Below the pieces are notes generated by a model. The model saw only the letters and a program-made list of their open reading frames with translations, was not told where the DNA came from and ran no database searches. A DNA stretch of 63,586 bases, taken from a bacterium (lineage in GTDB: Bacteria > JACRDZ01 > JAQUKH01). The position numbers were made by a program, and so were the translations under genes. Where the stretch lies: the NCBI GenBank assembly GCA_028719205.1, contig JAQUKH010000011.1:1-63586 (forward strand). The letters run 5' to 3'. This document shows positions 1-63,586 of the stretch, one piece after another; positions within the stretch are counted from its first letter, which is position 1, and each line of letters begins with the position of its first letter.

Positions 1-598
1 GCACATCCTTTTTACCGCCAAAACCCGAACCTTTGCCGCCACTACCGCTGCCACTGCCGCCGCCGCTACCGCCGCCGCTACCCCATGCCGGCCCGCGGCT
101 TTCCGACGAACCTTCATTCGGACGGCCAAATGATGAAGGTAAAGCAATATTTGCTCCACCGCCGAGATCACTTTCTCCCCCACCAGTGCCGATACCACCT
201 TCTCCCCCGCTTAATCCTTCCATTTGCGCGGGCGGCGCCATCCCCCCTAATCTGTCCCTTAACAGATCTCTTTCTTCAACCTGCACCGCATCCATTGGTT
301 TTATTTCTTCCACCTCCATAGACGCCTTGGGAACATCTGTCTGCTGAACATTTGGAGCGTCAACCTTAACTTCTGTCTTTTGAGGCTGAATCTCTTCTTT
401 TGGGGGCTCTGCTTCCGGAGACGGAGGAAGCTTGATCATAGTAAACTTTAAATAAGCCTCTTTGGCTACATCTAACTTCGAAACTTTATTTATATTTAAT
501 ATAATAATAAGAACCAAATGGAAAAGAATAGCGCCAAGAAAAAAGTTATGGAAACCTATCTCTTTTTTTGCTTTTATAGGTTTATTCAAATCCTCCAT
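1..598 (-). CDS. TonB-like energy transducer, N-terminal part (runs off the window edge)
   Basis: Reading from an ATG at 598 the frame stays open to the window edge (about 199 codons). It has a short basic cytoplasmic tail, one membrane segment at about residues 19-36, a Pro/Glu/Lys-rich stretch, then a long Gly/Ser-rich linker at the edge. The C-terminal TonB fold would lie outside the window, so the family is inferred from topology and context. The ATG lies 3 nt after the exbD stop, with a second in-frame TAA between them, so it is the third gene of an exbB-exbD-tonB operon. In that arrangement it would pass proton-motive-force energy from ExbB/ExbD to the outer membrane. A TolA-like or gliding-motor partner is also possible. 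Confidence 0.7.
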   Translation of the reverse strand, partial: MEDLNKPIKAKKEIGFHNFFLGAILFHLVLIIILNINKVSKLDVAKEAYLKFTMIKLPPSPEAEPPKEEIQPQKTEVKVDAPNVQQTDVPKASMEVEEIKPMDAVQVEERDLLRDRLGGMAPPAQMEGLSGGEGGIGTGGGESDLGGGANIALPSSFGRPNEGSSESRGPAWGSGGGSGGGSGSGSGGKGSGFGGKKDV

Positions 599-601
599 TT
601 A

Positions 602-1000
602 TTATTCCCTCAATAAAGCCGCTATACCAACATTCTTAATATTTTTATATTTTAAAATTCCCATCACCCTGACTACATCACCATGAGTAATTCTTTTATC
701 AGCCTTAATAATTACAGTCGCATCTTTTCCAACCTCATCCAGTTTTCTCTCAAGCTCCCCATAGGTAACAAGCACACCGTCAAAGAAAACCTGTTTTTCA
801 ACATTTATCTCTACTATATTTGGTTTATGAGTCTGTTTTGATACTGCTCTCGAATCAGGCAGTTTTACATCTAATTTATCGTCAAGGGGTAAAAAATTAT
901 ATCCGATCATAAAAAACGTTAAAAGTAAAAAAACCATATCAGTCATTGAAGTCATCTCAACCCTGGCTTCTTCTTTTGAACGTAAACTTTTTATAGCCAT
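602..1000 (-). CDS. exbD: ExbD/TolR family proton channel subunit
   Basis: This 132-residue protein matches the ExbD/TolR family in size and layout. It has a short cytoplasmic N-terminus, one membrane helix at about residues 18-37 and a periplasmic domain. Asp21, in the stretch MTDMVFLLLTFFM, is the family's conserved membrane Asp that carries protons. The C-terminal half (VIIKADKRITHGDVVRVM) is the usual periplasmic fold. It follows exbB by 3 nt and precedes the TonB-like gene, so the three are almost certainly co-transcribed and form one inner-membrane motor. Confidence 0.93.
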   Translation of the reverse strand: MAIKSLRSKEEARVEMTSMTDMVFLLLTFFMIGYNFLPLDDKLDVKLPDSRAVSKQTHKPNIVEINVEKQVFFDGVLVTYGELERKLDEVGKDATVIIKADKRITHGDVVRVMGILKYKNIKNVGIAALLRE

Positions 1001-1003
1001 TAA

Positions 1004-1735
1004 TTAATCCCCCAATTCATCCAATAACCGGAGAGAAATTTCTTCCAGCTCTACCGCAATATTATCAAGTTTTCCAACAAAATAAAAATACGCTAAAGTC
1101 AGCGGTATTCCAACAAACAGTCCTGCCGCGGTAGTGATCAACGCTTCTGAAATACCACCGCCGATCAAATCCGGCCTGCCGCTTCCTGCAGCAGCGATAA
1201 CATTAAAGGCTTTTATCATTCCTGTTACCGTTCCAAGAAAACCAAGCAGAGGAGCCAAATTAGATAAAGTTGAAAGCATTCGCAGCCGGTCACCCATATT
1301 CGCTAACTCTAACGCGGCCGCCGATTCAATGGCCTTTTCTACTGCGTCTATCCCTTTCTTATGTTTTAGTAATCCCATACGGATAATTCGCGCTAAAGGT
1401 GTCTTTTTGCTTTCACATAAAGCTATAACCTTTGCTATATCTTTTTTCTTCAAAAGCGTGTCTAATTGGGAAACGAAAGTTGGAGGAAAAATCCTTTTCA
1501 TTCTGAGTTTAATGCCTTTTTCAAGAACTATAGCGAGCCCCAGAACAGATGTCAAAAATATCGGATACATAACCGGGCCACCCTTATCCATCTGGTCGAT
1601 CAGCCATCCGGGAGCATCATCCTTTCCTGCGTTAGGAGGAACATTTGGTAATTCAACATCTGCTGCCAGAGCTGAAAAACCAAACATAATAAAAAGGATC
1701 AAAAATATAATAAAAATTTTTTCTTTTACACCCAT
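1004..1735 (-). CDS. exbB: ExbB/TolQ/MotA family proton channel subunit
   Basis: This is a 243-residue MotA/TolQ/ExbB protein. An N-terminal hydrophobic segment ending near SALAADVE looks like a cleavable signal, as in the longer ExbB variants. The first channel helix is near residues 57-75. The two conserved pore helices follow at about 155-176 (PLLGFLGTVTGMIKAF) and 193-218 (GISEALITTAAGLFVGIP). Its partner ExbD follows by 3 nt. The ATG has an AAGGAGA Shine-Dalgarno site, and a strong sigma-70 promoter lies at 1777-1805, so this trio is transcribed separately from the VWA operon upstream. Confidence 0.93.
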   Translation of the reverse strand: MGVKEKIFIIFLILFIMFGFSALAADVELPNVPPNAGKDDAPGWLIDQMDKGGPVMYPIFLTSVLGLAIVLEKGIKLRMKRIFPPTFVSQLDTLLKKKDIAKVIALCESKKTPLARIIRMGLLKHKKGIDAVEKAIESAAALELANMGDRLRMLSTLSNLAPLLGFLGTVTGMIKAFNVIAAAGSGRPDLIGGGISEALITTAAGLFVGIPLTLAYFYFVGKLDNIAVELEEISLRLLDELGD

Positions 1736-1776
1736 AAAACAATTCTCCTTTCTACATTCTTACCCATGATACGTTA

Positions 1777-1805
1777 AGTATATATTAACTGTCTGTAGCT
1801 GTCAA
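1777..1805 (-). promoter_or_regulatory. Sigma-70 promoter for exbB-exbD-tonB
   Basis: On the minus strand TTGACA (1805-1800) and TATACT (1782-1777) are separated by 17 nt. The predicted start near 1770 gives a short leader with an AAAGGAGA site ahead of exbB. The promoter lies between the VWA gene and exbB. Confidence 0.8.
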
Positions 1806-1821
1806 TTATTTTCAGTTTTAC

Positions 1822-4017
1822 TTATTTCAATCCCTTTTTTTTCCTCAAATACCATTCAGAAGCAAGTAAAGTTATGAATAAACAAAAAATAAAAATATTA
1901 TCCCATAAAGAAAGATCATATAATATTTTTGCCATAATTTCCCGGCCCTTAATATCGTCCTTAAATTTGCTTAGCTTCAAAGGATCCAATTCATTTGCTT
2001 TATAAAATTTACCATGGCTTTTATCTGAAATTTCTTTTAAAAATTTATCATTTATTATGACATTATCCCATTCAGTCAGATCTTTTTTGACAAATATTTT
2101 TTTCACAGCCTTGCCTATAAAACCTTTATTGCCATTGGCTTCAGCCGTGATCTCAAACTCTCCGGATGCCAGAGGTTTATATTCCGCTTTTAACAAACCT
2201 TTATTCCCGCCATACGATATAAAATTAATAATATCTTTATTTTTCGATCGCATTTCCTTAATAAAACCGGTTACCTGGAAGGAAACCAGGTCTTTTTGAT
2301 ACACCAAAGCTGCTAAATTGACTATTTCACCCGGAGAATATATAAATTTATCCGTTTCAATATCAAAGGCATCTCCCTTAACCGAAGTGAGCCACGACAA
2401 TATACGGCTGAAAAAGCGTTCATAATACTCAGAAGTTTTACCTATTCCTGTCATTAAAAAATCCCACCGCCACAGGTCATTTGCCATAATTGCCATTGTT
2501 CTTCCCCTGCCGTAAGACTGTACCGCCCAGATAATATCATTTTTATTAACAGAACGTACTGCCAATACCAGCGCGCCCGGTTTACTTTTATTAATAATAT
2601 TATATCCCTCAAGTACCGGTAATTCTTTCCAGATTTGTGTATTCTTTATCGAATCAGGCATCAGTTGTGTTACAGGATGAACTTTCCCGCTACCGGTCAA
2701 TTCAAACAAAAATTTACCTTCGTTAAATAAAGGCTCTTCTCTGTTAAAAACCACAGGTAAAATATCTTCAAGTGATGAATTATTATATCCGCCTCCCTGA
2801 AAAGAATTCCTGCCTCCAAGCATCAAAACGCCGCCGCCGCGCTCCCCGGCAAATTCCTTTAACCATGGAAACGCGTATTCCGGAATTTTCTTCCTTTCAA
2901 TATCATTAAAAATAATAAGGTCGTATTCAAACAATTCTTCTTTTTTTTCAGGAAAACGGTCTTTCCCCTCATTTTCTTCCAGTTTAATAAAATCATTTTT
3001 ATTTTTTGAGACTAAGAATCTGGCCTTGATATCAGGTTCTTTTATTAAATATTCATGCAAAAATTTATACTCCGGAGACGGAGCGCCGGCGAGAACAAGA
3101 ACATAAAGTTTCTCTTTTTTCACATCCAGATAAAACTCCTCTTCATTATTTTTCGAGATTGCCTCACTCCCCTCAACAGGTATCGATATTAAATAACTAT
3201 GCGGGCCTGTTTTTTTCGGAGTAAATTCCAAAGACAAAATATTTTTACCGGGTAAAATTCTGAATTTTTCTTTTTTAATTTCATTTCCATCCTCTTTGAG
3301 AACACAGAATATAGTTTTTGTCCCAAAACCAAAAGAATTAATAACAAAATTTATAGTTACCTTTTTATCCAGAAATGCCTTTTCGGGCGTATTTTGAAGT
3401 TTAATACTTATATCCCTGAGTATTTTCTCTTCCCCCGGGCTTATTGTAAAAACAGGATACGGAAGTTCTTTAACCAATTTAAGCGTATTTTCAGGATCAT
3501 TATCGATCCCGTCACTTAAAATAAAAACTCCTGAAATAGTTTTTATATTAATTTTCTTATTAATCAGAGATAAAGCGCGATAAAAATCAGTGTTAGAATC
3601 ATTGATCTTAAGCGAATCAATATCATTGAGGCTGATCTCATTCAGCCCATTGGAAAACGAATAAAAAGAGAGGGCACTCTTTTTTGACATTTCACTGAAA
3701 TTTTTCTTTTCCTTAAATAATCCTTTCAGCCTGGACAACCTGTCTTTCCCCGTTTCATCCGCGATTCCCATGCTTCCCGAATTATCAATAAGAAAAATAA
3801 TATTATTTTTTTCGATTTTTTCTTTGATTATTGATATTGACGGCTGAAGCAGAATAAATAAAATGACAAAAATTGCCGCCAGGCGCAGGGACAAAAGTAT
3901 TGATCTTAACCTGCCGGTTAAACGCCAATAAGTATAAAAAGTTATTGCCCCTGCAAGTATAACCAGCGGTATAATTATAAAAACAGGAATTGTGGGTGAA
4001 AAAATAATTTTAGGCAT
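1822..4017 (-). CDS. Membrane-anchored von Willebrand factor A protein with glutamine-amidotransferase-like domain
   Basis: This 731-residue protein has two N-terminal membrane helices (about 10-30 and 40-60) and a VWA domain starting near residue 72 with an intact metal-binding DxSxS motif (Asp78, Ser80, Ser82). A long extracytoplasmic region follows, including a class I amidotransferase-like fold (LMLGGRNSFQGGGY, WAVQSYGRGRTMAI). One membrane helix lies near the C-terminus, followed by a basic tail. I see no catalytic Cys in the amidotransferase-like part. It is the last gene of the DUF58-BatA-VWA operon, 2 nt after its neighbour. Such sets (Bat/aerotolerance type) are thought to build envelope complexes, but the exact role is unknown. 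Confidence 0.75.
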   Translation of the reverse strand: MPKIIFSPTIPVFIIIPLVILAGAITFYTYWRLTGRLRSILLSLRLAAIFVILFILLQPSISIIKEKIEKNNIIFLIDNSGSMGIADETGKDRLSRLKGLFKEKKNFSEMSKKSALSFYSFSNGLNEISLNDIDSLKINDSNTDFYRALSLINKKINIKTISGVFILSDGIDNDPENTLKLVKELPYPVFTISPGEEKILRDISIKLQNTPEKAFLDKKVTINFVINSFGFGTKTIFCVLKEDGNEIKKEKFRILPGKNILSLEFTPKKTGPHSYLISIPVEGSEAISKNNEEEFYLDVKKEKLYVLVLAGAPSPEYKFLHEYLIKEPDIKARFLVSKNKNDFIKLEENEGKDRFPEKKEELFEYDLIIFNDIERKKIPEYAFPWLKEFAGERGGGVLMLGGRNSFQGGGYNNSSLEDILPVVFNREEPLFNEGKFLFELTGSGKVHPVTQLMPDSIKNTQIWKELPVLEGYNIINKSKPGALVLAVRSVNKNDIIWAVQSYGRGRTMAIMANDLWRWDFLMTGIGKTSEYYERFFSRILSWLTSVKGDAFDIETDKFIYSPGEIVNLAALVYQKDLVSFQVTGFIKEMRSKNKDIINFISYGGNKGLLKAEYKPLASGEFEITAEANGNKGFIGKAVKKIFVKKDLTEWDNVIINDKFLKEISDKSHGKFYKANELDPLKLSKFKDDIKGREIMAKILYDLSLWDNIFIFCLFITLLASEWYLRKKKGLK

Positions 4018-4019
4018 TT

Positions 4020-5942
4020 TTATTCAATAAACTTCGCGTCTTTGTTTGAAATTATATTTTCAAAAATAAGTAAAATTAACACTAAAATCAAGAGTATGCT
4101 GGATATTTCTTCTTTATAATACGAAACCGTACTTATTTTTTTTGAATTACTGCCCGCGCCGGCCAATTTTTTATTTATCTCATCGGCCGGAAAATAAAAC
4201 AGTTCAGATTCTTCCAAAGCTAAATTAAGCGCGATATAGTCATTCGGTTCTTTAATTAAACTGAACCCCGGTTCTCTTTTGTAAAATTCCCCTTCTAAAA
4301 TAAGCTGCCTCTGTTTTAGATCTTTAGGCTGAGCCAGATAGTAAACTGCCTGATGCAGTAAGGGAAGATAATTCGGCCTGAGAGGAAAATCGCTCCAGTT
4401 TGAATCAAGCGATGAGGTAAAAAGCAAAACTTTTCCCTCTCCGTATTTTTTTTCAATAATAAAAGGCGAACCATCATCAAATCCGGCTAAAACCCGGGTA
4501 TCCGGATCCAAAAGATCAACCTTGGCGCTGTAAAATGAATAAAAATGGGATGACGAAAAAGACTCCGACGTGAATATCTTAAAAATCGGATGCAACCTGT
4601 CAAAAGATGTTATTTTAAAATATTTACTGGTTTCTTCCTCGCTTCCGATCTTAAACTGGGGTTTTGCCGGAAAAAGCGGAGAATTTCCGCTATAATCTTT
4701 TATTGAAATATTGTTACCCAGGGTTATTAGTATCCCGCCTCCCGAATTTAAATTTTTCAAAAGCGCGTCCTGCAGTTTCTCGTCTATACGGGATACATTA
4801 TTAAGGATTATTACAGAAAAAGGCTTGAGAATGCTATAATCCTGCCTTTGCAAAGTCAGGGTTTTCAAAACTACAGGCGAATCCTTCGCGGAAAAAAGCG
4901 CCTGTTTAATATAAAAATTCTCTTCCTCGCTGTCTTTACTATCATTAAGCAATAAAACTTGTAATGGATCCCTAACTTCAACACAAAAATAAAACCTGTT
5001 GTCTATTTTCAGGTTATCACTGCCTTCAACTTCCACAAAACCTTTATATACGCCCTTTTCAGGAAAAGAATAAAAGAATACCGCCTCTCCCTCAGAGTTA
5101 CTTTGTAAATCTATTTCTTTTTCTCCGATCTTATTTTTCTCAAGATAGATCGCGGCGCGCGGTTTCTTCTCTCTCCCGGTATTTTTAAGATGGACACTGA
5201 TCCTTGTAGTATTTCTAAAGCTTATATAATTCGGGAATTCGACACCGGTTACCGTTAAATTAGAAACCTCCGGCGGTTGAGTAAACACCGGAATTATTTT
5301 AATCCCTTCGGCAGATTTCATATCAGAAAATCCGTTCTTTTGAAAATCCGAGAAAATATAAAGTAATTTTTCGGGATTTTTCGACTTACCAAACATTTCG
5401 AACGCCAGATTTAAAGCATTCTGCCCTCTGGTTTTAGCTGAGGAAAGTTCCCTCTCCTGCAGGATATTATTTAAGGCTTGTTTATTGTTTGTAAAATCAT
5501 TGAATGAATTTTCCGGTCTTTCATTAAAAAATATTATGTTTGCCTCGTCAATTATGGATATACCGTCAATGATTTCTTTCGCCTTTTTTTTGGCTTTATT
5601 AAAAAGTGTATCCCCGCCATCCCGGTAGCCCATGCTGTAGGAATTGTCAATAAGCAAAATAACAGTTCTTGCTTCTTTTTTCCCTGATCCCAAAAAACCT
5701 AAAGATGTTAAAGGCCTTGCCAGCGCCGCGCAGAATAACAAAATAATAAGGATTCTCAAAAGCAGAAGCAGAAAAAAATCAATATTGATCCGGCTTCTCT
5801 TATTTTCTTCCATTTCTTTCAAAAAGCGGATACTGCCGAAAAATACCTGTTTGGCCTTCCTCTTCGTAAGAAAATGGATGATCAGAGGAATAGCCCCCGC
5901 GATCAAACCAAAAAGCATTAACGGATTTAAAAATGAAAACAT
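4020..5942 (-). CDS. BatA-like protein (aerotolerance regulator N-terminal domain plus VWA)
   Basis: The 640-residue protein starts with the BatA N-terminal signature: a helix, the basic stretch HFLTKRKAKQV, and a second helix near 55-75. A VWA domain follows with MIDAS residues Asp99, Ser101 and Ser103. The middle is periplasmic and Ig-like, then an amidotransferase-like region (LTLGNNISI, GEGKVLLFTSSLDSNWSDFPL). A final helix lies near 612-630. It abuts the DUF58 gene with no gap. Families of this layout occur in Bat operons linked to envelope stress. The start is fixed by the adjacent stop. Confidence 0.78.
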   Translation of the reverse strand: MFSFLNPLMLFGLIAGAIPLIIHFLTKRKAKQVFFGSIRFLKEMEENKRSRINIDFFLLLLLRILIILLFCAALARPLTSLGFLGSGKKEARTVILLIDNSYSMGYRDGGDTLFNKAKKKAKEIIDGISIIDEANIIFFNERPENSFNDFTNNKQALNNILQERELSSAKTRGQNALNLAFEMFGKSKNPEKLLYIFSDFQKNGFSDMKSAEGIKIIPVFTQPPEVSNLTVTGVEFPNYISFRNTTRISVHLKNTGREKKPRAAIYLEKNKIGEKEIDLQSNSEGEAVFFYSFPEKGVYKGFVEVEGSDNLKIDNRFYFCVEVRDPLQVLLLNDSKDSEEENFYIKQALFSAKDSPVVLKTLTLQRQDYSILKPFSVIILNNVSRIDEKLQDALLKNLNSGGGILITLGNNISIKDYSGNSPLFPAKPQFKIGSEEETSKYFKITSFDRLHPIFKIFTSESFSSSHFYSFYSAKVDLLDPDTRVLAGFDDGSPFIIEKKYGEGKVLLFTSSLDSNWSDFPLRPNYLPLLHQAVYYLAQPKDLKQRQLILEGEFYKREPGFSLIKEPNDYIALNLALEESELFYFPADEINKKLAGAGSNSKKISTVSYYKEEISSILLILVLILLIFENIISNKDAKFIE

Positions 5943-6851
5943 TTATTTTATCCTCGTTCTTCTTTTAGCAAGATAATTCGAAAGAGCGATATCAAACGGT
6001 GTCGAGGTCAAAAGCAGGGAATAATCAATAGCCGCCCCTCCACAATGATATTTAAAATCCTTAATAAATTCTTCGATCCTCTGGCGGTAAGCCGCCCTGA
6101 TCCGGTTTGGATCGGTTTTTAAAACCTCATTACTTTCCATATCAACAAATTCCATGGGATCATTAAAATTAAATTCTTTTTCCTGTGGATCCATTAAATG
6201 GAAAACTATTACCTCATGTTTTTTGTGCCTTAGATGTTTCATCCCGGCTATGACACGATTTGTGTCATCCATAAAATCCGATATGACAATGATAAGCGCT
6301 CTTCGTTTAATTTTATCCGCCATGCGATGAAGCACAAAACTCAGGTCTGTCTTTTCTTCAGGTTTAATATTGCTGAGAGAATTCAAAATTTCTTTTAAAT
6401 AGGCCGGCTGGCCCCGTGGAGGCAGATATGTCCTTATGTCCTTGTCAAAGGTCGTTAACCCGACAGAATCACGCTGGTTGAGCATAAGATAAGAAAGCGC
6501 GGAAGTTAAATAGACACCATACATCAGTTTGCTTACGTTACCGGAAGAATATCCCATGGACGCGCTTTTATCCAAAATTATATGGCATTTGAGGTTAGTC
6601 TCTTCCTCAAACTGTTTTACATAATATTTATCCCTTTTTCCCCAGACCCGCCAGTCAATATAGCGAATCTCATCACCCGGATTATACTGGCGATGCTCGG
6701 CAAATTCCACATTAAAACCGCGGTAAGGGCTTTTGTGCATCCCCGCTACAAATCCCTCTACAACAAGACGCGCTACCAGTTCCAGATTGGATATTTTCGC
6801 GACTACCTGCGGATCAAGATATTTTTTGTAATCGGACACTCTGTACTCCAT
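5943..6851 (-). CDS. DUF58 domain protein (VWA-like, Bat/MoxR-associated)
   Basis: From the ATG at 6851 this is a 302-residue cytoplasmic DUF58 protein. It carries the family core (EFAEHRQYNPGDEIRYIDWRV) and a VWA-like DxSxS motif (Asp94, Ser96, Ser98). It is the first gene of the three-gene operon with the BatA-like and VWA genes. DUF58 proteins usually sit next to a MoxR AAA+ ATPase, but none is present here: the gene upstream is a divergent acyl-CoA ligase. A TTG four codons upstream (6863) is possible but has no ribosome binding site and overlaps the divergent promoter. Confidence 0.85.
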   Translation of the reverse strand: MEYRVSDYKKYLDPQVVAKISNLELVARLVVEGFVAGMHKSPYRGFNVEFAEHRQYNPGDEIRYIDWRVWGKRDKYYVKQFEEETNLKCHIILDKSASMGYSSGNVSKLMYGVYLTSALSYLMLNQRDSVGLTTFDKDIRTYLPPRGQPAYLKEILNSLSNIKPEEKTDLSFVLHRMADKIKRRALIIVISDFMDDTNRVIAGMKHLRHKKHEVIVFHLMDPQEKEFNFNDPMEFVDMESNEVLKTDPNRIRAAYRQRIEEFIKDFKYHCGGAAIDYSLLLTSTPFDIALSNYLAKRRTRIK

Positions 6852-6856
6852 TAAAA

Positions 6857-6885
6857 TTGACAATAAATTATTAGTGTGTTACTAT
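6857..6885 (+). promoter_or_regulatory. Sigma-70 promoter giving a leaderless start
   Basis: TTGACA (6857-6862) and TACTAT (6880-6885) are separated by exactly 17 nt. Transcription should begin near 6892, about 2 nt before the ATG at 6894. This rules out the GTG at 6876 as the start, because it lies upstream of the -10 box. Confidence 0.75.
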
Positions 6886-6893
6886 TTTTTATT

Positions 6894-8429
6894 ATGATAA
6901 CTACATTGCCCAAAATAACAGAACATCATGCAAATATTTCACAAAATAAAATTTCGATTATCTTCCAAAACAAAGAAATAAATTATACCACATTAAATGA
7001 AAAAAGTAATCAGATTGCCCATAGTTTAATAAATTCAGGGATCCATCCCCATGAGAACGCGGCCATTCTTCTCAAAAACATTCCGGATTATATATATTCT
7101 TATTTTGGAATACTTAAAACGGGCGCGGTTTGTGTTCCTTTGAACACCTTTCTCAAGGCGGAGGAATTAAAATATATTTTAAATGACTGCCGGGCAAAAT
7201 TTATTATCACTATGGATTGTTTCATGGATGAATTAAATAAGATCATGCCTGAACTCCCTCATTTAAGATCCGTGATAATACTCGAACAATCCGCAAAATA
7301 TTTGTCACTGCATAAAATATATTCAACCTGTAATATATCAAATCCGGAAATAGAAATAAAAGAAAATGACACTGCTGTAATTATTTACACATCAGGGACA
7401 ACAGGCCATCCCAAAGGGGCAATGCTGACACATAAAAATATCCTGAGCAACGTAAAAGCTATTATTGAAGTTTTAGAGATTAAAAAAAAGGACAGGGTTC
7501 TCGATATTCTCCCGATGTTCCATTCCTTTACATTAACGGTATGTATCCTTCTCCCTTTATATATGGGAATAAGTATAATCATTGTCGAATCAATTAAACC
7601 ATTTTCCAATGTACTTAAAATAATAGTTAAACACAAAGCCACGATCATCGTTTGTATCCCTAATTTATACCAGATACTGTCTCAAACCAAAATACCGGGT
7701 TTTCTCCTTATGTTCAACCCGATCAGGCTATGCGTCTCCGGAGGAGCGCCGTTACCCCCGGTTGTATTGGAAAATTTCGAGAAAAAATTTAAAATACCGC
7801 TTATCGAAGGATATGGGTTATCAGAGGCGTCGCCGGTCGTTACAATAATGCCGGAACATAAACCCCGGAAATCAGGGTCTATCGGAGTTTCGATCCCGGG
7901 TGTGGATGTTAAAATAGTAAATGAAAATCGCGAAGAACTGCCTAAAGGCGAGATCGGCGAACTTATTGTCCGGGGCCCTAATGTGATGAAAGGTTACTTA
8001 AATCAAACAGAAGAAACAGAGAAAGCAATAAAAGATAACTGGTTATACACGGGTGATCTCGCGAAAATGGACGAAGAAAATTACATCTATATCGTTGACC
8101 GTAAAAAAGACATGATCTTATGCCATGGAGTAAATGTCTACCCGCGGGAGATCGAAGATGTGCTTTACAGGCACCCTAAGATCGCGGAATGCGCCGTAGT
8201 CGGAATCAGAGACAAACACTTGAAGGAAACACCAAAGGTATTTATAGTGCTTAAAGAAGGGCTGACGGCGTCGATAGACGAATTCCACGCGTTCTTTAAA
8301 GATAAAATTGCGGATTATAAGATCCCGCATCATTTTGAATTTATGCAAACCCTTCCCAAAACCTCTACAGGAAAAATATTAAAAAAGGCGTTGCGGGACC
8401 AAACAAATAAAGGAAATACCGGCCTATGA
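6894..8429 (+). CDS. AMP-forming acyl-CoA synthetase
   Basis: This is a 512-residue ANL-superfamily enzyme that activates a carboxylic acid with ATP to an acyl-adenylate and then a CoA thioester. Visible motifs are the phosphate loop YTSGTTGHPKG, the GYGLSEASP motif, the YTGDLA motif, the hinge near DRKKDMI and the catalytic C-terminal lysine in TSTGKILKKALR. The length suits medium- or long-chain ligases, but chain length cannot be read from the sequence. The start is chosen at 6894 because the promoter ends at 6885. It overlaps ribF by 4 nt (ATGA), so the two are translationally coupled. Confidence 0.87.
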   Translation: MITTLPKITEHHANISQNKISIIFQNKEINYTTLNEKSNQIAHSLINSGIHPHENAAILLKNIPDYIYSYFGILKTGAVCVPLNTFLKAEELKYILNDCRAKFIITMDCFMDELNKIMPELPHLRSVIILEQSAKYLSLHKIYSTCNISNPEIEIKENDTAVIIYTSGTTGHPKGAMLTHKNILSNVKAIIEVLEIKKKDRVLDILPMFHSFTLTVCILLPLYMGISIIIVESIKPFSNVLKIIVKHKATIIVCIPNLYQILSQTKIPGFLLMFNPIRLCVSGGAPLPPVVLENFEKKFKIPLIEGYGLSEASPVVTIMPEHKPRKSGSIGVSIPGVDVKIVNENREELPKGEIGELIVRGPNVMKGYLNQTEETEKAIKDNWLYTGDLAKMDEENYIYIVDRKKDMILCHGVNVYPREIEDVLYRHPKIAECAVVGIRDKHLKETPKVFIVLKEGLTASIDEFHAFFKDKIADYKIPHHFEFMQTLPKTSTGKILKKALRDQTNKGNTGL

Positions 8430-9343
8430 AAATAATCCGCGCTATTCATCCGCTTGCCGCCGAGAATAAAATTATTCTGGCTATAGGTAACTTTGACGGC
8501 ATACATCTCGGGCATCAGGCGATATTCAAAGAGATGGAAAAAGAAAAAAACAAAATAAACGGGCAGACCGTAATCCTTACATTCGAACCCCACCCGATCA
8601 AATTTCTTGATCCCGAAAGAGAGCTTTTGCTCCTTACGCCGTTCCATGAAAAAATGGAACTGCTGGAAAAATTCGGGATAGATACGGCAATATGCGTCCC
8701 TTTCACGAAAGAATTCGCCGAAATGTCCGCTGAAATATTTATTAAAAATATACTTCATGATAGTTTGAAGGCGAATTCTATTTTTTTAGGAGAAGATTTT
8801 AATTTCGGAAAAGATAAAAAAGGCTCTTATGATCTATTAAAACAAAATTCCGAAAAATACGGTTTCAAAGTAAATCTGGTTAAAACCATATCTCTGGATA
8901 ATATTACCGTCAGCAGTACCAACATCAGAAAATTTCTCCTGCTTGGAAATGTTGAAATGGCAAATAAATTATTGGGCCGCCCGTATTCCATCAGGGGAAA
9001 GGTAATCCACGGTAAAGGGCTTAAGTTTGAAATTCCCACCGCCACACTTGAACCGCACCATGAGCTTACACCCGGCCAGGGAGTCTATGCCGTTAGAGTA
9101 GAATTTGATGGCAAAAAATATCCCGGTGCCGCGAACATAGGCCTCACCTACCCCTATCAAACCTACAAACCCACCATCGAGATACACATCTTCAATTTCA
9201 ACGAAACCATCTATCACGAATTTATCAAAGTAGAATTCCTGAAATTCATCCGCGGGGAAATAATATTCAAGTCACAGGAAGAATTAAAGGCGCAGATAAA
9301 GAAGGATATTGAAAAGATAAAGGAAGTTCAAGTTAATGAATGA
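8426..9343 (+). CDS. ribF: Bifunctional riboflavin kinase / FAD synthetase
   Basis: The 305-residue protein has the two RibF domains. The N-terminal adenylyltransferase carries GNFDGIHLGHQ and FEPHP and ends in the SSTNIRK motif. The C-terminal riboflavin kinase carries GRPYSIRGKVIHG and PTATL and continues through GVYAVRV. It makes FMN from riboflavin and FAD from FMN, which fits the many flavin and iron-sulfur enzymes nearby. It overlaps the acyl-CoA ligase by 4 nt, and the broken ywbE gene overlaps its end by 8 nt. Confidence 0.95.
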   Translation: MKIIRAIHPLAAENKIILAIGNFDGIHLGHQAIFKEMEKEKNKINGQTVILTFEPHPIKFLDPERELLLLTPFHEKMELLEKFGIDTAICVPFTKEFAEMSAEIFIKNILHDSLKANSIFLGEDFNFGKDKKGSYDLLKQNSEKYGFKVNLVKTISLDNITVSSTNIRKFLLLGNVEMANKLLGRPYSIRGKVIHGKGLKFEIPTATLEPHHELTPGQGVYAVRVEFDGKKYPGAANIGLTYPYQTYKPTIEIHIFNFNETIYHEFIKVEFLKFIRGEIIFKSQEELKAQIKKDIEKIKEVQVNE

Positions 9344-9529
9344 AATAAAAAGATCGAATATAAAGCAAGGCCTTAAAGTCAGGATAGTATTAAAACAAGA
9401 CCAGAAAAGCGGGAAATTAACCGAAGGGGTTGTAAAGATATTTTAACAAATTCTCCTTCGCATCCTCATGGAATAAAAGTAAGATTAATTAGCGGAGATG
9501 CAGGACGGGTCAAAGAGATATGCCTGTGA
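9336..9529 (+). pseudogene. ywbE: YwbE-family small protein, frameshifted
   Basis: From ATG 9336 the frame reads like the start of the small YwbE/DUF2196 family (SNIKQGLKVRIVLKQDQKSG, then KLTEGVVK) and then hits TAA at 9444. Moving to the -1 frame at the AAA run (9434-9436) restores the family's second half (DILTNSPSHPHGIKVRLI, then GRVKEI) to a TGA at 9527-9529. One missing A in that run explains the break. There is no slippery heptamer, so programmed frameshifting is unlikely. It is either a true recent pseudogene or a sequencing or assembly error. It lies directly after ribF. Confidence 0.8.
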
Positions 9530-10600
9530 CTATTCAATCAATTCATAAACATGGATATAATCATTTCCCCAATATATCAAGTATGGGAAACTATATACTG
9601 GAATATTATTGTCTTTATTATTATCCTTGTGAGATATAGCATAGATTTCCCCGCCCTTATTTGGATCCAAAGCAATAACTTTCTCTTTAGTATTTATAAC
9701 AATTGCATCCCCAAGCATGGCCAATTTTCCATACCCCGGAACACTTTTTAAATCATACGTCCATTCTACTTTTCTTTCATTAATGTTCACTCCGTAAACA
9801 TTGGAATCAGAAGAAGGCACGATCAGCAAATCACCGTAAAAAACCGGAGTATTTATTATTTTTTTTGAACTTATTTTTACTTTCCATAACAATTCACCAT
9901 TTTCGTTATTTATTACGATTATTTCACCGTCATAAGTACAGATATAGATATTATTTTCTTTAATCACAGGTGTTGACTCTACATTAGTTCCTAAGTCCAT
10001 TATCCAATGGACCTCTCCATCGATATAATTTACCGCAAAAACTTTTCCGTTATAAGTAACTCCATATATATTATTATTATTTAGTATTAAGGACGGTGTA
10101 ATATTTCCGCTAAAACCTCTTGGCTCTATCTCAAGCTTCCATATCAGATAGCCTGTCGTTAAATCTATATTATATATTTTCCCGTCAAATCCCAAAAAAT
10201 ATACATTGTGCCCATCTACTACAGGAATAGAATTTACAACACCTTCAGATTGGACCTCCCATTCTCTTTCACCGTCTTTTACCGAAAAAGAGCATAATTT
10301 ATAATTTGCCGAACCAATTAGAACAGAATTATCATCTACAACAGGTGAAGTGCAAAAATTATCATCATACTCTTTAACCCAAAGTGTCTTCCCGGTTTCT
10401 ACATTAACAGCGTAAAGCCTGTATTGTAAAGTATAATACAATACTTTATTGTAAATAACAGGCTCATTTACAAGTTTCGACGCTAATTGTATTTCATTTT
10501 TGACCATTAAATTGTTATAGGCTCCCCCGTTTGCGTATTGTATATTTAATAAAATAATATATAGAAAAACAGCGGTATTCAAATAATTTTTGATCTTCAT
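9530..10600 (-). CDS. Secreted PQQ-like beta-propeller repeat protein
   Basis: This 356-residue protein has an N-terminal signal peptide followed by about seven repeats of the PQQ/WD40-like beta-propeller type. Each repeat follows the pattern [hydrophobic strand]-YAVNVETGKTLWVKEYD or NIDLTTGYLIWKLEIEP, as in BamB and quinoprotein propellers. There is no catalytic dehydrogenase motif and no clear lipobox, so a structural or binding role in the periplasm is more likely than enzymatic activity. It follows another secreted protein by 22 nt, so the pair is probably an operon of unknown function. Confidence 0.75.
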   Translation of the reverse strand: MKIKNYLNTAVFLYIILLNIQYANGGAYNNLMVKNEIQLASKLVNEPVIYNKVLYYTLQYRLYAVNVETGKTLWVKEYDDNFCTSPVVDDNSVLIGSANYKLCSFSVKDGEREWEVQSEGVVNSIPVVDGHNVYFLGFDGKIYNIDLTTGYLIWKLEIEPRGFSGNITPSLILNNNNIYGVTYNGKVFAVNYIDGEVHWIMDLGTNVESTPVIKENNIYICTYDGEIIVINNENGELLWKVKISSKKIINTPVFYGDLLIVPSSDSNVYGVNINERKVEWTYDLKSVPGYGKLAMLGDAIVINTKEKVIALDPNKGGEIYAISHKDNNKDNNIPVYSFPYLIYWGNDYIHVYELIE

Positions 10601-10622
10601 ATATTAAATCCGTTTTTTTTAC

Positions 10623-11375
10623 TCATTTTTCCATGATCTGAATTAAATCAGTTAAATCCAATTCAGGTATATTATTATCAGGTAAAATAAATTTTACATG
10701 ATAGCCGACATTTTCTTTAATTTCAGTCAAATCATATATTAAAAATATCCGGTTATTATTACTTTCCTGCCGTAAAGGCAAGTAATGGAATATTTCAGTT
10801 AATTCCGTCCCTGCGGGAAATGCGAGTATGGTAAAATATTTTTTCAATCCTCTGTAGGGGTCTGAATTGATCCCTACGTGAAATTCTTTATTTGGTATTA
10901 ATTTTTCACGTGTATGTAAATGTGGTAACCGTTTTAACTTATATGCCACCCAAAAACTGCCGGTTTTTACATCTTCATTAGTATCACTAAATTCAAAACT
11001 CATGCTTGGGCAATAATATATAGTACCCCGCCAGCTGTCATCCATAAATTTTATATTATTAAGTTTGATATTTGGAGAATAATTTAAATCATAAAAATCA
11101 CTTGTATCATATTGGCTGGGCCCAACAATGTTTTTCGGGAACATTGTTCTATTAATTATTTGTGAATCAGCAGATAAAGGAACCATATCATAAACATTAT
11201 ATTGAGACACTTTGACATATCCGATATTAAATTCGTATACTTTGTAAGTTTCAGTCACCCGGAAATATTCCGTATCTTTTAATTGTAATTCTGAAGCATT
11301 TGCGTTACTGCTTTTAAAGATTATTATTAAGATAGTTATTAATAATAAAACCCTGGTTTTTCTTTCCATAATCAT
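10623..11375 (-). CDS. Secreted protein of unknown function
   Basis: I do not recognise this 250-residue protein. A basic start and a hydrophobic run to about residue 27 (ending SNANAS) indicate a signal peptide. The rest is rich in aromatic residues and short beta-like segments, with no Cys pairs or catalytic motif that I can name. The ATG at 11375 is supported by a -10 box that ends 6 nt upstream. The propeller gene follows 22 nt downstream, suggesting the two work together outside the cytoplasm. Confidence 0.6.
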   Translation of the reverse strand: MIMERKTRVLLLITILIIIFKSSNANASELQLKDTEYFRVTETYKVYEFNIGYVKVSQYNVYDMVPLSADSQIINRTMFPKNIVGPSQYDTSDFYDLNYSPNIKLNNIKFMDDSWRGTIYYCPSMSFEFSDTNEDVKTGSFWVAYKLKRLPHLHTREKLIPNKEFHVGINSDPYRGLKKYFTILAFPAGTELTEIFHYLPLRQESNNNRIFLIYDLTEIKENVGYHVKFILPDNNIPELDLTDLIQIMEK

Positions 11376-11381
11376 TATTAT

Positions 11382-11409
11382 ATTTTACATGTTTCATTTC
11401 TTTTATCAA
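11382..11409 (-). promoter_or_regulatory. Promoter with -10 box directly before the start codon
   Basis: On the minus strand TTGATA (11409-11404) and TAAAAT (11387-11382) are 16 nt apart. Only 6 nt separate the -10 box from the ATG at 11375, so the transcript would be leaderless. Confidence 0.55.
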
Positions 11410-11426
11410 CTTATTTCTTATTTTAG

Positions 11427-11476
11427 TTTATTCGTTGCAATTGCCAAAATTCAGTATTTTTGATAAAATTAATGAA
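11427..11476 (+). repeat. Upstream repeat, copy 1 (carries a promoter)
   Basis: About 50 bp (TTTATTCGTTG, then AAAATTCAGTATTTTTG, then TAAAATTAAT) recurs at 11732-11781 with only a few substitutions. Each copy contains a -35/-10 pair with identical 17-nt spacing, so the repeat looks like a duplicated promoter region. Confidence 0.75.
11441..11469 (+). promoter_or_regulatory. Promoter for the small HTH-like gene (leaderless)
   Basis: TTGCCA (11441-11446) and TAAAAT (11464-11469) are 17 nt apart. The ATG at 11477 lies 7 nt after the -10 box, so transcription and translation should begin at nearly the same base. Confidence 0.65.
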
Positions 11477-11713
11477 ATGAAAAAAGAGATCGAACGCAAC
11501 CTCGGAGAGCAGCCCATCGCGCGGCTCATGGCGGAAAATGGCCTCAAGGCACAGGACCTTGTAGCTGCTTCAACCAAACAGATTACCCACAAGATGGTAT
11601 CCCGGGCGTGCAAGGGCAGAAGGTTAACGCCCGGCGTCCAATACAAGATCCTTGACGCGTTGAATAAGGCTGCAGGCAAAAATTATTCCATCAAGGAACT
11701 GTTTACCTATTAA
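11477..11713 (+). CDS. Small helical, possibly DNA-binding protein
   Basis: This 78-residue basic protein consists of predicted helices (KKEIERNLGEQPIARLMAEN, then GLKAQDLVAASTKQITHKMV) with a spacing reminiscent of helix-turn-helix regulators, ending with YSIKELF. I cannot name the family with certainty. The start at 11477 is set by the promoter, which overlaps the 14 extra codons of the longer frame. It stands between two copies of a promoter repeat and may regulate its neighbours. That is inference. Confidence 0.6.
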   Translation: MKKEIERNLGEQPIARLMAENGLKAQDLVAASTKQITHKMVSRACKGRRLTPGVQYKILDALNKAAGKNYSIKELFTY

Positions 11714-11731
11714 TTACCCCCATCTAAAATT

Positions 11732-11781
11732 CAGGTTTATTCGTTGTAGTTGCTAAAATTCAGTATTTTTGTTAAAATTAA
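11732..11781 (+). repeat. Upstream repeat, copy 2 (carries a promoter)
   Basis: This is the second copy of the 50-bp repeat at 11427-11476. It differs at a handful of positions and keeps the TTGCTA-17-TAAAAT promoter layout. Confidence 0.75.
11750..11778 (+). promoter_or_regulatory. Promoter for the membrane protein / diguanylate cyclase pair
   Basis: TTGCTA (11750-11755) and TAAAAT (11773-11778) are 17 nt apart. The expected start near 11785 gives a ~30-nt leader with a GAGGTG ribosome binding site before the ATG at 11816. Confidence 0.65.
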
Positions 11782-11815
11782 TTTTAAGAAGTATCCAAAA
11801 TAGCTGAGGTGTAAA

Positions 11816-12121
11816 ATGGAAGAAAATAAGGACAGAAAAAATATCGCGCAGCATATTCTCCCGACTGCTTCTAATCTCTTAGGGCTTTGCTTTGTTTTAC
11901 TTAGTTTCATCAAGCTCTCAAATATTTCCGCAGAAACGATCATTGACGAGTGCCTTGGAATATTAATAGCCCTATTTCTTGCTTCGTGTATTTTTTCGTA
12001 CGCGTCAATGCGTTCACAAAAACAATCAGAAAAATACGAGAAAATTGCTGACATTATTTTTATCATCGGGCTCAGCAGCCTTGCGCTTATCTCGATAATA
12101 ATTATTTTTGAATTGATATAA
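11816..12121 (+). CDS. Small membrane protein
   Basis: This 101-residue protein has three hydrophobic segments (about 18-35, 45-65 and 78-100) separated by short polar loops, with a charged N-terminus (MEENKDRKN). I do not recognise the family. It precedes the diguanylate cyclase by 5 nt and shares its promoter, so it may be an accessory membrane partner of that enzyme. Confidence 0.65.
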   Translation: MEENKDRKNIAQHILPTASNLLGLCFVLLSFIKLSNISAETIIDECLGILIALFLASCIFSYASMRSQKQSEKYEKIADIIFIIGLSSLALISIIIIFELI

Positions 12122-12126
12122 TAAAA

Positions 12127-12987
12127 ATGATAAAAACTAAAATTCCAGAATATATTCGCAAGCTGCCAAAAGTGCTTATCATTATTTTAGGGATTTTGCT
12201 GGTTGCATTTTTTGGTTTTATCGATTATTTTACCGGTTACGAGATCTCGATTTCAATATTTTATTTAATACCTATCTCTTTGATTGCCTGGTTTGCCGGA
12301 AATTTTTCTGCCGCAATTATATCTATTTTAAGCGTGATAGTATGGGCATTGTCTGATCTGGCTTCAGCGAAATATTATTCCCATCCTGTTATTCCTTTAT
12401 GGAATTCTTTTATATTATTGGGGTTTTTTTTAATAATTACTTTTGCTTTGACAGAGATTAAAAGTTTATTAGAGAATGAAAGAGAACTGGCGTTAACGGA
12501 TCCTCTGACAAAAATTGCAAATGCACGGGGTTTATATAAATACATGCAATTTGAAATAGACAGGGCTATCAGGTTTGGGCGGCCTTTGACTATCGCGTAT
12601 ATTGACCTTGATAATTTTAAATTTATTAATGATACGCACGGACATAGCGCGGGGGATAAAGTTTTGCAGGTTGTGGCAGGAACTATTAAGGAAAATATCC
12701 GGTCAATAGACATAGTCGCAAGAATCGGCGGCGATGAATTTGTAATTCTTATGCCGGAAACAGGAGAGGAACACTCCAGGATAGCTATCGATAAAATACT
12801 AAAATACCTTTTGAATATTGTGGAGGAAAACAAATGGCCAATAACTTTCAGTATAGGAGCTGCCATTTATCATAACCCGCCGCGTGATATGGATAAATTG
12901 ATAAAGACAGCGGATGAATTAATGTATTCCATAAAAAAGGCCGGTAAAAATAATATAATGTATAAAATCATTACGGGCACCGTTTAA
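12127..12987 (+). CDS. Membrane-bound diguanylate cyclase (GGDEF)
   Basis: The 286-residue protein has four hydrophobic N-terminal segments (about 14-35, 43-62, 63-80 and 92-112), a short linker and a GGDEF domain. The active-site motif GGDEF is intact at 201-205, the metal/substrate motif DLDNFKFINDTHGH is at 160-173, and an RxxD inhibitory site (RSID, 192-195) lies the canonical five residues before GGDEF. It should make cyclic di-GMP with product feedback inhibition. The membrane part is probably a sensor, but no ligand-binding motif is evident. Confidence 0.92.
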   Translation: MIKTKIPEYIRKLPKVLIIILGILLVAFFGFIDYFTGYEISISIFYLIPISLIAWFAGNFSAAIISILSVIVWALSDLASAKYYSHPVIPLWNSFILLGFFLIITFALTEIKSLLENERELALTDPLTKIANARGLYKYMQFEIDRAIRFGRPLTIAYIDLDNFKFINDTHGHSAGDKVLQVVAGTIKENIRSIDIVARIGGDEFVILMPETGEEHSRIAIDKILKYLLNIVEENKWPITFSIGAAIYHNPPRDMDKLIKTADELMYSIKKAGKNNIMYKIITGTV

Positions 12988-13008
12988 AAAAACACTCTCC
13001 GAATTTCA

Positions 13009-13037
13009 TCGACAAACAAATAAAAATATTATAAAAT
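13009..13037 (+). promoter_or_regulatory. Promoter for the thioredoxin-like gene
   Basis: TCGACA (13009-13014) and TAAAAT (13032-13037) are 17 nt apart, upstream of an AAGGAGG site and the ATG at 13070. Confidence 0.5.
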
Positions 13038-13069
13038 GAAGTCTCATATAACAAATCAAGGAGGCAATA

Positions 13070-13534
13070 ATGAAAAAAATATCTGTTTTGGGAATAATTT
13101 TAATTCAGTTGCTTTCGATGTCTATTCATGCTTTCGAGTGGGAAACAGATTTTGCAAAAGCCTCGGCTGAAGCTAAAAAAACCGGCAAATATATCCTGAT
13201 GGATTTTGCCGGCTCTGACTGGTGCGGGTGGTGCATCAAGCTGGAAAAAGAAGTTTTCAGCCAGGAGGACTTTAAACAGTTCGCGGATAAGAATTTTGTT
13301 TGTATTCTGGTAGATTTTCCGAATAAAAAAGTTCAAACTAAAGAGCTTAAAGAACAAAATAGTAAACTGGCCGAGAAATATAGAATACAGGGTTATCCCA
13401 CAATTATTATTTTAGATCCTAAAGGGGAATTTGCCGGCCAAACCGGATATCAGGAAGGCGGCGCAAAAAAATATACTGAACATCTTAAAGCTATAGTTGA
13501 TAAATTTAAAGAAAAAACAAAAAAGCAAAAGTAA
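13070..13534 (+). CDS. Exported thioredoxin-like protein
   Basis: A signal peptide (residues 1-21) is followed by a thioredoxin fold of the DUF255/Thioredoxin_7 type. The active site is Cys52-Gly-Trp-Cys55 in SDWCGWC, and a cis-proline lies in the stretch QGYPTIIILD. It probably reduces or oxidises protein thiols in the periplasm. The gene has an AAGGAGG site 7 nt upstream of the ATG and is monocistronic, convergent with the helicase gene. Confidence 0.87.
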   Translation: MKKISVLGIILIQLLSMSIHAFEWETDFAKASAEAKKTGKYILMDFAGSDWCGWCIKLEKEVFSQEDFKQFADKNFVCILVDFPNKKVQTKELKEQNSKLAEKYRIQGYPTIIILDPKGEFAGQTGYQEGGAKKYTEHLKAIVDKFKEKTKKQK

Positions 13535-13576
13535 ACAATAAAAATATTATCTGCCAATTAATATAATTTTAATATT

Positions 13577-14743
13577 TTATACGGATCGTATACCTCTACT
13601 TTCCGTATCTTCTGTTATTTTACCTTTAAACAAAATCTTGTTTTCAATTTTTATTTTCAATTCTTTTTCTATTTTCCTCAATAAAGGCATTTCGTAAACG
13701 GTTGCAAGAGAAACAACTATTCCCTTCAGTCCGTTCCTCCCTGTACGGCCGGCCCTGTGAAGATAATCCTTTGATCCTTCAGGAATATCTATATTGAAGA
13801 TGTATGTGATCCCATCCATTTGAAGGCCCCTTGCCGCGATATCGGAAGCGATCAATATCCGCAGCCTGCCTGTTCTGTAATCATCCATAACCCGTTTACG
13901 GTCCATCTTATAATCAGTACCATGCAGGCTTTCAATTTTAATTCCATGAAATTGAAGTTTTCCGGTCAAATTATCGATCTGATCCACATTGTTCAAAAAT
14001 ACCAGGGCTTTTACCGGATCCAGATTTTTGATCAATTTTGTAAGAAGTTCGATCTTATCTCTCTGTTCCGTGATCAAACAGCAATGAGATATCGATTCCG
14101 GTATTGACTCTCCGCCTTCAGATGTCAATAGAACAGGATCAGCCATAAAACTTTTTGCCATATCAATAGTTTTCTGCGGTAAGGTCGCGGATGCGATGAT
14201 AAGCTGGCGTTCTTTTTGAAGGCTTTTAATGATCTTTAGCACAGGCTCAACATTATGCATATCCAAGAGCCTGTCTGCCTCATCGAGTATGATCATTTGT
14301 ATGGTTTGAGCTTTGATCTTATTTTTTTGTATCAGTTCAAGAATCCTGCCGGGAGATCCTACAATTATTTGCGGCTTACCTTTAAGCTTATCTATCTGCC
14401 TTGTTATATTTGTACCGCCGATTATTGGCGTCGAACGGATAGAAAACCCTGAGTTTTGTGAAAGCTTTTCCATCTGGCGCTGGATCTGAATGACCAGTTC
14501 GTGTGTCGGGGCCAGAATGACCGCTTTCATTTCTTTTGAAGTATTTTTTATCTTTTCAAATAGAGGGAGAAGATAAGCGAGAGTTTTCCCTGTGCCGGTT
14601 TCAGACCGCATGATGACATCTTTATTAAGGATGATCTCCGGGATAACCCTGCTCTGGATATCGGTCGGTATTATTATTTTTTCAATTTCCAGGGCTTTGA
14701 CCAGGCAAGGATCCAATCCCAGATCTTCAAAAGACTCTGCCAT
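13577..14743 (-). CDS. DEAD-box RNA helicase
   Basis: The 388-residue protein is a minimal DEAD-box helicase without a long C-terminal extension. Motifs in order are I SETGTGKT (47-54), Ia PTHELV (79-84), II DEAD (154-157), III SAT (185-187) and VI HRAGRTGR (near 331-338). It unwinds RNA duplexes using ATP, and likely roles are ribosome assembly or mRNA turnover. It diverges from the glnN promoter region. Confidence 0.93.
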   Translation of the reverse strand: MAESFEDLGLDPCLVKALEIEKIIIPTDIQSRVIPEIILNKDVIMRSETGTGKTLAYLLPLFEKIKNTSKEMKAVILAPTHELVIQIQRQMEKLSQNSGFSIRSTPIIGGTNITRQIDKLKGKPQIIVGSPGRILELIQKNKIKAQTIQMIILDEADRLLDMHNVEPVLKIIKSLQKERQLIIASATLPQKTIDMAKSFMADPVLLTSEGGESIPESISHCCLITEQRDKIELLTKLIKNLDPVKALVFLNNVDQIDNLTGKLQFHGIKIESLHGTDYKMDRKRVMDDYRTGRLRILIASDIAARGLQMDGITYIFNIDIPEGSKDYLHRAGRTGRNGLKGIVVSLATVYEMPLLRKIEKELKIKIENKILFKGKITEDTESRGIRSV

Positions 14744-14791
14744 TTAATTCTCCTTTTTTATTTAAAACTGATTATAACACACTAAATTTTA

Positions 14792-14819
14792 TTGACAAAA
14801 ATTAAATTTGTGATATCAT
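14792..14819 (+). promoter_or_regulatory. Distal promoter upstream of glnN (P1)
   Basis: TTGACA (14792-14797) and TATCAT (14814-14819) are 16 nt apart. Transcription would begin near 14826, about 70 nt before a strong terminator hairpin. Confidence 0.65.
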
Positions 14820-14825
14820 TCTGTT

Positions 14826-14897
14826 TAAGATACAAAGAAGTATCAAAGACATTGATGTCTTCCATTGGGTGGAAACCTATGGGAGGCATTTTTTTTT
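14826..14897 (+). ncRNA. Candidate small RNA or attenuated leader upstream of glnN
   Basis: Between the distal promoter and the T-run lies ~72 nt that can fold into two hairpins: GATAC/GTATC at 14829-14844 and a long stem at 14855-14889 that ends in nine Ts. A second promoter after the T-run can serve glnN alone. The segment could therefore be a free small RNA, or a leader in which termination controls glnN. I see no match to a known riboswitch. Confidence 0.45.
14855..14897 (+). terminator. Intrinsic terminator in the glnN leader
   Basis: ATGTCTTCCAT (14855-14865) pairs with ATGGGAGGCAT (14879-14889) through 11 pairs, two of them G-U. The inner GGT/ACC stem is capped by a GGAA tetraloop. 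Nine Ts (14889-14897) follow at once, which is the form of a factor-independent terminator. Confidence 0.75.
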
Positions 14898-14928
14898 GGA
14901 ACAAGGATGTTCACTATGTCTAAATTTA

Positions 14929-14957
14929 TTAACAATTTTAGGAAAATATGTTATTAT
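14929..14957 (+). promoter_or_regulatory. Proximal promoter of glnN (P2)
   Basis: TTAACA (14929-14934) and TATTAT (14952-14957) are 17 nt apart. Transcription would begin near 14964, after the terminator, with a 19-nt leader that includes AAGGAG before the ATG at 14983. Confidence 0.6.
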
Positions 14958-14982
14958 TGCGTTGAATATATAAGGAGAAAAT

Positions 14983-17079
14983 ATGGAAAATATAGAAATC
15001 CCTGAACTATTTGGAACAAACGTATTTAATGAAAAAATAATGAAAGAAAGGCTTCCTAAGGAAACCTACAAGGCGCTAAAACAAACGATGGAAAAAGGCG
15101 CTCCTTTGAAACCGGAGGTAGCCGATGTTGTGGCTAACGCTATGAAGGATTGGGCTATTGAAAAAGGCGCGACTCATTATACTCACTGGTTCCAGCCATT
15201 AACCGGGTCAACCGCTGAAAAACATGATTCTTTTATATCTCCGACAGATAACGGCGAAATTATCATGGAATTTTCCGGCAGGCAGCTCAGCCAGGGAGAA
15301 CCGGATGCTTCGTCATTTCCAAGCGGCGGAATAAGAGCGACTTTTGAAGCCCGCGGATATACCGCGTGGGATTGTACTTCTCCGGCATTCATAAAAGAAG
15401 ATTCAGCCGGGAACGCAACATTATGTATACCAACGGCGTTTTGTTCATATAACGGCCAGGCGCTTGACAAAAAAACACCGCTTCTTCGTTCTATGAAAGC
15501 CGTTTCACAACAGGCTCTAAGGGTCTTATTCGCGCTTGGTGATACCACCGCGGCAAGAGTTATTTCAACGGTAGGGCCTGAACAGGAATATTTTCTTGTT
15601 GATAAAGAGCTATATCTTAAACGCCTGGATATTATTGTATCAGGACGTTCGCTTTTCGGCGCTCCGGCTCCGAAAGGCCAGGAACTGGAAGACCAATATT
15701 TTGGTGCCCTTAAAGATAAAGTTTCTATTTTTATGAAAGACCTGGATATCGAACTTTGGAAAATGGGGATCTTATCAAAAACAAAACACAATGAAGTAGC
15801 GCCGTCACAGTTTGAAATGGCCCCGGTATTTTCTACCACCAATATCGCGACAGACCAAAACCAGCTTGTTATGGAAACCATGCAAAAAGTCGCTTTGAGA
15901 CATAATATGATTTGTCTGCTCCATGAAAAACCTTACGCAGGCATAAATGGTTCCGGAAAACACAATAACTGGTCTTTATCAACAAATACCGGAAACAACC
16001 TTCTTGAACCGGGTAGTACTCCGCATGAAAACGCGCAATTTCTGGTTTTCTTAAGCGCGCTGATCATGGCAGTAGATAAACATGCTGATATAATGAGGGC
16101 CACCTGCGCGAGTTCGGGAAACGATCACCGGTTAGGCGCGAATGAAGCCCCGCCGGCGATAATCTCTATTTTTCTTGGCGACGAATTGGCCGGGATACTA
16201 AATAATATCGCGCAAGGTGAAAAAAATGTCAAAGCTGAAAAAGTTTATTTGAGAATTGGGGTTGACACGCTCCCTGAATTACCTAAAGACAATACCGACC
16301 GCAACCGGACATCTCCTTTTGCTTTCACCGGTAACAAATTTGAATTCCGGATGGTTGGATCATCACAGTCAATTTCAGGCCCAAATGTAGCGTTAAACAC
16401 AATAGTCGCGGAATCACTGGACGAACTCGCGTCCCGTCTGGAAAATTCATCCGACATAAACACAGAGATCCAGAAAATCGTAAAAGATGTGATAAAAAAA
16501 CACGGCAGAGTTATTTTTAACGGCAATAATTATTCAGAAGAATGGGCCAAAGAAGCGAAAAAACGCGGATTACCGAACAGTAAAAATACTGTTGATGCTT
16601 TGAAAGCTTTTATCACACCAAAAGCCTATGAACTTTTTTCAAAATTTAATGTATTAACCAGAGAAGAACTTCATTCCCGGTATGAAATTTATCTTGAACA
16701 GTATTCAAAACACATAAATATTGAAGCACTGGCTTCTCTGCAGATGGTGAAAAGACAATTTATGCCTGCAATTATGCGTTATATAACGGAATTGGGAAAT
16801 TCTATTAATGCCGCGGGCAAACACAGCACTGTCCAGAAAGAATTGATCGAAAGAATATCCGGCCTTTTGCAGTCTGTAAATAAAAAAGTCAAAAATCTGG
16901 AAAATGAAAACTTAAAGGCAAAGACTTTAACATCTGCTGAAAAACAAGCCGTATGTTATCGTGATAATATTGTGCCGCTTATTTACAGTTTAAGGGTTGA
17001 TATTGATGAACTTGAAACTATTATTCCAAGCGATGTATGGCCGGTACCGACATATAGCGAACTTTTGTTCAAACTATAG
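14983..17079 (+). CDS. glnN: Glutamine synthetase type III
   Basis: At 698 residues this is the long GSIII class, which lacks close similarity to GlnA in length and order. It makes glutamine from glutamate, ammonia and ATP. Recognisable family stretches are HWFQPLTG with EKHDSF, the [10 protein letters not shown] metal-binding motif, [11 protein letters not shown], the nucleotide-binding region [13 protein letters not shown] and the C-terminal [16 protein letters not shown]. The ATG has an AAGGAG site. Two promoters and an intervening terminator suggest nitrogen-dependent or attenuation control. A bidirectional terminator follows. Confidence 0.96.
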
Positions 17080-17089
17080 TAATAATTAA

Positions 17090-17129
17090 AAAACAGGGAA
17101 GGTGTCAGCAATGTACCTTCCCTATTTTT
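17090..17129. terminator. Bidirectional terminator between glnN and the phosphate acyltransferase gene
   Basis: AGGGAAGGT (17095-17103) pairs perfectly with ACCTTCCCT (17115-17123). A T-run follows on the plus strand and an A-run precedes it, so it can stop transcription from both sides. The minus-strand gene ends inside the loop. Confidence 0.85.
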
Positions 17130-18049
17130 ACCCTTAATTGCCTTTCAACACTTGACATCAAAACAGCCGTGGCGATCGAATAAAGTTTAGATTTCGCCGA
17201 ATCAACACGCGAAGTCAAAACAACCGGAGCCTGGGCACCCACAATGACTCCGGCAACATTTCCCTTACATAACCAGACATGAGACTTAACCAGAGAATTT
17301 CCGGTTTCGATATTAGGAACAAGAATAATATCGGCGTTCCCGGCCACAGGGCCCGTAATACCTTTATGCTCAGCCGCCCACATTGAGATTATATTGTCAA
17401 AAGCTAAAGGGCCGTCAATCGTTACCTTCCTGCTGAATTGCCCGCGCTTACTCATTTGAGCCAGAGCCGCCGCGTCTAATGTTGCCGGCATTTTAGGATT
17501 AACTAGTTCCACTGCTGCGAGAACACCTACTTTAGGATCTAAAATTTCAAATATATCGGCCATATAAATAGCGTTAAGAATGATCTGGGACTTTTCTTCA
17601 AGCGTCGGCGCGATATTCATTGATCCATCCGTGACAAAAACAAGTTTTTTCAGGTTCACAAGCTCAAGCACAAAAACATGGCTTAAAAAATTCCCGGTCC
17701 TGAGGCCTGTTTCCCTATCTACTATCCCGCGTAAAAAATCATCGGTATGAATGAACCCTTTCATCAGTATATCAGCTTTATTTTTATGGATAAGATCCGT
17801 CCCTCTGCGTATAGCCATAAGGTCGTTAGTTTCATCCAGGATACGGTCTTCTTCAATTAAAATGTTATACTTCTTAGCAATATCCAGAATTTTTGTTTTA
17901 TCTCCTATAAGAAGATAATCGGCGATCTTTAATTTTTTAGCCTCAACTACCGCCTCAAGTACAGTATTATCCTGAGCGCAAACAACAGCTACCTGCTTAA
18001 TAGGGTGAGTTTTAACTTTTTCAAGCACCTGATCAAAACTGGTCAACAT
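17105..18049 (-). CDS. Phosphate acetyl/butyryltransferase family protein
   Basis: From the ATG at 18049 this is a 314-residue protein of the PTA_PTB family, which exchanges CoA and phosphate on short acyl groups. Typical stretches are VAVVCAQDNTVLEAVVEAKK, KGFIHTDDFLRGI, VFVTDGSMNIAPT and GPVAGNADIILVPNIETGN. An AAGGAGG site favours this ATG over the GTG at 18058. No acetate or butyrate kinase gene is in the window, so the kinase partner, if any, lies elsewhere. Substrate is uncertain (butyryl-, acetyl- or another acyl-CoA). It closes the thrS operon. Confidence 0.85.
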   Translation of the reverse strand: MLTSFDQVLEKVKTHPIKQVAVVCAQDNTVLEAVVEAKKLKIADYLLIGDKTKILDIAKKYNILIEEDRILDETNDLMAIRRGTDLIHKNKADILMKGFIHTDDFLRGIVDRETGLRTGNFLSHVFVLELVNLKKLVFVTDGSMNIAPTLEEKSQIILNAIYMADIFEILDPKVGVLAAVELVNPKMPATLDAAALAQMSKRGQFSRKVTIDGPLAFDNIISMWAAEHKGITGPVAGNADIILVPNIETGNSLVKSHVWLCKGNVAGVIVGAQAPVVLTSRVDSAKSKLYSIATAVLMSSVERQLRVKIGKVHC

Positions 18050-18082
18050 ATGTTTCACGCCTCCTTTCGTAAAACTCGCGAT

Positions 18083-19930
18083 CTACTGGATTATCATTTC
18101 CCTGACTTTAAGGGCTTTGGCATTTTCAGGTTCTAATTTCAGAACTATATCCAGTTCTTTAACCGCTTCATTTAGCTTGCCTGTTTTAAAATAAGCATAT
18201 GCAAGGTTAAAATGTGAATCGACATGATTTGGATCGATCGATAACGCCTGTTTATAAGCCTGGATAGCTAAATCAATATTACCCAGCGTAAAATGAATAT
18301 TTCCAATATTATTAAAAGGACCCGGATTATTGGAATCAATATTAACCGATTTGATAAGATTTTCTAAAGCTTTATCCCAATTCTCCTGTTTAGCATAAAG
18401 TGTTCCAAGTTTATAATAAAGATCAGCACTAGTAGTGTCTTTTTTAATAATTTCTTCCAACTCTCCTATATTATCCCTCACTATTGGACTCTTACTGAAA
18501 AATTCCTCCGCTTTCGGCATCGAGAACATTGCCTGGAAAGGCTGAGTAAAAGTTTTGACCATTAAAAAAACAAAAAGTATCAACGGAATATAAACTATTA
18601 TTCTGAAAAGAAAATAAGGCATATGAGGCATAAATTTTTCTTTAAAACTTACAGAGAGTCCTGTATATATTTTTTCTTCCTGGCAATACATATTATACAT
18701 AAGGCCTATAATCCCCGCGTAAAGCCAGAACAAAACCGATGAAGACACAAATCTAAGATCAATACTGGTTAAATTAAAAACCAGATCTCCGGCTATTCCT
18801 GAAATAAGGGCAATAGTTAAAAACTGAGATCTTTTTTCTTTATTTTCTTTTATCAATACCATACTTAAATGATATATCAGCCATATAATGGCCAAAAACA
18901 AAATAAGCCCTACTATCCCTAATTCCGCCCATATTTCCAGAAATTCATTGTGGGCGTGCCGCACAAAATTCTTATCCACCGGATGCATGGATAAAAGCCC
19001 GCTTGTCCTGAAATTAGGAAAAACCAAAGGAAAAGAACCAATACCATATCCAAAAAGAAAACGGCTGATAGCCATTCTTACTGTTCCCTGCCAGACAAAA
19101 TACCTTGCTGTAGGACGAGTTAATATACTTAATAAAATATCCCATTTCCAAAAAACTAAACCAAAAAGAGCAACACAGATAACAGTCCCTGCCGGAACGA
19201 TCTTTTTCCAATTAATTTTTTTATCTTTAAAAAAGCCATACTTGATATGCAAATAAACAAATGAAGCAGCCATTGCCAGGAACCCGAGCCAGCCGCCTCT
19301 TGTCTGGGTAACGATCATGTCAAAAAACAAAATAAAAGTAAAAATATAAAATAAATATAATATCCATTTTTTTTCTTCCTGCAATATCACAGTCAGCGCA
19401 ACGGGAAAAATAAAAATTATATAACCTGCAAAAAGAATGGCATTACCAAAAGTCGAAAATATCCTGTCCATATTTGCCCATTGGCTGACATCATAGCCGA
19501 CAAACTGAAAAAAACCATATAACCCCGCGAGAAAACCTGTTAATACAAGAAACATTGCTAAACGATCTATTTTTTTTTGTCCTTCTAAATTATTCATTGC
19601 GGCAAAAAAAAGAATGATCGGGAGGAACAATTGGTATAAATTAACCCACGCGGAACTTTTTGAATCAGAAAATAAGAAGGAAATAAAAGAATATAACAGA
19701 TATAGTAAAACCAAATAATCCAACGGAGTACGGATCAGTTTGAGATCATTTTCTTCAACTAATTTGATCACCCAAAGCACAAAAATAAATAAAATAGCAA
19801 AAAAAACGCCCAGATCCTTCCAGCGTGCCAAATTCATATTGTATAGGACGCTCAGAAAAAAAAGGGCAAGGAAAAAACAAAAGTATATTATCTTATTAAT
19901 AAAATCTGTTGATCGAATTTTTTCAGTCAT
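18083..19930 (-). CDS. O-antigen ligase/polymerase family membrane protein with C-terminal TPR repeats
   Basis: This 615-residue protein has about a dozen membrane helices (to about residue 460). It includes a Wzy_C-type periplasmic loop with HAHNEFLEIWAELGIVG, the signature of O-antigen ligase/polymerase proteins, and an upstream TRGGWLGF motif. The last ~130 residues are tetratricopeptide repeats (about four, e.g. GPFNNIGNIHFTLGNIDLAI). It joins or polymerises lipid-linked sugars at the periplasmic face, with the TPRs probably binding partners. No other glycan genes are adjacent; it lies between thrS and the acyltransferase gene. Confidence 0.85.
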   Translation of the reverse strand: MTEKIRSTDFINKIIYFCFFLALFFLSVLYNMNLARWKDLGVFFAILFIFVLWVIKLVEENDLKLIRTPLDYLVLLYLLYSFISFLFSDSKSSAWVNLYQLFLPIILFFAAMNNLEGQKKIDRLAMFLVLTGFLAGLYGFFQFVGYDVSQWANMDRIFSTFGNAILFAGYIIFIFPVALTVILQEEKKWILYLFYIFTFILFFDMIVTQTRGGWLGFLAMAASFVYLHIKYGFFKDKKINWKKIVPAGTVICVALFGLVFWKWDILLSILTRPTARYFVWQGTVRMAISRFLFGYGIGSFPLVFPNFRTSGLLSMHPVDKNFVRHAHNEFLEIWAELGIVGLILFLAIIWLIYHLSMVLIKENKEKRSQFLTIALISGIAGDLVFNLTSIDLRFVSSSVLFWLYAGIIGLMYNMYCQEEKIYTGLSVSFKEKFMPHMPYFLFRIIVYIPLILFVFLMVKTFTQPFQAMFSMPKAEEFFSKSPIVRDNIGELEEIIKKDTTSADLYYKLGTLYAKQENWDKALENLIKSVNIDSNNPGPFNNIGNIHFTLGNIDLAIQAYKQALSIDPNHVDSHFNLAYAYFKTGKLNEAVKELDIVLKLEPENAKALKVREMIIQ

Positions 19931-19939
19931 ATTATCAAT

Positions 19940-21736
19940 TTACAACTTTTTCTCAATCCTGTCTTTCAGGATCCCGAAAAATTTCTCTGTTTCCATCTGT
20001 CCCAGATTGCCTTCTTTCCGTTCCCTGACCGAAATGCAATTACTTTCGATCTCTTTGTCCCCTATAATAAGCATATATGGTATTTTTTCCTTCTGGGCAT
20101 CACGTACTTTAATATTTATGTTGCTTTCCAGCTGATTAACCTCAACCCTGAATCCCATATTCAATAATTCTTCTTTCAATTTATTCGAATAGTCCAGATG
20201 CGCGTCGGAAATAGGCAATATTTTAATCTGGACAGGTGAAAGCCACAGCGGAAAAGCTCCGCCATAATGTTCAATTAAAACACCCATGAAACGATCCAGA
20301 GAACCCAATAAAACCCTGTGTATCATTACAGGCCGATGCTCTTTTCCGTCACTGCCGGTATATTTGAGCTGAAATCGCTCCGGTAAAGCAAAATCCACCT
20401 GAATCGTGGCACATTGCCAGGTTCGGTTTAAGGCATCACGCAGTTTAATATCAATCTTCGGGCCGTAAAAAGCACCATCACCCTCATTGATCTGGTAAGG
20501 CAGGTTTAAGGCGTCCAGAGTATCTTTAAGGGTATTTGTAGCCTGCTCCCAATCCTCATCTTTACCAATATATTTTTCCGGTTTTGTGCTTATCTCCATT
20601 TCAAATTCAGTAAAACCAAAAATATTAAGCGTGTATTTTATAAAATTTATGACGCCCTTAATTTCATCGGCTAATTGGTCGGGACGGCAAAAAATATGAG
20701 AATCATCTTGCGTAAATGAACGAACTCTGAGTAATCCGTGAAGCACGCCCGCTTTTTCATGGCGATGGACCGTTCCCAGTTCAAAATATCTGATAGGCAA
20801 ATCCCTGTAACTCCTGATCTCAGACTCAAAAATGTAAATATGCCCTGGACAGTTCATCGGTTTTATAGCAAATTCCTGGTTATCGACATTAAAAAAATAC
20901 ATATTTTCTTTGTAATAACCGTAATGCCCGGATCTTTTCCATACATCCGATTTCAAGATCTGGGGCCCGATAACTTCCTGATACCCATGACGGTAATGCT
21001 CTTTCCTTTCAAAATCCTCTATAACCCTGCGAAGCGCCGTTCCTCTTGGATAATACAAAACCAATCCCGCGCCGATCTCATCAATAATATTATATAGTTT
21101 AAGCTCACGTCCCAATTTACGATGATCTCGTTTCTTTGCCTCTTCTATTTGGAACAAATATTTTTTCAGTTCCTTCGGCGTCGGAAAGGAAATACCGTAA
21201 ATTCTCTGGAGCATTTCATTTTTTTCATCCCCGTGCCAGTAAGCTCCCGCGATAGAAATGAGTTTAACCGCTCCTATCTTACCGGTTGATTTTACATGCG
21301 GGCCGCGGCAAAGATCTACAAAATTTTTTCCTTTTCCGAAAGAATCGGAATCGTCACCCTGATGATAAAATGTAGGTTTTTGACCTTGCTTAAGAATTTC
21401 TTCAACTAATTCTGTCTTAAACTTTCCAAAGTGAAACTTTGCATCCAAAACTGAATAATCATATTGAAGATCAAGTTTTTTAAATGGATAATCTGCCTTG
21501 ATAATCTCATTCATTTCCTTTTCGATGGCTTCCAAATCTTCAGGCAGAAACGGTTCTTTCTTATAAAAATCATAATAAAAACCATTCTCGATCGCAGGCC
21601 CTATGGCCAACTGGACCTCAGGGAAAATCGATTTTACCGCCTGTGCCATTATATGAGAAGTACTGTGCCAGTAAATTTCTTTGCCTTCTTTGGTATTAAA
21701 ATCTATGTCTACAACATCTGGATTATTTTTATTCAA
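19940..21736 (-). CDS. thrS: Threonyl-tRNA synthetase without an N-terminal TGS domain
   Basis: At 598 residues it is shorter than the usual ~640. It begins near the editing domain (HSTSHIMAQA at about 24-33, CRGPH near 137) and lacks the ~60-residue TGS domain. Catalytic class II motifs are intact, including the zinc Cys in MNCPGH, the arginine of motif 2 in VRSFTQDDSHIF and the C-terminal anticodon domain. The start is a TTG with an AGGAG site 7 nt upstream, and the upstream frame does not encode a TGS. It charges tRNA-Thr and can edit Ser-tRNA. It is followed by the O-antigen ligase gene after 9 nt. Confidence 0.95.
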   Translation of the reverse strand: MNKNNPDVVDIDFNTKEGKEIYWHSTSHIMAQAVKSIFPEVQLAIGPAIENGFYYDFYKKEPFLPEDLEAIEKEMNEIIKADYPFKKLDLQYDYSVLDAKFHFGKFKTELVEEILKQGQKPTFYHQGDDSDSFGKGKNFVDLCRGPHVKSTGKIGAVKLISIAGAYWHGDEKNEMLQRIYGISFPTPKELKKYLFQIEEAKKRDHRKLGRELKLYNIIDEIGAGLVLYYPRGTALRRVIEDFERKEHYRHGYQEVIGPQILKSDVWKRSGHYGYYKENMYFFNVDNQEFAIKPMNCPGHIYIFESEIRSYRDLPIRYFELGTVHRHEKAGVLHGLLRVRSFTQDDSHIFCRPDQLADEIKGVINFIKYTLNIFGFTEFEMEISTKPEKYIGKDEDWEQATNTLKDTLDALNLPYQINEGDGAFYGPKIDIKLRDALNRTWQCATIQVDFALPERFQLKYTGSDGKEHRPVMIHRVLLGSLDRFMGVLIEHYGGAFPLWLSPVQIKILPISDAHLDYSNKLKEELLNMGFRVEVNQLESNINIKVRDAQKEKIPYMLIIGDKEIESNCISVRERKEGNLGQMETEKFFGILKDRIEKKL

Positions 21737-21798
21737 TTTTGAACTCCTGATCTTTTATTGGATTTATTAGAAAAAAACAAACCTATTTGAAAATCGAT

Positions 21799-21828
21799 AA
21801 TCGAGATTTTTTTTATCTAATCTCGATT
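21799..21828. repeat. Inverted repeat with TCGATT units
   Basis: AATCGAGATT (21799-21808) pairs with AATCTCGATT (21819-21828), and the flanking sequence repeats TCGATT several times up to 21846. No gene overlaps it. It sits between thrS and tRNA-Val and may be a repeat remnant or a weak terminator. Confidence 0.5.
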
Positions 21829-21847
21829 TTCGATTCTCGATTGCTCT

Positions 21848-21871
21848 GATTTTCTGCTTCGGCAGAAAATC
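21848..21871. repeat. Perfect hairpin abutting the tRNA CCA end
   Basis: GATTTTCTGC (21848-21857) and GCAGAAAATC (21862-21871) form a 10-bp stem around a TTCG loop, a stable cUUCGg form on the plus strand. It touches the CCA end of the tRNA at 21872. No T-run follows on the minus strand, so it is either a processing or termination structure or another short palindromic element. Confidence 0.6.
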
Positions 21872-21948
21872 TGGTGGGCGATACTGGACTTGAACCAGTG
21901 ACCCCTTGCATGTCAAGCAAGTACTCTAACCACCTGAGCTAATCGCCC
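21872..21948 (-). tRNA. tRNA-Val (anticodon GAC)
   Basis: The 77-nt cloverleaf is complete, with acceptor GGGCGAT/ATCGCCC, discriminator A and an encoded CCA. The D-arm is GCTC/GAGT, the anticodon stem is CTTGC/GCAAG with loop TTGACAT (anticodon GAC), and the T-arm is ACTGG/CCAGT with loop TTCAAGT. It reads GUC and GUU codons. The defective copy lies just 5' of it, so both share one promoter. Confidence 0.95.
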
Positions 21949-21983
21949 TGTATTTTAACTTTTCTTACATGAACCAGCGACTC

Positions 21984-22002
21984 TCCCGATGTCACATCGG
22001 GA
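21984..22002. repeat. Palindrome inserted in the anticodon region of the tRNA copy
   Basis: This is a 19-nt inverted repeat with 9-nt arms (TCCCGATGT/ACATCGGGA) around one base. The arm cores TCCCGAT/ATCGGGA recur in the dispersed two-hairpin element (see 62481-62550), which points to a shared repeat family. Confidence 0.7.
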
Positions 22003-22011
22003 CAAGTACTC

Positions 22012-22031
22012 CCTGCCTGCCGGCAGGCAGG
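22012..22031. repeat. GC-rich palindrome inserted in the D-loop of the tRNA copy
   Basis: This is a perfect 20-bp palindrome with arms CCTGCCTGCC/GGCAGGCAGG, much richer in G and C than its surroundings. The tRNA sequence resumes in register on both sides, as expected for an insertion. Confidence 0.75.
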
Positions 22032-22076
22032 TAACCACCTGAGCTAATCGCCCCCTGCTGTATTATAGAATTTATA

Positions 22077-22105
22077 ATTATAAAACCACCTTCATCATTT
22101 GTCAA
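22077..22105 (-). promoter_or_regulatory. Consensus sigma-70 promoter for the tRNA-Val region
   Basis: Minus-strand TTGACA (22105-22100) and TATAAT (22082-22077) are exactly 17 nt apart, a perfect consensus. Transcription near 22070 would pass through the broken copy before reaching the intact tRNA. Confidence 0.85.
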
Positions 22106-22248
22106 GCATAAGTAAGCAAATCAAAGATTTTAAACGGTATTAATTTTACTTTACGAATAAAAGATTTGTGTATAAATAAGGTATTGGCGGATGGGAAAGA
22201 AAACAATTGAAGCAAAATTGGTTATTCCCCGCGAGAGAAGGTTCAACA

Positions 22249-25200
22249 ATGAAAACATTTCAGGGAAACAAAATCATACAAACGGCTGAAAAAATATTGC
22301 TTTGTGTTTTTCTCATCCTGATTTTTTTAATAAATATTTTTACCCCGGTAAAACTTTTCGCGGAAAGTGCAGTTTTAACAATAAAAGTCAGTCTGATTAA
22401 CCACGCTCCGGTACTGGATCCAATACCGGATATTACTGTCCATGCAGGAGACAAAGTTATTTTTACACCTACAGCTGCAGATGAAGAAGGAAATATTCTT
22501 ACTTACAGCTATTCAGGTTGGATGAACGATTCCGTCTATACAACCAATTTAAACGATGTAATTAATAATGATGCAACTGAACATTTTGTAACCGTGACGG
22601 TCTCTGATGGCGGCTTAACCGACAGCAGGGCAGCAAAGGTAACAGTTTGTGTCAATTACTCTCCTCTAAGAATTATAAATATAAAACCTCGGGGTTTGGA
22701 TGGAATTACTGCCTCAAACAGGATATTCAGAGCTTATCCTGGAATAGAATATAATATCAAGGCAGCTGTCCTTGGCGGAATGTATCCTTACCAATTCACA
22801 TGGGAAGCGAATAAACCTTCGTGGTTATCGATGGACAACAATACCGGTGAAATATCAGGAATTGCTCCTGCCTCAGGTTTATTTAACGATATTAAAATCA
22901 GAATTACTGACAGCAAGGGAAGCTCGATAACAGCCCAGTGGTCAATTGAAGTCACAACTCAAAAATTTATCTTTCTGGATGCTGTTAAAGGCAATCTATC
23001 TATAAGAAACGGGGGAACAGGAACAGGAACAATTGACAATCCTTTCAAAAATGTTAAGGATTGGTATGGCACTGCCTCAAGCGACATATCCGGTTTTAAT
23101 GATTATCAGGATTATTTTGTTTATTATAGAACAGGAATATATTATCTTGACGGTTATCTTGACGCGAATAGAAATATGTCCTGTAACGGAAGTAAACCTT
23201 CCGTTCATTTGGCATATCCCGGAGAATATCCAAAATTTAACATGGAAAACGGAAAAACCTGGGAATCTCCAGTTTATGCCGATGGTTTAGAATTTTACAA
23301 CATGCTTGGATATGGGATTATAACCTTAGCGGGAAACAACTATAATACTTTCAGGAACTTGTATATGCATGGTTTAGATCCCGCGTCCGGAATAAATGGC
23401 CAGGGATTTATCAGCGTATTGGCTGATTCAACGCAGGGTAATTATTGGATTTGGCAGGATTGTAAATTTGACAGTTCAAAACAAAACGGTATTGAAATAA
23501 ATAACCTGGATAATTCGTTGATAGAAAATTGTGTTTTTACCAATTTTTTAACGAATAACTTAGACACAACCTCTAATCCGATTTCAACTGATGTTAAATG
23601 CCGTAATCTTACTATCAGAAATAATATAATTTACGGAAACGAAGGAAAAGGAATTTTTGCTTATTTAGCCGCTGAAAATCCGGATATAAATAATAGAAGC
23701 TCAAATATAGAAATTTGTTTTAATAATATTTTTGATTGCGCTGAAGCAGGCCTATCAATAAACACCGGCACAAACGGGATACAGGGTTTTTACGTTTATA
23801 GAAATACAATACAAAGCAATAATACAGAGGCCTCAATTAATATTGAATATGCCGGAAATAATCCGCCTGAAGGCCCTTATGTTTTTAAAAACAATATAAT
23901 AGTCAATCCTAATTTGAAATATTTTGTTTTTATGGGTTGCAGCGCGGACGTAATGAATTATGTAAAAATAAATGATAACTTGTTTGATTCTACCGCGAAC
24001 AATATTGTTGACCCTGCAGGGAATATTACTTATTTTTACGCGCAATATCTTGGGACTTACGGCTGGCAGAAAACAAATACCCCGCCGGTTTTAAATCCTA
24101 TAGCGGATATTACCTTAAATGCGGGACAAACGGTTACTTTTAATCCGTCCGCGACAGATAAAGAAAGCAGTCTCCTTACTTATGCTTATTCCGGATGGAT
24201 AACCAGTGCAAGTTATGTTACAAATTACAGCGATGCAGGAGTACATTATGTGACCGTAACTGTATCAGATGGCACGCTGACAAACAGTAAAACTGTGAAA
24301 GTAACTGTTATAGACGTAAATACAAACTCAGCCCCGACAGCCATTTCTCAGAATTTCACTACAAACGAAGATACAGTATTAAATATAACACTGTCAGGAT
24401 CAGACCTTGACAAAAACACTTTAACTTACAGCATAGTAAACCAGCCTGTTCACGGGACTGTATCCGGCACAGCGCCAAATGTTACTTATAAACCACGCCC
24501 TAATTACAATGGCAATGATTCTTTTACCTTCAAGACCTTTGACGGAAAATTATATTCAAATACGGCTACAGTTTCAATAAAAATCAATCCGGTTAACGAC
24601 GCGCCGGTATTAAATCCAATAGCGAATATTACTGTAAATGAAGGGAAAAAGGTTACCATTAATCCGTCCGCGACGGATATAGACAGCAATATCCTTACTT
24701 ATACTTATTCCGGATGGATGACCAGCTCAAGTTATGTTACAAATTACAACGACGCAGGAGTACATTATGTGACCGTAACTGTATCTGACGGAGCGTTAAC
24801 AAACAGTAAAACTGTAAAAGTAACTGTGATAAATGTCAACCGTATTCCGACAGCTATTTCCCAATCCCTCATTACAAACGAAGATTCGGCGCTAAACATA
24901 ACCCTGAGCGGAACAGATCCTGATAATGATGCCTTAACCTACAGCCTGGTAACTCTGCCTATTCATGGAGCTTTATCCGGTTCAGCGCCAAATGTTACTT
25001 ATAAACCAAACCTTAACTACAACAGCACTGACTCTTTTACATTCAGGGTCTATGACGGCAAAACAAATTCAAATACTGGAACAGTTTCAATAAAAATCAA
25101 TCCGGTTAATGATGTGCCGGTATTAAATTCTATAGGCGATAAGGTAGTTTTAGGCGCAAAAATGGAATTCACTATTTACGCATCTGATGTTGAGAACAAT

Positions 25201-26247
25201 ACATTGACATATACAGCCGGCAACCTGCCAACAGGCGCTAATTTCAATCCGTTGACACATACATTTACCTGGATACCTGATTATAACCAGGCATCATTAA
25301 ATTATCCAAACGTGCTTTTTACCGTAACTGATAACGGAATCCCGCCGGCAAGCTGTAGTGAAAGTATAACAATAACAACAGGCGCTATAAATCATCCTCC
25401 GGTATTAAATCCGATAGGCAATAAAACAGTTAAGGAAGGAGAACTTCTGGAATTTACAGTAACCGGTTTCGATACTGATGGGGATAACTTAACATATACT
25501 GCCGGTAATTTACCCGCAGGCTCCGATTTTGATCAATTAACACAGATCTTTACCTGGACGCCCGGATATAACCAATCGGCTAATTATACAAATATACTTT
25601 TTACTGTTTCAGATAATAATATTCCGCCGGAAACCGACAGCAAAAGTATTACAATAACAGTAGGAGATATGAATCATCCGCCGGTTTTAAATCCAATAGG
25701 AAATAAAGCGGTAAAGGAAAACGCGCTCCTGGAATTTTTTATAACAGGTACTGATGAAGATAATAATGTCTTAACATACTCCGCTAATAATTTACCGGCT
25801 GGAGCGGCATTCGATTCATCAAGCCAGAAGTTCCAATGGTATCCGCAATACAACCAGGCCGGTAATTATGAAAGTGTATTATTCACGGTAACGGATAACG
25901 GAGTCCCGCCGGTAAGCAGCAGTGAAACAATAACTATAACAGTGGGGAATGTAAATCATCCACCGGTATTAAATCCAATAGGAAATAAAGCGGTAGCAGC
26001 AGGAGAACTTCTTGAATTTGTAATAACGGGGAGCGATGTTGACGGCGATATATTAACTTACACGGCGGCTAATCTGCCTCCGGGCGCTTATTTTAATCCA
26101 TCAACACAGACATTTACCTGGACGCCCGGATACAGCCAATCGGCAATTTATACAAACATAATTTTTACTGTAACGGATAACGGTGCCTCTCCGGCAAGCA
26201 AAAATGAAAGTATAATAATAACAGTCCTTTCACCGGGGGCAATATAA
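22249..26247 (+). CDS. Giant secreted beta-helix protein with cadherin-like repeats (paralog A)
   Basis: From the ATG at 22249 (a GAGAAGG site lies upstream) this is a 1332-residue protein. A signal peptide ends near residue 39 (KLFAESA). Next are an Ig/cadherin-like domain (~50-140), a putative-Ig domain (~150-240) and a right-handed parallel beta-helix (~245-610) with repeating NxxIxxNxIxxN-type turns (IRNNIIYGNEGKGI). Eight cadherin-like/He_PIG-type repeats then follow (PVLNPIGNK, APNVTYKP, DNGIPPAS motifs). I see no LPxTG, PEP-CTERM or other anchor. It could be an adhesin or a polysaccharide-binding or -cleaving surface protein. The last ~980 bp of its repeats are identical to paralog B. 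Confidence 0.8.
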   Translation: MKTFQGNKIIQTAEKILLCVFLILIFLINIFTPVKLFAESAVLTIKVSLINHAPVLDPIPDITVHAGDKVIFTPTAADEEGNILTYSYSGWMNDSVYTTNLNDVINNDATEHFVTVTVSDGGLTDSRAAKVTVCVNYSPLRIINIKPRGLDGITASNRIFRAYPGIEYNIKAAVLGGMYPYQFTWEANKPSWLSMDNNTGEISGIAPASGLFNDIKIRITDSKGSSITAQWSIEVTTQKFIFLDAVKGNLSIRNGGTGTGTIDNPFKNVKDWYGTASSDISGFNDYQDYFVYYRTGIYYLDGYLDANRNMSCNGSKPSVHLAYPGEYPKFNMENGKTWESPVYADGLEFYNMLGYGIITLAGNNYNTFRNLYMHGLDPASGINGQGFISVLADSTQGNYWIWQDCKFDSSKQNGIEINNLDNSLIENCVFTNFLTNNLDTTSNPISTDVKCRNLTIRNNIIYGNEGKGIFAYLAAENPDINNRSSNIEICFNNIFDCAEAGLSINTGTNGIQGFYVYRNTIQSNNTEASINIEYAGNNPPEGPYVFKNNIIVNPNLKYFVFMGCSADVMNYVKINDNLFDSTANNIVDPAGNITYFYAQYLGTYGWQKTNTPPVLNPIADITLNAGQTVTFNPSATDKESSLLTYAYSGWITSASYVTNYSDAGVHYVTVTVSDGTLTNSKTVKVTVIDVNTNSAPTAISQNFTTNEDTVLNITLSGSDLDKNTLTYSIVNQPVHGTVSGTAPNVTYKPRPNYNGNDSFTFKTFDGKLYSNTATVSIKINPVNDAPVLNPIANITVNEGKKVTINPSATDIDSNILTYTYSGWMTSSSYVTNYNDAGVHYVTVTVSDGALTNSKTVKVTVINVNRIPTAISQSLITNEDSALNITLSGTDPDNDALTYSLVTLPIHGALSGSAPNVTYKPNLNYNSTDSFTFRVYDGKTNSNTGTVSIKINPVNDVPVLNSIGDKVVLGAKMEFTIYASDVENNTLTYTAGNLPTGANFNPLTHTFTWIPDYNQASLNYPNVLFTVTDNGIPPASCSESITITTGAINHPPVLNPIGNKTVKEGELLEFTVTGFDTDGDNLTYTAGNLPAGSDFDQLTQIFTWTPGYNQSANYTNILFTVSDNNIPPETDSKSITITVGDMNHPPVLNPIGNKAVKENALLEFFITGTDEDNNVLTYSANNLPAGAAFDSSSQKFQWYPQYNQAGNYESVLFTVTDNGVPPVSSSETITITVGNVNHPPVLNPIGNKAVAAGELLEFVITGSDVDGDILTYTAANLPPGAYFNPSTQTFTWTPGYSQSAIYTNIIFTVTDNGASPASKNESIIITVLSPGAI
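25209..26187 (+). repeat. 979-bp identical direct repeat, copy in paralog A
   Basis: By eye, this stretch matches 31001-31979 base for base with a constant offset of 5792, while the flanking coding sequence differs clearly. It encodes about four cadherin-like repeats. The two copies are direct repeats flanking the corrinoid-activation gene. Confidence 0.85.
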
Positions 26248-26320
26248 AAACCTGCCTCCGCAATTTCTCCAAAATAAAATAACCAATAACAAAGATTATG
26301 ATATAATACCTTTAAAATTT

Positions 26321-28231
26321 ATGAAATGTAAAGTAACCTTTTTACCGGAAAATAGATCTACTGAAGTCCGCAAAGGGACAGACCTTTTGCAGGCGGCAAG
26401 AGAGATCGGGATCGAAATACTTTCAAATTGCGGCGGACAGGGAACCTGCGGCAGCTGCAAGGTAAAAGTGCTTAAAGGCAATCCCGGCGCCAGCCCTTCA
26501 CCCCATCTTTCAAAAAAAGAAATTGCCGAAGGATGGATCCAGGCTTGTCTGGTTCTTGTCGAGGAAGACCTTGAGATCCTTGTTCCTAAAGAACACCGTA
26601 TCGCTAAACCCGCGAAGATCTCAACCGGATTAAAAACAGCAGCCCGGATAGAGATCGGTAAATGGGACATTACTCCAAGCATTAAACGCGTCAAATTAAA
26701 GCTTCCTTCACCAACCATTGATAATAATATAAGCGACCTTACCCGTTTATTCCAGGGATTAGATCATGAAGGTTATCCGTCCGAAAAATTATGGTGCGGC
26801 CTTGATATAATCAGCAGATTAACAAAAACACTCAGGAAAAAAAACTGGGAGGTTACCGTACTCATCCTTGAATCTGAACACGGGTTTGAGATCGTGGATA
26901 TTCAACCGGGCGATACTACCTGCAACCGGCTTGGACTTGCCATTGATATCGGGACAACCTCAGTTGTGGTTTATCTTGTGGACCTGTTAACCGGTCATAT
27001 CATCGGGACTGAATCAGATTACAACAAACAGATCAGCTGCGGGACAGATATTATTTCACGGATTATTTATACGGAAAGAAAAAACGGTTTAACCGTAATG
27101 CAGAAATTAATTATAGAAACAATTAATAACCTTATTAACAAATTATTAGTAAAACACAAGATACACCGGCGGAATATTGACTGTGTCTCCTGCGGCGGGA
27201 ATACAACAATGATGCATCTTTTTCTGAAAATAGACCCTAATAATATCCGGTTTGATCCCTACATTCCAACTTTTACAACCACTCCCCTTCTTTCAGCCAA
27301 AGAGGTTGGAATTAAAACCGGCGCGCATACCTCGCTTTATTGCGTTCCCGGCGTATCCAGCTATATCGGCGGGGATATTACAGGCGGGATTTTGGCGTCC
27401 GGAATGACAAAAGACAATAAACTTACTTTATTCCTTGATGTCGGAACTAACGGCGAGATCGTTTTAGGAAATTCTGAATGGCTTGTTTCGGCATCATGTT
27501 CAGCCGGGCCCGCTTTCGAGGGGGCGGGCATAAAATACGGCATGCGCGCGACCAACGGAGCGATCGACCAGGTAAAGATCGACCGGAAAACTTTTGAACC
27601 AACTGTCACAGTCACAGGGCATGAAAAACCGATCGGTATATGCGGTTCAGGAACGATCGATACAATTGCCGAAATGTATCTGGCCGGTATCATTACCCAA
27701 AAAGGTAAATTTAATAAAGAACTAAAAACACAAAGGGTTCGCGAGGGAAAATACGGATGGGAATATGTTCTTGTATGGAAAAATGAATCAGGCATCGATA
27801 ACGATATTACTATCACCGAACCGGACGTCGATAATATTTTAAGGGCAAAAGGCGCGATCTACGCGGGTTGTTCCCTTCTTTTAAAAGAAATGGGTTATAA
27901 AGCAAAAGACCTGGACCGTTTTCTTATTGCGGGCGGATTCGGGCATTATTTAAATATTGAAAAAGCAATAATCATCGGAATGCTTCCCGATATTGACCCT
28001 GAAAAATATCAGTATTTGGGTAATACCTCGGTTATCGGGGCATATCTCACGCTTCTCTCAAGAAAAATGCAGGAAGAAGTTACACAGATCGCGAAGAATG
28101 TTACCTACCGCGAGCTTTCCGTATCCAACGATTTTATGAACGAATATATGGCAAGCCTCTTTTTACCGCATACGAATATCGAATTATTCCCGACAGTCCA
28201 GGAAATTCTGAAAGAAATCAAACATTTGTAA
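26321..28231 (+). CDS. Corrinoid-activation/ASKHA ferredoxin protein (RACo/RamA-like)
   Basis: This 636-residue protein starts with a plant-type [2Fe-2S] domain (ligands Cys37, Cys43, Cys46, Cys76), followed by a linker and an actin-fold (ASKHA) ATPase region beginning AIDIGTTSVVVYLVDLLTG. Further phosphate-binding stretches are DVGTNGEIVLG and LIAGGFGHYL. Proteins of this form (DUF4445) reduce the Co(II) form of corrinoid methyltransferase proteins with ATP. No methyltransferase or corrinoid protein is in the window, so its partner lies elsewhere. A TATAAT box (26302-26307) lies 13 nt before the ATG and no ribosome binding site is evident. Confidence 0.88.
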   Translation: MKCKVTFLPENRSTEVRKGTDLLQAAREIGIEILSNCGGQGTCGSCKVKVLKGNPGASPSPHLSKKEIAEGWIQACLVLVEEDLEILVPKEHRIAKPAKISTGLKTAARIEIGKWDITPSIKRVKLKLPSPTIDNNISDLTRLFQGLDHEGYPSEKLWCGLDIISRLTKTLRKKNWEVTVLILESEHGFEIVDIQPGDTTCNRLGLAIDIGTTSVVVYLVDLLTGHIIGTESDYNKQISCGTDIISRIIYTERKNGLTVMQKLIIETINNLINKLLVKHKIHRRNIDCVSCGGNTTMMHLFLKIDPNNIRFDPYIPTFTTTPLLSAKEVGIKTGAHTSLYCVPGVSSYIGGDITGGILASGMTKDNKLTLFLDVGTNGEIVLGNSEWLVSASCSAGPAFEGAGIKYGMRATNGAIDQVKIDRKTFEPTVTVTGHEKPIGICGSGTIDTIAEMYLAGIITQKGKFNKELKTQRVREGKYGWEYVLVWKNESGIDNDITITEPDVDNILRAKGAIYAGCSLLLKEMGYKAKDLDRFLIAGGFGHYLNIEKAIIIGMLPDIDPEKYQYLGNTSVIGAYLTLLSRKMQEEVTQIAKNVTYRELSVSNDFMNEYMASLFLPHTNIELFPTVQEILKEIKHL

Positions 28232-28249
28232 TATTTTTTTAAATAATTG

Positions 28250-28277
28250 TTGCAATTTAAAAAATATATGTTATTAT
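28250..28277 (+). promoter_or_regulatory. Promoter of paralog B (leaderless)
   Basis: TTGCAA (28250-28255) and TATTAT (28272-28277) are 16 nt apart. The ATG at 28287 is 9 nt beyond the -10 box, and there is no ribosome binding site. Confidence 0.55.
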
Positions 28278-28286
28278 TTGCCACCA

Positions 28287-31200
28287 ATGAAAATTTCATT
28301 TCGAAATAAAATAAAAATTAAATCAATTTTTATTAATATTTTTATATTATTTCTTCTGGCCCAAAATAAAACTGACTCCTCATCAAATGTAAATTCAAAT
28401 CTTTTTAAAACGATAGCAATAAGAGTCAACCTGGCCAGCCATCCGCCGGTATTGGATCCGATCCCTGATATTACCGTACATGCCGGGAATAAAGTTATAT
28501 TCACGCCTACAGCTACGGATAAGGATGGAGATATTCTCACCTACAGCTATTCAGGCTGGATGAACGATTCTGTTTACACGACAAATATAAATGACGCTGG
28601 TAATAATGACGCGAGTGAACATTTTGTAACTGTGACAGTCTCAGATAGTAAATTAACCGACAGCCAGGAAGTAAAAATAACCGTGTGTAAAGCCTATTCT
28701 CCTCTTAGGTGCGTAAACATAAAACCTGAAGGGGTGGATGGAATGACTTTGTCAAACAGGATATTCCGAGCCTATCCGGGATTAGAGTATAATATAAGAG
28801 CGGCAGTTCTTGGCGGTATGTATCCTTATAAATTCTCTTGGGAAGCAAACAAACCCTCATGGTTATCCATAAATAAAAATACAGGTGAAATATCAGGAAT
28901 TGCCCCTGACGCGGGGTTTTTCAACGATATTAAAATTAAAATTACCGATAGTAAAGGAAACTCAATAACCGCCCAGTGGTCAATTGAAGTCACAACCGAA
29001 AATTTTATTTTTCTGGATGCCGTTAATGGAAACCCGTCTGTAAAAAACGGCGGAACCGCAACAGGAACAATTGATAATCCTTTCAGAAATGTTAAAGATT
29101 GGTATGGCACTGCCTCCAGCGACATATCCGGCTTTAATAATTACCAGGATTATTTTGTTTATTATAGAACAGGAATATATTATCTTGACGGTTATCTTGA
29201 CGCGAATAGAAATATGTCCTGTGACGGAAATAAACCTTCCGTTCATTTGGCATATCCCGGAGAATATCCAAAATTTAACATGGAAAATGGGAAAATATGG
29301 GTGGATCCGATTTATATTGACGGATTAGAGTTTTACAATATGAAGGATTATGGAATTCAAACCAAAGCAGGGAAATATTACTCCACATTCAGAAATTTAT
29401 ATATGCATGGCCTGAATCCCGTATCAGGGATAAACAATCAAGCTTTTATTAATGTAATTGCCGATACAAACCAGGGCAAAAACTGGATTTGGCAGGATTG
29501 TAAATTTGACAGTTCAAAACAAAACGGTATTGAAATAAATAACCTGGATAATTCATTGATCGAAGATTGTATTTTTACCGCGACTAACACCCATCCAATT
29601 TTCCCTAAGATTGCATGCAGTGATCTTACTATCAGGAATAATATTATTTCCGGAAACAAAGGAGATGGGATTTTTGCTTATTTAGCCGCAGACAGCACGG
29701 ATATAAATAAAAAAAGCGCCAATATAGAAATTTGTTTTAATAATATTTATAATTGCGCTGAAGCTGGCTTATCTGTAAACGCGGGATCATACGGGATACA
29801 AGGTCTTTATGCTTATAGAAATACAATACAAGGCAATATCGGGAAGGAATCTATTAAGATAGAAAATGTTGGTAAAAATCCTCCTGAAGGCCAATATGTT
29901 TTTGAAAATAATATAATAGTTAATTCTAGTTTAAAACATATTGTCTTTTTGAATTGCAGTGCGAATGCAATGAATTATATAAAAAATAATAATAATTTAA
30001 TTGGATACGCGGCAAACAATATTGTTGATTCTACGGGAAACATTAAAATATCTTATTTACAATATCTTGGGACTTACGGCTGGCAAACATATACTCCGCC
30101 TGAGATAAAACCACGCGTACCGGATATTACGACAAACGAAGACACCCCGATCACAGTATGTCTTACCGGTTACGAAAATGATAATTATGATTCAGGAATA
30201 AACCTTGACTGGAGCATATCTGGCGTTAATTCGTCTTTATTTACCGCCTTTATAGATATAAATTCTGATCTCTTAACAATAACACCGGTTGCAAATAAGT
30301 ACGGAGCAGATACAGTAACACTTTTGCTCACAAATTCAAAAGGCTTGACTGATACAACAGATATTAAAGTAACCGTTTATCCGGTTAATGACCCTCCGGT
30401 ATTAAATCCAATATCGGATATTATTTTAAATGAAGGGCAAGCTGTTACTTTTAATCCGTCCGCGACAGATATAGACAGCAATATCCTTACTTATACTTAT
30501 TCCGGATGGATGACAAGATCAAGTTATGTTACAAATTACAACGATGCCGGGATACATTATGTGACCGTGACTGTATCTGACGGCGCGTTAGCAAACAGTA
30601 AAACTGTGAAAGTAACTGTATTAAATGTCAACCGAGTTCCGACAGCTGTTCCGCAATCCCTCACTGTAAATGAAGATACACCACTAAACATAACTTTAAG
30701 AGGAACAGACCCTGATGGAGACGTTTTAACCTGCAGCATAACAGCTCTGCCTGTCCATGGAACCATATCCGGTATAGCGCCAAATGTTACCTATACTCCA
30801 AATTTAAATTACAACGGCAATGATTCATTTACATTTAAAGTCTCTGACGGCAAAATAAATTCATATACAGCAACGGTTTCAATAACAATAAAACCTATTA
30901 ACGACAAACCTGTATTAATACCTATAGGCAACAAATCAATTACAAGCGGCGCATTAAGATTTATTATTTACGCCTCCGATGTTGATAATAATATATTAAA
31001 ATATACAGCCGGCAACCTGCCAACAGGCGCTAATTTCAATCCGTTGACACATACATTTACCTGGATACCTGATTATAACCAGGCATCATTAAATTATCCA
31101 AACGTGCTTTTTACCGTAACTGATAACGGAATCCCGCCGGCAAGCTGTAGTGAAAGTATAACAATAACAACAGGCGCTATAAATCATCCTCCGGTATTAA

Positions 31201-32033
31201 ATCCGATAGGCAATAAAACAGTTAAGGAAGGAGAACTTCTGGAATTTACAGTAACCGGTTTCGATACTGATGGGGATAACTTAACATATACTGCCGGTAA
31301 TTTACCCGCAGGCTCCGATTTTGATCAATTAACACAGATCTTTACCTGGACGCCCGGATATAACCAATCGGCTAATTATACAAATATACTTTTTACTGTT
31401 TCAGATAATAATATTCCGCCGGAAACCGACAGCAAAAGTATTACAATAACAGTAGGAGATATGAATCATCCGCCGGTTTTAAATCCAATAGGAAATAAAG
31501 CGGTAAAGGAAAACGCGCTCCTGGAATTTTTTATAACAGGTACTGATGAAGATAATAATGTCTTAACATACTCCGCTAATAATTTACCGGCTGGAGCGGC
31601 ATTCGATTCATCAAGCCAGAAGTTCCAATGGTATCCGCAATACAACCAGGCCGGTAATTATGAAAGTGTATTATTCACGGTAACGGATAACGGAGTCCCG
31701 CCGGTAAGCAGCAGTGAAACAATAACTATAACAGTGGGGAATGTAAATCATCCACCGGTATTAAATCCAATAGGAAATAAAGCGGTAGCAGCAGGAGAAC
31801 TTCTTGAATTTGTAATAACGGGGAGCGATGTTGACGGCGATATATTAACTTACACGGCGGCTAATCTGCCTCCGGGCGCTTATTTTAATCCATCAACACA
31901 GACATTTACCTGGACGCCCGGATACAGCCAATCGGCAATTTATACAAACATAATTTTTACTGTAACGGATAACGGTGCCCCTCCGGCAACCAAAAATGAA
32001 AGTATAACAATAACGGTTTTTTCAACTAAATAG
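28287..32033 (+). CDS. Giant secreted beta-helix protein with cadherin-like repeats (paralog B)
   Basis: From the ATG at 28287 this 1248-residue paralog of the 22249 gene has the same order: signal segment, Ig/cadherin-like domain, putative-Ig domain, parallel beta-helix, then cadherin-like repeats. The first repeat after the beta-helix differs: paralog A has a PVLNPIADI-type module, while B has an unrelated VPDITTNEDTPITVCL module. That indicates module swapping. The C-terminal ~326 codons are identical in DNA to A. No surface-anchor signal is visible. An A/T palindrome follows the stop. Confidence 0.8.
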   Translation: MKISFRNKIKIKSIFINIFILFLLAQNKTDSSSNVNSNLFKTIAIRVNLASHPPVLDPIPDITVHAGNKVIFTPTATDKDGDILTYSYSGWMNDSVYTTNINDAGNNDASEHFVTVTVSDSKLTDSQEVKITVCKAYSPLRCVNIKPEGVDGMTLSNRIFRAYPGLEYNIRAAVLGGMYPYKFSWEANKPSWLSINKNTGEISGIAPDAGFFNDIKIKITDSKGNSITAQWSIEVTTENFIFLDAVNGNPSVKNGGTATGTIDNPFRNVKDWYGTASSDISGFNNYQDYFVYYRTGIYYLDGYLDANRNMSCDGNKPSVHLAYPGEYPKFNMENGKIWVDPIYIDGLEFYNMKDYGIQTKAGKYYSTFRNLYMHGLNPVSGINNQAFINVIADTNQGKNWIWQDCKFDSSKQNGIEINNLDNSLIEDCIFTATNTHPIFPKIACSDLTIRNNIISGNKGDGIFAYLAADSTDINKKSANIEICFNNIYNCAEAGLSVNAGSYGIQGLYAYRNTIQGNIGKESIKIENVGKNPPEGQYVFENNIIVNSSLKHIVFLNCSANAMNYIKNNNNLIGYAANNIVDSTGNIKISYLQYLGTYGWQTYTPPEIKPRVPDITTNEDTPITVCLTGYENDNYDSGINLDWSISGVNSSLFTAFIDINSDLLTITPVANKYGADTVTLLLTNSKGLTDTTDIKVTVYPVNDPPVLNPISDIILNEGQAVTFNPSATDIDSNILTYTYSGWMTRSSYVTNYNDAGIHYVTVTVSDGALANSKTVKVTVLNVNRVPTAVPQSLTVNEDTPLNITLRGTDPDGDVLTCSITALPVHGTISGIAPNVTYTPNLNYNGNDSFTFKVSDGKINSYTATVSITIKPINDKPVLIPIGNKSITSGALRFIIYASDVDNNILKYTAGNLPTGANFNPLTHTFTWIPDYNQASLNYPNVLFTVTDNGIPPASCSESITITTGAINHPPVLNPIGNKTVKEGELLEFTVTGFDTDGDNLTYTAGNLPAGSDFDQLTQIFTWTPGYNQSANYTNILFTVSDNNIPPETDSKSITITVGDMNHPPVLNPIGNKAVKENALLEFFITGTDEDNNVLTYSANNLPAGAAFDSSSQKFQWYPQYNQAGNYESVLFTVTDNGVPPVSSSETITITVGNVNHPPVLNPIGNKAVAAGELLEFVITGSDVDGDILTYTAANLPPGAYFNPSTQTFTWTPGYSQSAIYTNIIFTVTDNGAPPATKNESITITVFSTK
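31001..31979 (+). repeat. 979-bp identical direct repeat, copy in paralog B
   Basis: This is the second copy of the 979-bp block at 25209-26187. The match ends in the same codon in both genes (GCC TCT against GCC CCT), and the tails then differ. Confidence 0.85.
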
Positions 32034-32110
32034 GCATAAACTCATTTATTTTTCTTCCTTGATAACTCGCAAAATATAACAAAATTTAAATTAAATTTTT
32101 ATTAAAATGA

Positions 32111-32132
32111 AATTAAAATATTTTAATTTTTT
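32111..32132 (+). terminator. Weak A/T-only terminator candidate after paralog B
   Basis: AATTAAAAT/ATTTTAATT (32111-32128) is an 18-nt perfect palindrome followed by Ts. It has no G or C pairs, so its strength is doubtful. Confidence 0.35.
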
Positions 32133-32158
32133 GCGCAGGCAATTATATTGATTTTAAT

Positions 32159-33142
32159 TTATGAATTATAGATATTTGACAGGTGACATGCGGTAAAATG
32201 CCCAAGCTTGGTTTCTCTTAATTCCGGTTCTTTCTCTAAACATATTTTCTCCACAAACGGGCATCGTGACTGAAAACGGCATCCCACCGGCAGGTCGATG
32301 GCGGAAGGGATATCCCCTCTAAGGGCTTTCTTTTCAATGTGTACCCTGATCTCTCCCTCGACGAATGGTTTTGGAATAGCGGCTAATAGACTTTTAGTGT
32401 AGGGATGTTCCGGATTTTTGAATAATTCATCCCTCGCGGCAAATTCAACGATCCTGCCCAGATACATTACCGCGACTTTATCGCTTATAAATTCGATAAC
32501 CCTGAGGTCATGTGAAATAAAAAGATAAGTCAGATTAAATTTTTCTTTTAGATCTTTAAAAAGATTTATGATCTGAGCCTGAATCGAAACATCAAGAGAA
32601 GACACGGGCTCATCAGCCACCAGAAATTCAGGTTCAACGGACAAAGCGCGCGCCAGAGAGATCCTTTGCCTCTGCCCGCCGCTGAATTCATGAGGGTATC
32701 TTTTAAGATAATCTTTATCCAGCCCGACAAGATCCATTAAAGAACTGATCTTCTCATCTTTTTCTTTTTTATCTTTCGCGAGGTGATGAATATTGATCCC
32801 TTCTGATAAAAGGGATCTGACATTCATCCTTGGATTAAGCGAACTGAACGGGTCCTGGAACACAACCTGCAGCCTCTTTCTCCATGTTAAACCCTTCTTT
32901 TTTGAAATATCCTCCCCCTCAAAAATAATATTTCCTTCCGTCGGTTCATAAAGCCCCGCGATCAGCCTTCCCACAGTCGATTTCCCGCATCCCGATTCCC
33001 CGACAAGCCCCAGCGTTTCACCCCGTTTTATGGAAAATGAAATATCATCAACGGCCTTTACCTGTTCAGTCGCCTCTTTCCATATCCCGGTTTTTAGCGG
33101 GAAATATTTCTTTAGATTTTTGACTTCCAAGATTGTATCCAT
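32159..33142 (-). CDS. Oligopeptide/dipeptide ABC transporter ATPase, OppF/DppF type
   Basis: This 327-residue ABC ATPase has Walker [13 protein letters not shown], a Q-loop in VFQDPFSSLNP, the signature FSGGQRQRISLARAL, Walker B EFLVADEPVSSLD and the family's C-terminal Cys-rich oligopeptide-transporter tail (CRFQSRCPFVEKICLEKEP). It energises peptide or nickel-type uptake with a partner ATPase and permeases. No permease or binding protein is in the window. It has its own promoter (33166-33194), and the partner ATPase lies 765 nt upstream, beyond two redox genes. Confidence 0.9.
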   Translation of the reverse strand: MDTILEVKNLKKYFPLKTGIWKEATEQVKAVDDISFSIKRGETLGLVGESGCGKSTVGRLIAGLYEPTEGNIIFEGEDISKKKGLTWRKRLQVVFQDPFSSLNPRMNVRSLLSEGINIHHLAKDKKEKDEKISSLMDLVGLDKDYLKRYPHEFSGGQRQRISLARALSVEPEFLVADEPVSSLDVSIQAQIINLFKDLKEKFNLTYLFISHDLRVIEFISDKVAVMYLGRIVEFAARDELFKNPEHPYTKSLLAAIPKPFVEGEIRVHIEKKALRGDIPSAIDLPVGCRFQSRCPFVEKICLEKEPELRETKLGHFTACHLSNIYNS

Positions 33143-33165
33143 TTTAGGCCCTTTGCATTCCGATT

Positions 33166-33194
33166 ATTATAAGATAATTATTAAAACCATGCAA
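33166..33194 (-). promoter_or_regulatory. Promoter for the OppF-type ATPase gene
   Basis: Minus-strand TTGCAT (33194-33189) and TATAAT (33171-33166) are 17 nt apart, giving a start near 33159 and a short leader before the ATG at 33142. Confidence 0.65.
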
Positions 33195-33245
33195 CACCAG
33201 AATATTTATGCTTGTTTGTCTTGATAGTAAGTTGAAGGGTAAATG

Positions 33246-33575
33246 TTAAAAAAATTTATCCGCAGGCCTTCTTTCGGGCACAAAAAAATGCGGGGTTTTA
33301 TCTTCATTCCACTCTAATGAAACATACAGGCCGCAAAAACATGCCCCGTATTGTTTTACGTCTGCCTCCCTGTATGCGCAGGGGCACATAATATCCCTGT
33401 CTTTTTCACGGTCACCCGCGGCTAATCTGCATGGACACGACATATAACCGTAGCGTTCTTTGTTTTTTACAAGCCCTGCCAGCACATCCAGGGTAAATTT
33501 TTTATCTTTATTGAAATAATATCCCTTGGGCTCGTTTATCTTTTTTAGTATTTCAAAAAGTTCTTCTGTATTCAT
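33246..33575 (-). CDS. Ferredoxin:thioredoxin reductase catalytic-chain family protein
   Basis: The 109-residue protein has the three Cys pairs of the FTR catalytic chain: Cys47-Pro-Cys49, Cys64-Pro-Cys66 and Cys79-Phe-Cys81, followed by GLYV. These would hold a [4Fe-4S] cluster next to a redox-active disulfide that reduces a thioredoxin or glutaredoxin using ferredoxin electrons. The third pair is usually CHC; here the His is Phe. It overlaps the glutaredoxin gene by 4 nt, so that protein is the obvious target. No FTR variable chain is seen. Confidence 0.88.
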   Translation of the reverse strand: MNTEELFEILKKINEPKGYYFNKDKKFTLDVLAGLVKNKERYGYMSCPCRLAAGDREKDRDIMCPCAYREADVKQYGACFCGLYVSLEWNEDKTPHFFVPERRPADKFF

Positions 33576-33826
33576 TGCATTCCCATCTCTTTTTTAATTT
33601 CATTCTCGTTAAATCCAACTATAACTTTATTCCCGATTACAATTATCGGAAACGCGATCTCAGTGCTTAATTTCCTGATTTCTTTCATAACGGCGCTACG
33701 CTCCTCCCCCTTAAGCAGATCAACATCCACATAAGTATAATCAGCATTACAGTCATCAAAAAATTTTTTAGTATTCTGGCAATGTATACAGGTGCTTAAT
33801 GTATAAAGTTTTATTTTTGGTTTCAT
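33572..33826 (-). CDS. Glutaredoxin/NrdH-like small redox protein
   Basis: The 84-residue protein is a minimal thioredoxin-fold protein. It has a CxxC active site (Cys13-Ile-His-Cys16), a conserved TYVDVD strand and cis-proline in the stretch AFPIIVIGN. It is probably reduced by the overlapping FTR-type protein, which links it to ferredoxin. Targets are unknown. A GGAGGG site lies 7 nt before the ATG. Confidence 0.87.
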   Translation of the reverse strand: MKPKIKLYTLSTCIHCQNTKKFFDDCNADYTYVDVDLLKGEERSAVMKEIRKLSTEIAFPIIVIGNKVIVGFNENEIKKEMGMQ

Positions 33827-33870
33827 TTTACGCCCTCCATTAATAAGTATTCCATATATCCATATTTTTT

Positions 33871-33899
33871 ATTATCCTACTTTATTTTAAATAAAGCAA
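33871..33899 (-). promoter_or_regulatory. Promoter for the glutaredoxin-FTR pair
   Basis: Minus-strand TTGCTT (33899-33894) and GATAAT (33876-33871) are 17 nt apart. The pair therefore need not depend on the OppD-type gene upstream. Confidence 0.5.
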
Positions 33900-33906
33900 T
33901 TAAAAT

Positions 33907-34872
33907 TTATGGGTAGAGCCAGCATCTAACCGAAGAATTACCGGAAATATTTTTTAATTGCGGTTCATCTTTACGGCAGATATCCATTACCTTAGAACAG
34001 CGCGGATGGAATTTACATCCTGGAATATTTTCCAGAGGATTCGGGACATTCCCGGGAATAGTCTCTAACCTTGTTTTGCCATACTGCTTCCCCAGTTTTG
34101 GCAATGATTTTAAAAGCCCTACCGTGTAAGGGTGCAATGTATTTGAAAAAAGCCCTTCAGTCAATTGCTCTTCAACGATCCTGCCCGCGTACATTACAAT
34201 GACCCGCTCGCAAACATCATAGACAACGCCCAGGTCATGCGTGATCAAAAAAAGTGACATATTGAATTTTTGTTTTAATTCCCTGAGGAGTTCAAGTATC
34301 TGCGCCTGGATGGTAACATCCAGCGCGGTTGTAGGTTCGTCAGCTATCAAAATATCCGGCCGGCATGCCAGAGCCATAGCTATCATCACGCGCTGGCGCA
34401 TACCACCTGAAAGGCGGTGAGGATACTCATTAACACGCAATTCAGGAGACGGAATACCTACAAGCCTGAGTAATTCTATTATTTCTTTTTTTCTCTCTTC
34501 TTTATTTAATTCTTTGCGATGCAGACGAAAACTTTCTTCTATCTGATTACCGATAGTAAAAAGAGGGTTTAAGGATGTCATCGGTTCCTGAAAGATCATC
34601 GCCGCTTTGTTCCCCCGAAAGGCCGTAAGCTCCTTGGGATTAAATTCCAAAATATTTTTTTCTTTAAACCAGATCTCTCCGGAAACAATTTTCCCAGGCG
34701 GGCTTTGAATTAATTTCAATAAAGACAATGCCGTAACACTCTTTCCGCAGCCTGATTCGCCTACCAGTCCCACGGATTCTTTTTCTTTGATCTGGAAACT
34801 TACATCTTCAACGGCAGGCAAAACCCCTTCATCTATAAAAAAATTTACCGAAAGATTTTTCACTTGTAACAT
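33907..34872 (-). CDS. Oligopeptide/dipeptide ABC transporter ATPase, OppD/DppD type
   Basis: This 321-residue ATPase has Walker [13 protein letters not shown], the signature [15 protein letters not shown], Walker [14 protein letters not shown] and the C-terminal Cys-containing tail ([14 protein letters not shown]). It pairs with the OppF-type ATPase at 32159, but the glutaredoxin and FTR genes lie between them and no permeases are present. A -10 box ends 7 nt before the ATG, so translation is probably leaderless. Confidence 0.9.
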
Positions 34873-34879
34873 ATTTTAG

Positions 34880-34909
34880 ATTATAGCATCATAAATACAT
34901 TAACCACAA
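34880..34909 (-). promoter_or_regulatory. Promoter of the OppD-type gene (leaderless)
   Basis: Minus-strand TTGTGG (34909-34904) and TATAAT (34885-34880) are 18 nt apart. Only 7 nt separate TATAAT from the ATG at 34872. Confidence 0.55.
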
Positions 34910-35041
34910 TATAAAAGATATATCCTTAAATTCAAAAAAAGAGGAATGGTTATACGGATTATCCTTTTACCTCATAAAATAAATTATTCCCATTATAATT
35001 TTAATGAAAATATCTTTGATAGAAAAGTTTATATTCATTGA

Positions 35042-36172
35042 TCAGCGGCGGTGTTCATATTCTTTTTGGGGAGAAATATTAAAAGGCCGTTGAACTGGCG
35101 CGTTAGGTGCAGTATACGATTTGATTTCTCTCTCGTGCCAATTTTGCAGCAGGTTGCGTTCACGGGACTTATCTTCCTGGAAGGCGTTAAACTCCCTATT
35201 ATGCTGATTTTTTAGCTCTTCATTATTAATGTTACGTGCGGGATTTTGCAATTCCCGCTCATGATCTTCTTTCAATTGGCGTTCGCGATTTTGCTGAATT
35301 TCTTCCAGAGCCCGCATTTCAGACTCATGCCTGTTTTTCAGCTCCGGTGGTTCATTCTGTAAATTAAGAGGTTGTTCGCTGCGCACAGACTCTTTTTTAT
35401 TCTCAGGCTTGAAGATATGCAGTTCATTTCCCTTTACACCATAGTTAATCAGAGAATTTTCTTCAGAGATCTTATAATGATTTACAGGGTGCCCAACCGA
35501 CTTTGTAATATCTTCTTCAAGAGGAAAATGGTTTACAGCGCGATTATTTATTATTTTAATACTATTACGCACAATGTTTGTCTGCTTGAAAATAGTAATA
35601 TTACGCGCAGGTTCAATTATCTTATGCGCTATATCGGCATCAGTAAAATCCTTTTTGCGAACGAAAATAAAAGAGTGCCGGGGCAAATCATCCGCGTCAT
35701 GGTCACTAAATTCCAATCCGATGCCCTCACGCCAAAAAGCCCGCGGCGGCAAAGGAGCCCAGCCGATCCAATCGCCTCCGGTCCGCCAGACAACCCAGTT
35801 CGGAGCCCACATCGTATCCGGGTACCATAGCCAGCCATAGTAATCATCATAAAACCAGCGGCCATAATGAAAACACGCCCAGCCCCATGAATAGTCAGAT
35901 ACCCATACCCAGCCATCATCAGTATACAACCAATGCCCGTTCGTATATGGCCGCCAGTCTATCGGCATATCATAAGGCCGCCATGTCCAGTTATATGTAT
36001 CATGGAATATCCATTCGCCATAAGGATCCAGGTCTCTATAGAAGTAACGTATTCTTTCATCGGCCTTTTCTGGTATTATAGCAGCAGTTTGACTTTTTTG
36101 AATTAACAACTGGATACTGCTAAAAATTAAAACTAAATAAACAACAATTAAAATGACAGTATTTTTTTTCAT
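35042..36172 (-). CDS. Secreted tryptophan-rich protein (DUF6600-like)
   Basis: The 376-residue protein has an N-terminal membrane/signal segment (about 5-25). A Trp/Tyr-rich repeat domain (~40-160) follows, in which units such as DGWVWVSDYSWGWACFHYG and GWLWYPDTMWAPNWV match the W-rich DUF6600 family. The last ~120 residues are charged and predicted coiled-coil (NRERQLKEDHEREL repeats) with a Pro-rich end. Function is unknown. The Trp-rich repeat probably folds as a small beta module at the envelope. It is monocistronic. Confidence 0.72.
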   Translation of the reverse strand: MKKNTVILIVVYLVLIFSSIQLLIQKSQTAAIIPEKADERIRYFYRDLDPYGEWIFHDTYNWTWRPYDMPIDWRPYTNGHWLYTDDGWVWVSDYSWGWACFHYGRWFYDDYYGWLWYPDTMWAPNWVVWRTGGDWIGWAPLPPRAFWREGIGLEFSDHDADDLPRHSFIFVRKKDFTDADIAHKIIEPARNITIFKQTNIVRNSIKIINNRAVNHFPLEEDITKSVGHPVNHYKISEENSLINYGVKGNELHIFKPENKKESVRSEQPLNLQNEPPELKNRHESEMRALEEIQQNRERQLKEDHERELQNPARNINNEELKNQHNREFNAFQEDKSRERNLLQNWHEREIKSYTAPNAPVQRPFNISPQKEYEHRR

Positions 36173-36200
36173 ATATCACTTTTTTTAATATTTAATTTAT

Positions 36201-36229
36201 ATTCTAACTTTAATTTAAAATTAAATCAA
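36201..36229 (-). promoter_or_regulatory. Promoter of the tryptophan-rich protein gene
   Basis: Minus-strand TTGATT (36229-36224) and TAGAAT (36206-36201) are 17 nt apart, ~28 nt ahead of the ATG. The rest of 36230-36419 is AT-rich, and I see nothing else in it. Confidence 0.5.
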
Positions 36230-36419
36230 TTGGCAGAACACACCTTTTTCTGTCTTTTTTGTACCTTCTAAAAATTAGAAAAAAGTTGAAAATAATCAGC
36301 AAAATATTTATTTATAAGGATACTTTTTCTTTAATTTTAAAACTTGCTTCTCAACAGTGGGGAAAAAAATAATTTATTAAAGATTTTTTGCTTGTAACAT
36401 GGCAGGATTAGACTGGATC

Positions 36420-36959
36420 TTACTTATATTGATCGTGATATTTCTCCTTTTGCCGATAAAGAAAACTTATTATTCTGCGGGCATCTTCAATACTGTTATC
36501 AGCAACGGCCTTCTTTAAATCATAAGCCACCTGCTTTAAATGTTCCATTCCCAGAAGCAATTCAGGTTTACTCTGCTTTATTGAAGCATCTATTATATCA
36601 ATTAAATTCTGTGCTTCCCAGTCGGTTAAAATGCTACCGTTGGAAATCTGCAGATTAGCTGCATTTAAAGTATCACGCAATTGTTTTTTGAGCTCTTTAT
36701 AGGAGGCCTGAGGTTTTAGAACATCTAACTGAATTTCAGGTGAACTATCTGCCGAATTATTATTCCACTTGAAGGAAAACTTGAACTTAGAATATCCATC
36801 ATCATTCTTATATTTATACTTAACCTCTAATTTCTTGGGTATTTTTATTTCATTTTTTTTAATTGAGATCTTCCCCCCGGCTAATTGATCAGCTAATCTG
36901 AATAATAATCCGGCTAATTCTTCTCTGGTAGCTGTGGTTTGCTCTTTTAATTTTAGCAT
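36420..36959 (-). CDS. Amphi-Trp domain-containing protein
   Basis: The 179-residue protein begins with the amphi-Trp type pattern (REELAGLLFRLADQLAGGKI, then short alternating strands including KFSFKWNN). The C-terminal half is predicted helical with charged repeats. The family is small and cytoplasmic, and its role is not established. A GGGGGAAA site precedes the ATG. Confidence 0.65.
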   Translation of the reverse strand: MLKLKEQTTATREELAGLLFRLADQLAGGKISIKKNEIKIPKKLEVKYKYKNDDGYSKFKFSFKWNNNSADSSPEIQLDVLKPQASYKELKKQLRDTLNAANLQISNGSILTDWEAQNLIDIIDASIKQSKPELLLGMEHLKQVAYDLKKAVADNSIEDARRIISFLYRQKEKYHDQYK

Positions 36960-37008
36960 TTGATTTCCCCCGCTTTTTCAGAAAGTATTAGGAAATATTT
37001 AAATATTA

Positions 37009-37037
37009 ATATAACCACACAAAATTAAGACAGTCAA
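37009..37037 (-). promoter_or_regulatory. Promoter of the amphi-Trp gene
   Basis: Minus-strand TTGACT (37037-37032) and TTATAT (37014-37009) are 17 nt apart. The leader includes a strong GGGGG ribosome binding site. Confidence 0.5.
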
Positions 37038-37057
37038 GAAAAATTTTTTAAATAGTT

Positions 37058-39028
37058 TTATTCATACCGCAAGGCTTCTACCGGATTAAGCATTGAAGCC
37101 TGTTTCGCAGGCCATAGGCCGAAACCAATACCGATAACTACGGAAAAAGTTGTTGAAAGGATTATTGAGAAGGCAGAAATACTTGTCGGCCAGCCGGCAA
37201 TTTTCGCCATTGCTATCGAAACGCCGCAGCCAAATAAAATTCCCAAAAGTCCTCCGAGCGAAGTCATAACTACAGATTCAATTAAAAATTGAGTCATTAT
37301 ATCAATTCTCCGGGCTCCGATTGCTTTGCGAAGGCCGATTTCTTTTGTCCGCTCGGTAACAGAAACAAGCATTATATTCATTATGCCTATCCCTCCGACA
37401 ATCAAAGAAATGGTTGCTATTGACCCTAAAAGCCACGCGAGAGTTTTAGAGGTACTCTCCATTGCTTCCTGGATATCCGCCATGTTTCTGATCTGAAACG
37501 CGTCATCCGTGTTTTTCACGGAAACATGGTGCCGCGTATTAAGTAATTTTTTTATCGCATCCTGAGCCTCAGGCATTAACGCGGGGTCTTTTATTTCAGC
37601 ATCAATAGAATCTATATATTCTTTCCCGAAAAGCCGGTACATCGCTGTTGTCACAGGAATTACAATAACATCATCAAAATCGCGCCAGCCGTTATTACCT
37701 TTCTCCGGTAAAATTCCGATAACCAGAAAATTCTCGTTATTTATTTTTATGGTCGCGTTAAGAGGATCCCCATCTCCAAAAATCTGACGGATAACAGTTT
37801 TCCCGATTACAGCTACCTTCTGCCTGCCAGCTAACTCATCTTTAGAAAAAAATCGTCCCGCCACAGGTTCGGCCGCACGCATCGAGGCATAATTTATGCC
37901 TGTTCCCTGAATAAAAGTACTCCAGTTTTTATCGCCATAAACAACCTGCCCCCTGCCGTTCGATGAGGGAGAAATCATCTTTACAGGTGATAAATTTGCT
38001 ATTAAATCCGCGTCCTGCATAGTCAAACGAGTAACTGCCGCGGCGCCTAAAGATACCCCGCGTATTTCTGCCGAACCCGGCCTTATCATTAAAAGGTTTG
38101 AACCTAAAGAGGCCAGCCTTTTCGCGATTGATTCTTTCGCGCCCTGGCCCAAAGCCAGCATCGCGATAACCGCGGCTACCCCGATAAAAATACCCAGCAT
38201 TGAAAGGGCCGTCCTCATCTTGTGAGAAAGGATTGCCTGCACAGCCTGCCGCAAATGATCCTGAAATTCGGCCCTGCCCACAGGAGAATAATCTTCACAA
38301 ATTTCAGACCCTTCTTCTTTAATTTTACCCGATGGACAAAGTTCAACAGGAGTTGTGGGAATTTTAGTTTCATCAGAGATAATTTTTCCGTCACGCATCT
38401 TTATAACTCTTTTGGCATGAAGGGCAACATCAGGTTCGTGGGTTATCATTACAATGGTTTTACCTTTTTTATTAAGGTCTTTAAAAATCTGCATCACCTC
38501 TTCCTGGCTTTTTGTGTCCAGGTTACCGGTCGGTTCGTCCGCGAATATTAATACCGGGTCATTAACAAGAGCGCGCGCGATCGCTACTCTCTGCTGCTGA
38601 CCACCGGAGAGTTCATTAGTGTAATTCTTTTTTTTATCTCCTAAGCCAACATCCTTCATATTTTTGTCCGCGTTTTTAAATAAATATTTGCGGCCGCCGT
38701 ATATTAAGGGAAGCTTAACGTTTTCAAGGGTAGTTAATCTCGGGATTAAGTGAAACTGCTGGAAGACAAAACCTATCGATTGATTCCTTAGAAATGCCAA
38801 TTCATCTTCAGTTAATTTAGAGGTATCTTTTCCGTTAAAAAAATATTCTCCTGAATCCGGGCGGTCCAGGAACCCTAAAAGATGAAGCATAGTTGATTTT
38901 CCTGAACCCGATGGCCCCATAATGGCAACAAATTCACCCGCTTCAACCTTAAGGTCAACTCCAAGAAGTGCTTTAAACTCAATCTTACCCATCCTGTATG
39001 TTTTTGTAAGATTTTTTATTTCAATCAT
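37058..39028 (-). CDS. MacB-type ABC efflux pump, copy 1 (last in cluster)
   Basis: The 656-residue protein fuses an ABC ATPase (Walker [10 protein letters not shown], signature [15 protein letters not shown], Walker [14 protein letters not shown]) to a MacB/FtsX membrane part: a helix near 270-290, a large periplasmic domain and three C-terminal helices with the FtsX region [20 protein letters not shown]. All catalytic motifs are intact. It is about 80 percent like its two neighbours by eye, mainly differing in the periplasmic domain. With HlyD adaptors and TolC it would push substrates across the envelope. The ATG has an AAGG site. Confidence 0.93.
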   Translation of the reverse strand: MIEIKNLTKTYRMGKIEFKALLGVDLKVEAGEFVAIMGPSGSGKSTMLHLLGFLDRPDSGEYFFNGKDTSKLTEDELAFLRNQSIGFVFQQFHLIPRLTTLENVKLPLIYGGRKYLFKNADKNMKDVGLGDKKKNYTNELSGGQQQRVAIARALVNDPVLIFADEPTGNLDTKSQEEVMQIFKDLNKKGKTIVMITHEPDVALHAKRVIKMRDGKIISDETKIPTTPVELCPSGKIKEEGSEICEDYSPVGRAEFQDHLRQAVQAILSHKMRTALSMLGIFIGVAAVIAMLALGQGAKESIAKRLASLGSNLLMIRPGSAEIRGVSLGAAAVTRLTMQDADLIANLSPVKMISPSSNGRGQVVYGDKNWSTFIQGTGINYASMRAAEPVAGRFFSKDELAGRQKVAVIGKTVIRQIFGDGDPLNATIKINNENFLVIGILPEKGNNGWRDFDDVIVIPVTTAMYRLFGKEYIDSIDAEIKDPALMPEAQDAIKKLLNTRHHVSVKNTDDAFQIRNMADIQEAMESTSKTLAWLLGSIATISLIVGGIGIMNIMLVSVTERTKEIGLRKAIGARRIDIMTQFLIESVVMTSLGGLLGILFGCGVSIAMAKIAGWPTSISAFSIILSTTFSVVIGIGFGLWPAKQASMLNPVEALRYE

Positions 39029-39101
39029 TTTATTGCCTTTATTAAATCTGATCTATTAAAGATCCAATTTCAGTCAGATCAGAAGATGAAAGTATTTCCC
39101 C

Positions 39102-41072
39102 CTATTCATACCGCAAAGCCTCGACCGGATTAAGTATTGAAGCCTGTTTCGCGGGCCAAAGGCCGAAACCAATACCGATACCGACGGAAAAAGTTGTTGA
39201 AAGGACTATTGAAAAAGTCGAAATACTTGTCGGCCAGCCGGCAATTTTTGCCATTGCTATCGAAACCCCGCAGCCGAATAAAATCCCTAAAATCCCTCCA
39301 AGCGAAGCCATTACTACCGACTCAATTAAAAACTGGGTCATTATATCAATTCTTCTCGCGCCAATGGCTTTGCGAAGGCCGATCTCTTTTGTCCGCTCGG
39401 TCACAGAAACAAGCATTATGTTCATAATGCCTATTCCGCCGACTATCAGAGATATTGTGGCAATTGATCCTAAAAGCCAGGCAAGTGTCTTGGTAGTACT
39501 TTGCATCGCTTCTTGAATATCCGCCATATTACGTATTGAAAAGGAATCTTCATCTTTTTTACTAAGCCGGTGACGTTTAATTATAAGGTTTTTTATTAAA
39601 TCCTGGGCCTCCGGAATTAAAGCGGCATCCTTTACTTCGACATCGATCGAATTTACATATATTTTCCCAAAAAGCCGGAACATCCCGGTAGTAACCGGAA
39701 TAATTATTATGTCATCATTATCCTCCCAAGCCGATGCCCCCTTTTCAGGTAAAACTCCAATTACATGAAAATTGATGCTGTTTATTTTAATGATCTTATT
39801 GATCGGATCAGTTGTCCCAAAAAGTTCCCTGATAATAGTTTTTCCCACGATAGCTACTTTCTGCCGGCTTATCAATTCTTCTTTTGTAAAAAATCTTCCT
39901 TTTACCGGTACGGCCGCCCGCATTTCCGCATAATTCACCCCAACTCCCCTGACTTGTGTATTCCAGTTTTTATTGCCAAATACCACCTGCCCGCGGCCGT
40001 TAACATTTGGAGAAACCGCCTTTAAAGGCGATAATTGAGAAATCGCGCTGGCATCCTGCAACGTTAAACGTGTAATGGCACCCGCCTGCATAGCCACACC
40101 GTGAGTCCTCGCCGAACCCGGCCTTACCATTAAAAGATTTGAGCCTAAAGAAGCCAGCCTTTTCGCGATCGATTCTTTCGCGCCCTGGCCCAGAGCCAGC
40201 ATCGCGATAACCGCGGCTACTCCTATAAAAATACCCAGCATTGAAAGAGCCGTCCTCATTTTGTGAGACAGAATTGCCTGTATCGCCTGCCGCAAATGGT
40301 CCTGAAATTCTGCCGTTCCTACAGGAGAAACGGTTTCACAAACTTCAGTTTCTTCTTCTTTACTTCTAACCGATGGAGAAAGTTCAACAACCGGAACCGT
40401 GGGAATTTTAGTTTCATCTGAAATAATTTTTCCATCGCGCATTTTTATAACTCTTTTGGCATGATGGGCAACATCCGGTTCGTGCGTTATCATGACAATA
40501 GTTTTACCTTTTTTGTTCAGGTCCTTAAAAATCGCCATTACCTCTTCCTGGCTTTTTGTGTCAAGGTTACCTGTCGGTTCGTCCGCGAATATTAAAACCG
40601 GATCATTAACCAGTGCCCGCGCGATAGCAACTCTCTGCTGCTGACCACCTGACAATTCATTAGTATAATTCGTTTTCTTATCCGCTAATCCCACTTCCTC
40701 AAGATTTTTATCCGCATTTTTGAATAAATGTTTATTCCCGCCGTATATTAAAGGGAGTTTAACGTTATCAAGTGTAGTTAATCTCGGGATTAAATGGAAT
40801 TGCTGGAAAACAAAACCTATCGATTGATTCCGCAAATACGCCAATTCATCTTCAGTTAATTTAGAAGTATCTTTTCCATTAAAAAAATATTCACCTGAAT
40901 CCGGACGGTCCAGGAACCCCAAAAGATGCAGCATGGTTGATTTCCCTGAACCCGACGGCCCCATAATAGCGACAAATTCACCAGCTTCAACTTTTAAGTC
41001 AACCCCCAAAAGGGCTTTAAATTCCACATTTCCTGTCCGGTATGTTTTTGTAAGATTTTTTATTTCTATCAT
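39102..41072 (-). CDS. MacB-type ABC efflux pump, copy 2 (middle)
   Basis: From the ATG at 41072 (GGGGA site 8 nt upstream) this is a 656-residue pump with the same order as copy 1: ABC ATPase, linker of about 35 residues, MacB periplasmic core and FtsX helices. Motifs are complete. It differs from the other copies most in the periplasmic domain (e.g. VTRPGSARTHG-like region and NGRGQVVFGNKNWNTQVRG), which suggests a different substrate range or partner contact. A longer frame from 41114 would overlap copy 3 and has no better start. Confidence 0.93.
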   Translation of the reverse strand: MIEIKNLTKTYRTGNVEFKALLGVDLKVEAGEFVAIMGPSGSGKSTMLHLLGFLDRPDSGEYFFNGKDTSKLTEDELAYLRNQSIGFVFQQFHLIPRLTTLDNVKLPLIYGGNKHLFKNADKNLEEVGLADKKTNYTNELSGGQQQRVAIARALVNDPVLIFADEPTGNLDTKSQEEVMAIFKDLNKKGKTIVMITHEPDVAHHAKRVIKMRDGKIISDETKIPTVPVVELSPSVRSKEEETEVCETVSPVGTAEFQDHLRQAIQAILSHKMRTALSMLGIFIGVAAVIAMLALGQGAKESIAKRLASLGSNLLMVRPGSARTHGVAMQAGAITRLTLQDASAISQLSPLKAVSPNVNGRGQVVFGNKNWNTQVRGVGVNYAEMRAAVPVKGRFFTKEELISRQKVAIVGKTIIRELFGTTDPINKIIKINSINFHVIGVLPEKGASAWEDNDDIIIIPVTTGMFRLFGKIYVNSIDVEVKDAALIPEAQDLIKNLIIKRHRLSKKDEDSFSIRNMADIQEAMQSTTKTLAWLLGSIATISLIVGGIGIMNIMLVSVTERTKEIGLRKAIGARRIDIMTQFLIESVVMASLGGILGILFGCGVSIAMAKIAGWPTSISTFSIVLSTTFSVGIGIGFGLWPAKQASILNPVEALRYE

Positions 41073-41106
41073 ATTATTCCCCAATTCCATTCTCAAATTT
41101 GAATTT

Positions 41107-43080
41107 TTATTCATATCGTAAAGCTTCGACAGAATTAAGCATTGAGGCCTGTTTCGCGGGCCATAGGCCGAAACCCACTCCTACCCCAATGGAAAAAGTT
41201 GTCGAAATTAATATTGAAAAAATTGAAATACTTGTCGGCCAGCCGGCAATTTTTGCCATTGCTATCGAAACCCCGCAGCCGAATAAAATCCCTAAAATTC
41301 CTCCAAGCGAAGTCATAACGACCGATTCAATTAAAAATTGAGTCATTATATCAACTCTCCGGGCTCCAATGGCTTTACGAAGGCCAATTTCTTTTGTCCG
41401 TTCCGACACAGAAACTAACATTATATTCATGATGCCGATTCCGCCAACTATTAAAGATATAGCCGCGATAGATCCCAAAAGCCATGCGAGTGTTTTAGTT
41501 GTACTCTCCATTGCATCCTGAATGTCTGCCATGTTCCTGATCTGATACGCGTCATTCGCGTTTTTCACGGAAACGTGATGCCGTGTATTGAGTAAATTTT
41601 TTATTGAATCCTGAGCCTCGGGAATCAGCGCGGGATCTTTTATTTCAGCATCAATTGAGTCAACATATTCTTTACCAAAAAGCCGATACATCGCTGTTGT
41701 GACAGGAATTACAATAATATCATCATTATCCCGAAAGCCGCTGGCCCCCTTCTCCGGCAAAGTTCCGATCACCTGGAAATTATCGCCATTTATTTTTATG
41801 GTCGCGTTAACAGGATCCTCATCTCCAAAAACCTGCCTGATAACTGTTTTCCCGATTACAGCTACCTTCTGCCTGCCAGCTAACTCATCTATTGTAAAAA
41901 ATCGTCCTGAAACAGGTTCGGACGCCCGCATTGGAGCATAATTAATACCTGTCCCCTGGATAGAAGTATTCCAGTTTTTATTGCCATAAACAACCTGCCC
42001 CTTGCCGTTACTTGATGGGGAAACCCTCCTTACAGGTGATAAAGTAGATATTAAGTCCGCGTCCTGTAAAGTCAAACGAGTAACTGCCGCGGCGCCTAAA
42101 GATACCCCGCGTATTTCTGTTGAACCCGGCCTTATCATTAAAAGGTTTGAACCTAAAGAAGACAGCCTTTGTGTGATTGATTCTTTCGCACCCTGGCCCA
42201 GGGCCAGCATTGTAATAACCGCGGCTACTCCGATAAAAATACCCAGCATTGAAAGGGCTGTTCTCATTTTGTGAGAAAGAATTGCCTGTATGGCCTGCCG
42301 CAAATGATCCTGAAATCCTGCCTTACCCGCAGAAGAAGCGCCTTCGCAAACTTCCGTTCCCTCTTCCTTTATTTTACCCGATGGACAAATTTCAACAACA
42401 GGAACCGTGGGAATTTTAGTTTCATCCGAAATAATTTTTCCATCGCGCATTCTTATAACTCTTTTGGCATGAAGGGCAACATCCGGTTCGTGAGTTATCA
42501 TTACAATGGTTTTACCTTTTCTATTAAGGTCTTTAAATATCTCCATCACCTCATCCTGGCTTTTTGTGTCCAGATTACCGGTTGGCTCATCCGCAAATAT
42601 AATAAAGGGATCATTAACAAGAGCACGCGCGATCGCTACTCTCTGCTGCTGCCCCCCTGAGAGCTCATTTGAATAATTCGTTTTCTTATCCGCTAATCCC
42701 ACTTCCTCCAGATTTTTATCCGCGTTTTTGAATAAATGTTTGTTACCGCCGTATATTAAAGGGAGTTTAACGTTATCAAGTGTAGTTAATCTCGGGATTA
42801 AATGAAACTGCTGGAAGACAAAACCTATCGATTGGTTCCTTAGAAATGCCAATTCATCTTCAGTTAATTTAGAGGTATCTTTTCCGTTAAAAAAATATTC
42901 TCCTGAATCCGGACGGTCCAGAAACCCTAAAAGATGAAGCATAGTTGATTTTCCTGAACCCGATGGCCCCATAATGGCAACAAATTCACCTGCTTCAACT
43001 TTAAGGTCTACCCCAAGAAGGGCTTTAAACTCAATCTTGCCCGTCCGGTATGTTTTTGTAAGATTTTTTATTTCAATCAT
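41107..43080 (-). CDS. MacB-type ABC efflux pump, copy 3 (first pump gene)
   Basis: From the ATG at 43080 this is a 657-residue MacB pump with intact Walker A, signature [15 protein letters not shown] and Walker B ([13 protein letters not shown]). The frame is open for 39 more codons upstream, but that part overlaps the end of the HlyD gene and lacks family character. It starts 7 nt after the HlyD gene's stop, which supports co-translation. The periplasmic domain resembles copy 1 more than copy 2. Confidence 0.93.
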
Positions 43081-43087
43081 ATTTTCA

Positions 43088-44551
43088 TTATCTTCCCCCG
43101 AATAAACCCATAGTAGGCCTTCTGGTAGTATCAGAACCTTTTGCAGCCTTTGGCTCAGATTTACTAATGACATCTCCTTCTTCCAACCCTGATACAATTT
43201 CCGTAAATTCCCAGTTATTAACCCCGGTTTTTACTTCACGTTCCACAGATTTATCATCCTTGATCACATAAACAATTTTAGTTTTATCCTTATCTTTGAT
43301 AGAATCATTCGGAATGAATAAAACATCTTTGCCTTCCGAAGTTATCATTTCCAGTGACGCGTTCATTCCCGGTTTAAGTATTATACTTGGATTTTTAATC
43401 TCCACCCTGACGTTGAAAGTCGTCACATTCTGTACAATAACTCCCAGGGGCGCTATTCTTATTATACGGCCTTCAAAATTCTTCTTAGGAAACGCGTCAA
43501 CTGTAATCTTTACTGATTGCCCGACTTGGATTTTACCTATGTCTGTTTCATCCACGTCCGCGTCAATATATACCTTTGTCAGGTTAGCCATAACCGCGAT
43601 AGTTGTACCTATGGAATTAAGAGACATACCTGATGATATTACAGTTCCTTCTGCCACATTCGTTTGCAGAATGGTCCCTGCCATCGGCGCGGTAACTCTT
43701 GTATCTTTCAAATTATCTTCAGCTAATTGTAAAGCCACTTTATCTTTAACAACATCTGTCTGTGCCGTAATAATATCCTGTTCTCTTGATTCTTCCGAGA
43801 CTACCTTTTGCTGTGCTTTCTGAAGGTCCAATTCAGCCTGCGTTATTTGAAACCTTGCCATATCAAGGTCTTCTTTTGTGGCGGGTGTTTTTGTAAGCTC
43901 TAAACTTTGAAGAGCCTGTTCATAATCTGATTGCGCCGATTCAAGTTTTGTTTTCGCGGATTCAATATCATCCTTTGAAACAAAACCCTTTTCATTTAAC
44001 TTGGATAACCTTTCATATTGGCTCTGGGCTAAATCCAGATTTGATTTTGCTTTTTCAAGATTAGACTGGGCGCGTTTTATTTCTTCAGGCCGTGACCCGA
44101 TTTGTAATTGAGTAAGTTTCAGCTTAGATATATTCAGATTATTTTCAGCAGTCTTCACCGCGCGGTCATTATCTTCTTTTTCATATTTAACATCTATTTT
44201 TATTTTTTCCAGTCTGGCCATTGAAGCATCCAAATCCGCCTTTGCCTGATCCACAACAGGCTGGGTAAAGGTCTTTTCAATCTCCGCGATGAGATCCCCA
44301 TTTTTCAGATAATCACCCTGTTCAACCGGCATATTAATGATTTTACCGCTGGCCTTTGACTTAACTTCAACTGTAGTATAAGGCTCAATGGTTCCGGTTA
44401 CATTGACCGAAACAATGAGCTCTCCCCGCTTAACCGTAAATATACTTTCCTTAGGTTTACTGCTGGATTTATTTTTAATTAAAAATTTGTATGCCAAAAA
44501 AATAATTCCAGCAATAATAATAATAGCCGCTATCCATTTAATTTTTTTCAC
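43088..44551 (-). CDS. HlyD/MacA-type periplasmic adaptor 1
   Basis: The 487-residue protein has an N-terminal membrane anchor, a lipoyl half-motif (VEVKSKASGKIINMPVEQGD), a long alpha-helical coiled-coil hairpin (~100-290), the second lipoyl half and beta-barrel domains (VTAPMAGTILQTNVAEGTVI). This is the MacA-like adaptor that links MacB to TolC. The start is GTG with a GGAGG site. It precedes the three pump genes. Confidence 0.9.
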   Translation of the reverse strand: MKKIKWIAAIIIIAGIIFLAYKFLIKNKSSSKPKESIFTVKRGELIVSVNVTGTIEPYTTVEVKSKASGKIINMPVEQGDYLKNGDLIAEIEKTFTQPVVDQAKADLDASMARLEKIKIDVKYEKEDNDRAVKTAENNLNISKLKLTQLQIGSRPEEIKRAQSNLEKAKSNLDLAQSQYERLSKLNEKGFVSKDDIESAKTKLESAQSDYEQALQSLELTKTPATKEDLDMARFQITQAELDLQKAQQKVVSEESREQDIITAQTDVVKDKVALQLAEDNLKDTRVTAPMAGTILQTNVAEGTVISSGMSLNSIGTTIAVMANLTKVYIDADVDETDIGKIQVGQSVKITVDAFPKKNFEGRIIRIAPLGVIVQNVTTFNVRVEIKNPSIILKPGMNASLEMITSEGKDVLFIPNDSIKDKDKTKIVYVIKDDKSVEREVKTGVNNWEFTEIVSGLEEGDVISKSEPKAAKGSDTTRRPTMGLFGGR

Positions 44552-44612
44552 CGATCGAATCCTCCGTTAATCTGATTTAATTTTATATTATTGTAATATA
44601 CACTAAAAAGAT

Positions 44613-46043
44613 TTATTTCTGCCGTTCAGGTTTACTTATAATCTCTCCTTCATCCAAACCCAACATAATTTCAGTAAAATCCATGTTGCTTAATCCTGTT
44701 TTAACTTCACACGGTATTGGTTTACCATCCCATAAAACAAATACTTTTTTCTTATTATCCACATTTTGGATTACATTGTTCGGCACGAATAAAACATTAT
44801 GCGCTTCTTTTACTATTACTTTAAACAGCAGGTTCATATCGGGTTTAAGCAATTTATCCGGATTTGCTATTTCAACCGTTATTTCAGAAGTTTTTGTATT
44901 TTTCACCGGTGCCTCTTCAGGCATTATTTTTGTCACAAGGCCTGTAAAATTATTTTCCGGAAATATGTCTGCTGTAATCTTTAACTGTTTGCCTTCTTTT
45001 AAATCTGCTAAATCATTGTTATTAATCTTGGCATTTATATATACTTTTGAAATATCCGCCATTGTCGCTACAACAGCCCCCGCGGAACTAAACAGCATTT
45101 CTGATGATATTTTCTGTCCTTTTTCAAAATTCTTCTGTAAAATAGTCCCCGCTATCGGGGCAGTGACCATTGTAGCCTTCAAATTTTCTTCAGCGATTTT
45201 AAAAGCCTCCTGTTTTTTTGAAACTTCAGATCCAGCGGCAATAACATCCTTTTCCCTGGCTTTCTGGGCATTTATCTTTTCTTCGGCTTTTGCAAGTTCC
45301 AGTTCCGCCTGTTTTATCCCAAATTTTTCCACATCAACTTTTTCTTTCACAATAGGATTTTTTATTAATTCTAAATAATTTAGCACTAATCCATATTCAG
45401 ATTCCGCGGATTCCAAATTCAACTTTAATAAGGCTAATTCCTTAGTCGGAACAGGTTTTCTTTTACTTAATTCACTGATCTTTTTCTGTAGATCATTTAT
45501 AGTAAGCTTAAAGTCCACTTCCTGTTTTATAAGTTCCGATTCAGTTGCAACATTATCTTTTCTATATGCCTCCTTTATTTTTTCTCTTTCAATTGCATTT
45601 TTTAGCTCGAGTTTTCTTACCTCCAAATTATCTTCAGCAGCTTTTAAAAATTTTTGATTTCTTTCTTTTTCAACCTCAACTTCAGTTTTTATTTTTTCAA
45701 ATCTGGCTTTCGCGGCGTTTAACTCCCCCCCAACTTTAGCTGCAGCTGATCTAATTACAGCATTTTCAATTTCCGCGACAAGCGCGCCTTCTTCCATAAA
45801 ATCACCTTTTGCTACAGGCATTTTTATTATTTCACCTGTTGCTTTGGATTTTATTTCCACAACATTTAAAGGCTTAATAGTTGCCAACATATTGACGGAA
45901 AAAAGGACATCGCCGCGCTTAACCTTAATTATGCCCTCTTCGTCTTTTAAATAAAGCTTTTTCCGGGTTAACAGTTTGCCTGCAAAAAAAACAACTCCGG
46001 CAAAAATAATGATAATTATTAGAATTTTATATTTCTTCACCAA
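44613..46043 (-). CDS. HlyD/MacA-type periplasmic adaptor 2
   Basis: The 476-residue protein has the same order as adaptor 1: N-terminal anchor, lipoyl halves flanking a long coiled coil, and beta-barrel (APIAGTILQKNFEKGQKI). The coiled coil differs in sequence and length from adaptor 1, so the pair may dock different pumps. The start is TTG 46043 or GTG 46040. It overlaps the TolC gene's end by 17 nt. Confidence 0.9.
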   Translation of the reverse strand: MVKKYKILIIIIIFAGVVFFAGKLLTRKKLYLKDEEGIIKVKRGDVLFSVNMLATIKPLNVVEIKSKATGEIIKMPVAKGDFMEEGALVAEIENAVIRSAAAKVGGELNAAKARFEKIKTEVEVEKERNQKFLKAAEDNLEVRKLELKNAIEREKIKEAYRKDNVATESELIKQEVDFKLTINDLQKKISELSKRKPVPTKELALLKLNLESAESEYGLVLNYLELIKNPIVKEKVDVEKFGIKQAELELAKAEEKINAQKAREKDVIAAGSEVSKKQEAFKIAEENLKATMVTAPIAGTILQKNFEKGQKISSEMLFSSAGAVVATMADISKVYINAKINNNDLADLKEGKQLKITADIFPENNFTGLVTKIMPEEAPVKNTKTSEITVEIANPDKLLKPDMNLLFKVIVKEAHNVLFVPNNVIQNVDNKKKVFVLWDGKPIPCEVKTGLSNMDFTEIMLGLDEGEIISKPERQK

Positions 46044-47304
46044 TTGCGTCTTCCCATTCAGCTAATTTAACTTTGTAATTATAGTACGCGTCCAAAAGAT
46101 TTAATTTGGATTGTGTATAAACAACTTCCGCATCGATAAGATTTAAGGATGAAACCAGTCCATTCTGATACTGAACTTTTACGATGTCATAATTTTCTGT
46201 AGCCAGTTCCAGATTTTTCCTGCTTATCTCAAGCGAATTCCTCAAATTTTCCAGGTCATTGTATATCTTCTGGACATTTAAAATAATTTGCTTTTCAAGT
46301 TTCATGTATTCTTCTTCTGTCCTATTTTTATTTATTTCCGCCTGGCGAATTGAAGTTTTTGTTAAACCGGCATCGAAAACCGTCCAGGAAAGGTTGACCC
46401 CAACTCTCCATTCTCTGTTATTAAATTGAGGTTTGTCATCACTCCAGCCTAAACTTCCCGAACCGCCGATCACCGGCAGATAGCCGGTACGCGCGATATC
46501 AATATTTGCCTTTGAGATATTCATATCATAATCTTTTACTTTTAATTGATAATTATTTTTTTTAGCTCTTTCTGCGTATTCCTCAAGCGCAAAATGTTCC
46601 GCTAATATTTTTTTGGTTCCATCATCTATGCTTTCTTTTGATGTAAATTGAAAATCTTTTTCCAGAGGAATATTCAAAAGATTATTTAAAATCATTTTCG
46701 CGGACCTAAGATCATTCTGGGTCGTATTCAGATTCTGCCGGGTTCCCTCTAATGTAATTTCTGCCCGGAGTATATCGGTTTTTATTGCTTTCCCCTGCTC
46801 CAGCAAATTCTGTGAATATTTCAGCTGTTCTTCATCACGCGCGAAAGTATCTTTATAGAAATCCAGTTTTGATTGTAAACCCAGGACGTTATAGTAGGCC
46901 GTCTTAACCGCTAAAATAATTGCGTGTCTTACCTGGTAATCGATATACCTGGTTTGTTCAATGGACAAATCCGTTTGGTTAATCAGTAAATTAAGCTTAC
47001 GGTTAAAAATGTTCTGTGTAAGGCTTATTGAATTACTATAGTTATCCTGGGGGCTAATCACTCCTATAGAACCGGCGTCAGTGCGGGAATAATTGCTTCC
47101 CAAATTAAAAGACGGGAATAATGATGACTGGTTTTTCCTTTTTTGCAGAAATGTATTTTCTTTGTTTTTCTGGGCAATCTTCCAGTCAGAATTATTCTGA
47201 AGCGCGATTTCAACCGCCTTTTCCAGCGTTAAATCTTCACCATATATTTTTTGTCCAATGAGACAGAAAATAAACATAAATAATAAAATTTCCCTTGTTT
47301 TCAT
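46027..47304 (-). CDS. TolC-family outer membrane efflux protein
   Basis: From the ATG at 47304 (AGGTG site 9 nt upstream) this 425-residue protein has a signal peptide and two homologous halves with the TolC/OEP pattern (LTLEKAVEIALQNNSDWKIA near the start; YNVLGLQSKLDFYKD and QYQNGLVSSLNLIDAE later). It should form the outer-membrane channel used by both adaptors and the three MacB pumps. The GTG at 47316 is possible but overlaps the binding site. Confidence 0.92.
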   Translation of the reverse strand: MKTREILLFMFIFCLIGQKIYGEDLTLEKAVEIALQNNSDWKIAQKNKENTFLQKRKNQSSLFPSFNLGSNYSRTDAGSIGVISPQDNYSNSISLTQNIFNRKLNLLINQTDLSIEQTRYIDYQVRHAIILAVKTAYYNVLGLQSKLDFYKDTFARDEEQLKYSQNLLEQGKAIKTDILRAEITLEGTRQNLNTTQNDLRSAKMILNNLLNIPLEKDFQFTSKESIDDGTKKILAEHFALEEYAERAKKNNYQLKVKDYDMNISKANIDIARTGYLPVIGGSGSLGWSDDKPQFNNREWRVGVNLSWTVFDAGLTKTSIRQAEINKNRTEEEYMKLEKQIILNVQKIYNDLENLRNSLEISRKNLELATENYDIVKVQYQNGLVSSLNLIDAEVVYTQSKLNLLDAYYNYKVKLAEWEDAIGEEI

Positions 47305-47333
47305 AAAATTGTTCACCTTTATCTAACTAAAGA

Positions 47334-47355
47334 AGGGCGAGACCACGCTCGCCCT
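47334..47355. repeat. Hairpin in the gap between the CpxP-like and tolC genes
   Basis: AGGGCGAG (47334-47341) pairs perfectly with CTCGCCCT (47348-47355) around six nt. It is far richer in G+C than its surroundings and has no T-run. It may be a dispersed palindrome or a stabiliser or processing site between the two mRNA segments. Confidence 0.55.
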
Positions 47356-47431
47356 AGATTTATATCAAAAATATCATAAAAAAACCATAGGCAAATCCCA
47401 CTTTTTTCTGACTTTTCTTCACATAAAAGTA

Positions 47432-47968
47432 TTATTTTTTCCCATGTTCATGCTTTTCTTGCTTTTCACCATCTTTACTTGCCTTTATCAATTCATGCAG
47501 TTTTTTTGTCTGTTCCTCAGTTAACACATTTTTGACTTTAACGGAAGTTTCTATACAATTATATTCTATTTCACCTTCCAATACCGCTATTTTCTCTATT
47601 ATCTTTTTCACCTCCGCCAGATCAACATTATCTTTTTTAACAAGAGCTTTCTTATCAATTTTAAGAGTGTCTACTTCAGCCTGTTTTTTAATAGCATCTT
47701 TTTTGCAATTTATTTCCAATTCCCGTAATTTTGTGATTTGCTCTTCTTTTAATTCGATTTCTTTAGAATGCTTTACTATTTTCTCGATCTTCATACAGGC
47801 CGCGCATTCTTTTTTATCCCCGTGCATCATTTTTTCCGGTCCCTTTTGCATCATGGTCGGACAGGTTTTATCTTTACCTGTTTTTTCACACTCCTCATGC
47901 GCGAACGCTGCACCGGCAGACAGCAATAAAACTAGAAAAGAAATAATAATTTTTGATTTGTTTTTCAT
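47432..47968 (-). CDS. CpxP/Spy-like periplasmic protein with metal-ligand-rich start
   Basis: A signal peptide (about 1-23) is followed by a stretch dense in His, Cys and Met (HEEC, CPTMM, MMHG, CAACM) and then by helices with an LTEEQTKKLHELI segment of the LTxxQ/CpxP/Spy type. The ligand-rich start could bind metal such as Cu or Zn. It is placed between the CnrX-like sensor and TolC, so a role in metal sensing or buffering is likely. Function is inferred from motif and position. Confidence 0.75.
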   Translation of the reverse strand: MKNKSKIIISFLVLLLSAGAAFAHEECEKTGKDKTCPTMMQKGPEKMMHGDKKECAACMKIEKIVKHSKEIELKEEQITKLRELEINCKKDAIKKQAEVDTLKIDKKALVKKDNVDLAEVKKIIEKIAVLEGEIEYNCIETSVKVKNVLTEEQTKKLHELIKASKDGEKQEKHEHGKK

Positions 47969-47986
47969 GGCCTTTACCTCCTTATT

Positions 47987-48448
47987 TTAATGTTTGGTTT
48001 TATTTCCATCCAGAAAATGTCCTAAGATAACAGTAAAAAATTTCTCTTGTTGTTCCGGCGTAAGAATCTCTTTATCCGCCAGAAGATGCTCCACTACTTC
48101 CCGCTGAAGTACAGATTGAGATGAATCAATCAGGCTAAGCATATCTTCAACACGAGTAGAATCAGGAGATTCTTTCATTAATTCTTTAACAAGTGTATGT
48201 CTTTTTTCTTTTAATTCCTGAGACAGGGCTTCAATTTTCGATTCATACTTTTCCCTGGAGCTTTTCATCCTGGAAACCTGTTCATCAGTAAGATGGAACT
48301 GTTTTTTCATGTGAATAAAATGTTCTTCTCTGCCAAGGGGGAAAAATCCTCTTTTATGATAAACACGTTTAAATATAAATGTTCCAAGTATAGAAAGATT
48401 GATGATCGTAAGTATAACAAGAATAATCATAAACCATTTTTTATTCAC
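47987..48448 (-). CDS. CnrX/ZraP-like membrane-anchored periplasmic sensor
   Basis: The 153-residue protein has one N-terminal membrane helix (about 5-27) and a periplasmic helical domain with the metal-resistance (LTxxQ) pattern (FHLTDEQVSRMKSSREKYE; TPEQQEKFF). The family includes CnrX, ZraP and CpxP. The GTG start has GGAGG upstream and overlaps the anti-sigma gene by 4 nt, as in sigma/anti-sigma/sensor triads. It probably senses metal or misfolded proteins and releases the sigma factor. Confidence 0.8.
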   Translation of the reverse strand: MNKKWFMIILVILTIINLSILGTFIFKRVYHKRGFFPLGREEHFIHMKKQFHLTDEQVSRMKSSREKYESKIEALSQELKEKRHTLVKELMKESPDSTRVEDMLSLIDSSQSVLQREVVEHLLADKEILTPEQQEKFFTVILGHFLDGNKTKH

Positions 48449-48933
48449 GGTAATATTTCCTCCCCATTTTCATTAGAAGCAATAGTCATCGCGTTGCTGA
48501 TATGCTCAGTTTCCAATCTATCCAGATAAAATACCCTGGCAACCTGTTCATTATTGGATATAACCTGATTCCCATTTATTTCTCTTGATAAAAAGTTTCC
48601 TCCAAAATATCCGGTAAGGACTGAGATAAACACCAAAATCACCATTACTGCCGGCTGGAAAATATAAGCGAACTTTTTTCTACTATAAAAAATATCGAAC
48701 AAAACAGGATTATGTTCATATTCTTTTATTTCCGCCGCCAGCCTCGTCCAAATATATCGCGGGGCTTCCTGTTTTTGCACTTTTTCTAACCTCCATAAAC
48801 CGGAAATTACTGTTAAATGTTCCCTGCAATCCGCGCAAACATCAATATGAGTTTTAACTTCCATCATTTCAGGTTGTGATAGTTCATTATCAATGTAAAG
48901 CAATAATTTTCCTTTAATATTTTTGTGTTCCAT
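48445..48933 (-). CDS. Zinc-finger anti-sigma factor (zf-HC2)
   Basis: From the ATG at 48933 (GAAAGG site upstream) this 162-residue protein carries the anti-sigma zinc motif HxxxCxxC (His29, Cys33, Cys36). A single membrane helix near residue 90-110 puts a C-terminal part in the periplasm. It follows its sigma factor by 49 nt and overlaps the CnrX-like gene by 4 nt. It should hold the ECF sigma at the membrane until a signal arrives. Confidence 0.88.
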   Translation of the reverse strand: MEHKNIKGKLLLYIDNELSQPEMMEVKTHIDVCADCREHLTVISGLWRLEKVQKQEAPRYIWTRLAAEIKEYEHNPVLFDIFYSRKKFAYIFQPAVMVILVFISVLTGYFGGNFLSREINGNQVISNNEQVARVFYLDRLETEHISNAMTIASNENGEEILP

Positions 48934-48982
48934 ATTTTTGCCTTTCAATTATTTAGACAAAGAAAAAAGAAAATACTTGCGG

Positions 48983-49540
48983 TCAATAATCAATTAATTT
49001 TTTAGACAGGTTCTGTTTCGCCCGGAAAAGATAGGATTCCACTGAAGAAATTGAACATTTCATTATTTTAGCAATTTCCTCGTAAGGCAATGCTTCATAA
49101 CGGCTGAGTATAATAGCGACACGCTGATTATCAGGCAGTGTATTAATCGCTTTTTGGACAATTCGTTCAAGTTCAGATTTTTCCAGCTCCTTAAGAGGAT
49201 TATACGCCGGGCTATGAGGTATTTCATCCGGTTTATTCTCCAATAAAAAATCCAAAGAAAGCCACTGGTTTAATTTCTTTTTGCGCTGGAAATTCAGGGC
49301 TTTATTAACCGCGATGCGATACAGCCATGTTGATAATTTTGATTCAGCACGAAACTCTTTTAGCGATTTATACGCTGTAAAAAAAACGTCCTGGGTGATT
49401 TCTTGCGCGTCTTCACTGTTCCCGGAAATCCTGAAAGCCGAGCTGTACACAAAACCTGAAAACGCCTTATAAATCTCCTCAAAAGCTTGTATATCGCCCT
49501 TTGATGCTTGTTTCAGAATGTCATCTGAAATATCCTGCAT
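48983..49540 (-). CDS. ECF-type RNA polymerase sigma factor
   Basis: The 185-residue protein has sigma region 2 (FVYSSAFRISGNSEDAQEIT, WLYRIAVNKALN) and region 4 (LPDNQRVAIILSRYEALPYEE, then IAKIMKCSISSVESYLFRAK), with no regions 1 and 3. It is an extracytoplasmic-function sigma that should recruit polymerase to its own operon and to the efflux genes downstream. The start is the ATG with a GAGG site upstream. The promoter upstream is not clear enough to call. Confidence 0.93.
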   Translation of the reverse strand: MQDISDDILKQASKGDIQAFEEIYKAFSGFVYSSAFRISGNSEDAQEITQDVFFTAYKSLKEFRAESKLSTWLYRIAVNKALNFQRKKKLNQWLSLDFLLENKPDEIPHSPAYNPLKELEKSELERIVQKAINTLPDNQRVAIILSRYEALPYEEIAKIMKCSISSVESYLFRAKQNLSKKLIDY

Positions 49541-49630
49541 TTCAACCTCTGTATGTTAAACAACAAATTTAAATGAAAACCATATGAACATTATACTTTA
49601 AAACATACATTGAAGAATGACTTTTTTTAA

Positions 49631-49682
49631 ACAAAAAAAAGGTGCTCTTTTAATATCTTAGTGTCTATTAAAAAAGCACCTT
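49631..49682 (-). terminator. Intrinsic terminator after the OB-fold protein gene
   Basis: 17-nt arms at 49639-49655 and 49666-49682 (AAGGTGCT...TTTTAATA) pair with one mismatch. On the minus strand the hairpin is followed at once by a run of Ts, ending transcription from 49706-50374 before the ECF operon. Confidence 0.85.
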
Positions 49683-49705
49683 AAAATTTTTATTCAAATA
49701 TATAA

Positions 49706-50374
49706 TTATTGGACTTTAACTGAAGCGTCTTCAATAATTATTCCATATTTATATCCGGCGCCAAAATCTTTATCAGTAGCGACTGTTCCGGTAATAGATA
49801 TTTTGTCATTAGGCTTCGCGGTATCCGCTGTTGTTATAGTAATATCGTTTGTCCCTTGAGCGCCCGTACCATCCTGCAAATGTATCCAGTTTTTTCCCAT
49901 AACTCCCATATTAACTTTTATAACATTTCCAAATACCGTGACATTTTTACCATTAAGTTCAGCTTTTTTAGCATAAATTTCAGCAACTGATAATGTTATA
50001 GGTGAACTTGCTTCTTTATTTTCAGTGCTTGGCGCAGTTACTGCCGGAACTACCGGCGCTGTTACTGTTGCGTCTGCTGGTACTGGTGCTGTCTCTGTTG
50101 CATGTGCCGGTGCTGCTGCTGGAACTGTTGCTTCTGCTGGAACTGTTGCTTCTGCTGGCGCTGCTGCCGGAGCTGTTACTTCTGCTGGCGCTGCTGCCGG
50201 AGCTGTTGCTTCTGCTGGCGCTACTGCCGGTACTGCTGCTGGAGTTGTTACTTCAACTACAGGAGCTTTTACTTCTGCAGCCGGTGCTACCTCTTCTGCT
50301 TTGCTGCCCTTCTGCCACCCGGTTAGCAAAACTCCGGTTATTACTAATCCTAATACTGTTTTAGAAATTTTCAT
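49706..50374 (-). CDS. Exported OB-fold protein with Ala/Pro-rich linker and mutated lipobox
   Basis: The 222-residue protein starts with a signal peptide. It ends LLTGWQKG where a lipoprotein would have LLTGCQKG, so the lipobox Cys is Trp (TGG). A ~90-residue linker of repeating A, P, V and T units (PAEATAPAAAPAEVT-like) follows, then an OB-fold-like domain (VTVFGNVIKVNMGVMGKNWI, HLQDGTG, DKISITGTVATDKDF). Function is unknown. The linker DNA is itself a repeated array that gives false open frames on the other strand. Confidence 0.72.
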   Translation of the reverse strand: MKISKTVLGLVITGVLLTGWQKGSKAEEVAPAAEVKAPVVEVTTPAAVPAVAPAEATAPAAAPAEVTAPAAAPAEATVPAEATVPAAAPAHATETAPVPADATVTAPVVPAVTAPSTENKEASSPITLSVAEIYAKKAELNGKNVTVFGNVIKVNMGVMGKNWIHLQDGTGAQGTNDITITTADTAKPNDKISITGTVATDKDFGAGYKYGIIIEDASVKVQ

Positions 50375-50492
50375 GTAAAATATCTCCTTTCAAGATGTTT
50401 AAAAAACGTTAGAATTATATCATAATATTCGGAATATAATACAAAATATTAGAATAAAAGTCAAATAAAATAATTCCTGACTAAAATAATCC

Positions 50493-50521
50493 TTGACCTT
50501 AATAAATTTTACTTATAAACT
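50493..50521 (+). promoter_or_regulatory. Promoter of the HDAC-family gene
   Basis: TTGACC (50493-50498) and TAAACT (50516-50521) are 17 nt apart. Transcription near 50528 would give a ~70-nt leader made mostly of the repeat element at 50517-50588. Confidence 0.5.
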
Positions 50522-50588
50522 TGAGTTAAACGGTTCCGATTTATCGGGATCCGCTTTTACTCATTGTTATCCTCGTAGGGGATATTAT
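50517..50588 (+). repeat. Two-hairpin dispersed element, copy 1
   Basis: This is a 72-nt copy of the element at 62481-62550 (minus). Stem I pairs TGAGT (50522-50526) with ACTCA (50559-50563) and continues inward through AAA/TTT, CGG/CCG and CCGAT/ATCGG. Stem II is ATCCTC/GGGGAT (50569-50583). Five substitutions separate the copies: one pair swaps G-C for C-G on both sides, and two others keep pairing. Confidence 0.75.
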
Positions 50589-50596
50589 CTAAAATT

Positions 50597-51526
50597 ATGC
50601 GGACCGGACTAATTTATCACCCCGATTTTTTAAAACACGATACAGGGCATCACCCGGAGAACAAACTTCGTTTAACAAAAACACTGGAATATTTAGATAA
50701 AATTGGATTATTAAATAAATTAGCGAATATTCCTTTTGATACCGCGAATGAAAAAGATTTAGAACTTATCCACAGCAGGGAACAAATTGAAACAGTCAAA
50801 AATGCCTATTCTCAAGGAATAAATCTTCTCGATCCGGATACTCCAATATGTGAAAAATCGTTTTCCATTGCTTTGCTGGCAGTAGGTGGAGTTTTAAAAG
50901 CAGTAAAAGAAGCCGCCGAAGGAAAATTGAAAAATGCCTTTTGTCTTGTCAGGCCTCCGGGGCATCATTCTACACCTTCACGCAGTATGGGTTTTTGCCT
51001 TTTTAATAATGTGGCAATTGCCGCAAGATATCTTCAGAAAAATCTTGATCATCAAAGGATTTTAATTATTGACTGGGATGCCCATCATGGCAACGGCACA
51101 CAAGAAGCATTCTACAACGACCCGTCGGTCTTATATTTCTCTACCCACCATTATCCCTTTTATCCAGGAACAGGAAGTTCTGAAGAAAAAGGTTCTAAAA
51201 GTGGTTTTGGCTACAATATAAATGTTCCTTTATCTTCCGGAAGCGGTGACAAAGAGTATGTTTCAGCCTTTGAAAAAATTCTGGTTCCGGCCGCGGAAAA
51301 TTTTAAACCGGAATTTATCCTGATATCTGCCGGATTCGACGCGCATATTGAAGACCCCCTGGGAGGTATGGCCGTGACAGACGAAGGATTTAAAACTTTA
51401 ACTGAAATTACGCTGGATATTGCTGATAAATACTGCAATAATAAAATAGTCTCTGTTTTGGAAGGAGGATACAATTTGAAGACTCTGCCAAAAACGATCG
51501 CGGCGCATTTAGAGGTTTTAATATGA
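50597..51526 (+). CDS. Histone-deacetylase-family (AcuC/AphA-like) deacetylase
   Basis: The 309-residue protein is a class II HDAC/arginase-fold deacetylase. It has RPPGHHS (His123-His124), DWDAHHGNGTQ with zinc ligands Asp161 and His163, STHHYPFYPGTG, the third ligand Asp248 in GFDAHIEDPLGG, and a catalytic Tyr in GGYN near 297. Bacterial members deacetylate acetyl-lysine, acetylpolyamines or acetoin-pathway proteins, so substrate is unclear. The overlapping membrane protein gene (ATGA, 4 nt) suggests co-translation. The leader carries the two-hairpin element. Confidence 0.9.
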   Translation: MRTGLIYHPDFLKHDTGHHPENKLRLTKTLEYLDKIGLLNKLANIPFDTANEKDLELIHSREQIETVKNAYSQGINLLDPDTPICEKSFSIALLAVGGVLKAVKEAAEGKLKNAFCLVRPPGHHSTPSRSMGFCLFNNVAIAARYLQKNLDHQRILIIDWDAHHGNGTQEAFYNDPSVLYFSTHHYPFYPGTGSSEEKGSKSGFGYNINVPLSSGSGDKEYVSAFEKILVPAAENFKPEFILISAGFDAHIEDPLGGMAVTDEGFKTLTEITLDIADKYCNNKIVSVLEGGYNLKTLPKTIAAHLEVLI

Positions 51527-51747
51527 TAAAAGAATTTACATATCAAACAATTCTGGGACGTCCTATACTTTTGTGGCTTGGGCTTGGAACATTTTCCAGT
51601 GTTTATTTCACTGCCTCAATCGCATTTTTAAATAAAAAAGGAATTCATAGAATTCCTTTTTCTCTGCATCCTAAAATGGCGTTATTCTCACTTATTCTCG
51701 CATTTTTCCACGCACTGCTGGCTCTTTCACTTTTTTTAAATTTCTAA
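51523..51747 (+). CDS. Small two-helix membrane protein
   Basis: The 74-residue protein has two hydrophobic segments (about 15-34 and 52-72) with a short basic loop (NKKGIHRIPFSLHPK) between them. I do not recognise the family. It overlaps the deacetylase stop by 4 nt, so translation is coupled, which hints at a functional link such as anchoring. Confidence 0.6.
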   Translation: MIKEFTYQTILGRPILLWLGLGTFSSVYFTASIAFLNKKGIHRIPFSLHPKMALFSLILAFFHALLALSLFLNF

Positions 51748-51758
51748 AATAATTTGTC

Positions 51759-52757
51759 TTATTTCAAATTTATTTCAAATTTTTTTGAATCCTTATAAAG
51801 ATATTCCGCGAACATCTTACTGTAATTTGTCCATGAGGAATCATTGTCGACCGTATAACTATTAGTAAACCAATGGAAACCGTTGACCTTTGCGTCAATA
51901 TTATCAATATGGTGGAGCATAACAGCCTCCAGGCATTTGGGGCGCCGCGGCGAACCCCATTCATATTCTCCGTGATGGCTTAAAATAAGATGAAGTATCA
52001 GATCCCTTAATTCCCCGGGAAACCCGGTAATTTCAGATATTTTTTTTTCAATAATTCCCGCGCCGATAACAATATGGCCGATAAATTTTCCGCGGTCGGT
52101 ATAGTTAAAAGAACGCTCGTAACTTAACTCTTCGGTTTTTCCGATATCATGAAGGATACAGCAGGTTAATAATAATTCCTCATTAACCGCGTTCGGATAA
52201 TGGTTTATTATTGCCTTTGCCAATTTTACAAGGCTCAATGAATGTTCCAGCAATCCGCCCAAATATGGATGATGGAAATCGGTAGCCGCCGGGCATTTCT
52301 TAAAAACCTCAGTGAATTTTTCATTCGCGAAAATATTTTCCAGAAGTTTCCGGCAAAAAGGATTTTTTATTCCGGCAATGATCTCCTGAAGTTCATTGTA
52401 CATTTTCCCGGTATTAAAAGGTGAAACCGGCAAATAATTTTCCAATTTAACTGTTTTCTCTTCTTCCTCATTCAAAGGACGGCATGACGTAACCTTTATC
52501 TGGGGATAACCTTTAAAAAAATCGACCGAACCTTCTATACCCAAAAACTTATCCACCAATAATTTTTTATAAAATGCTTCGCTGGCGTCCCAGACCTTGG
52601 CATCAACCTTCCCTGTTCTATCCACCAGTTCAAGTGAAGCATAAAAATCGCCTTTTTTTGTCAAACCGCTTGTTTTTTCCCTTAAAAGATAAACAGATAT
52701 GACCTTCTCTCCTTCTTTTAAATCCTTAATAAAACGATGTTCTTTAATTTCTGACAT
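51759..52757 (-). CDS. YhaM-like 3'-5' exoribonuclease (OB-fold plus HD domain)
   Basis: The 332-residue protein has an N-terminal OB-fold (~15-100, FYASLELVDRTGKVDAKVW) and an HD phosphohydrolase domain with metal residues in the stretch HHPYLGGLLEHSLSLVKLA, then CILHDIGKTEEL, and HHGEYEWGSPRRPKCLEA, HHIDNIDAK. This matches YhaM/CBF1-type RNases, which degrade RNA from the 3' end. It is transcribed on its own from the minus strand. Confidence 0.88.
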   Translation of the reverse strand: MSEIKEHRFIKDLKEGEKVISVYLLREKTSGLTKKGDFYASLELVDRTGKVDAKVWDASEAFYKKLLVDKFLGIEGSVDFFKGYPQIKVTSCRPLNEEEEKTVKLENYLPVSPFNTGKMYNELQEIIAGIKNPFCRKLLENIFANEKFTEVFKKCPAATDFHHPYLGGLLEHSLSLVKLAKAIINHYPNAVNEELLLTCCILHDIGKTEELSYERSFNYTDRGKFIGHIVIGAGIIEKKISEITGFPGELRDLILHLILSHHGEYEWGSPRRPKCLEAVMLHHIDNIDAKVNGFHWFTNSYTVDNDSSWTNYSKMFAEYLYKDSKKFEINLK

Positions 52758-52821
52758 TTTTACTCCCCATTAAACTATCCCAGATTATATCTGATAAAAA
52801 TTTAACCGTCAATGTATTAAA

Positions 52822-52866
52822 ACCACCCCTAATCCCCTCCTTGGCAAGGAGGGGACAAGGGGAGGT
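52822..52866. repeat. Nested palindromic element (REP-like)
   Basis: The inner palindrome CCCCTCCTTG-G-CAAGGAGGGG (52834-52854) is perfect. The outer arms ACCACCCCT and AGGGGAGGT pair with one mismatch. At ~45 bp it is more G+C-rich than its surroundings and lies directly upstream of the nuoE promoter. Confidence 0.7.
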
Positions 52867-52877
52867 AATTAAATCCC

Positions 52878-52906
52878 TTGACGTCATATAAAATGTTTAC
52901 TATAAT
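52878..52906 (+). promoter_or_regulatory. Promoter of the nuoE-nuoF-fdh-like operon
   Basis: TTGACG (52878-52883) and TATAAT (52901-52906) are 17 nt apart. The start near 52913 means that the upstream in-frame starts at 52878 and 52905 cannot be used, leaving the ATG at 52959. Confidence 0.75.
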
Positions 52907-52958
52907 GAATATTAATCTATATTTGCGGTTGGATTATATCTATTTTACTGTTAAATTT

Positions 52959-53510
52959 ATGGAAAATATAAATATCCCGCTTTCCGAAATAACAGCTATT
53001 AATGAGATCATTAGTACCCACCAAAACGGCATAGGGCCGTTAATCCCTATTTTACAGGATATCCAGGATAAATTTAATTATATATCAGAAGAGGCTTTAG
53101 AAATCATCTCAGAAAAACTCCAGCAGCCGATCGCGCATATTTACGGTGTAGCCAGCTTTCACTACCAGTTCAAATTAAAAATGAAGGGCACAGAAATAAC
53201 TCAGGCGGAATTTTCAGTGAAAATATGTTCAGGATCTCCATGCCATGTACGGGGGGCAAATAAAATAATAGAAAGAATTGAAAAATGTTTAGGAATAAAG
53301 CCCGGCGAGGTCACGAAAGATCACATGTTCAGCTTTGAAATGGTTGACTGCCTCGGCGCCTGCGGAATTTCCCCCGCCATAGCGATCAATGACAAAATAC
53401 ACGGGAAATTAACTCCTGAATCTACAGAGATCCTTTTAAGCAAAATAAAACACCAGGCTGAAATTATTGATATTAAAAAAAGAGCCGCGGAACATAAAAA
53501 TAATGAATAA
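52959..53510 (+). CDS. nuoE: NuoE/HndA-like [2Fe-2S] subunit
   Basis: From the ATG at 52959 this is a 183-residue thioredoxin-fold [2Fe-2S] protein with all four ligands (Cys90, Cys95, Cys131, Cys135) in KICSGSPCHVRG and VDCLGACGISP. It is the small subunit of NADH-linked oxidoreductases such as complex I, hydrogenases and formate dehydrogenases. It pairs with NuoF, whose gene overlaps it by 8 nt. Confidence 0.92.
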   Translation: MENINIPLSEITAINEIISTHQNGIGPLIPILQDIQDKFNYISEEALEIISEKLQQPIAHIYGVASFHYQFKLKMKGTEITQAEFSVKICSGSPCHVRGANKIIERIEKCLGIKPGEVTKDHMFSFEMVDCLGACGISPAIAINDKIHGKLTPESTEILLSKIKHQAEIIDIKKRAAEHKNNE

Positions 53511-55308
53511 TAAAAACTCATTAGACATTCAGATCCTTGTCTGCATGGGAACAAATAGTATCGCTTCCGGCGGGAAGGATGTGTTAGCCGAATTTGAGTC
53601 TCTTTTAAAAAATGATAAGATAGCAGCAACCCTTGGAAAAAGGCCCTGCCATACCGGCCGGACAGGCTGCAGGGGATTATGTTCCAATGACGTGCTGGTG
53701 GATATTATTATGCCTCCCTTCGGCCGGACTACATACGGGCATGTCAGTAAAGAAATGGTCCCAAAAATATTTGAAGAACATATTATTAATCAAAAACCGG
53801 TAAAAGAATGGCTTATCTATACTGAAAAAGAAGAAAGCCCATATGCCTCGTTCTACAATAATCAGACCCGGCTGATCCTGGAACATTGCGGCTATATTGA
53901 TCCCGAAGATATTAATAGTTATATAAAGGCCGGCGGATACAGCGCATTTAAAAAAGCGCTGACAATGCAGCCAAAAGATATTGTCGAGGTTATTAAAAGA
54001 TCCAGGCTTCGCGGGCGGGGCGGAGCGGGATTTCCAACCGGTGAAAAATGGGAAATTACTTTAAATACCCCATCGGACCAGAAATATGTAATTTGTAACG
54101 CGGAAGAATGCGATCCCGGAACGTTTAAAGACAGGAGCTTACTCGAAGGTGACCCGCACCAGGTAATTGAGGGAATAATTATCGCGGGTTTCGCAGCGGG
54201 AGCTGATACAGGATTTATTGTTATCAATCCCGACTACAATCTCGCGATCGAACGAGTCGACAAAGCCATCCGGCAGGCTGAGGAAATGAATTTTCTAGGG
54301 GAAAAAATACTTAATACGGGTTTTAATTTTAAACTTATACGCAGGCGCGGGGTAAAAACTTTTATCTGCGGAAAATCCACGGCGCTCATTAAAACCTTAG
54401 AAGGCGAACGCGGTTTTCCGGAGCTTACCCCTCCCCATTCCGCGGAAAAAGGCCTGCTCGGGAAACCTACAATCTTAAACAATACAGAAACCTTTTCCAA
54501 TATCAGCATAATTATTTCGAAGGGCGCTGATTTTTACGCGAATATAGGAACAGAAAAAAGTAAAGGGACTAAAATATTTTCTCTGGCAGGCAAAGTAAAA
54601 AATGTAGGCCTCGTGGAAGTCCCAATGGGAACAACTCTGAAAAAGATCATTTATGATATCGGAGGCGGAACCATTAAAAGAAGAAAATTCAAAGCGGTTC
54701 AGGTAGGCGGGCCTCTAGGCGGGTGTTTTCCGGAAAGTATGCTTGAAACTGTTATTGATTATGAAGCTTTAAAAGAAGCAGGAACCACCATAGGTTCAGG
54801 CGGGCTGGTCGTAATGGATGACAAAACCTGTATGGTGGATCTCGCTAAACACTACCTTGAATTTACACAGGAACAGTCCTGCGGAAAATGCGCCACCTGC
54901 CGCCTCGGAACTGAAGTCCTTTTTGAAACACTTAAAAAAATAACTGAGGGTAAGGGAACTCCCGAGGATATTCAGGTCTTAAAAACCTTAAGTAAAGACA
55001 TACAGGATTTTTCTTTGTGCGGTTTGGGAAAAACCGCCCCTAATCCGGTTCTAACCACTATTAAATATTTTTATGAAGAATATGAAGAACATATAAACAA
55101 TAAAATATGCCGGGCCAGAACCTGCAGAAGCCTTTTAAAATTTAAGATCGATGAAACCTTATGCAGGAAATGCGGACTTTGTTTCAAAAAAGCCTGCAAA
55201 TTCAATGCTATTGAATGGGCACCAAAAAATTCCGCGCGGATAAAACTGGAAAATTGCGTAAGATGCTGCGCGTGCGTGGATATTTGCGAATATAACGCGA
55301 TATATTAA
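53503..55308 (+). CDS. nuoF: NuoF/HndC-like NADH- and FMN-binding subunit
   Basis: From the ATG at 53503 this 601-residue protein has an N-terminal thioredoxin-like region with Cys14, Cys56 and Cys60 but Ser at the usual fourth ligand position (residue 19). Next come the FMN/NADH domain (LRGRGGAGFPTGEKWE, CNAEECDPGTFKDR), an SLBB stretch, the [4Fe-4S] motif (QSCGKCATCRLGTE) and a C-terminal two-[4Fe-4S] ferredoxin (CRKCGLCFKKACKF; CVRCCACVDICEY). It accepts or donates electrons to NAD(P). A longer frame from 53467 overlaps NuoE without support. Confidence 0.9.
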   Translation: MNNKNSLDIQILVCMGTNSIASGGKDVLAEFESLLKNDKIAATLGKRPCHTGRTGCRGLCSNDVLVDIIMPPFGRTTYGHVSKEMVPKIFEEHIINQKPVKEWLIYTEKEESPYASFYNNQTRLILEHCGYIDPEDINSYIKAGGYSAFKKALTMQPKDIVEVIKRSRLRGRGGAGFPTGEKWEITLNTPSDQKYVICNAEECDPGTFKDRSLLEGDPHQVIEGIIIAGFAAGADTGFIVINPDYNLAIERVDKAIRQAEEMNFLGEKILNTGFNFKLIRRRGVKTFICGKSTALIKTLEGERGFPELTPPHSAEKGLLGKPTILNNTETFSNISIIISKGADFYANIGTEKSKGTKIFSLAGKVKNVGLVEVPMGTTLKKIIYDIGGGTIKRRKFKAVQVGGPLGGCFPESMLETVIDYEALKEAGTTIGSGGLVVMDDKTCMVDLAKHYLEFTQEQSCGKCATCRLGTEVLFETLKKITEGKGTPEDIQVLKTLSKDIQDFSLCGLGKTAPNPVLTTIKYFYEEYEEHINNKICRARTCRSLLKFKIDETLCRKCGLCFKKACKFNAIEWAPKNSARIKLENCVRCCACVDICEYNAIY

Positions 55309-55312
55309 AACC

Positions 55313-57979
55313 ATGATAAATTTAACAATAGATAACAAAAAAATTTCAGTCCCAAAAGGAACAAAGATCATTGAAGCCGCGAAAAAAGCGGGTATCGACA
55401 TCCCCCATCTGTGCCACCATACCGGGCTTGAACCGTTCGGCGGATGCCGGCTATGCGTAGTGGAAGTTGAAGGCACGCATGAACTGGTGTCTTCCTGTGT
55501 TATGCCCGTCGAAGAAAATATGGTTGTTTTAACTTCTACTCCAAGGATCAATAAAGCCAGACAAACAATAATAGAACTTCTGCTTTTAAACCACCCGATG
55601 GACTGCCTGGTATGTGAACGATGCGGCGACTGCCGCCTGCAGGACCTGGCATACCGCCTTAAAGTAAATTTTAATGTTTATAAAATGGAAAAACGGGTCA
55701 CTCCAGCTGCTCAAATAAAAGGAATAATAGAGATCAATCCTAAAAAATGCACGCATTGCGGCCTTTGCGTCCGCGCCTGCAGGGAGATCCGCATGGTCGG
55801 CGCGATCGATTTTTCTTACCGCGGATTTAAAACTGAGGTCGGAACACCTTTCAGGAAAAGTATTGACTGTGAATTTTGCGGACAATGCATATCGATCTGT
55901 CCTGTCGCGGGGGTTATCAGCACCCTTTCAAAATACGACGCGCGCGTTTGGGAAATAGGAAAACATAATACCATCTGCCCTTACTGCGGATGCGGGTGTT
56001 CTATCTCCTTAAATGTAAAGGATCATAAAGTTATTTCTGTTTCTTCCAGAGAGGACCTTGGAATAAACAACGGCAATCTTTGCGCGAAGGGAAGGTTTGG
56101 ATATGATTTTCCGAACAGCCCGTTAAGGCTGACAAATCCGCTTATAAAAAAAGAAGGAATACTTATTGAAACATCCTGGGAAGAAACAATAAAATTCAGC
56201 GCGAATAAATTCCGCGAGATAAAAGAAAAATACGGGCCTGATTCCATAGCGGGAATAATATCCGCCAGGTGCACTAATGAAGAGGTATATCTTTTCCAGA
56301 AATTTATGAGAATTGTCATCGGAACAAATAATATAGATAATTCTTCGCGCCTTGAGAACGGAGCTAATATTGATATTCTTAGCTCCATGCTTGGTTATCC
56401 GGCTATGACTAATCCGATGAATGACCTCTTGATATCAGAGGTTATTGTTGTCATAGGCGCCAATCCGGTTGAAAGCCAGTCTATCGCCGCATTAAAAATA
56501 AAAGGCGCCGTTAAAAGATCCAATGCCAAACTCATTTTGATAGATCCGAGAAAAACTAAACTTAATTCTTTTGCCAGACTTTGGCTCTCTCCCAATATTC
56601 AAACTGACTCTATTTTACTGAACGTGATCTCAAAAATTATAATTGATGAAAACCTGCATAATAAAGAGTTCATTAAAGAAAACAGCACAGGATTTGAAGA
56701 ACTAAGATCATCTATTAATAATATTTCGATAAAAGATGTTTCTAAAATCACTGATATTCCTGAAGAAAAAATATTCGAGGCCGCGAGGCTTATAGGAAAA
56801 AGTAAAAAAACAGCATTTGTTTACGGTTCAGGCGTTACACAGCAAAAATATTCTACTGAAACTGTAAAAGCAATTGTTAACCTCAGCCTCCTGACCGGAA
56901 ATATAGGAAAAGAAGGAACCGGAGTTTATCCTTTAAAAGGTTATAATAACTCACAGGGAGCCTGTGATATGGGCGCGCTGCCTGAATATCTTCCCGGGTA
57001 CCGGAAATTTGACGATCCGGCGGCACAAACAAAATTCAGTTCTATCTGGGGAAAAGAGCTCCCAAAAACTCCGGGGATAACTTACCATCAGATATTCGGC
57101 AAGATCATGGAGAAAAAGATCAGGGCGGTTTACATTATAGGCGACGACCCTATCGCGTCTTTCCCTGACACGGAATTCCTGAAACTTACATTGATTAAAC
57201 TTGATTTTATTGTAATGAATGATCTGTTCCTGAACAATACCACCCCTTACGCGAATATAGTTTTTCCAGCAGCAAGTTTTACGGAAAAAGAAGGAACATA
57301 CACAAATATGGAAAGGCGCGTTCAAAACTTTAAATCCGCGCTAAAACCCGGAAAAAATATAAAAACAGATTCCGAAATAATCGGGCTTCTTTCAAAAGAA
57401 CTCGGTTATCCGCTGGATCCTTCAGTTAAAAATATAAGAAAAGAGATTTCCGAACTGGTGCCGGACTACCAGGGATTAGATGTTAATCCATTTCCCCAAA
57501 AAGGGATCCAATGGCCCTTTTCTAAAACAAATACTGACGGAACACCTGTTCTTTATACTGACAAAAAAAACAAATTCACTTTTATTATCCCTGAGAATTT
57601 ATCTTTTGTTCAAAAAGAAAATACAGAATATCCGTTTATACTTTTATCCGGCGGATCATTGTTCCACAGCCACAGCGGCGCGATGACGAGAAATTCCAAA
57701 GGGCTGCATGAAGTTTGCCCTGAAGGATTTGTCGGTATAAATCCAAATGACGCTGAAAACCTTAAGGCTATAGATTCTGAATTGATCCGGATCAGCTCAG
57801 GATCAGGCTCAACAACAGTAAAAGTTCATTTGGATAATAATATACCGCGGGGCATATTATTCGCGCCCGTGCATTTTTTTGAAGAAATGCATATCAATAA
57901 CCTTTTCCCCTGGGAACTAAATCCTGTATCCAAAAGCCTTATAAATAAATCAACCCGGGTAAAAATAGAAAAAATATAA
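55313..57979 (+). CDS. FdhA/NuoG-like iron-sulfur protein with degenerate molybdopterin site
   Basis: The 888-residue protein carries a [2Fe-2S] domain (Cys34, 45, 48, 62), a His-coordinated [4Fe-4S] site (His94, Cys98, 101, 107), two [4Fe-4S] ferredoxin motifs (CTHCGLCVRAC; CEFCGQCISIC), the Molybdop_Fe4S4 motif CPYCGCGC and the full MopB fold. In formate dehydrogenases the substrate site reads ARL-Cys/Sec-His; here it is SRL-Glu348-Asn349, so the metal ligand and catalytic His are gone. It is more likely a structural electron-transfer subunit. It follows nuoF by 4 nt. Confidence 0.87.
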   Translation: MINLTIDNKKISVPKGTKIIEAAKKAGIDIPHLCHHTGLEPFGGCRLCVVEVEGTHELVSSCVMPVEENMVVLTSTPRINKARQTIIELLLLNHPMDCLVCERCGDCRLQDLAYRLKVNFNVYKMEKRVTPAAQIKGIIEINPKKCTHCGLCVRACREIRMVGAIDFSYRGFKTEVGTPFRKSIDCEFCGQCISICPVAGVISTLSKYDARVWEIGKHNTICPYCGCGCSISLNVKDHKVISVSSREDLGINNGNLCAKGRFGYDFPNSPLRLTNPLIKKEGILIETSWEETIKFSANKFREIKEKYGPDSIAGIISARCTNEEVYLFQKFMRIVIGTNNIDNSSRLENGANIDILSSMLGYPAMTNPMNDLLISEVIVVIGANPVESQSIAALKIKGAVKRSNAKLILIDPRKTKLNSFARLWLSPNIQTDSILLNVISKIIIDENLHNKEFIKENSTGFEELRSSINNISIKDVSKITDIPEEKIFEAARLIGKSKKTAFVYGSGVTQQKYSTETVKAIVNLSLLTGNIGKEGTGVYPLKGYNNSQGACDMGALPEYLPGYRKFDDPAAQTKFSSIWGKELPKTPGITYHQIFGKIMEKKIRAVYIIGDDPIASFPDTEFLKLTLIKLDFIVMNDLFLNNTTPYANIVFPAASFTEKEGTYTNMERRVQNFKSALKPGKNIKTDSEIIGLLSKELGYPLDPSVKNIRKEISELVPDYQGLDVNPFPQKGIQWPFSKTNTDGTPVLYTDKKNKFTFIIPENLSFVQKENTEYPFILLSGGSLFHSHSGAMTRNSKGLHEVCPEGFVGINPNDAENLKAIDSELIRISSGSGSTTVKVHLDNNIPRGILFAPVHFFEEMHINNLFPWELNPVSKSLINKSTRVKIEKI

Positions 57980-57993
57980 AATATTATTTTTAT

Positions 57994-58545
57994 TTATGGT
58001 TTTATTTTTTCCGTCATAATATAATCAGCGTTTTTCGCTTTGCTGTGACAATCAATACATTCTTTTACTTTGCCTTCAGCAAGTATTTCAAAAGCAGGAT
58101 CATATTTTATCCATAGCCAATCACCGGCGGCAGGATCAAAACCTTTAACTTTATACATAACAGTAATTGCCATTAATTTTTTATCAGCTGAATAATTTTC
58201 TTTTACTATCATAGCCCCGTCCTGCATATCTTTTTTTTCAGTCAGTGAATCAAGCGCAATTTTATTTACATAAAGTGTTAAAAAAGAGCCGTGAGGTTCC
58301 TTACCCGCGTAAAGCTTTTCTTTACCTGGCCACATTTCCCAATTAGTATAAGTGCCGCATTTTGTTATAAAATACCGGACATCACCAGCTGACGGGCGCG
58401 GCCTGTCCATGATCAAACAATAATATGATTTCCCTTCTTTGGTTTTCGCATCCATTCCATGGCTTAGGCCTATATCTGCGGAAAATACCGCTAGCTGCAC
58501 CCCTAAAACCAAAATTAATAATAAACCCAGCATATACTTTTTCAT
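57994..58545 (-). CDS. Cytochrome P460-family exported haem protein
   Basis: The 183-residue protein has a signal peptide (about 1-23), a P460-type beta domain (WPGKEKLYAGKEPHGSFLTL, YKVKGFDPAAGDWLW) and a c-type haem motif near the end, Cys163-Ile-Asp-Cys166-His167. Cytochromes of this family act on small nitrogen or oxygen species, such as hydroxylamine or nitric oxide, or simply carry electrons. The role here is unknown. An AAGGAGG site precedes the ATG. It is convergent with the Fdh-like gene. Confidence 0.8.
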   Translation of the reverse strand: MKKYMLGLLLILVLGVQLAVFSADIGLSHGMDAKTKEGKSYYCLIMDRPRPSAGDVRYFITKCGTYTNWEMWPGKEKLYAGKEPHGSFLTLYVNKIALDSLTEKKDMQDGAMIVKENYSADKKLMAITVMYKVKGFDPAAGDWLWIKYDPAFEILAEGKVKECIDCHSKAKNADYIMTEKIKP

Positions 58546-58628
58546 ATTTCTGCCTCCTTATATTTTTCCCTCAGTCTTAATTTTATAACATATTTATTAT
58601 TTGTAAAGCTTTTTTATTCCACATTTTA

Positions 58629-58658
58629 TTGATAAAAAACCAGGATCTATAGTATACT
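58629..58658 (+). promoter_or_regulatory. Promoter of the radical SAM gene
   Basis: TTGATA (58629-58634) and TATACT (58653-58658) are 18 nt apart. The ATG at 58675 is only ~10 nt after the expected start, with no ribosome binding site. Confidence 0.55.
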
Positions 58659-58674
58659 AACAATAAAAACTATT

Positions 58675-59550
58675 ATGATAAACTTTGATATTGATAAAAG
58701 AATCAAAGACGCTTATGAAATTTTCAACTCATGCCAGCTTTGCCCAAGGGAATGCGGCTTAAACAGAAACGATGAAATACTGGGTTATTGCGAGACCGGA
58801 AAAGAATTAATAATTTCAAGTTCCGGCCCTCATTTCGGGGAAGAACCTGAATTAACCGGAACAAACGGATCAGGAACAATATTTTTCACGGGCTGCAACC
58901 TCGGATGCTGTTTCTGCCAGAATTTTGAAATAAGCCAACTGCAGAAAGGACAAAAAACCACGCCGGAAGAACTTGCCGGTATAATGATCTCTTTGCAGAA
59001 TAAAGGGTGCCATAATATTAATCTCGTTACTCCAACGCATTTCACGCCGCATATCATCCAGGCATTTAAACTGGCTGAAGAAAAAGGGCTTAAAATCCCT
59101 CTTGTCCATAATAACAGCGGGTATGAAAATGTGTCCACTTTAAAATTTTTTGAGGGAATAATAGACATTTACATGCCTGATATCAAATACGCGGAAAGTG
59201 AAACCTCCTATAAATTCGCACACGCGCATGATTATCCTGAAAAAATGAGACTCGCCGTTAAAGAAATGCACCGCCAGGCCGGCGACCTTGTTTTGGACGA
59301 AAATGGATTGGCGAAAAAGGGATTGATCATACGGCATCTTATGCTTCCGGATAAGATCTCGGAGACAGAAAAAATAGCTAAATTTGTCGCTGAAGAAATT
59401 TCAAAAGATACATACTTTAACCTGATGGATCAATACCAGCCTTACTATAAAGCGGCTAATTTCCCTGAAATAAACCGGAAGGTTACAAAAGAAGAACACG
59501 AAAAGGCTTTAAAACTTGTCCGTGCGACGGGGCTGCACAGAGGATTTTAA
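58675..59550 (+). CDS. Radical SAM protein, PflA-like (AmmeMemoRadiSam-type N-terminus)
   Basis: The 291-residue protein has an N-terminal Cys motif (Cys20, 23, 27 and 39) and the radical SAM motif Cys74-x3-Cys78-x2-Cys81 (TGCNLGCCFCQN). The remaining TIM-barrel-type sequence (HNNSGYENVSTLK, DIYMPDIKYA) matches the putative pyruvate formate-lyase activating enzyme family, which is not the true PflA. The target is unknown. Its 3' end overlaps the convergent peptidase gene by 4 nt. Confidence 0.85.
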   Translation: MINFDIDKRIKDAYEIFNSCQLCPRECGLNRNDEILGYCETGKELIISSSGPHFGEEPELTGTNGSGTIFFTGCNLGCCFCQNFEISQLQKGQKTTPEELAGIMISLQNKGCHNINLVTPTHFTPHIIQAFKLAEEKGLKIPLVHNNSGYENVSTLKFFEGIIDIYMPDIKYAESETSYKFAHAHDYPEKMRLAVKEMHRQAGDLVLDENGLAKKGLIIRHLMLPDKISETEKIAKFVAEEISKDTYFNLMDQYQPYYKAANFPEINRKVTKEEHEKALKLVRATGLHRGF

Positions 59551-60578
59551 AACTTTATTGCCCTGCCGTCTTTAATGAAATAATCATTCTCCCAGCGAAA
59601 ACCAATATTTTTAGTATAAAATCCGGGTTCAAAAGCAAAAGCTACGCCGTCCCGGAATTTATGTTTATTAAAGATATTTTTTGACAGGGAAAGATTGGGG
59701 TAGATGTCATGCACTGCCGTGCCTATACCATGGCCGTAGGCATGCTTTTCATAAATATCAACCTTATATTGTTTGGCAATAATATTCATTTTTTCAGTTA
59801 ATTCGAAAGGGTATATTTTTGAAAGGTCCATTGATTCCATTTCCATGAACATCGCTTGCGCGGCCTTGTAAAATTTGTGTTCGCGGATATCCCCCCCGAT
59901 AAGAAAAGTTCTCGTAATATCCGAGGTGTATCCGTAAAAACTTACACCCATATCGATGATAAAAAACTCGCCGTTCTTTAATTTTTTATCCGTAGTCCTG
60001 ATAGGATGAGGATTAATAGCACGTTTACCAGATGCTGTGATCGTCTTAAATGAATTCTCCGCGTGCTTTTTACGAGTTTCAAAATATATAAGATCGTAAA
60101 TATCCATTTCTGTCACGCCTGCTTTTATTTCACTTTTTAACTTTTCAAGGATCTCAAAAGTGGCATTCACGGATCTTTGTATAAGCTTGAGCTCAGACAC
60201 GGTTTTGACCATGCGTAACGGGAAAATAACATCCTGCGCGGGTTTTAAAATAAACTCCTTTTTTAACTTCTTCAGCCATGAATATTTAATAATATCAAAA
60301 TTATAATTATCAGAATACTCAGCCAGTATAATTTTATTTTTTTTTGTGGCTTTTTTTATAAATGGAATTATTTCCGCGCTTGACAAATAAGCTATTATTT
60401 CGATCTTATCTTTTAACGCCGAAAGGAGGCTTGTCTCAATGGGAGATACAAAGGCGTATATTTTGCCGTTTGGAAATATCAATAAAAAAGCGGGAGCCGC
60501 GTGATCCGCCTGCAGAGTAAACATCCGGTAGTTTTCGTTTAACCCGTCGAAATTCGTGATCAATAAAGGCGACGACAA
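59547..60578 (-). CDS. Xaa-Pro aminopeptidase family (M24)
   Basis: From TTG 60578 this is a 343-residue M24B metallopeptidase with metal ligands in IIDMG (Asp), SDITRTF (Asp), HGIG (His), FEPG (Glu) and ENDY (Glu). It cleaves N-terminal residues preceding proline. The start is doubtful: the frame continues upstream without a stop, and the added stretch EPKIVRQAFAEKISQLL fits the family's N-terminal helix. A perfect GGAGG at 60648-60644 lies before two in-frame ATC codons (60641, 60638), but there is no ATG, GTG or TTG. It follows the Nif3-like gene. Confidence 0.85.
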   Translation of the reverse strand: MSSPLLITNFDGLNENYRMFTLQADHAAPAFLLIFPNGKIYAFVSPIETSLLSALKDKIEIIAYLSSAEIIPFIKKATKKNKIILAEYSDNYNFDIIKYSWLKKLKKEFILKPAQDVIFPLRMVKTVSELKLIQRSVNATFEILEKLKSEIKAGVTEMDIYDLIYFETRKKHAENSFKTITASGKRAINPHPIRTTDKKLKNGEFFIIDMGVSFYGYTSDITRTFLIGGDIREHKFYKAAQAMFMEMESMDLSKIYPFELTEKMNIIAKQYKVDIYEKHAYGHGIGTAVHDIYPNLSLSKNIFNKHKFRDGVAFAFEPGFYTKNIGFRWENDYFIKDGRAIKF

Positions 60579-60622
60579 ATCAGGTAAAAGCTGCGATATT
60601 TTTTCAGCAAACGCCTGCCTTA

Positions 60623-61585
60623 CTATCTTTGGCTCGATGATATCCTCCTGAAACCGGAACAGGCAATAACATTCAGTTTTTCTTTTTTCTCAAGCGCGTC
60701 CAAAACAAGGTTAACGCCAATGGTATCTGAAGCCATATGCCCAGCAATAATAACGCTGATATGGCTCTTTTCAGCCTCTTTACGGTTATCATCGGAGATA
60801 TGCATGCAAATTATAGTTCCGACATCCGTATGTGAAAGTTTTTCATAAATATCCTTTGACCCGCTTGTTCCGCCTGTCATATCTATCATTACCCTGCCTG
60901 CCCTGTTTTTCTCGTTTCCGCAGACCGTTTTTAATCCGGTATTATTTTTTTCCGCCTCTTTATATTCCGGTATTTTTCTTAAAATATCGAGACAATCCGA
61001 CACGCGGTAAGGTTTTTCTTTGTCAAATATCTTCTGCAGATAATTCGTGACTGAATTGTCGGCCGGCGTATGAATACACATTAAAGGAATATCCAGCAGT
61101 TTTGCCATATCCACTGTCCGGGTATGGTTGGTCGGCAGTAATCTTCTCTGGACTTCAGTTATTCTCTCATTCATCAATGCCTCAGCAACATTGATCGGAA
61201 CTCCAAACATGTTAAAAATATCGGATTGCACTCCCATTACCTGATATAAATTTGCCAGCGCATACCCTTCAGGGTGATGCGATACAACGAGGTCGATCTT
61301 CTGCCCTTTTTGCTTTAACCTGTCCGCGAGCATGATCTCCGCACCTTCTATATCCACTCCGACAAGAATATTTTTCACATCAAGGCTGTCAGTTCCGTGT
61401 AAAATTCTTGTATCCGCGTAGGGATTAGTCAATTTTTCAAGGTCAAAATCTTTTTTCTTATCTTCCTTCAGGTCGTCATATTCCTTTTTCACCCGTTGTA
61501 ATTCTTTTTCAACTAGATCTTTTCCCCGAGGATCGCTCTTCTTCCCCTGATCAATGGCCATGGTATAGAATTCTTTTAATTTCAT
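60623..61585 (-). CDS. Nif3/NGG1p-interacting-factor-3-like protein
   Basis: The 320-residue protein has the Nif3 metal-binding pattern (VVSHHPEGYAL, HTRTVDMAKLL, CIHTPADNSVTNYL; later MHISDDNRKEAEK and IIAGHMASDTIGVNL). The family folds around a dimetal site, but its biochemical role is not settled. It follows cvpA with 3 nt between and probably shares its transcript with the peptidase gene. Confidence 0.82.
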   Translation of the reverse strand: MKLKEFYTMAIDQGKKSDPRGKDLVEKELQRVKKEYDDLKEDKKKDFDLEKLTNPYADTRILHGTDSLDVKNILVGVDIEGAEIMLADRLKQKGQKIDLVVSHHPEGYALANLYQVMGVQSDIFNMFGVPINVAEALMNERITEVQRRLLPTNHTRTVDMAKLLDIPLMCIHTPADNSVTNYLQKIFDKEKPYRVSDCLDILRKIPEYKEAEKNNTGLKTVCGNEKNRAGRVMIDMTGGTSGSKDIYEKLSHTDVGTIICMHISDDNRKEAEKSHISVIIAGHMASDTIGVNLVLDALEKKEKLNVIACSGFRRISSSQR

Positions 61586-61588
61586 TCT

Positions 61589-62188
61589 TTATTCCCCTAT
61601 AAAATCTTCAATAGATTTATTATATTTCCCTAATTCTTTAACGGCTCCATTTTTCCCCGCGCCATTATCGCTGTTTAAGGTTTGATCAAAACTTTCGAAC
61701 CTGTTCCAGGAAAAAATGTCAATTATCAGGTTATAAACTTTTGGAGTATATACGGCAATAGGTTTTACTATTATTGTCTTTTTAAGTTCTTCTCTGTACT
61801 TGGGTATTAATGGAAATTTCATTAAACTTATTACAACCAATCCGGTAATAAAAAAACCTTTAAGGAATCCCAAAGCAGCACCGCCAAATTTATCCACCCA
61901 TTCTAAAAGCATCAGTTTAACAACATTCTGCAAAAACATCCCGCAAAAAAACATCAAAACATAAATAAATATCCATATCAAACTGAACGCGGCCGCCTTG
62001 CTGTTTCCGTATGACAGCCCTAATAAATTCCTAAAAATATCAGCCAGGCCGGGGCTAAGTTTTACCGCTACAAGCCCTCCGCCAAATATGCCGAATAAAT
62101 TAAAGGCCTCCCGTAAGAGGCCTCTAAAATATCCCCGTATAACAATATACAGGAAAAATACTAAAGCAATAATATCGAAAAGATGCAT
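61589..62188 (-). CDS. cvpA: CvpA-family membrane protein
   Basis: The 199-residue protein has four hydrophobic segments and the CvpA pattern (FDIIALVFFLYIVIRGYFRG, then GLLREAFNLFGIFGGGLVAV). CvpA proteins affect envelope or colicin-V-related processes, with no agreed activity. The C-terminal ~45 residues are hydrophilic. It follows rpsU by 14 nt and begins the cvpA-Nif3-peptidase run. Confidence 0.85.
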   Translation of the reverse strand: MHLFDIIALVFFLYIVIRGYFRGLLREAFNLFGIFGGGLVAVKLSPGLADIFRNLLGLSYGNSKAAAFSLIWIFIYVLMFFCGMFLQNVVKLMLLEWVDKFGGAALGFLKGFFITGLVVISLMKFPLIPKYREELKKTIIVKPIAVYTPKVYNLIIDIFSWNRFESFDQTLNSDNGAGKNGAVKELGKYNKSIEDFIGE

Positions 62189-62202
62189 TGTTTATCCTCA
62201 GG

Positions 62203-62403
62203 CTATTCGTTTTCTATTGTCTCTTGTTCTTTTCTGATCTTTTTTAAAGCTGCGTAAGTCTTTCGCTTCTTTTTAACGCTAGGTTTCTCATAATGTTCGC
62301 GTTTTTTTATTTCAATCAGTAGGCCTGACTTCTCGCATTTTTTCTTAAATCTTCTTAAAGCGCTTTCCAGAGATTCATTATCTTTTATCTTAACTCCAAG
62401 CAT
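62203..62403 (-). CDS. rpsU: 30S ribosomal protein bS21
   Basis: The 66-residue basic protein matches bS21 ([32 protein letters not shown]). It binds the small ribosomal subunit near the mRNA channel. A strong GGGGAGG site and an extended -10 promoter (62445-62453) precede it. The cvpA gene follows 14 nt later, so the two are co-transcribed. Confidence 0.95.
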
Positions 62404-62444
62404 ACTTTTTTAGTCCACCTCCCCACTATAAAATAGTTTGGGAT

Positions 62445-62473
62445 ATTATAACACAGCTTTATCTAAATTCAAA
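62445..62473 (-). promoter_or_regulatory. Extended -10 promoter of rpsU
   Basis: Minus-strand TGTTATAAT (62453-62445) is an extended -10 site. A weak TTTGAA (62473-62468) sits 17 nt upstream. It lies between the two-hairpin element and rpsU. Confidence 0.6.
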
Positions 62474-62480
62474 TAAAAAA

Positions 62481-62550
62481 ATAATCCCATACGAGGATAA
62501 CAATGACTAAAAGCGAATCCCGATAAATCGGGACCGTTTAAGTCAAGTTT
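62481..62550 (-). repeat. Two-hairpin dispersed element, copy 2
   Basis: This 70-nt element runs on the minus strand from 62550 to 62481, directly behind the HIT gene's stop codon (which overlaps its first 2 nt). It matches 50517-50588 apart from five substitutions and a 2-nt gap. Stem I uses TGACT/AGTCA where copy 1 uses TGAGT/ACTCA. Confidence 0.75.
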
Positions 62551-62890
62551 AACCCGGGGGCCAGTTCATCTTTCTTCCGCCTAAAACATGCATATGAATA
62601 TGATAAATAACCTGTCCGCTGTCGGGATTACAGTTAAAAACCAGCCTAAATCCGCGCAGGTCGATCTTTCTATCCCTGCATATTTTATTCGCGACTGAAA
62701 CCATATGCCCGATAAGTTTTTTGTCTTCCTCTTTAATATCCAATACCGTAGGAATGTGTTTTTTCGGAACAATCAGAAAATGCACAGGAGCTTGAGGATT
62801 TATATCATTGAACGCTATACATTCCTTATCATCGTGAATAATATCACTTTTTATCGTCTTATTAATGATCTTGCAGAATAAACAATCCAT
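62549..62890 (-). CDS. HIT-family (HINT-type) nucleotide hydrolase
   Basis: The 113-residue protein has the histidine triad HIHMHVLGG near the C-terminus and the N-terminal CLFCKIINKTI motif of HINT-type proteins. These hydrolyse nucleoside phosphoramidates such as AMP-lysine. It lies 15 nt after rsmE. The two-hairpin element follows immediately. Confidence 0.93.
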   Translation of the reverse strand: MDCLFCKIINKTIKSDIIHDDKECIAFNDINPQAPVHFLIVPKKHIPTVLDIKEEDKKLIGHMVSVANKICRDRKIDLRGFRLVFNCNPDSGQVIYHIHMHVLGGRKMNWPPG

Positions 62891-62905
62891 ATGTTCCTCT
62901 TGTTT

Positions 62906-63586
62906 TCACATCCAATCGAACTGATACTTAATAATAGATAATGCTACCAGTCCCGCTATCTCCGTACGGAAAATAGTCTTTCCTAAACTTACGGGTACCG
63001 CGCCGATCTTTTTAGCTGCATTTACTTCTTCACCTGTCAATCCGCCTTCCGGCCCTATAATTATAGCAATTTTTTTATTATTTGTGCAATTATTTAAAAT
63101 ATCCTTCATTTTCTTTGATTTTTCTTCTTCCCAGGGTATAAGTATCAGATCAAATCCCTTTAAATTACATACAGCGTCGCTAAATTTTTGGATTTCAGAT
63201 ACCTTCGGTAAAATTTCTATTCCGGCCCGTTGCGCCTGCTCTTTCGCGATCTTTTGAAAACGGCATAAAAGTTTCTGTGCCCTATCTTCATTTACACGGG
63301 GAATACTTCTTTCGCTTATAACCGGGATTATATTTCTCAAACCTAATTCAACACAATGCCCGACCACAAAATCCATCTTATCTTTTTTCGGCAGGCACTG
63401 GATCAGGGTTATTTCCTGATCAGATCGTATTTTTTCCCTGTCAATAATTCTCGCCTCAATATGTTTACCGAGAACGGACATTATTTTTACCTTAAATTTC
63501 TCCCTGTCATTGGTAACAAAAATCTCCTCACCGGCCGCACATCGAAGAACATGAGCTAAATGGTGGAAATTGACGCAGGATATTTT
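62906..63586 (-). CDS. rsmE: 16S rRNA (uracil-1498-N3)-methyltransferase, 5' end beyond window
   Basis: The in-frame sequence runs to the window edge without a stop, so the 191-residue ATG at 63481 is not the real start. The edge stretch HHLAHVLRCAAGEEIFV matches the RsmE N-terminal PUA-like domain. The SPOUT knot motif IGPEGGLTGEEV and LGKTIFRTEIAGLVALS are intact. It methylates U1498 of 16S rRNA and precedes the HIT gene by 15 nt. Confidence 0.93.
   Translation of the reverse strand, partial: KISCVNFHHLAHVLRCAAGEEIFVTNDREKFKVKIMSVLGKHIEARIIDREKIRSDQEITLIQCLPKKDKMDFVVGHCVELGLRNIIPVISERSIPRVNEDRAQKLLCRFQKIAKEQAQRAGIEILPKVSEIQKFSDAVCNLKGFDLILIPWEEEKSKKMKDILNNCTNNKKIAIIIGPEGGLTGEEVNAAKKIGAVPVSLGKTIFRTEIAGLVALSIIKYQFDWM

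Follow-up and report, generated by a model that had tools for sequence, protein, structure and literature searches.

A hairpin-disrupted tRNA-Val copy as a probable ORF-less form of a mobile GIY-YIG element of tRNA genes

The broken tRNA-Val copy and the intact gene

The window described here is the whole stretch of DNA analysed, a bacterial contig of 63,586 nucleotides (JAQUKH010000011.1, assembly GCA_028719205.1). On its reverse strand, a sigma-70-type promoter (TTGACA-17-TATAAT, 22105-22077) matching the consensus at 12/12 positions precedes a broken copy of tRNA-Val. The first 22 nt of this copy (22053-22032) comprise the 5′ strand of the acceptor, the D-stem, and the D-loop up to A21, and are identical to the intact gene (22/22). 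Between A21 and G22, the D-loop is interrupted by a perfect 20-bp palindrome, CCTGCCTGCCGGCAGGCAGG (palindrome 1, 22031-22012). The tRNA then resumes for nine bases, GAGTACTTG, which contain the 3′ strand of the D-stem and the start of the anticodon stem (22011-22003). The place of the anticodon arm is taken by palindrome 2, TCCCGATGTGACATCGGGA, which is 19 nt long with arms of 8-9 (22002-21984), and the copy closes with a T-arm remnant, GAGTCGCTGGTTCA (21983-21970), that ends in the T-loop. The initial annotation had described the promoter, both palindromes, and the loss of the acceptor 3′ strand, all of which hold; the 3′ strand of the T-stem is missing as well.

A 21-nt spacer (21969-21949) separates the broken copy from the intact tRNA-Val(GAC), which lies directly behind it on the same strand (21948-21872; ARAGORN; Rfam 66.7 bits) with a start-to-start distance of 105 bp. 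Comparison with other loci (L323, L087-L166) places this spacer at the position of the GIY-YIG gene in the ORF-bearing elements described below. Since these 21 nt are all that lies between the two copies, with no GIY-YIG ORF, the window feature is termed an ORF-less form. A third palindrome, GATTTTCTGCcgaaGCAGAAAATC, is found immediately 3′ of the CCA (21871-21848), and a congener has TGTCCGCCTTGGCGGACA at this site. Palindrome 1 does not occur in 100 shuffles of the window, and palindrome 2 is rarer than chance would give (mean 0.07). The predicted RNA fold of the broken copy has an energy of -44.3 kcal/mol (z -3.5).

The intact tRNA had been suggested to depend on readthrough, and prediction agrees. 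Neither a terminator-like nor a second promoter-like site was found between the two copies, and the promoter ahead of the broken copy most likely serves the intact tRNA-Val(GAC) as well, in one transcript. The Val tRNA anticodons in this genome are GAC, TAC, and CAC, with no second tRNA-Val(GAC) gene among the tRNA loci read. As this is the sole GAC gene found, tRNA-Val(GAC) is very probably made from that promoter. On the + strand, divergent from the tRNA-thrS transcript, an ORF of 1346 aa (22207-26247) carries repeated cadherin/Ig-like motifs (LNPI..DGLTNSKTVKVTV).

The same construction in the genome and in a sister species

Three further tRNA genes in the window's genome have a hairpin-bearing 5′ copy: Val-TAC (on contig C47, with three hairpins in the upstream copy), Ala-GGC (on contig C3, two hairpins), and Pro-TGG (two hairpins). 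The Val-TAC and Ala-GGC copies end at or beside the T-loop breakpoint of the window copy. The full 20-mer of palindrome 1 has just two copies in this genome. Palindromes of the form TCCCGA..TCGGGA, which include palindrome 2, occur at 21 sites (1 for the reversed control), four of them within ~135 bp of a tRNA gene. A search of the genome for the GIY-YIG domain (PF01541) gave four matches, none of which is flanked by a broken tRNA on one side and an intact one on the other; the match on contig C14 follows a 3′-type tRNA-Ser element.

A congener (G001), whose thrS is 84 % identical to that of the window's species, carries tRNA-Val(GAC) as a single copy. This is an empty site, as expected of a relative if the feature is a homing element, and it is preceded at ~24 nt by TTGACA-N16/17-TATAAT (L055), similar to the promoter in the window. 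At tRNA-Ala(GGC), the congener has the order promoter, broken 5′ copy, GIY-YIG ORF, and intact tRNA, while the window's species has the ORF-less form. The hairpin in place of the anticodon arm is AGCCGATGTAGCATCGGCT in the congener and TCCCGATGTGATAATCGGGA in the window's species. One and the same gene therefore holds an ORF-bearing form in one sister species and an ORF-less form in the other, with a hairpin that can be exchanged. At the level of sequence comparison, the sister species thereby establishes the kinship of the window's copy.

Other tRNA-linked repeats are also present in the genus. A trailer cassette found after tRNAs (21784-21871 in the window; L294-L323) consists of a hairpin right after the CCA, followed by (C)AGAGCAATCGARAATCG. 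Its hairpin is freely exchanged (GTCCCGAT..ATCGGGAC, GTCCGCC..GGCGGAC, or TTTTCTGC..GCAGAAAA), and the cassette follows 22/35 of the tRNAs read in the congener vs 6/31 in the window's genome. A second, 3′-type family follows tRNA-Asn, Gln, Leu, Ser, and Cys, with a variant after Phe (L023, L026, L038, L051, and L022 in the window's genome; L300 and L312 in the congener). It has the order T-arm reverse complement, conserved core of ~150 nt (GAACGGGAAAGAGGTTTGGAGAAAACGG..GGGGTGACAGT..hairpin..AGGGGCGGAGCCCCTATGGAGAGCGAAGCGAGT), and direct copy of the tRNA 3′ end. Rfam gave only tRNA at threshold for the 3′-type loci.

Distribution of the palindrome in tRNA genes

The palindrome in its tRNA D-loop context, written as the pattern TAGCTCAG-N2-14-CCTGCCGGCAGG, was searched for in 84,980 species genomes, giving at least 113 stretches. 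Among the matches listed, 83 sites in 80 loci were examined; their hosts belong to Patescibacteria (CPR), Omnitrophota, Bacteroidota, WOR-3, Proteobacteria, and others. The palindrome is placed exactly at the D-loop base used in the window (A21|G22) in 54/83 of these examined sites and two bases further in 9/83. At ~30/83 of them, the broken tRNA is directly followed by a short ORF, and ~270-330 bp on begins an intact tRNA, which in most cases is of the same type. Another ~25/83 resemble the window, with no ORF and an intact tRNA ~55-140 bp on. About 12 of these 83 listed matches are not tRNA and represent either chance in GC-rich genes or an intergenic repeat of Flavobacteriia type. In Sinomicrobium (L125), both kinds of palindrome are found at the same two tRNA positions as in the window. 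Viral contigs, searched as a control, gave one match for the real pattern and none for the reversed one, counts too small to inform.

Several matches depart from this layout. In one locus (L133, reverse complement 3367-3520), the same 20-nt palindrome breaks a duplicated 5′ end of 16S rRNA and is followed by an apparent intact 16S start. In four Flavobacteriia loci (L091, L124, L156, L163), the palindrome has a conserved intergenic non-tRNA context, TAGCTCAGTTCTGAGC-palindrome-TAAGGAGGAAT. Five loci (L099, L147, L165, L116, L117) are nearly full-length tRNA genes with a D-loop palindrome and a retained 3′ half, and are possibly an intermediate state or contig-edge copies.

The GIY-YIG nuclease and its association with tRNA genes

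The ORF between the broken and the intact tRNA has 78-100 codons and encodes a small GIY-YIG nuclease. The domain (Pfam PF01541) was confirmed in 6/6 ORFs tested, and the Tyr, Tyr-x-Gly, Arg, His, and Glu columns, which are residues of catalytic type, are invariant over 25 sequences. Its pN is ~0.05-0.15 with pS saturated or higher, dN/dS is ~0.13 in the one unsaturated pair, and these sequence measures place the nuclease under purifying selection. Several of the ORFs end within the restored tRNA, with their stop codon in its D-loop.

A complete element is ~300 bp long and lies between a tRNA promoter and its tRNA. It consists of a hairpin-disabled copy of the 5′ part of the tRNA, the nuclease ORF, and the intact tRNA. 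The G+C-rich hairpins of the left copy interrupt the D-loop, replace the anticodon arm, or do both. Because an intact tRNA gene forms the right end of the element, the host retains a working tRNA.

The element was also surveyed by protein alignment in 30 of the genomes from the palindrome scan, all of them picked for already holding at least one element; this gave ~135 loci, and 101 ORFs were read. Of 66 ORFs with full flanks that had not been seeds of the palindrome scan, 41 have a tRNA within 300 nt, as compared with a rough expectation of 1-4 % from tRNA density, and all 41 have a same-strand tRNA. For the 25 loci with a tRNA just 3′ of the ORF, a significant 5′ copy of that tRNA was detected upstream in 16, and a hairpin seldom given by shuffles was likewise present in 16; in nine, no tRNA copy was detectable upstream. 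Hairpin positions recur among the surveyed loci, and hairpin sequences vary. At six other loci (L253, L283, L284, L287, L258, L276), the GIY-YIG ORF follows an intact tRNA and is itself followed by a hairpin-disrupted copy of that tRNA. Some of these mirror-image 3′-type elements form tandem arrays with several broken copies.

A tree of 57 nuclease domains, built on few columns and with rough supports, requires 36 changes of tRNA type. Eight Bacteroidota elements in this tree stay at Arg-TCT, while the Ala element of the sister species groups with two Patescibacteria elements at Val-GAC and Ile-GAT (support 99/97 on the same rough scale). One locus (L239) contains two elements in tandem, and another (L113) is a Val/Ile chimera. 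Together, the tree, the tandem, and the chimera suggest horizontal spread and retargeting, in which the element would jump between tRNA types and, as it appears from the sequences, cross phyla.

Alternative explanations

The initial annotation proposed that short mobile palindromes had invaded a tRNA gene. The outcome of searching this genome and others was mixed. Some copies of the palindromes are ordinary intergenic repeats (on contigs C34, C26, and others), and further ones recur inside broken tRNA genes, in the window's genome and many others, at the same D-loop base. The recurrence in tRNA genes thus stands, and the picture of independent mobile palindromes simply striking one tRNA is incomplete: the palindromes regularly form part of a larger unit, in its disabled 5′ copy of the tRNA. 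A neutral version of that picture would have REP- or RPE-like repeats inserting independently into a tandem tRNA-Val duplicate, with the GIY-YIG association elsewhere a separate matter. The intergenic copies in this and other genomes are in its favour, as are the hairpins that differ at one site between sister species and the roughly equal numbers of ORF-less and ORF-bearing copies among the matches listed. It is nevertheless unlikely, because most insertions among those matches hit the same tRNA base across phyla, most ORF-bearing copies that were not selected for a palindrome have hairpins, and one tRNA gene has an ORF-bearing form in one sister species and an ORF-less form in the other. Hairpin-free duplicated tRNA copies were not seen in the window's genome.

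Fragments of tRNA genes are common in prokaryotes as a product of island integration (PMC9897764), and the broken copy might be read as the att-site scar of an excised island that a tyrosine recombinase had integrated at the tRNA gene. Such an island leaves a 3′ fragment at its far end and carries an integrase. The fragment here is the 5′ part, lies only ~100 bp from the intact gene (105 bp from start to start), and has hairpins at fixed tRNA positions. No integrase is present among the nearby ORFs, and the same layout houses a GIY-YIG ORF elsewhere, which makes a scar very improbable. We give equally little credence to a functional tRNA-like leader regulating tRNA-Val or the downstream thrS. 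The broken copy does precede both in the transcript and has a stable predicted fold, but it is missing at the same locus in the congener, and copies of the same kind are found ahead of Val-TAC, Ala-GGC, and Pro-TGG, which lie away from thrS. A T-box-like leader was set aside along with it. A group I intron was also considered; Rfam gave only tRNA at threshold in this region of the window, and no intron. An assembly or binning artefact is the least credible explanation. The assembly is a MAG-like draft of 68 contigs, but the structure is interior to a 63.6 kb contig, and the same construction is found at four tRNA genes and in isolate genomes (Thermoflavifilum, L110; Sinomicrobium, L125).

Taken together, the window feature is likely, with good confidence, an ORF-less remnant or a non-autonomous form of a mobile GIY-YIG element that targets tRNA genes. 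As the window itself has no ORF, this assignment rests on the architecture and on the sister loci.

Relation to known systems

Group I introns that carry homing endonucleases and reside in tRNA genes of bacteria are likewise selfish, nuclease-bearing, and tRNA-associated (review: PMC3984707). The present element differs in having no intron ribozyme and in leaving the tRNA unsplit. Free-standing GIY-YIG homing endonuclease genes, such as those of the phage T4 Seg proteins, also place a small GIY-YIG gene in or beside a conserved gene, and they work most like the present element. In the Allomyces mitochondrial atp6/ORF360 element, a gene segment is supplied so that the host gene stays intact, and in this restoring of the host gene it is the nearest parallel. 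Unlike these homing genes, the present element targets many bacterial tRNA genes, encodes a bare catalytic domain of ~80 aa, and has a displaced copy that is disabled by palindromes.

Short G+C-rich hairpins are shared with Rickettsia palindromic elements (RPE) and REP/BIME sequences, which are interspersed in a genome, some of them within genes. In contrast, the present hairpins occupy fixed positions in duplicated tRNA 5′ halves alongside a nuclease ORF, and the copy that bears them is sacrificed while an intact tRNA is kept. Islands, phages, and ICEs that integrate at tRNA genes (attL/attR) share the target and the combination of a tRNA fragment with a restored tRNA, but the present element is ~300 bp in total, has no integrase, and has a 5′ rather than a 3′ fragment with hairpins within it. 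None of these systems has all parts of the present element. No description of GIY-YIG elements in bacterial tRNA genes was found in the open literature searched, and the exact palindrome was not found in PMC text.

Proposed mechanism and significance

From the observed layout, recurrence, empty site, and selection on the ORF, the following mechanism can be proposed. The tRNA promoter would drive a joint transcript, and RNase P would cleave it at the 5′ end of the intact tRNA, releasing both the tRNA and the nuclease mRNA. Empty tRNA genes would be cut by the nuclease and, with the filled copy as template for repair, would acquire the element in a homing-like manner. The hairpins would ruin both the nuclease target and the tRNA fold in the left copy of the element. 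In the window, the ORF would have been lost, with the hairpinned left copy and the restored tRNA left over. The weak point is self-protection: the nuclease would be expected to attack the intact tRNA next to the element as well, unless it recognises upstream sequence or some other trick is at work. Recognition reaching upstream of the tRNA would solve this problem because the upstream sequence in the filled allele is the end of the ORF.

On balance, we favour the view that these loci represent a class of minimal mobile elements that spans phyla and has not been described before. Such elements, of ~300 bp and with a single 80-aa GIY-YIG domain, would parasitise the promoters of tRNA genes and occasionally those of rRNA genes. 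They would restore the RNA gene on their right side, inactivate the left copy by means of palindromes that can be exchanged, and switch from one tRNA type to another. If this class is real, the small GIY-YIG genes that are widespread in CPR, Bacteroidota, and Omnitrophota would often be such elements. This would explain the abundance of small GIY-YIG genes in candidate-phylum and Bacteroidota genomes, the hairpinned broken tRNA copies ahead of intact tRNAs, and the recurrence of certain palindromes in different phyla. With its ~300 bp, the element would rank among the smallest autonomous mobile elements, and its choice of target, in terms of tRNA type, D-loop base, and anticodon arm, would be testable with one small protein.
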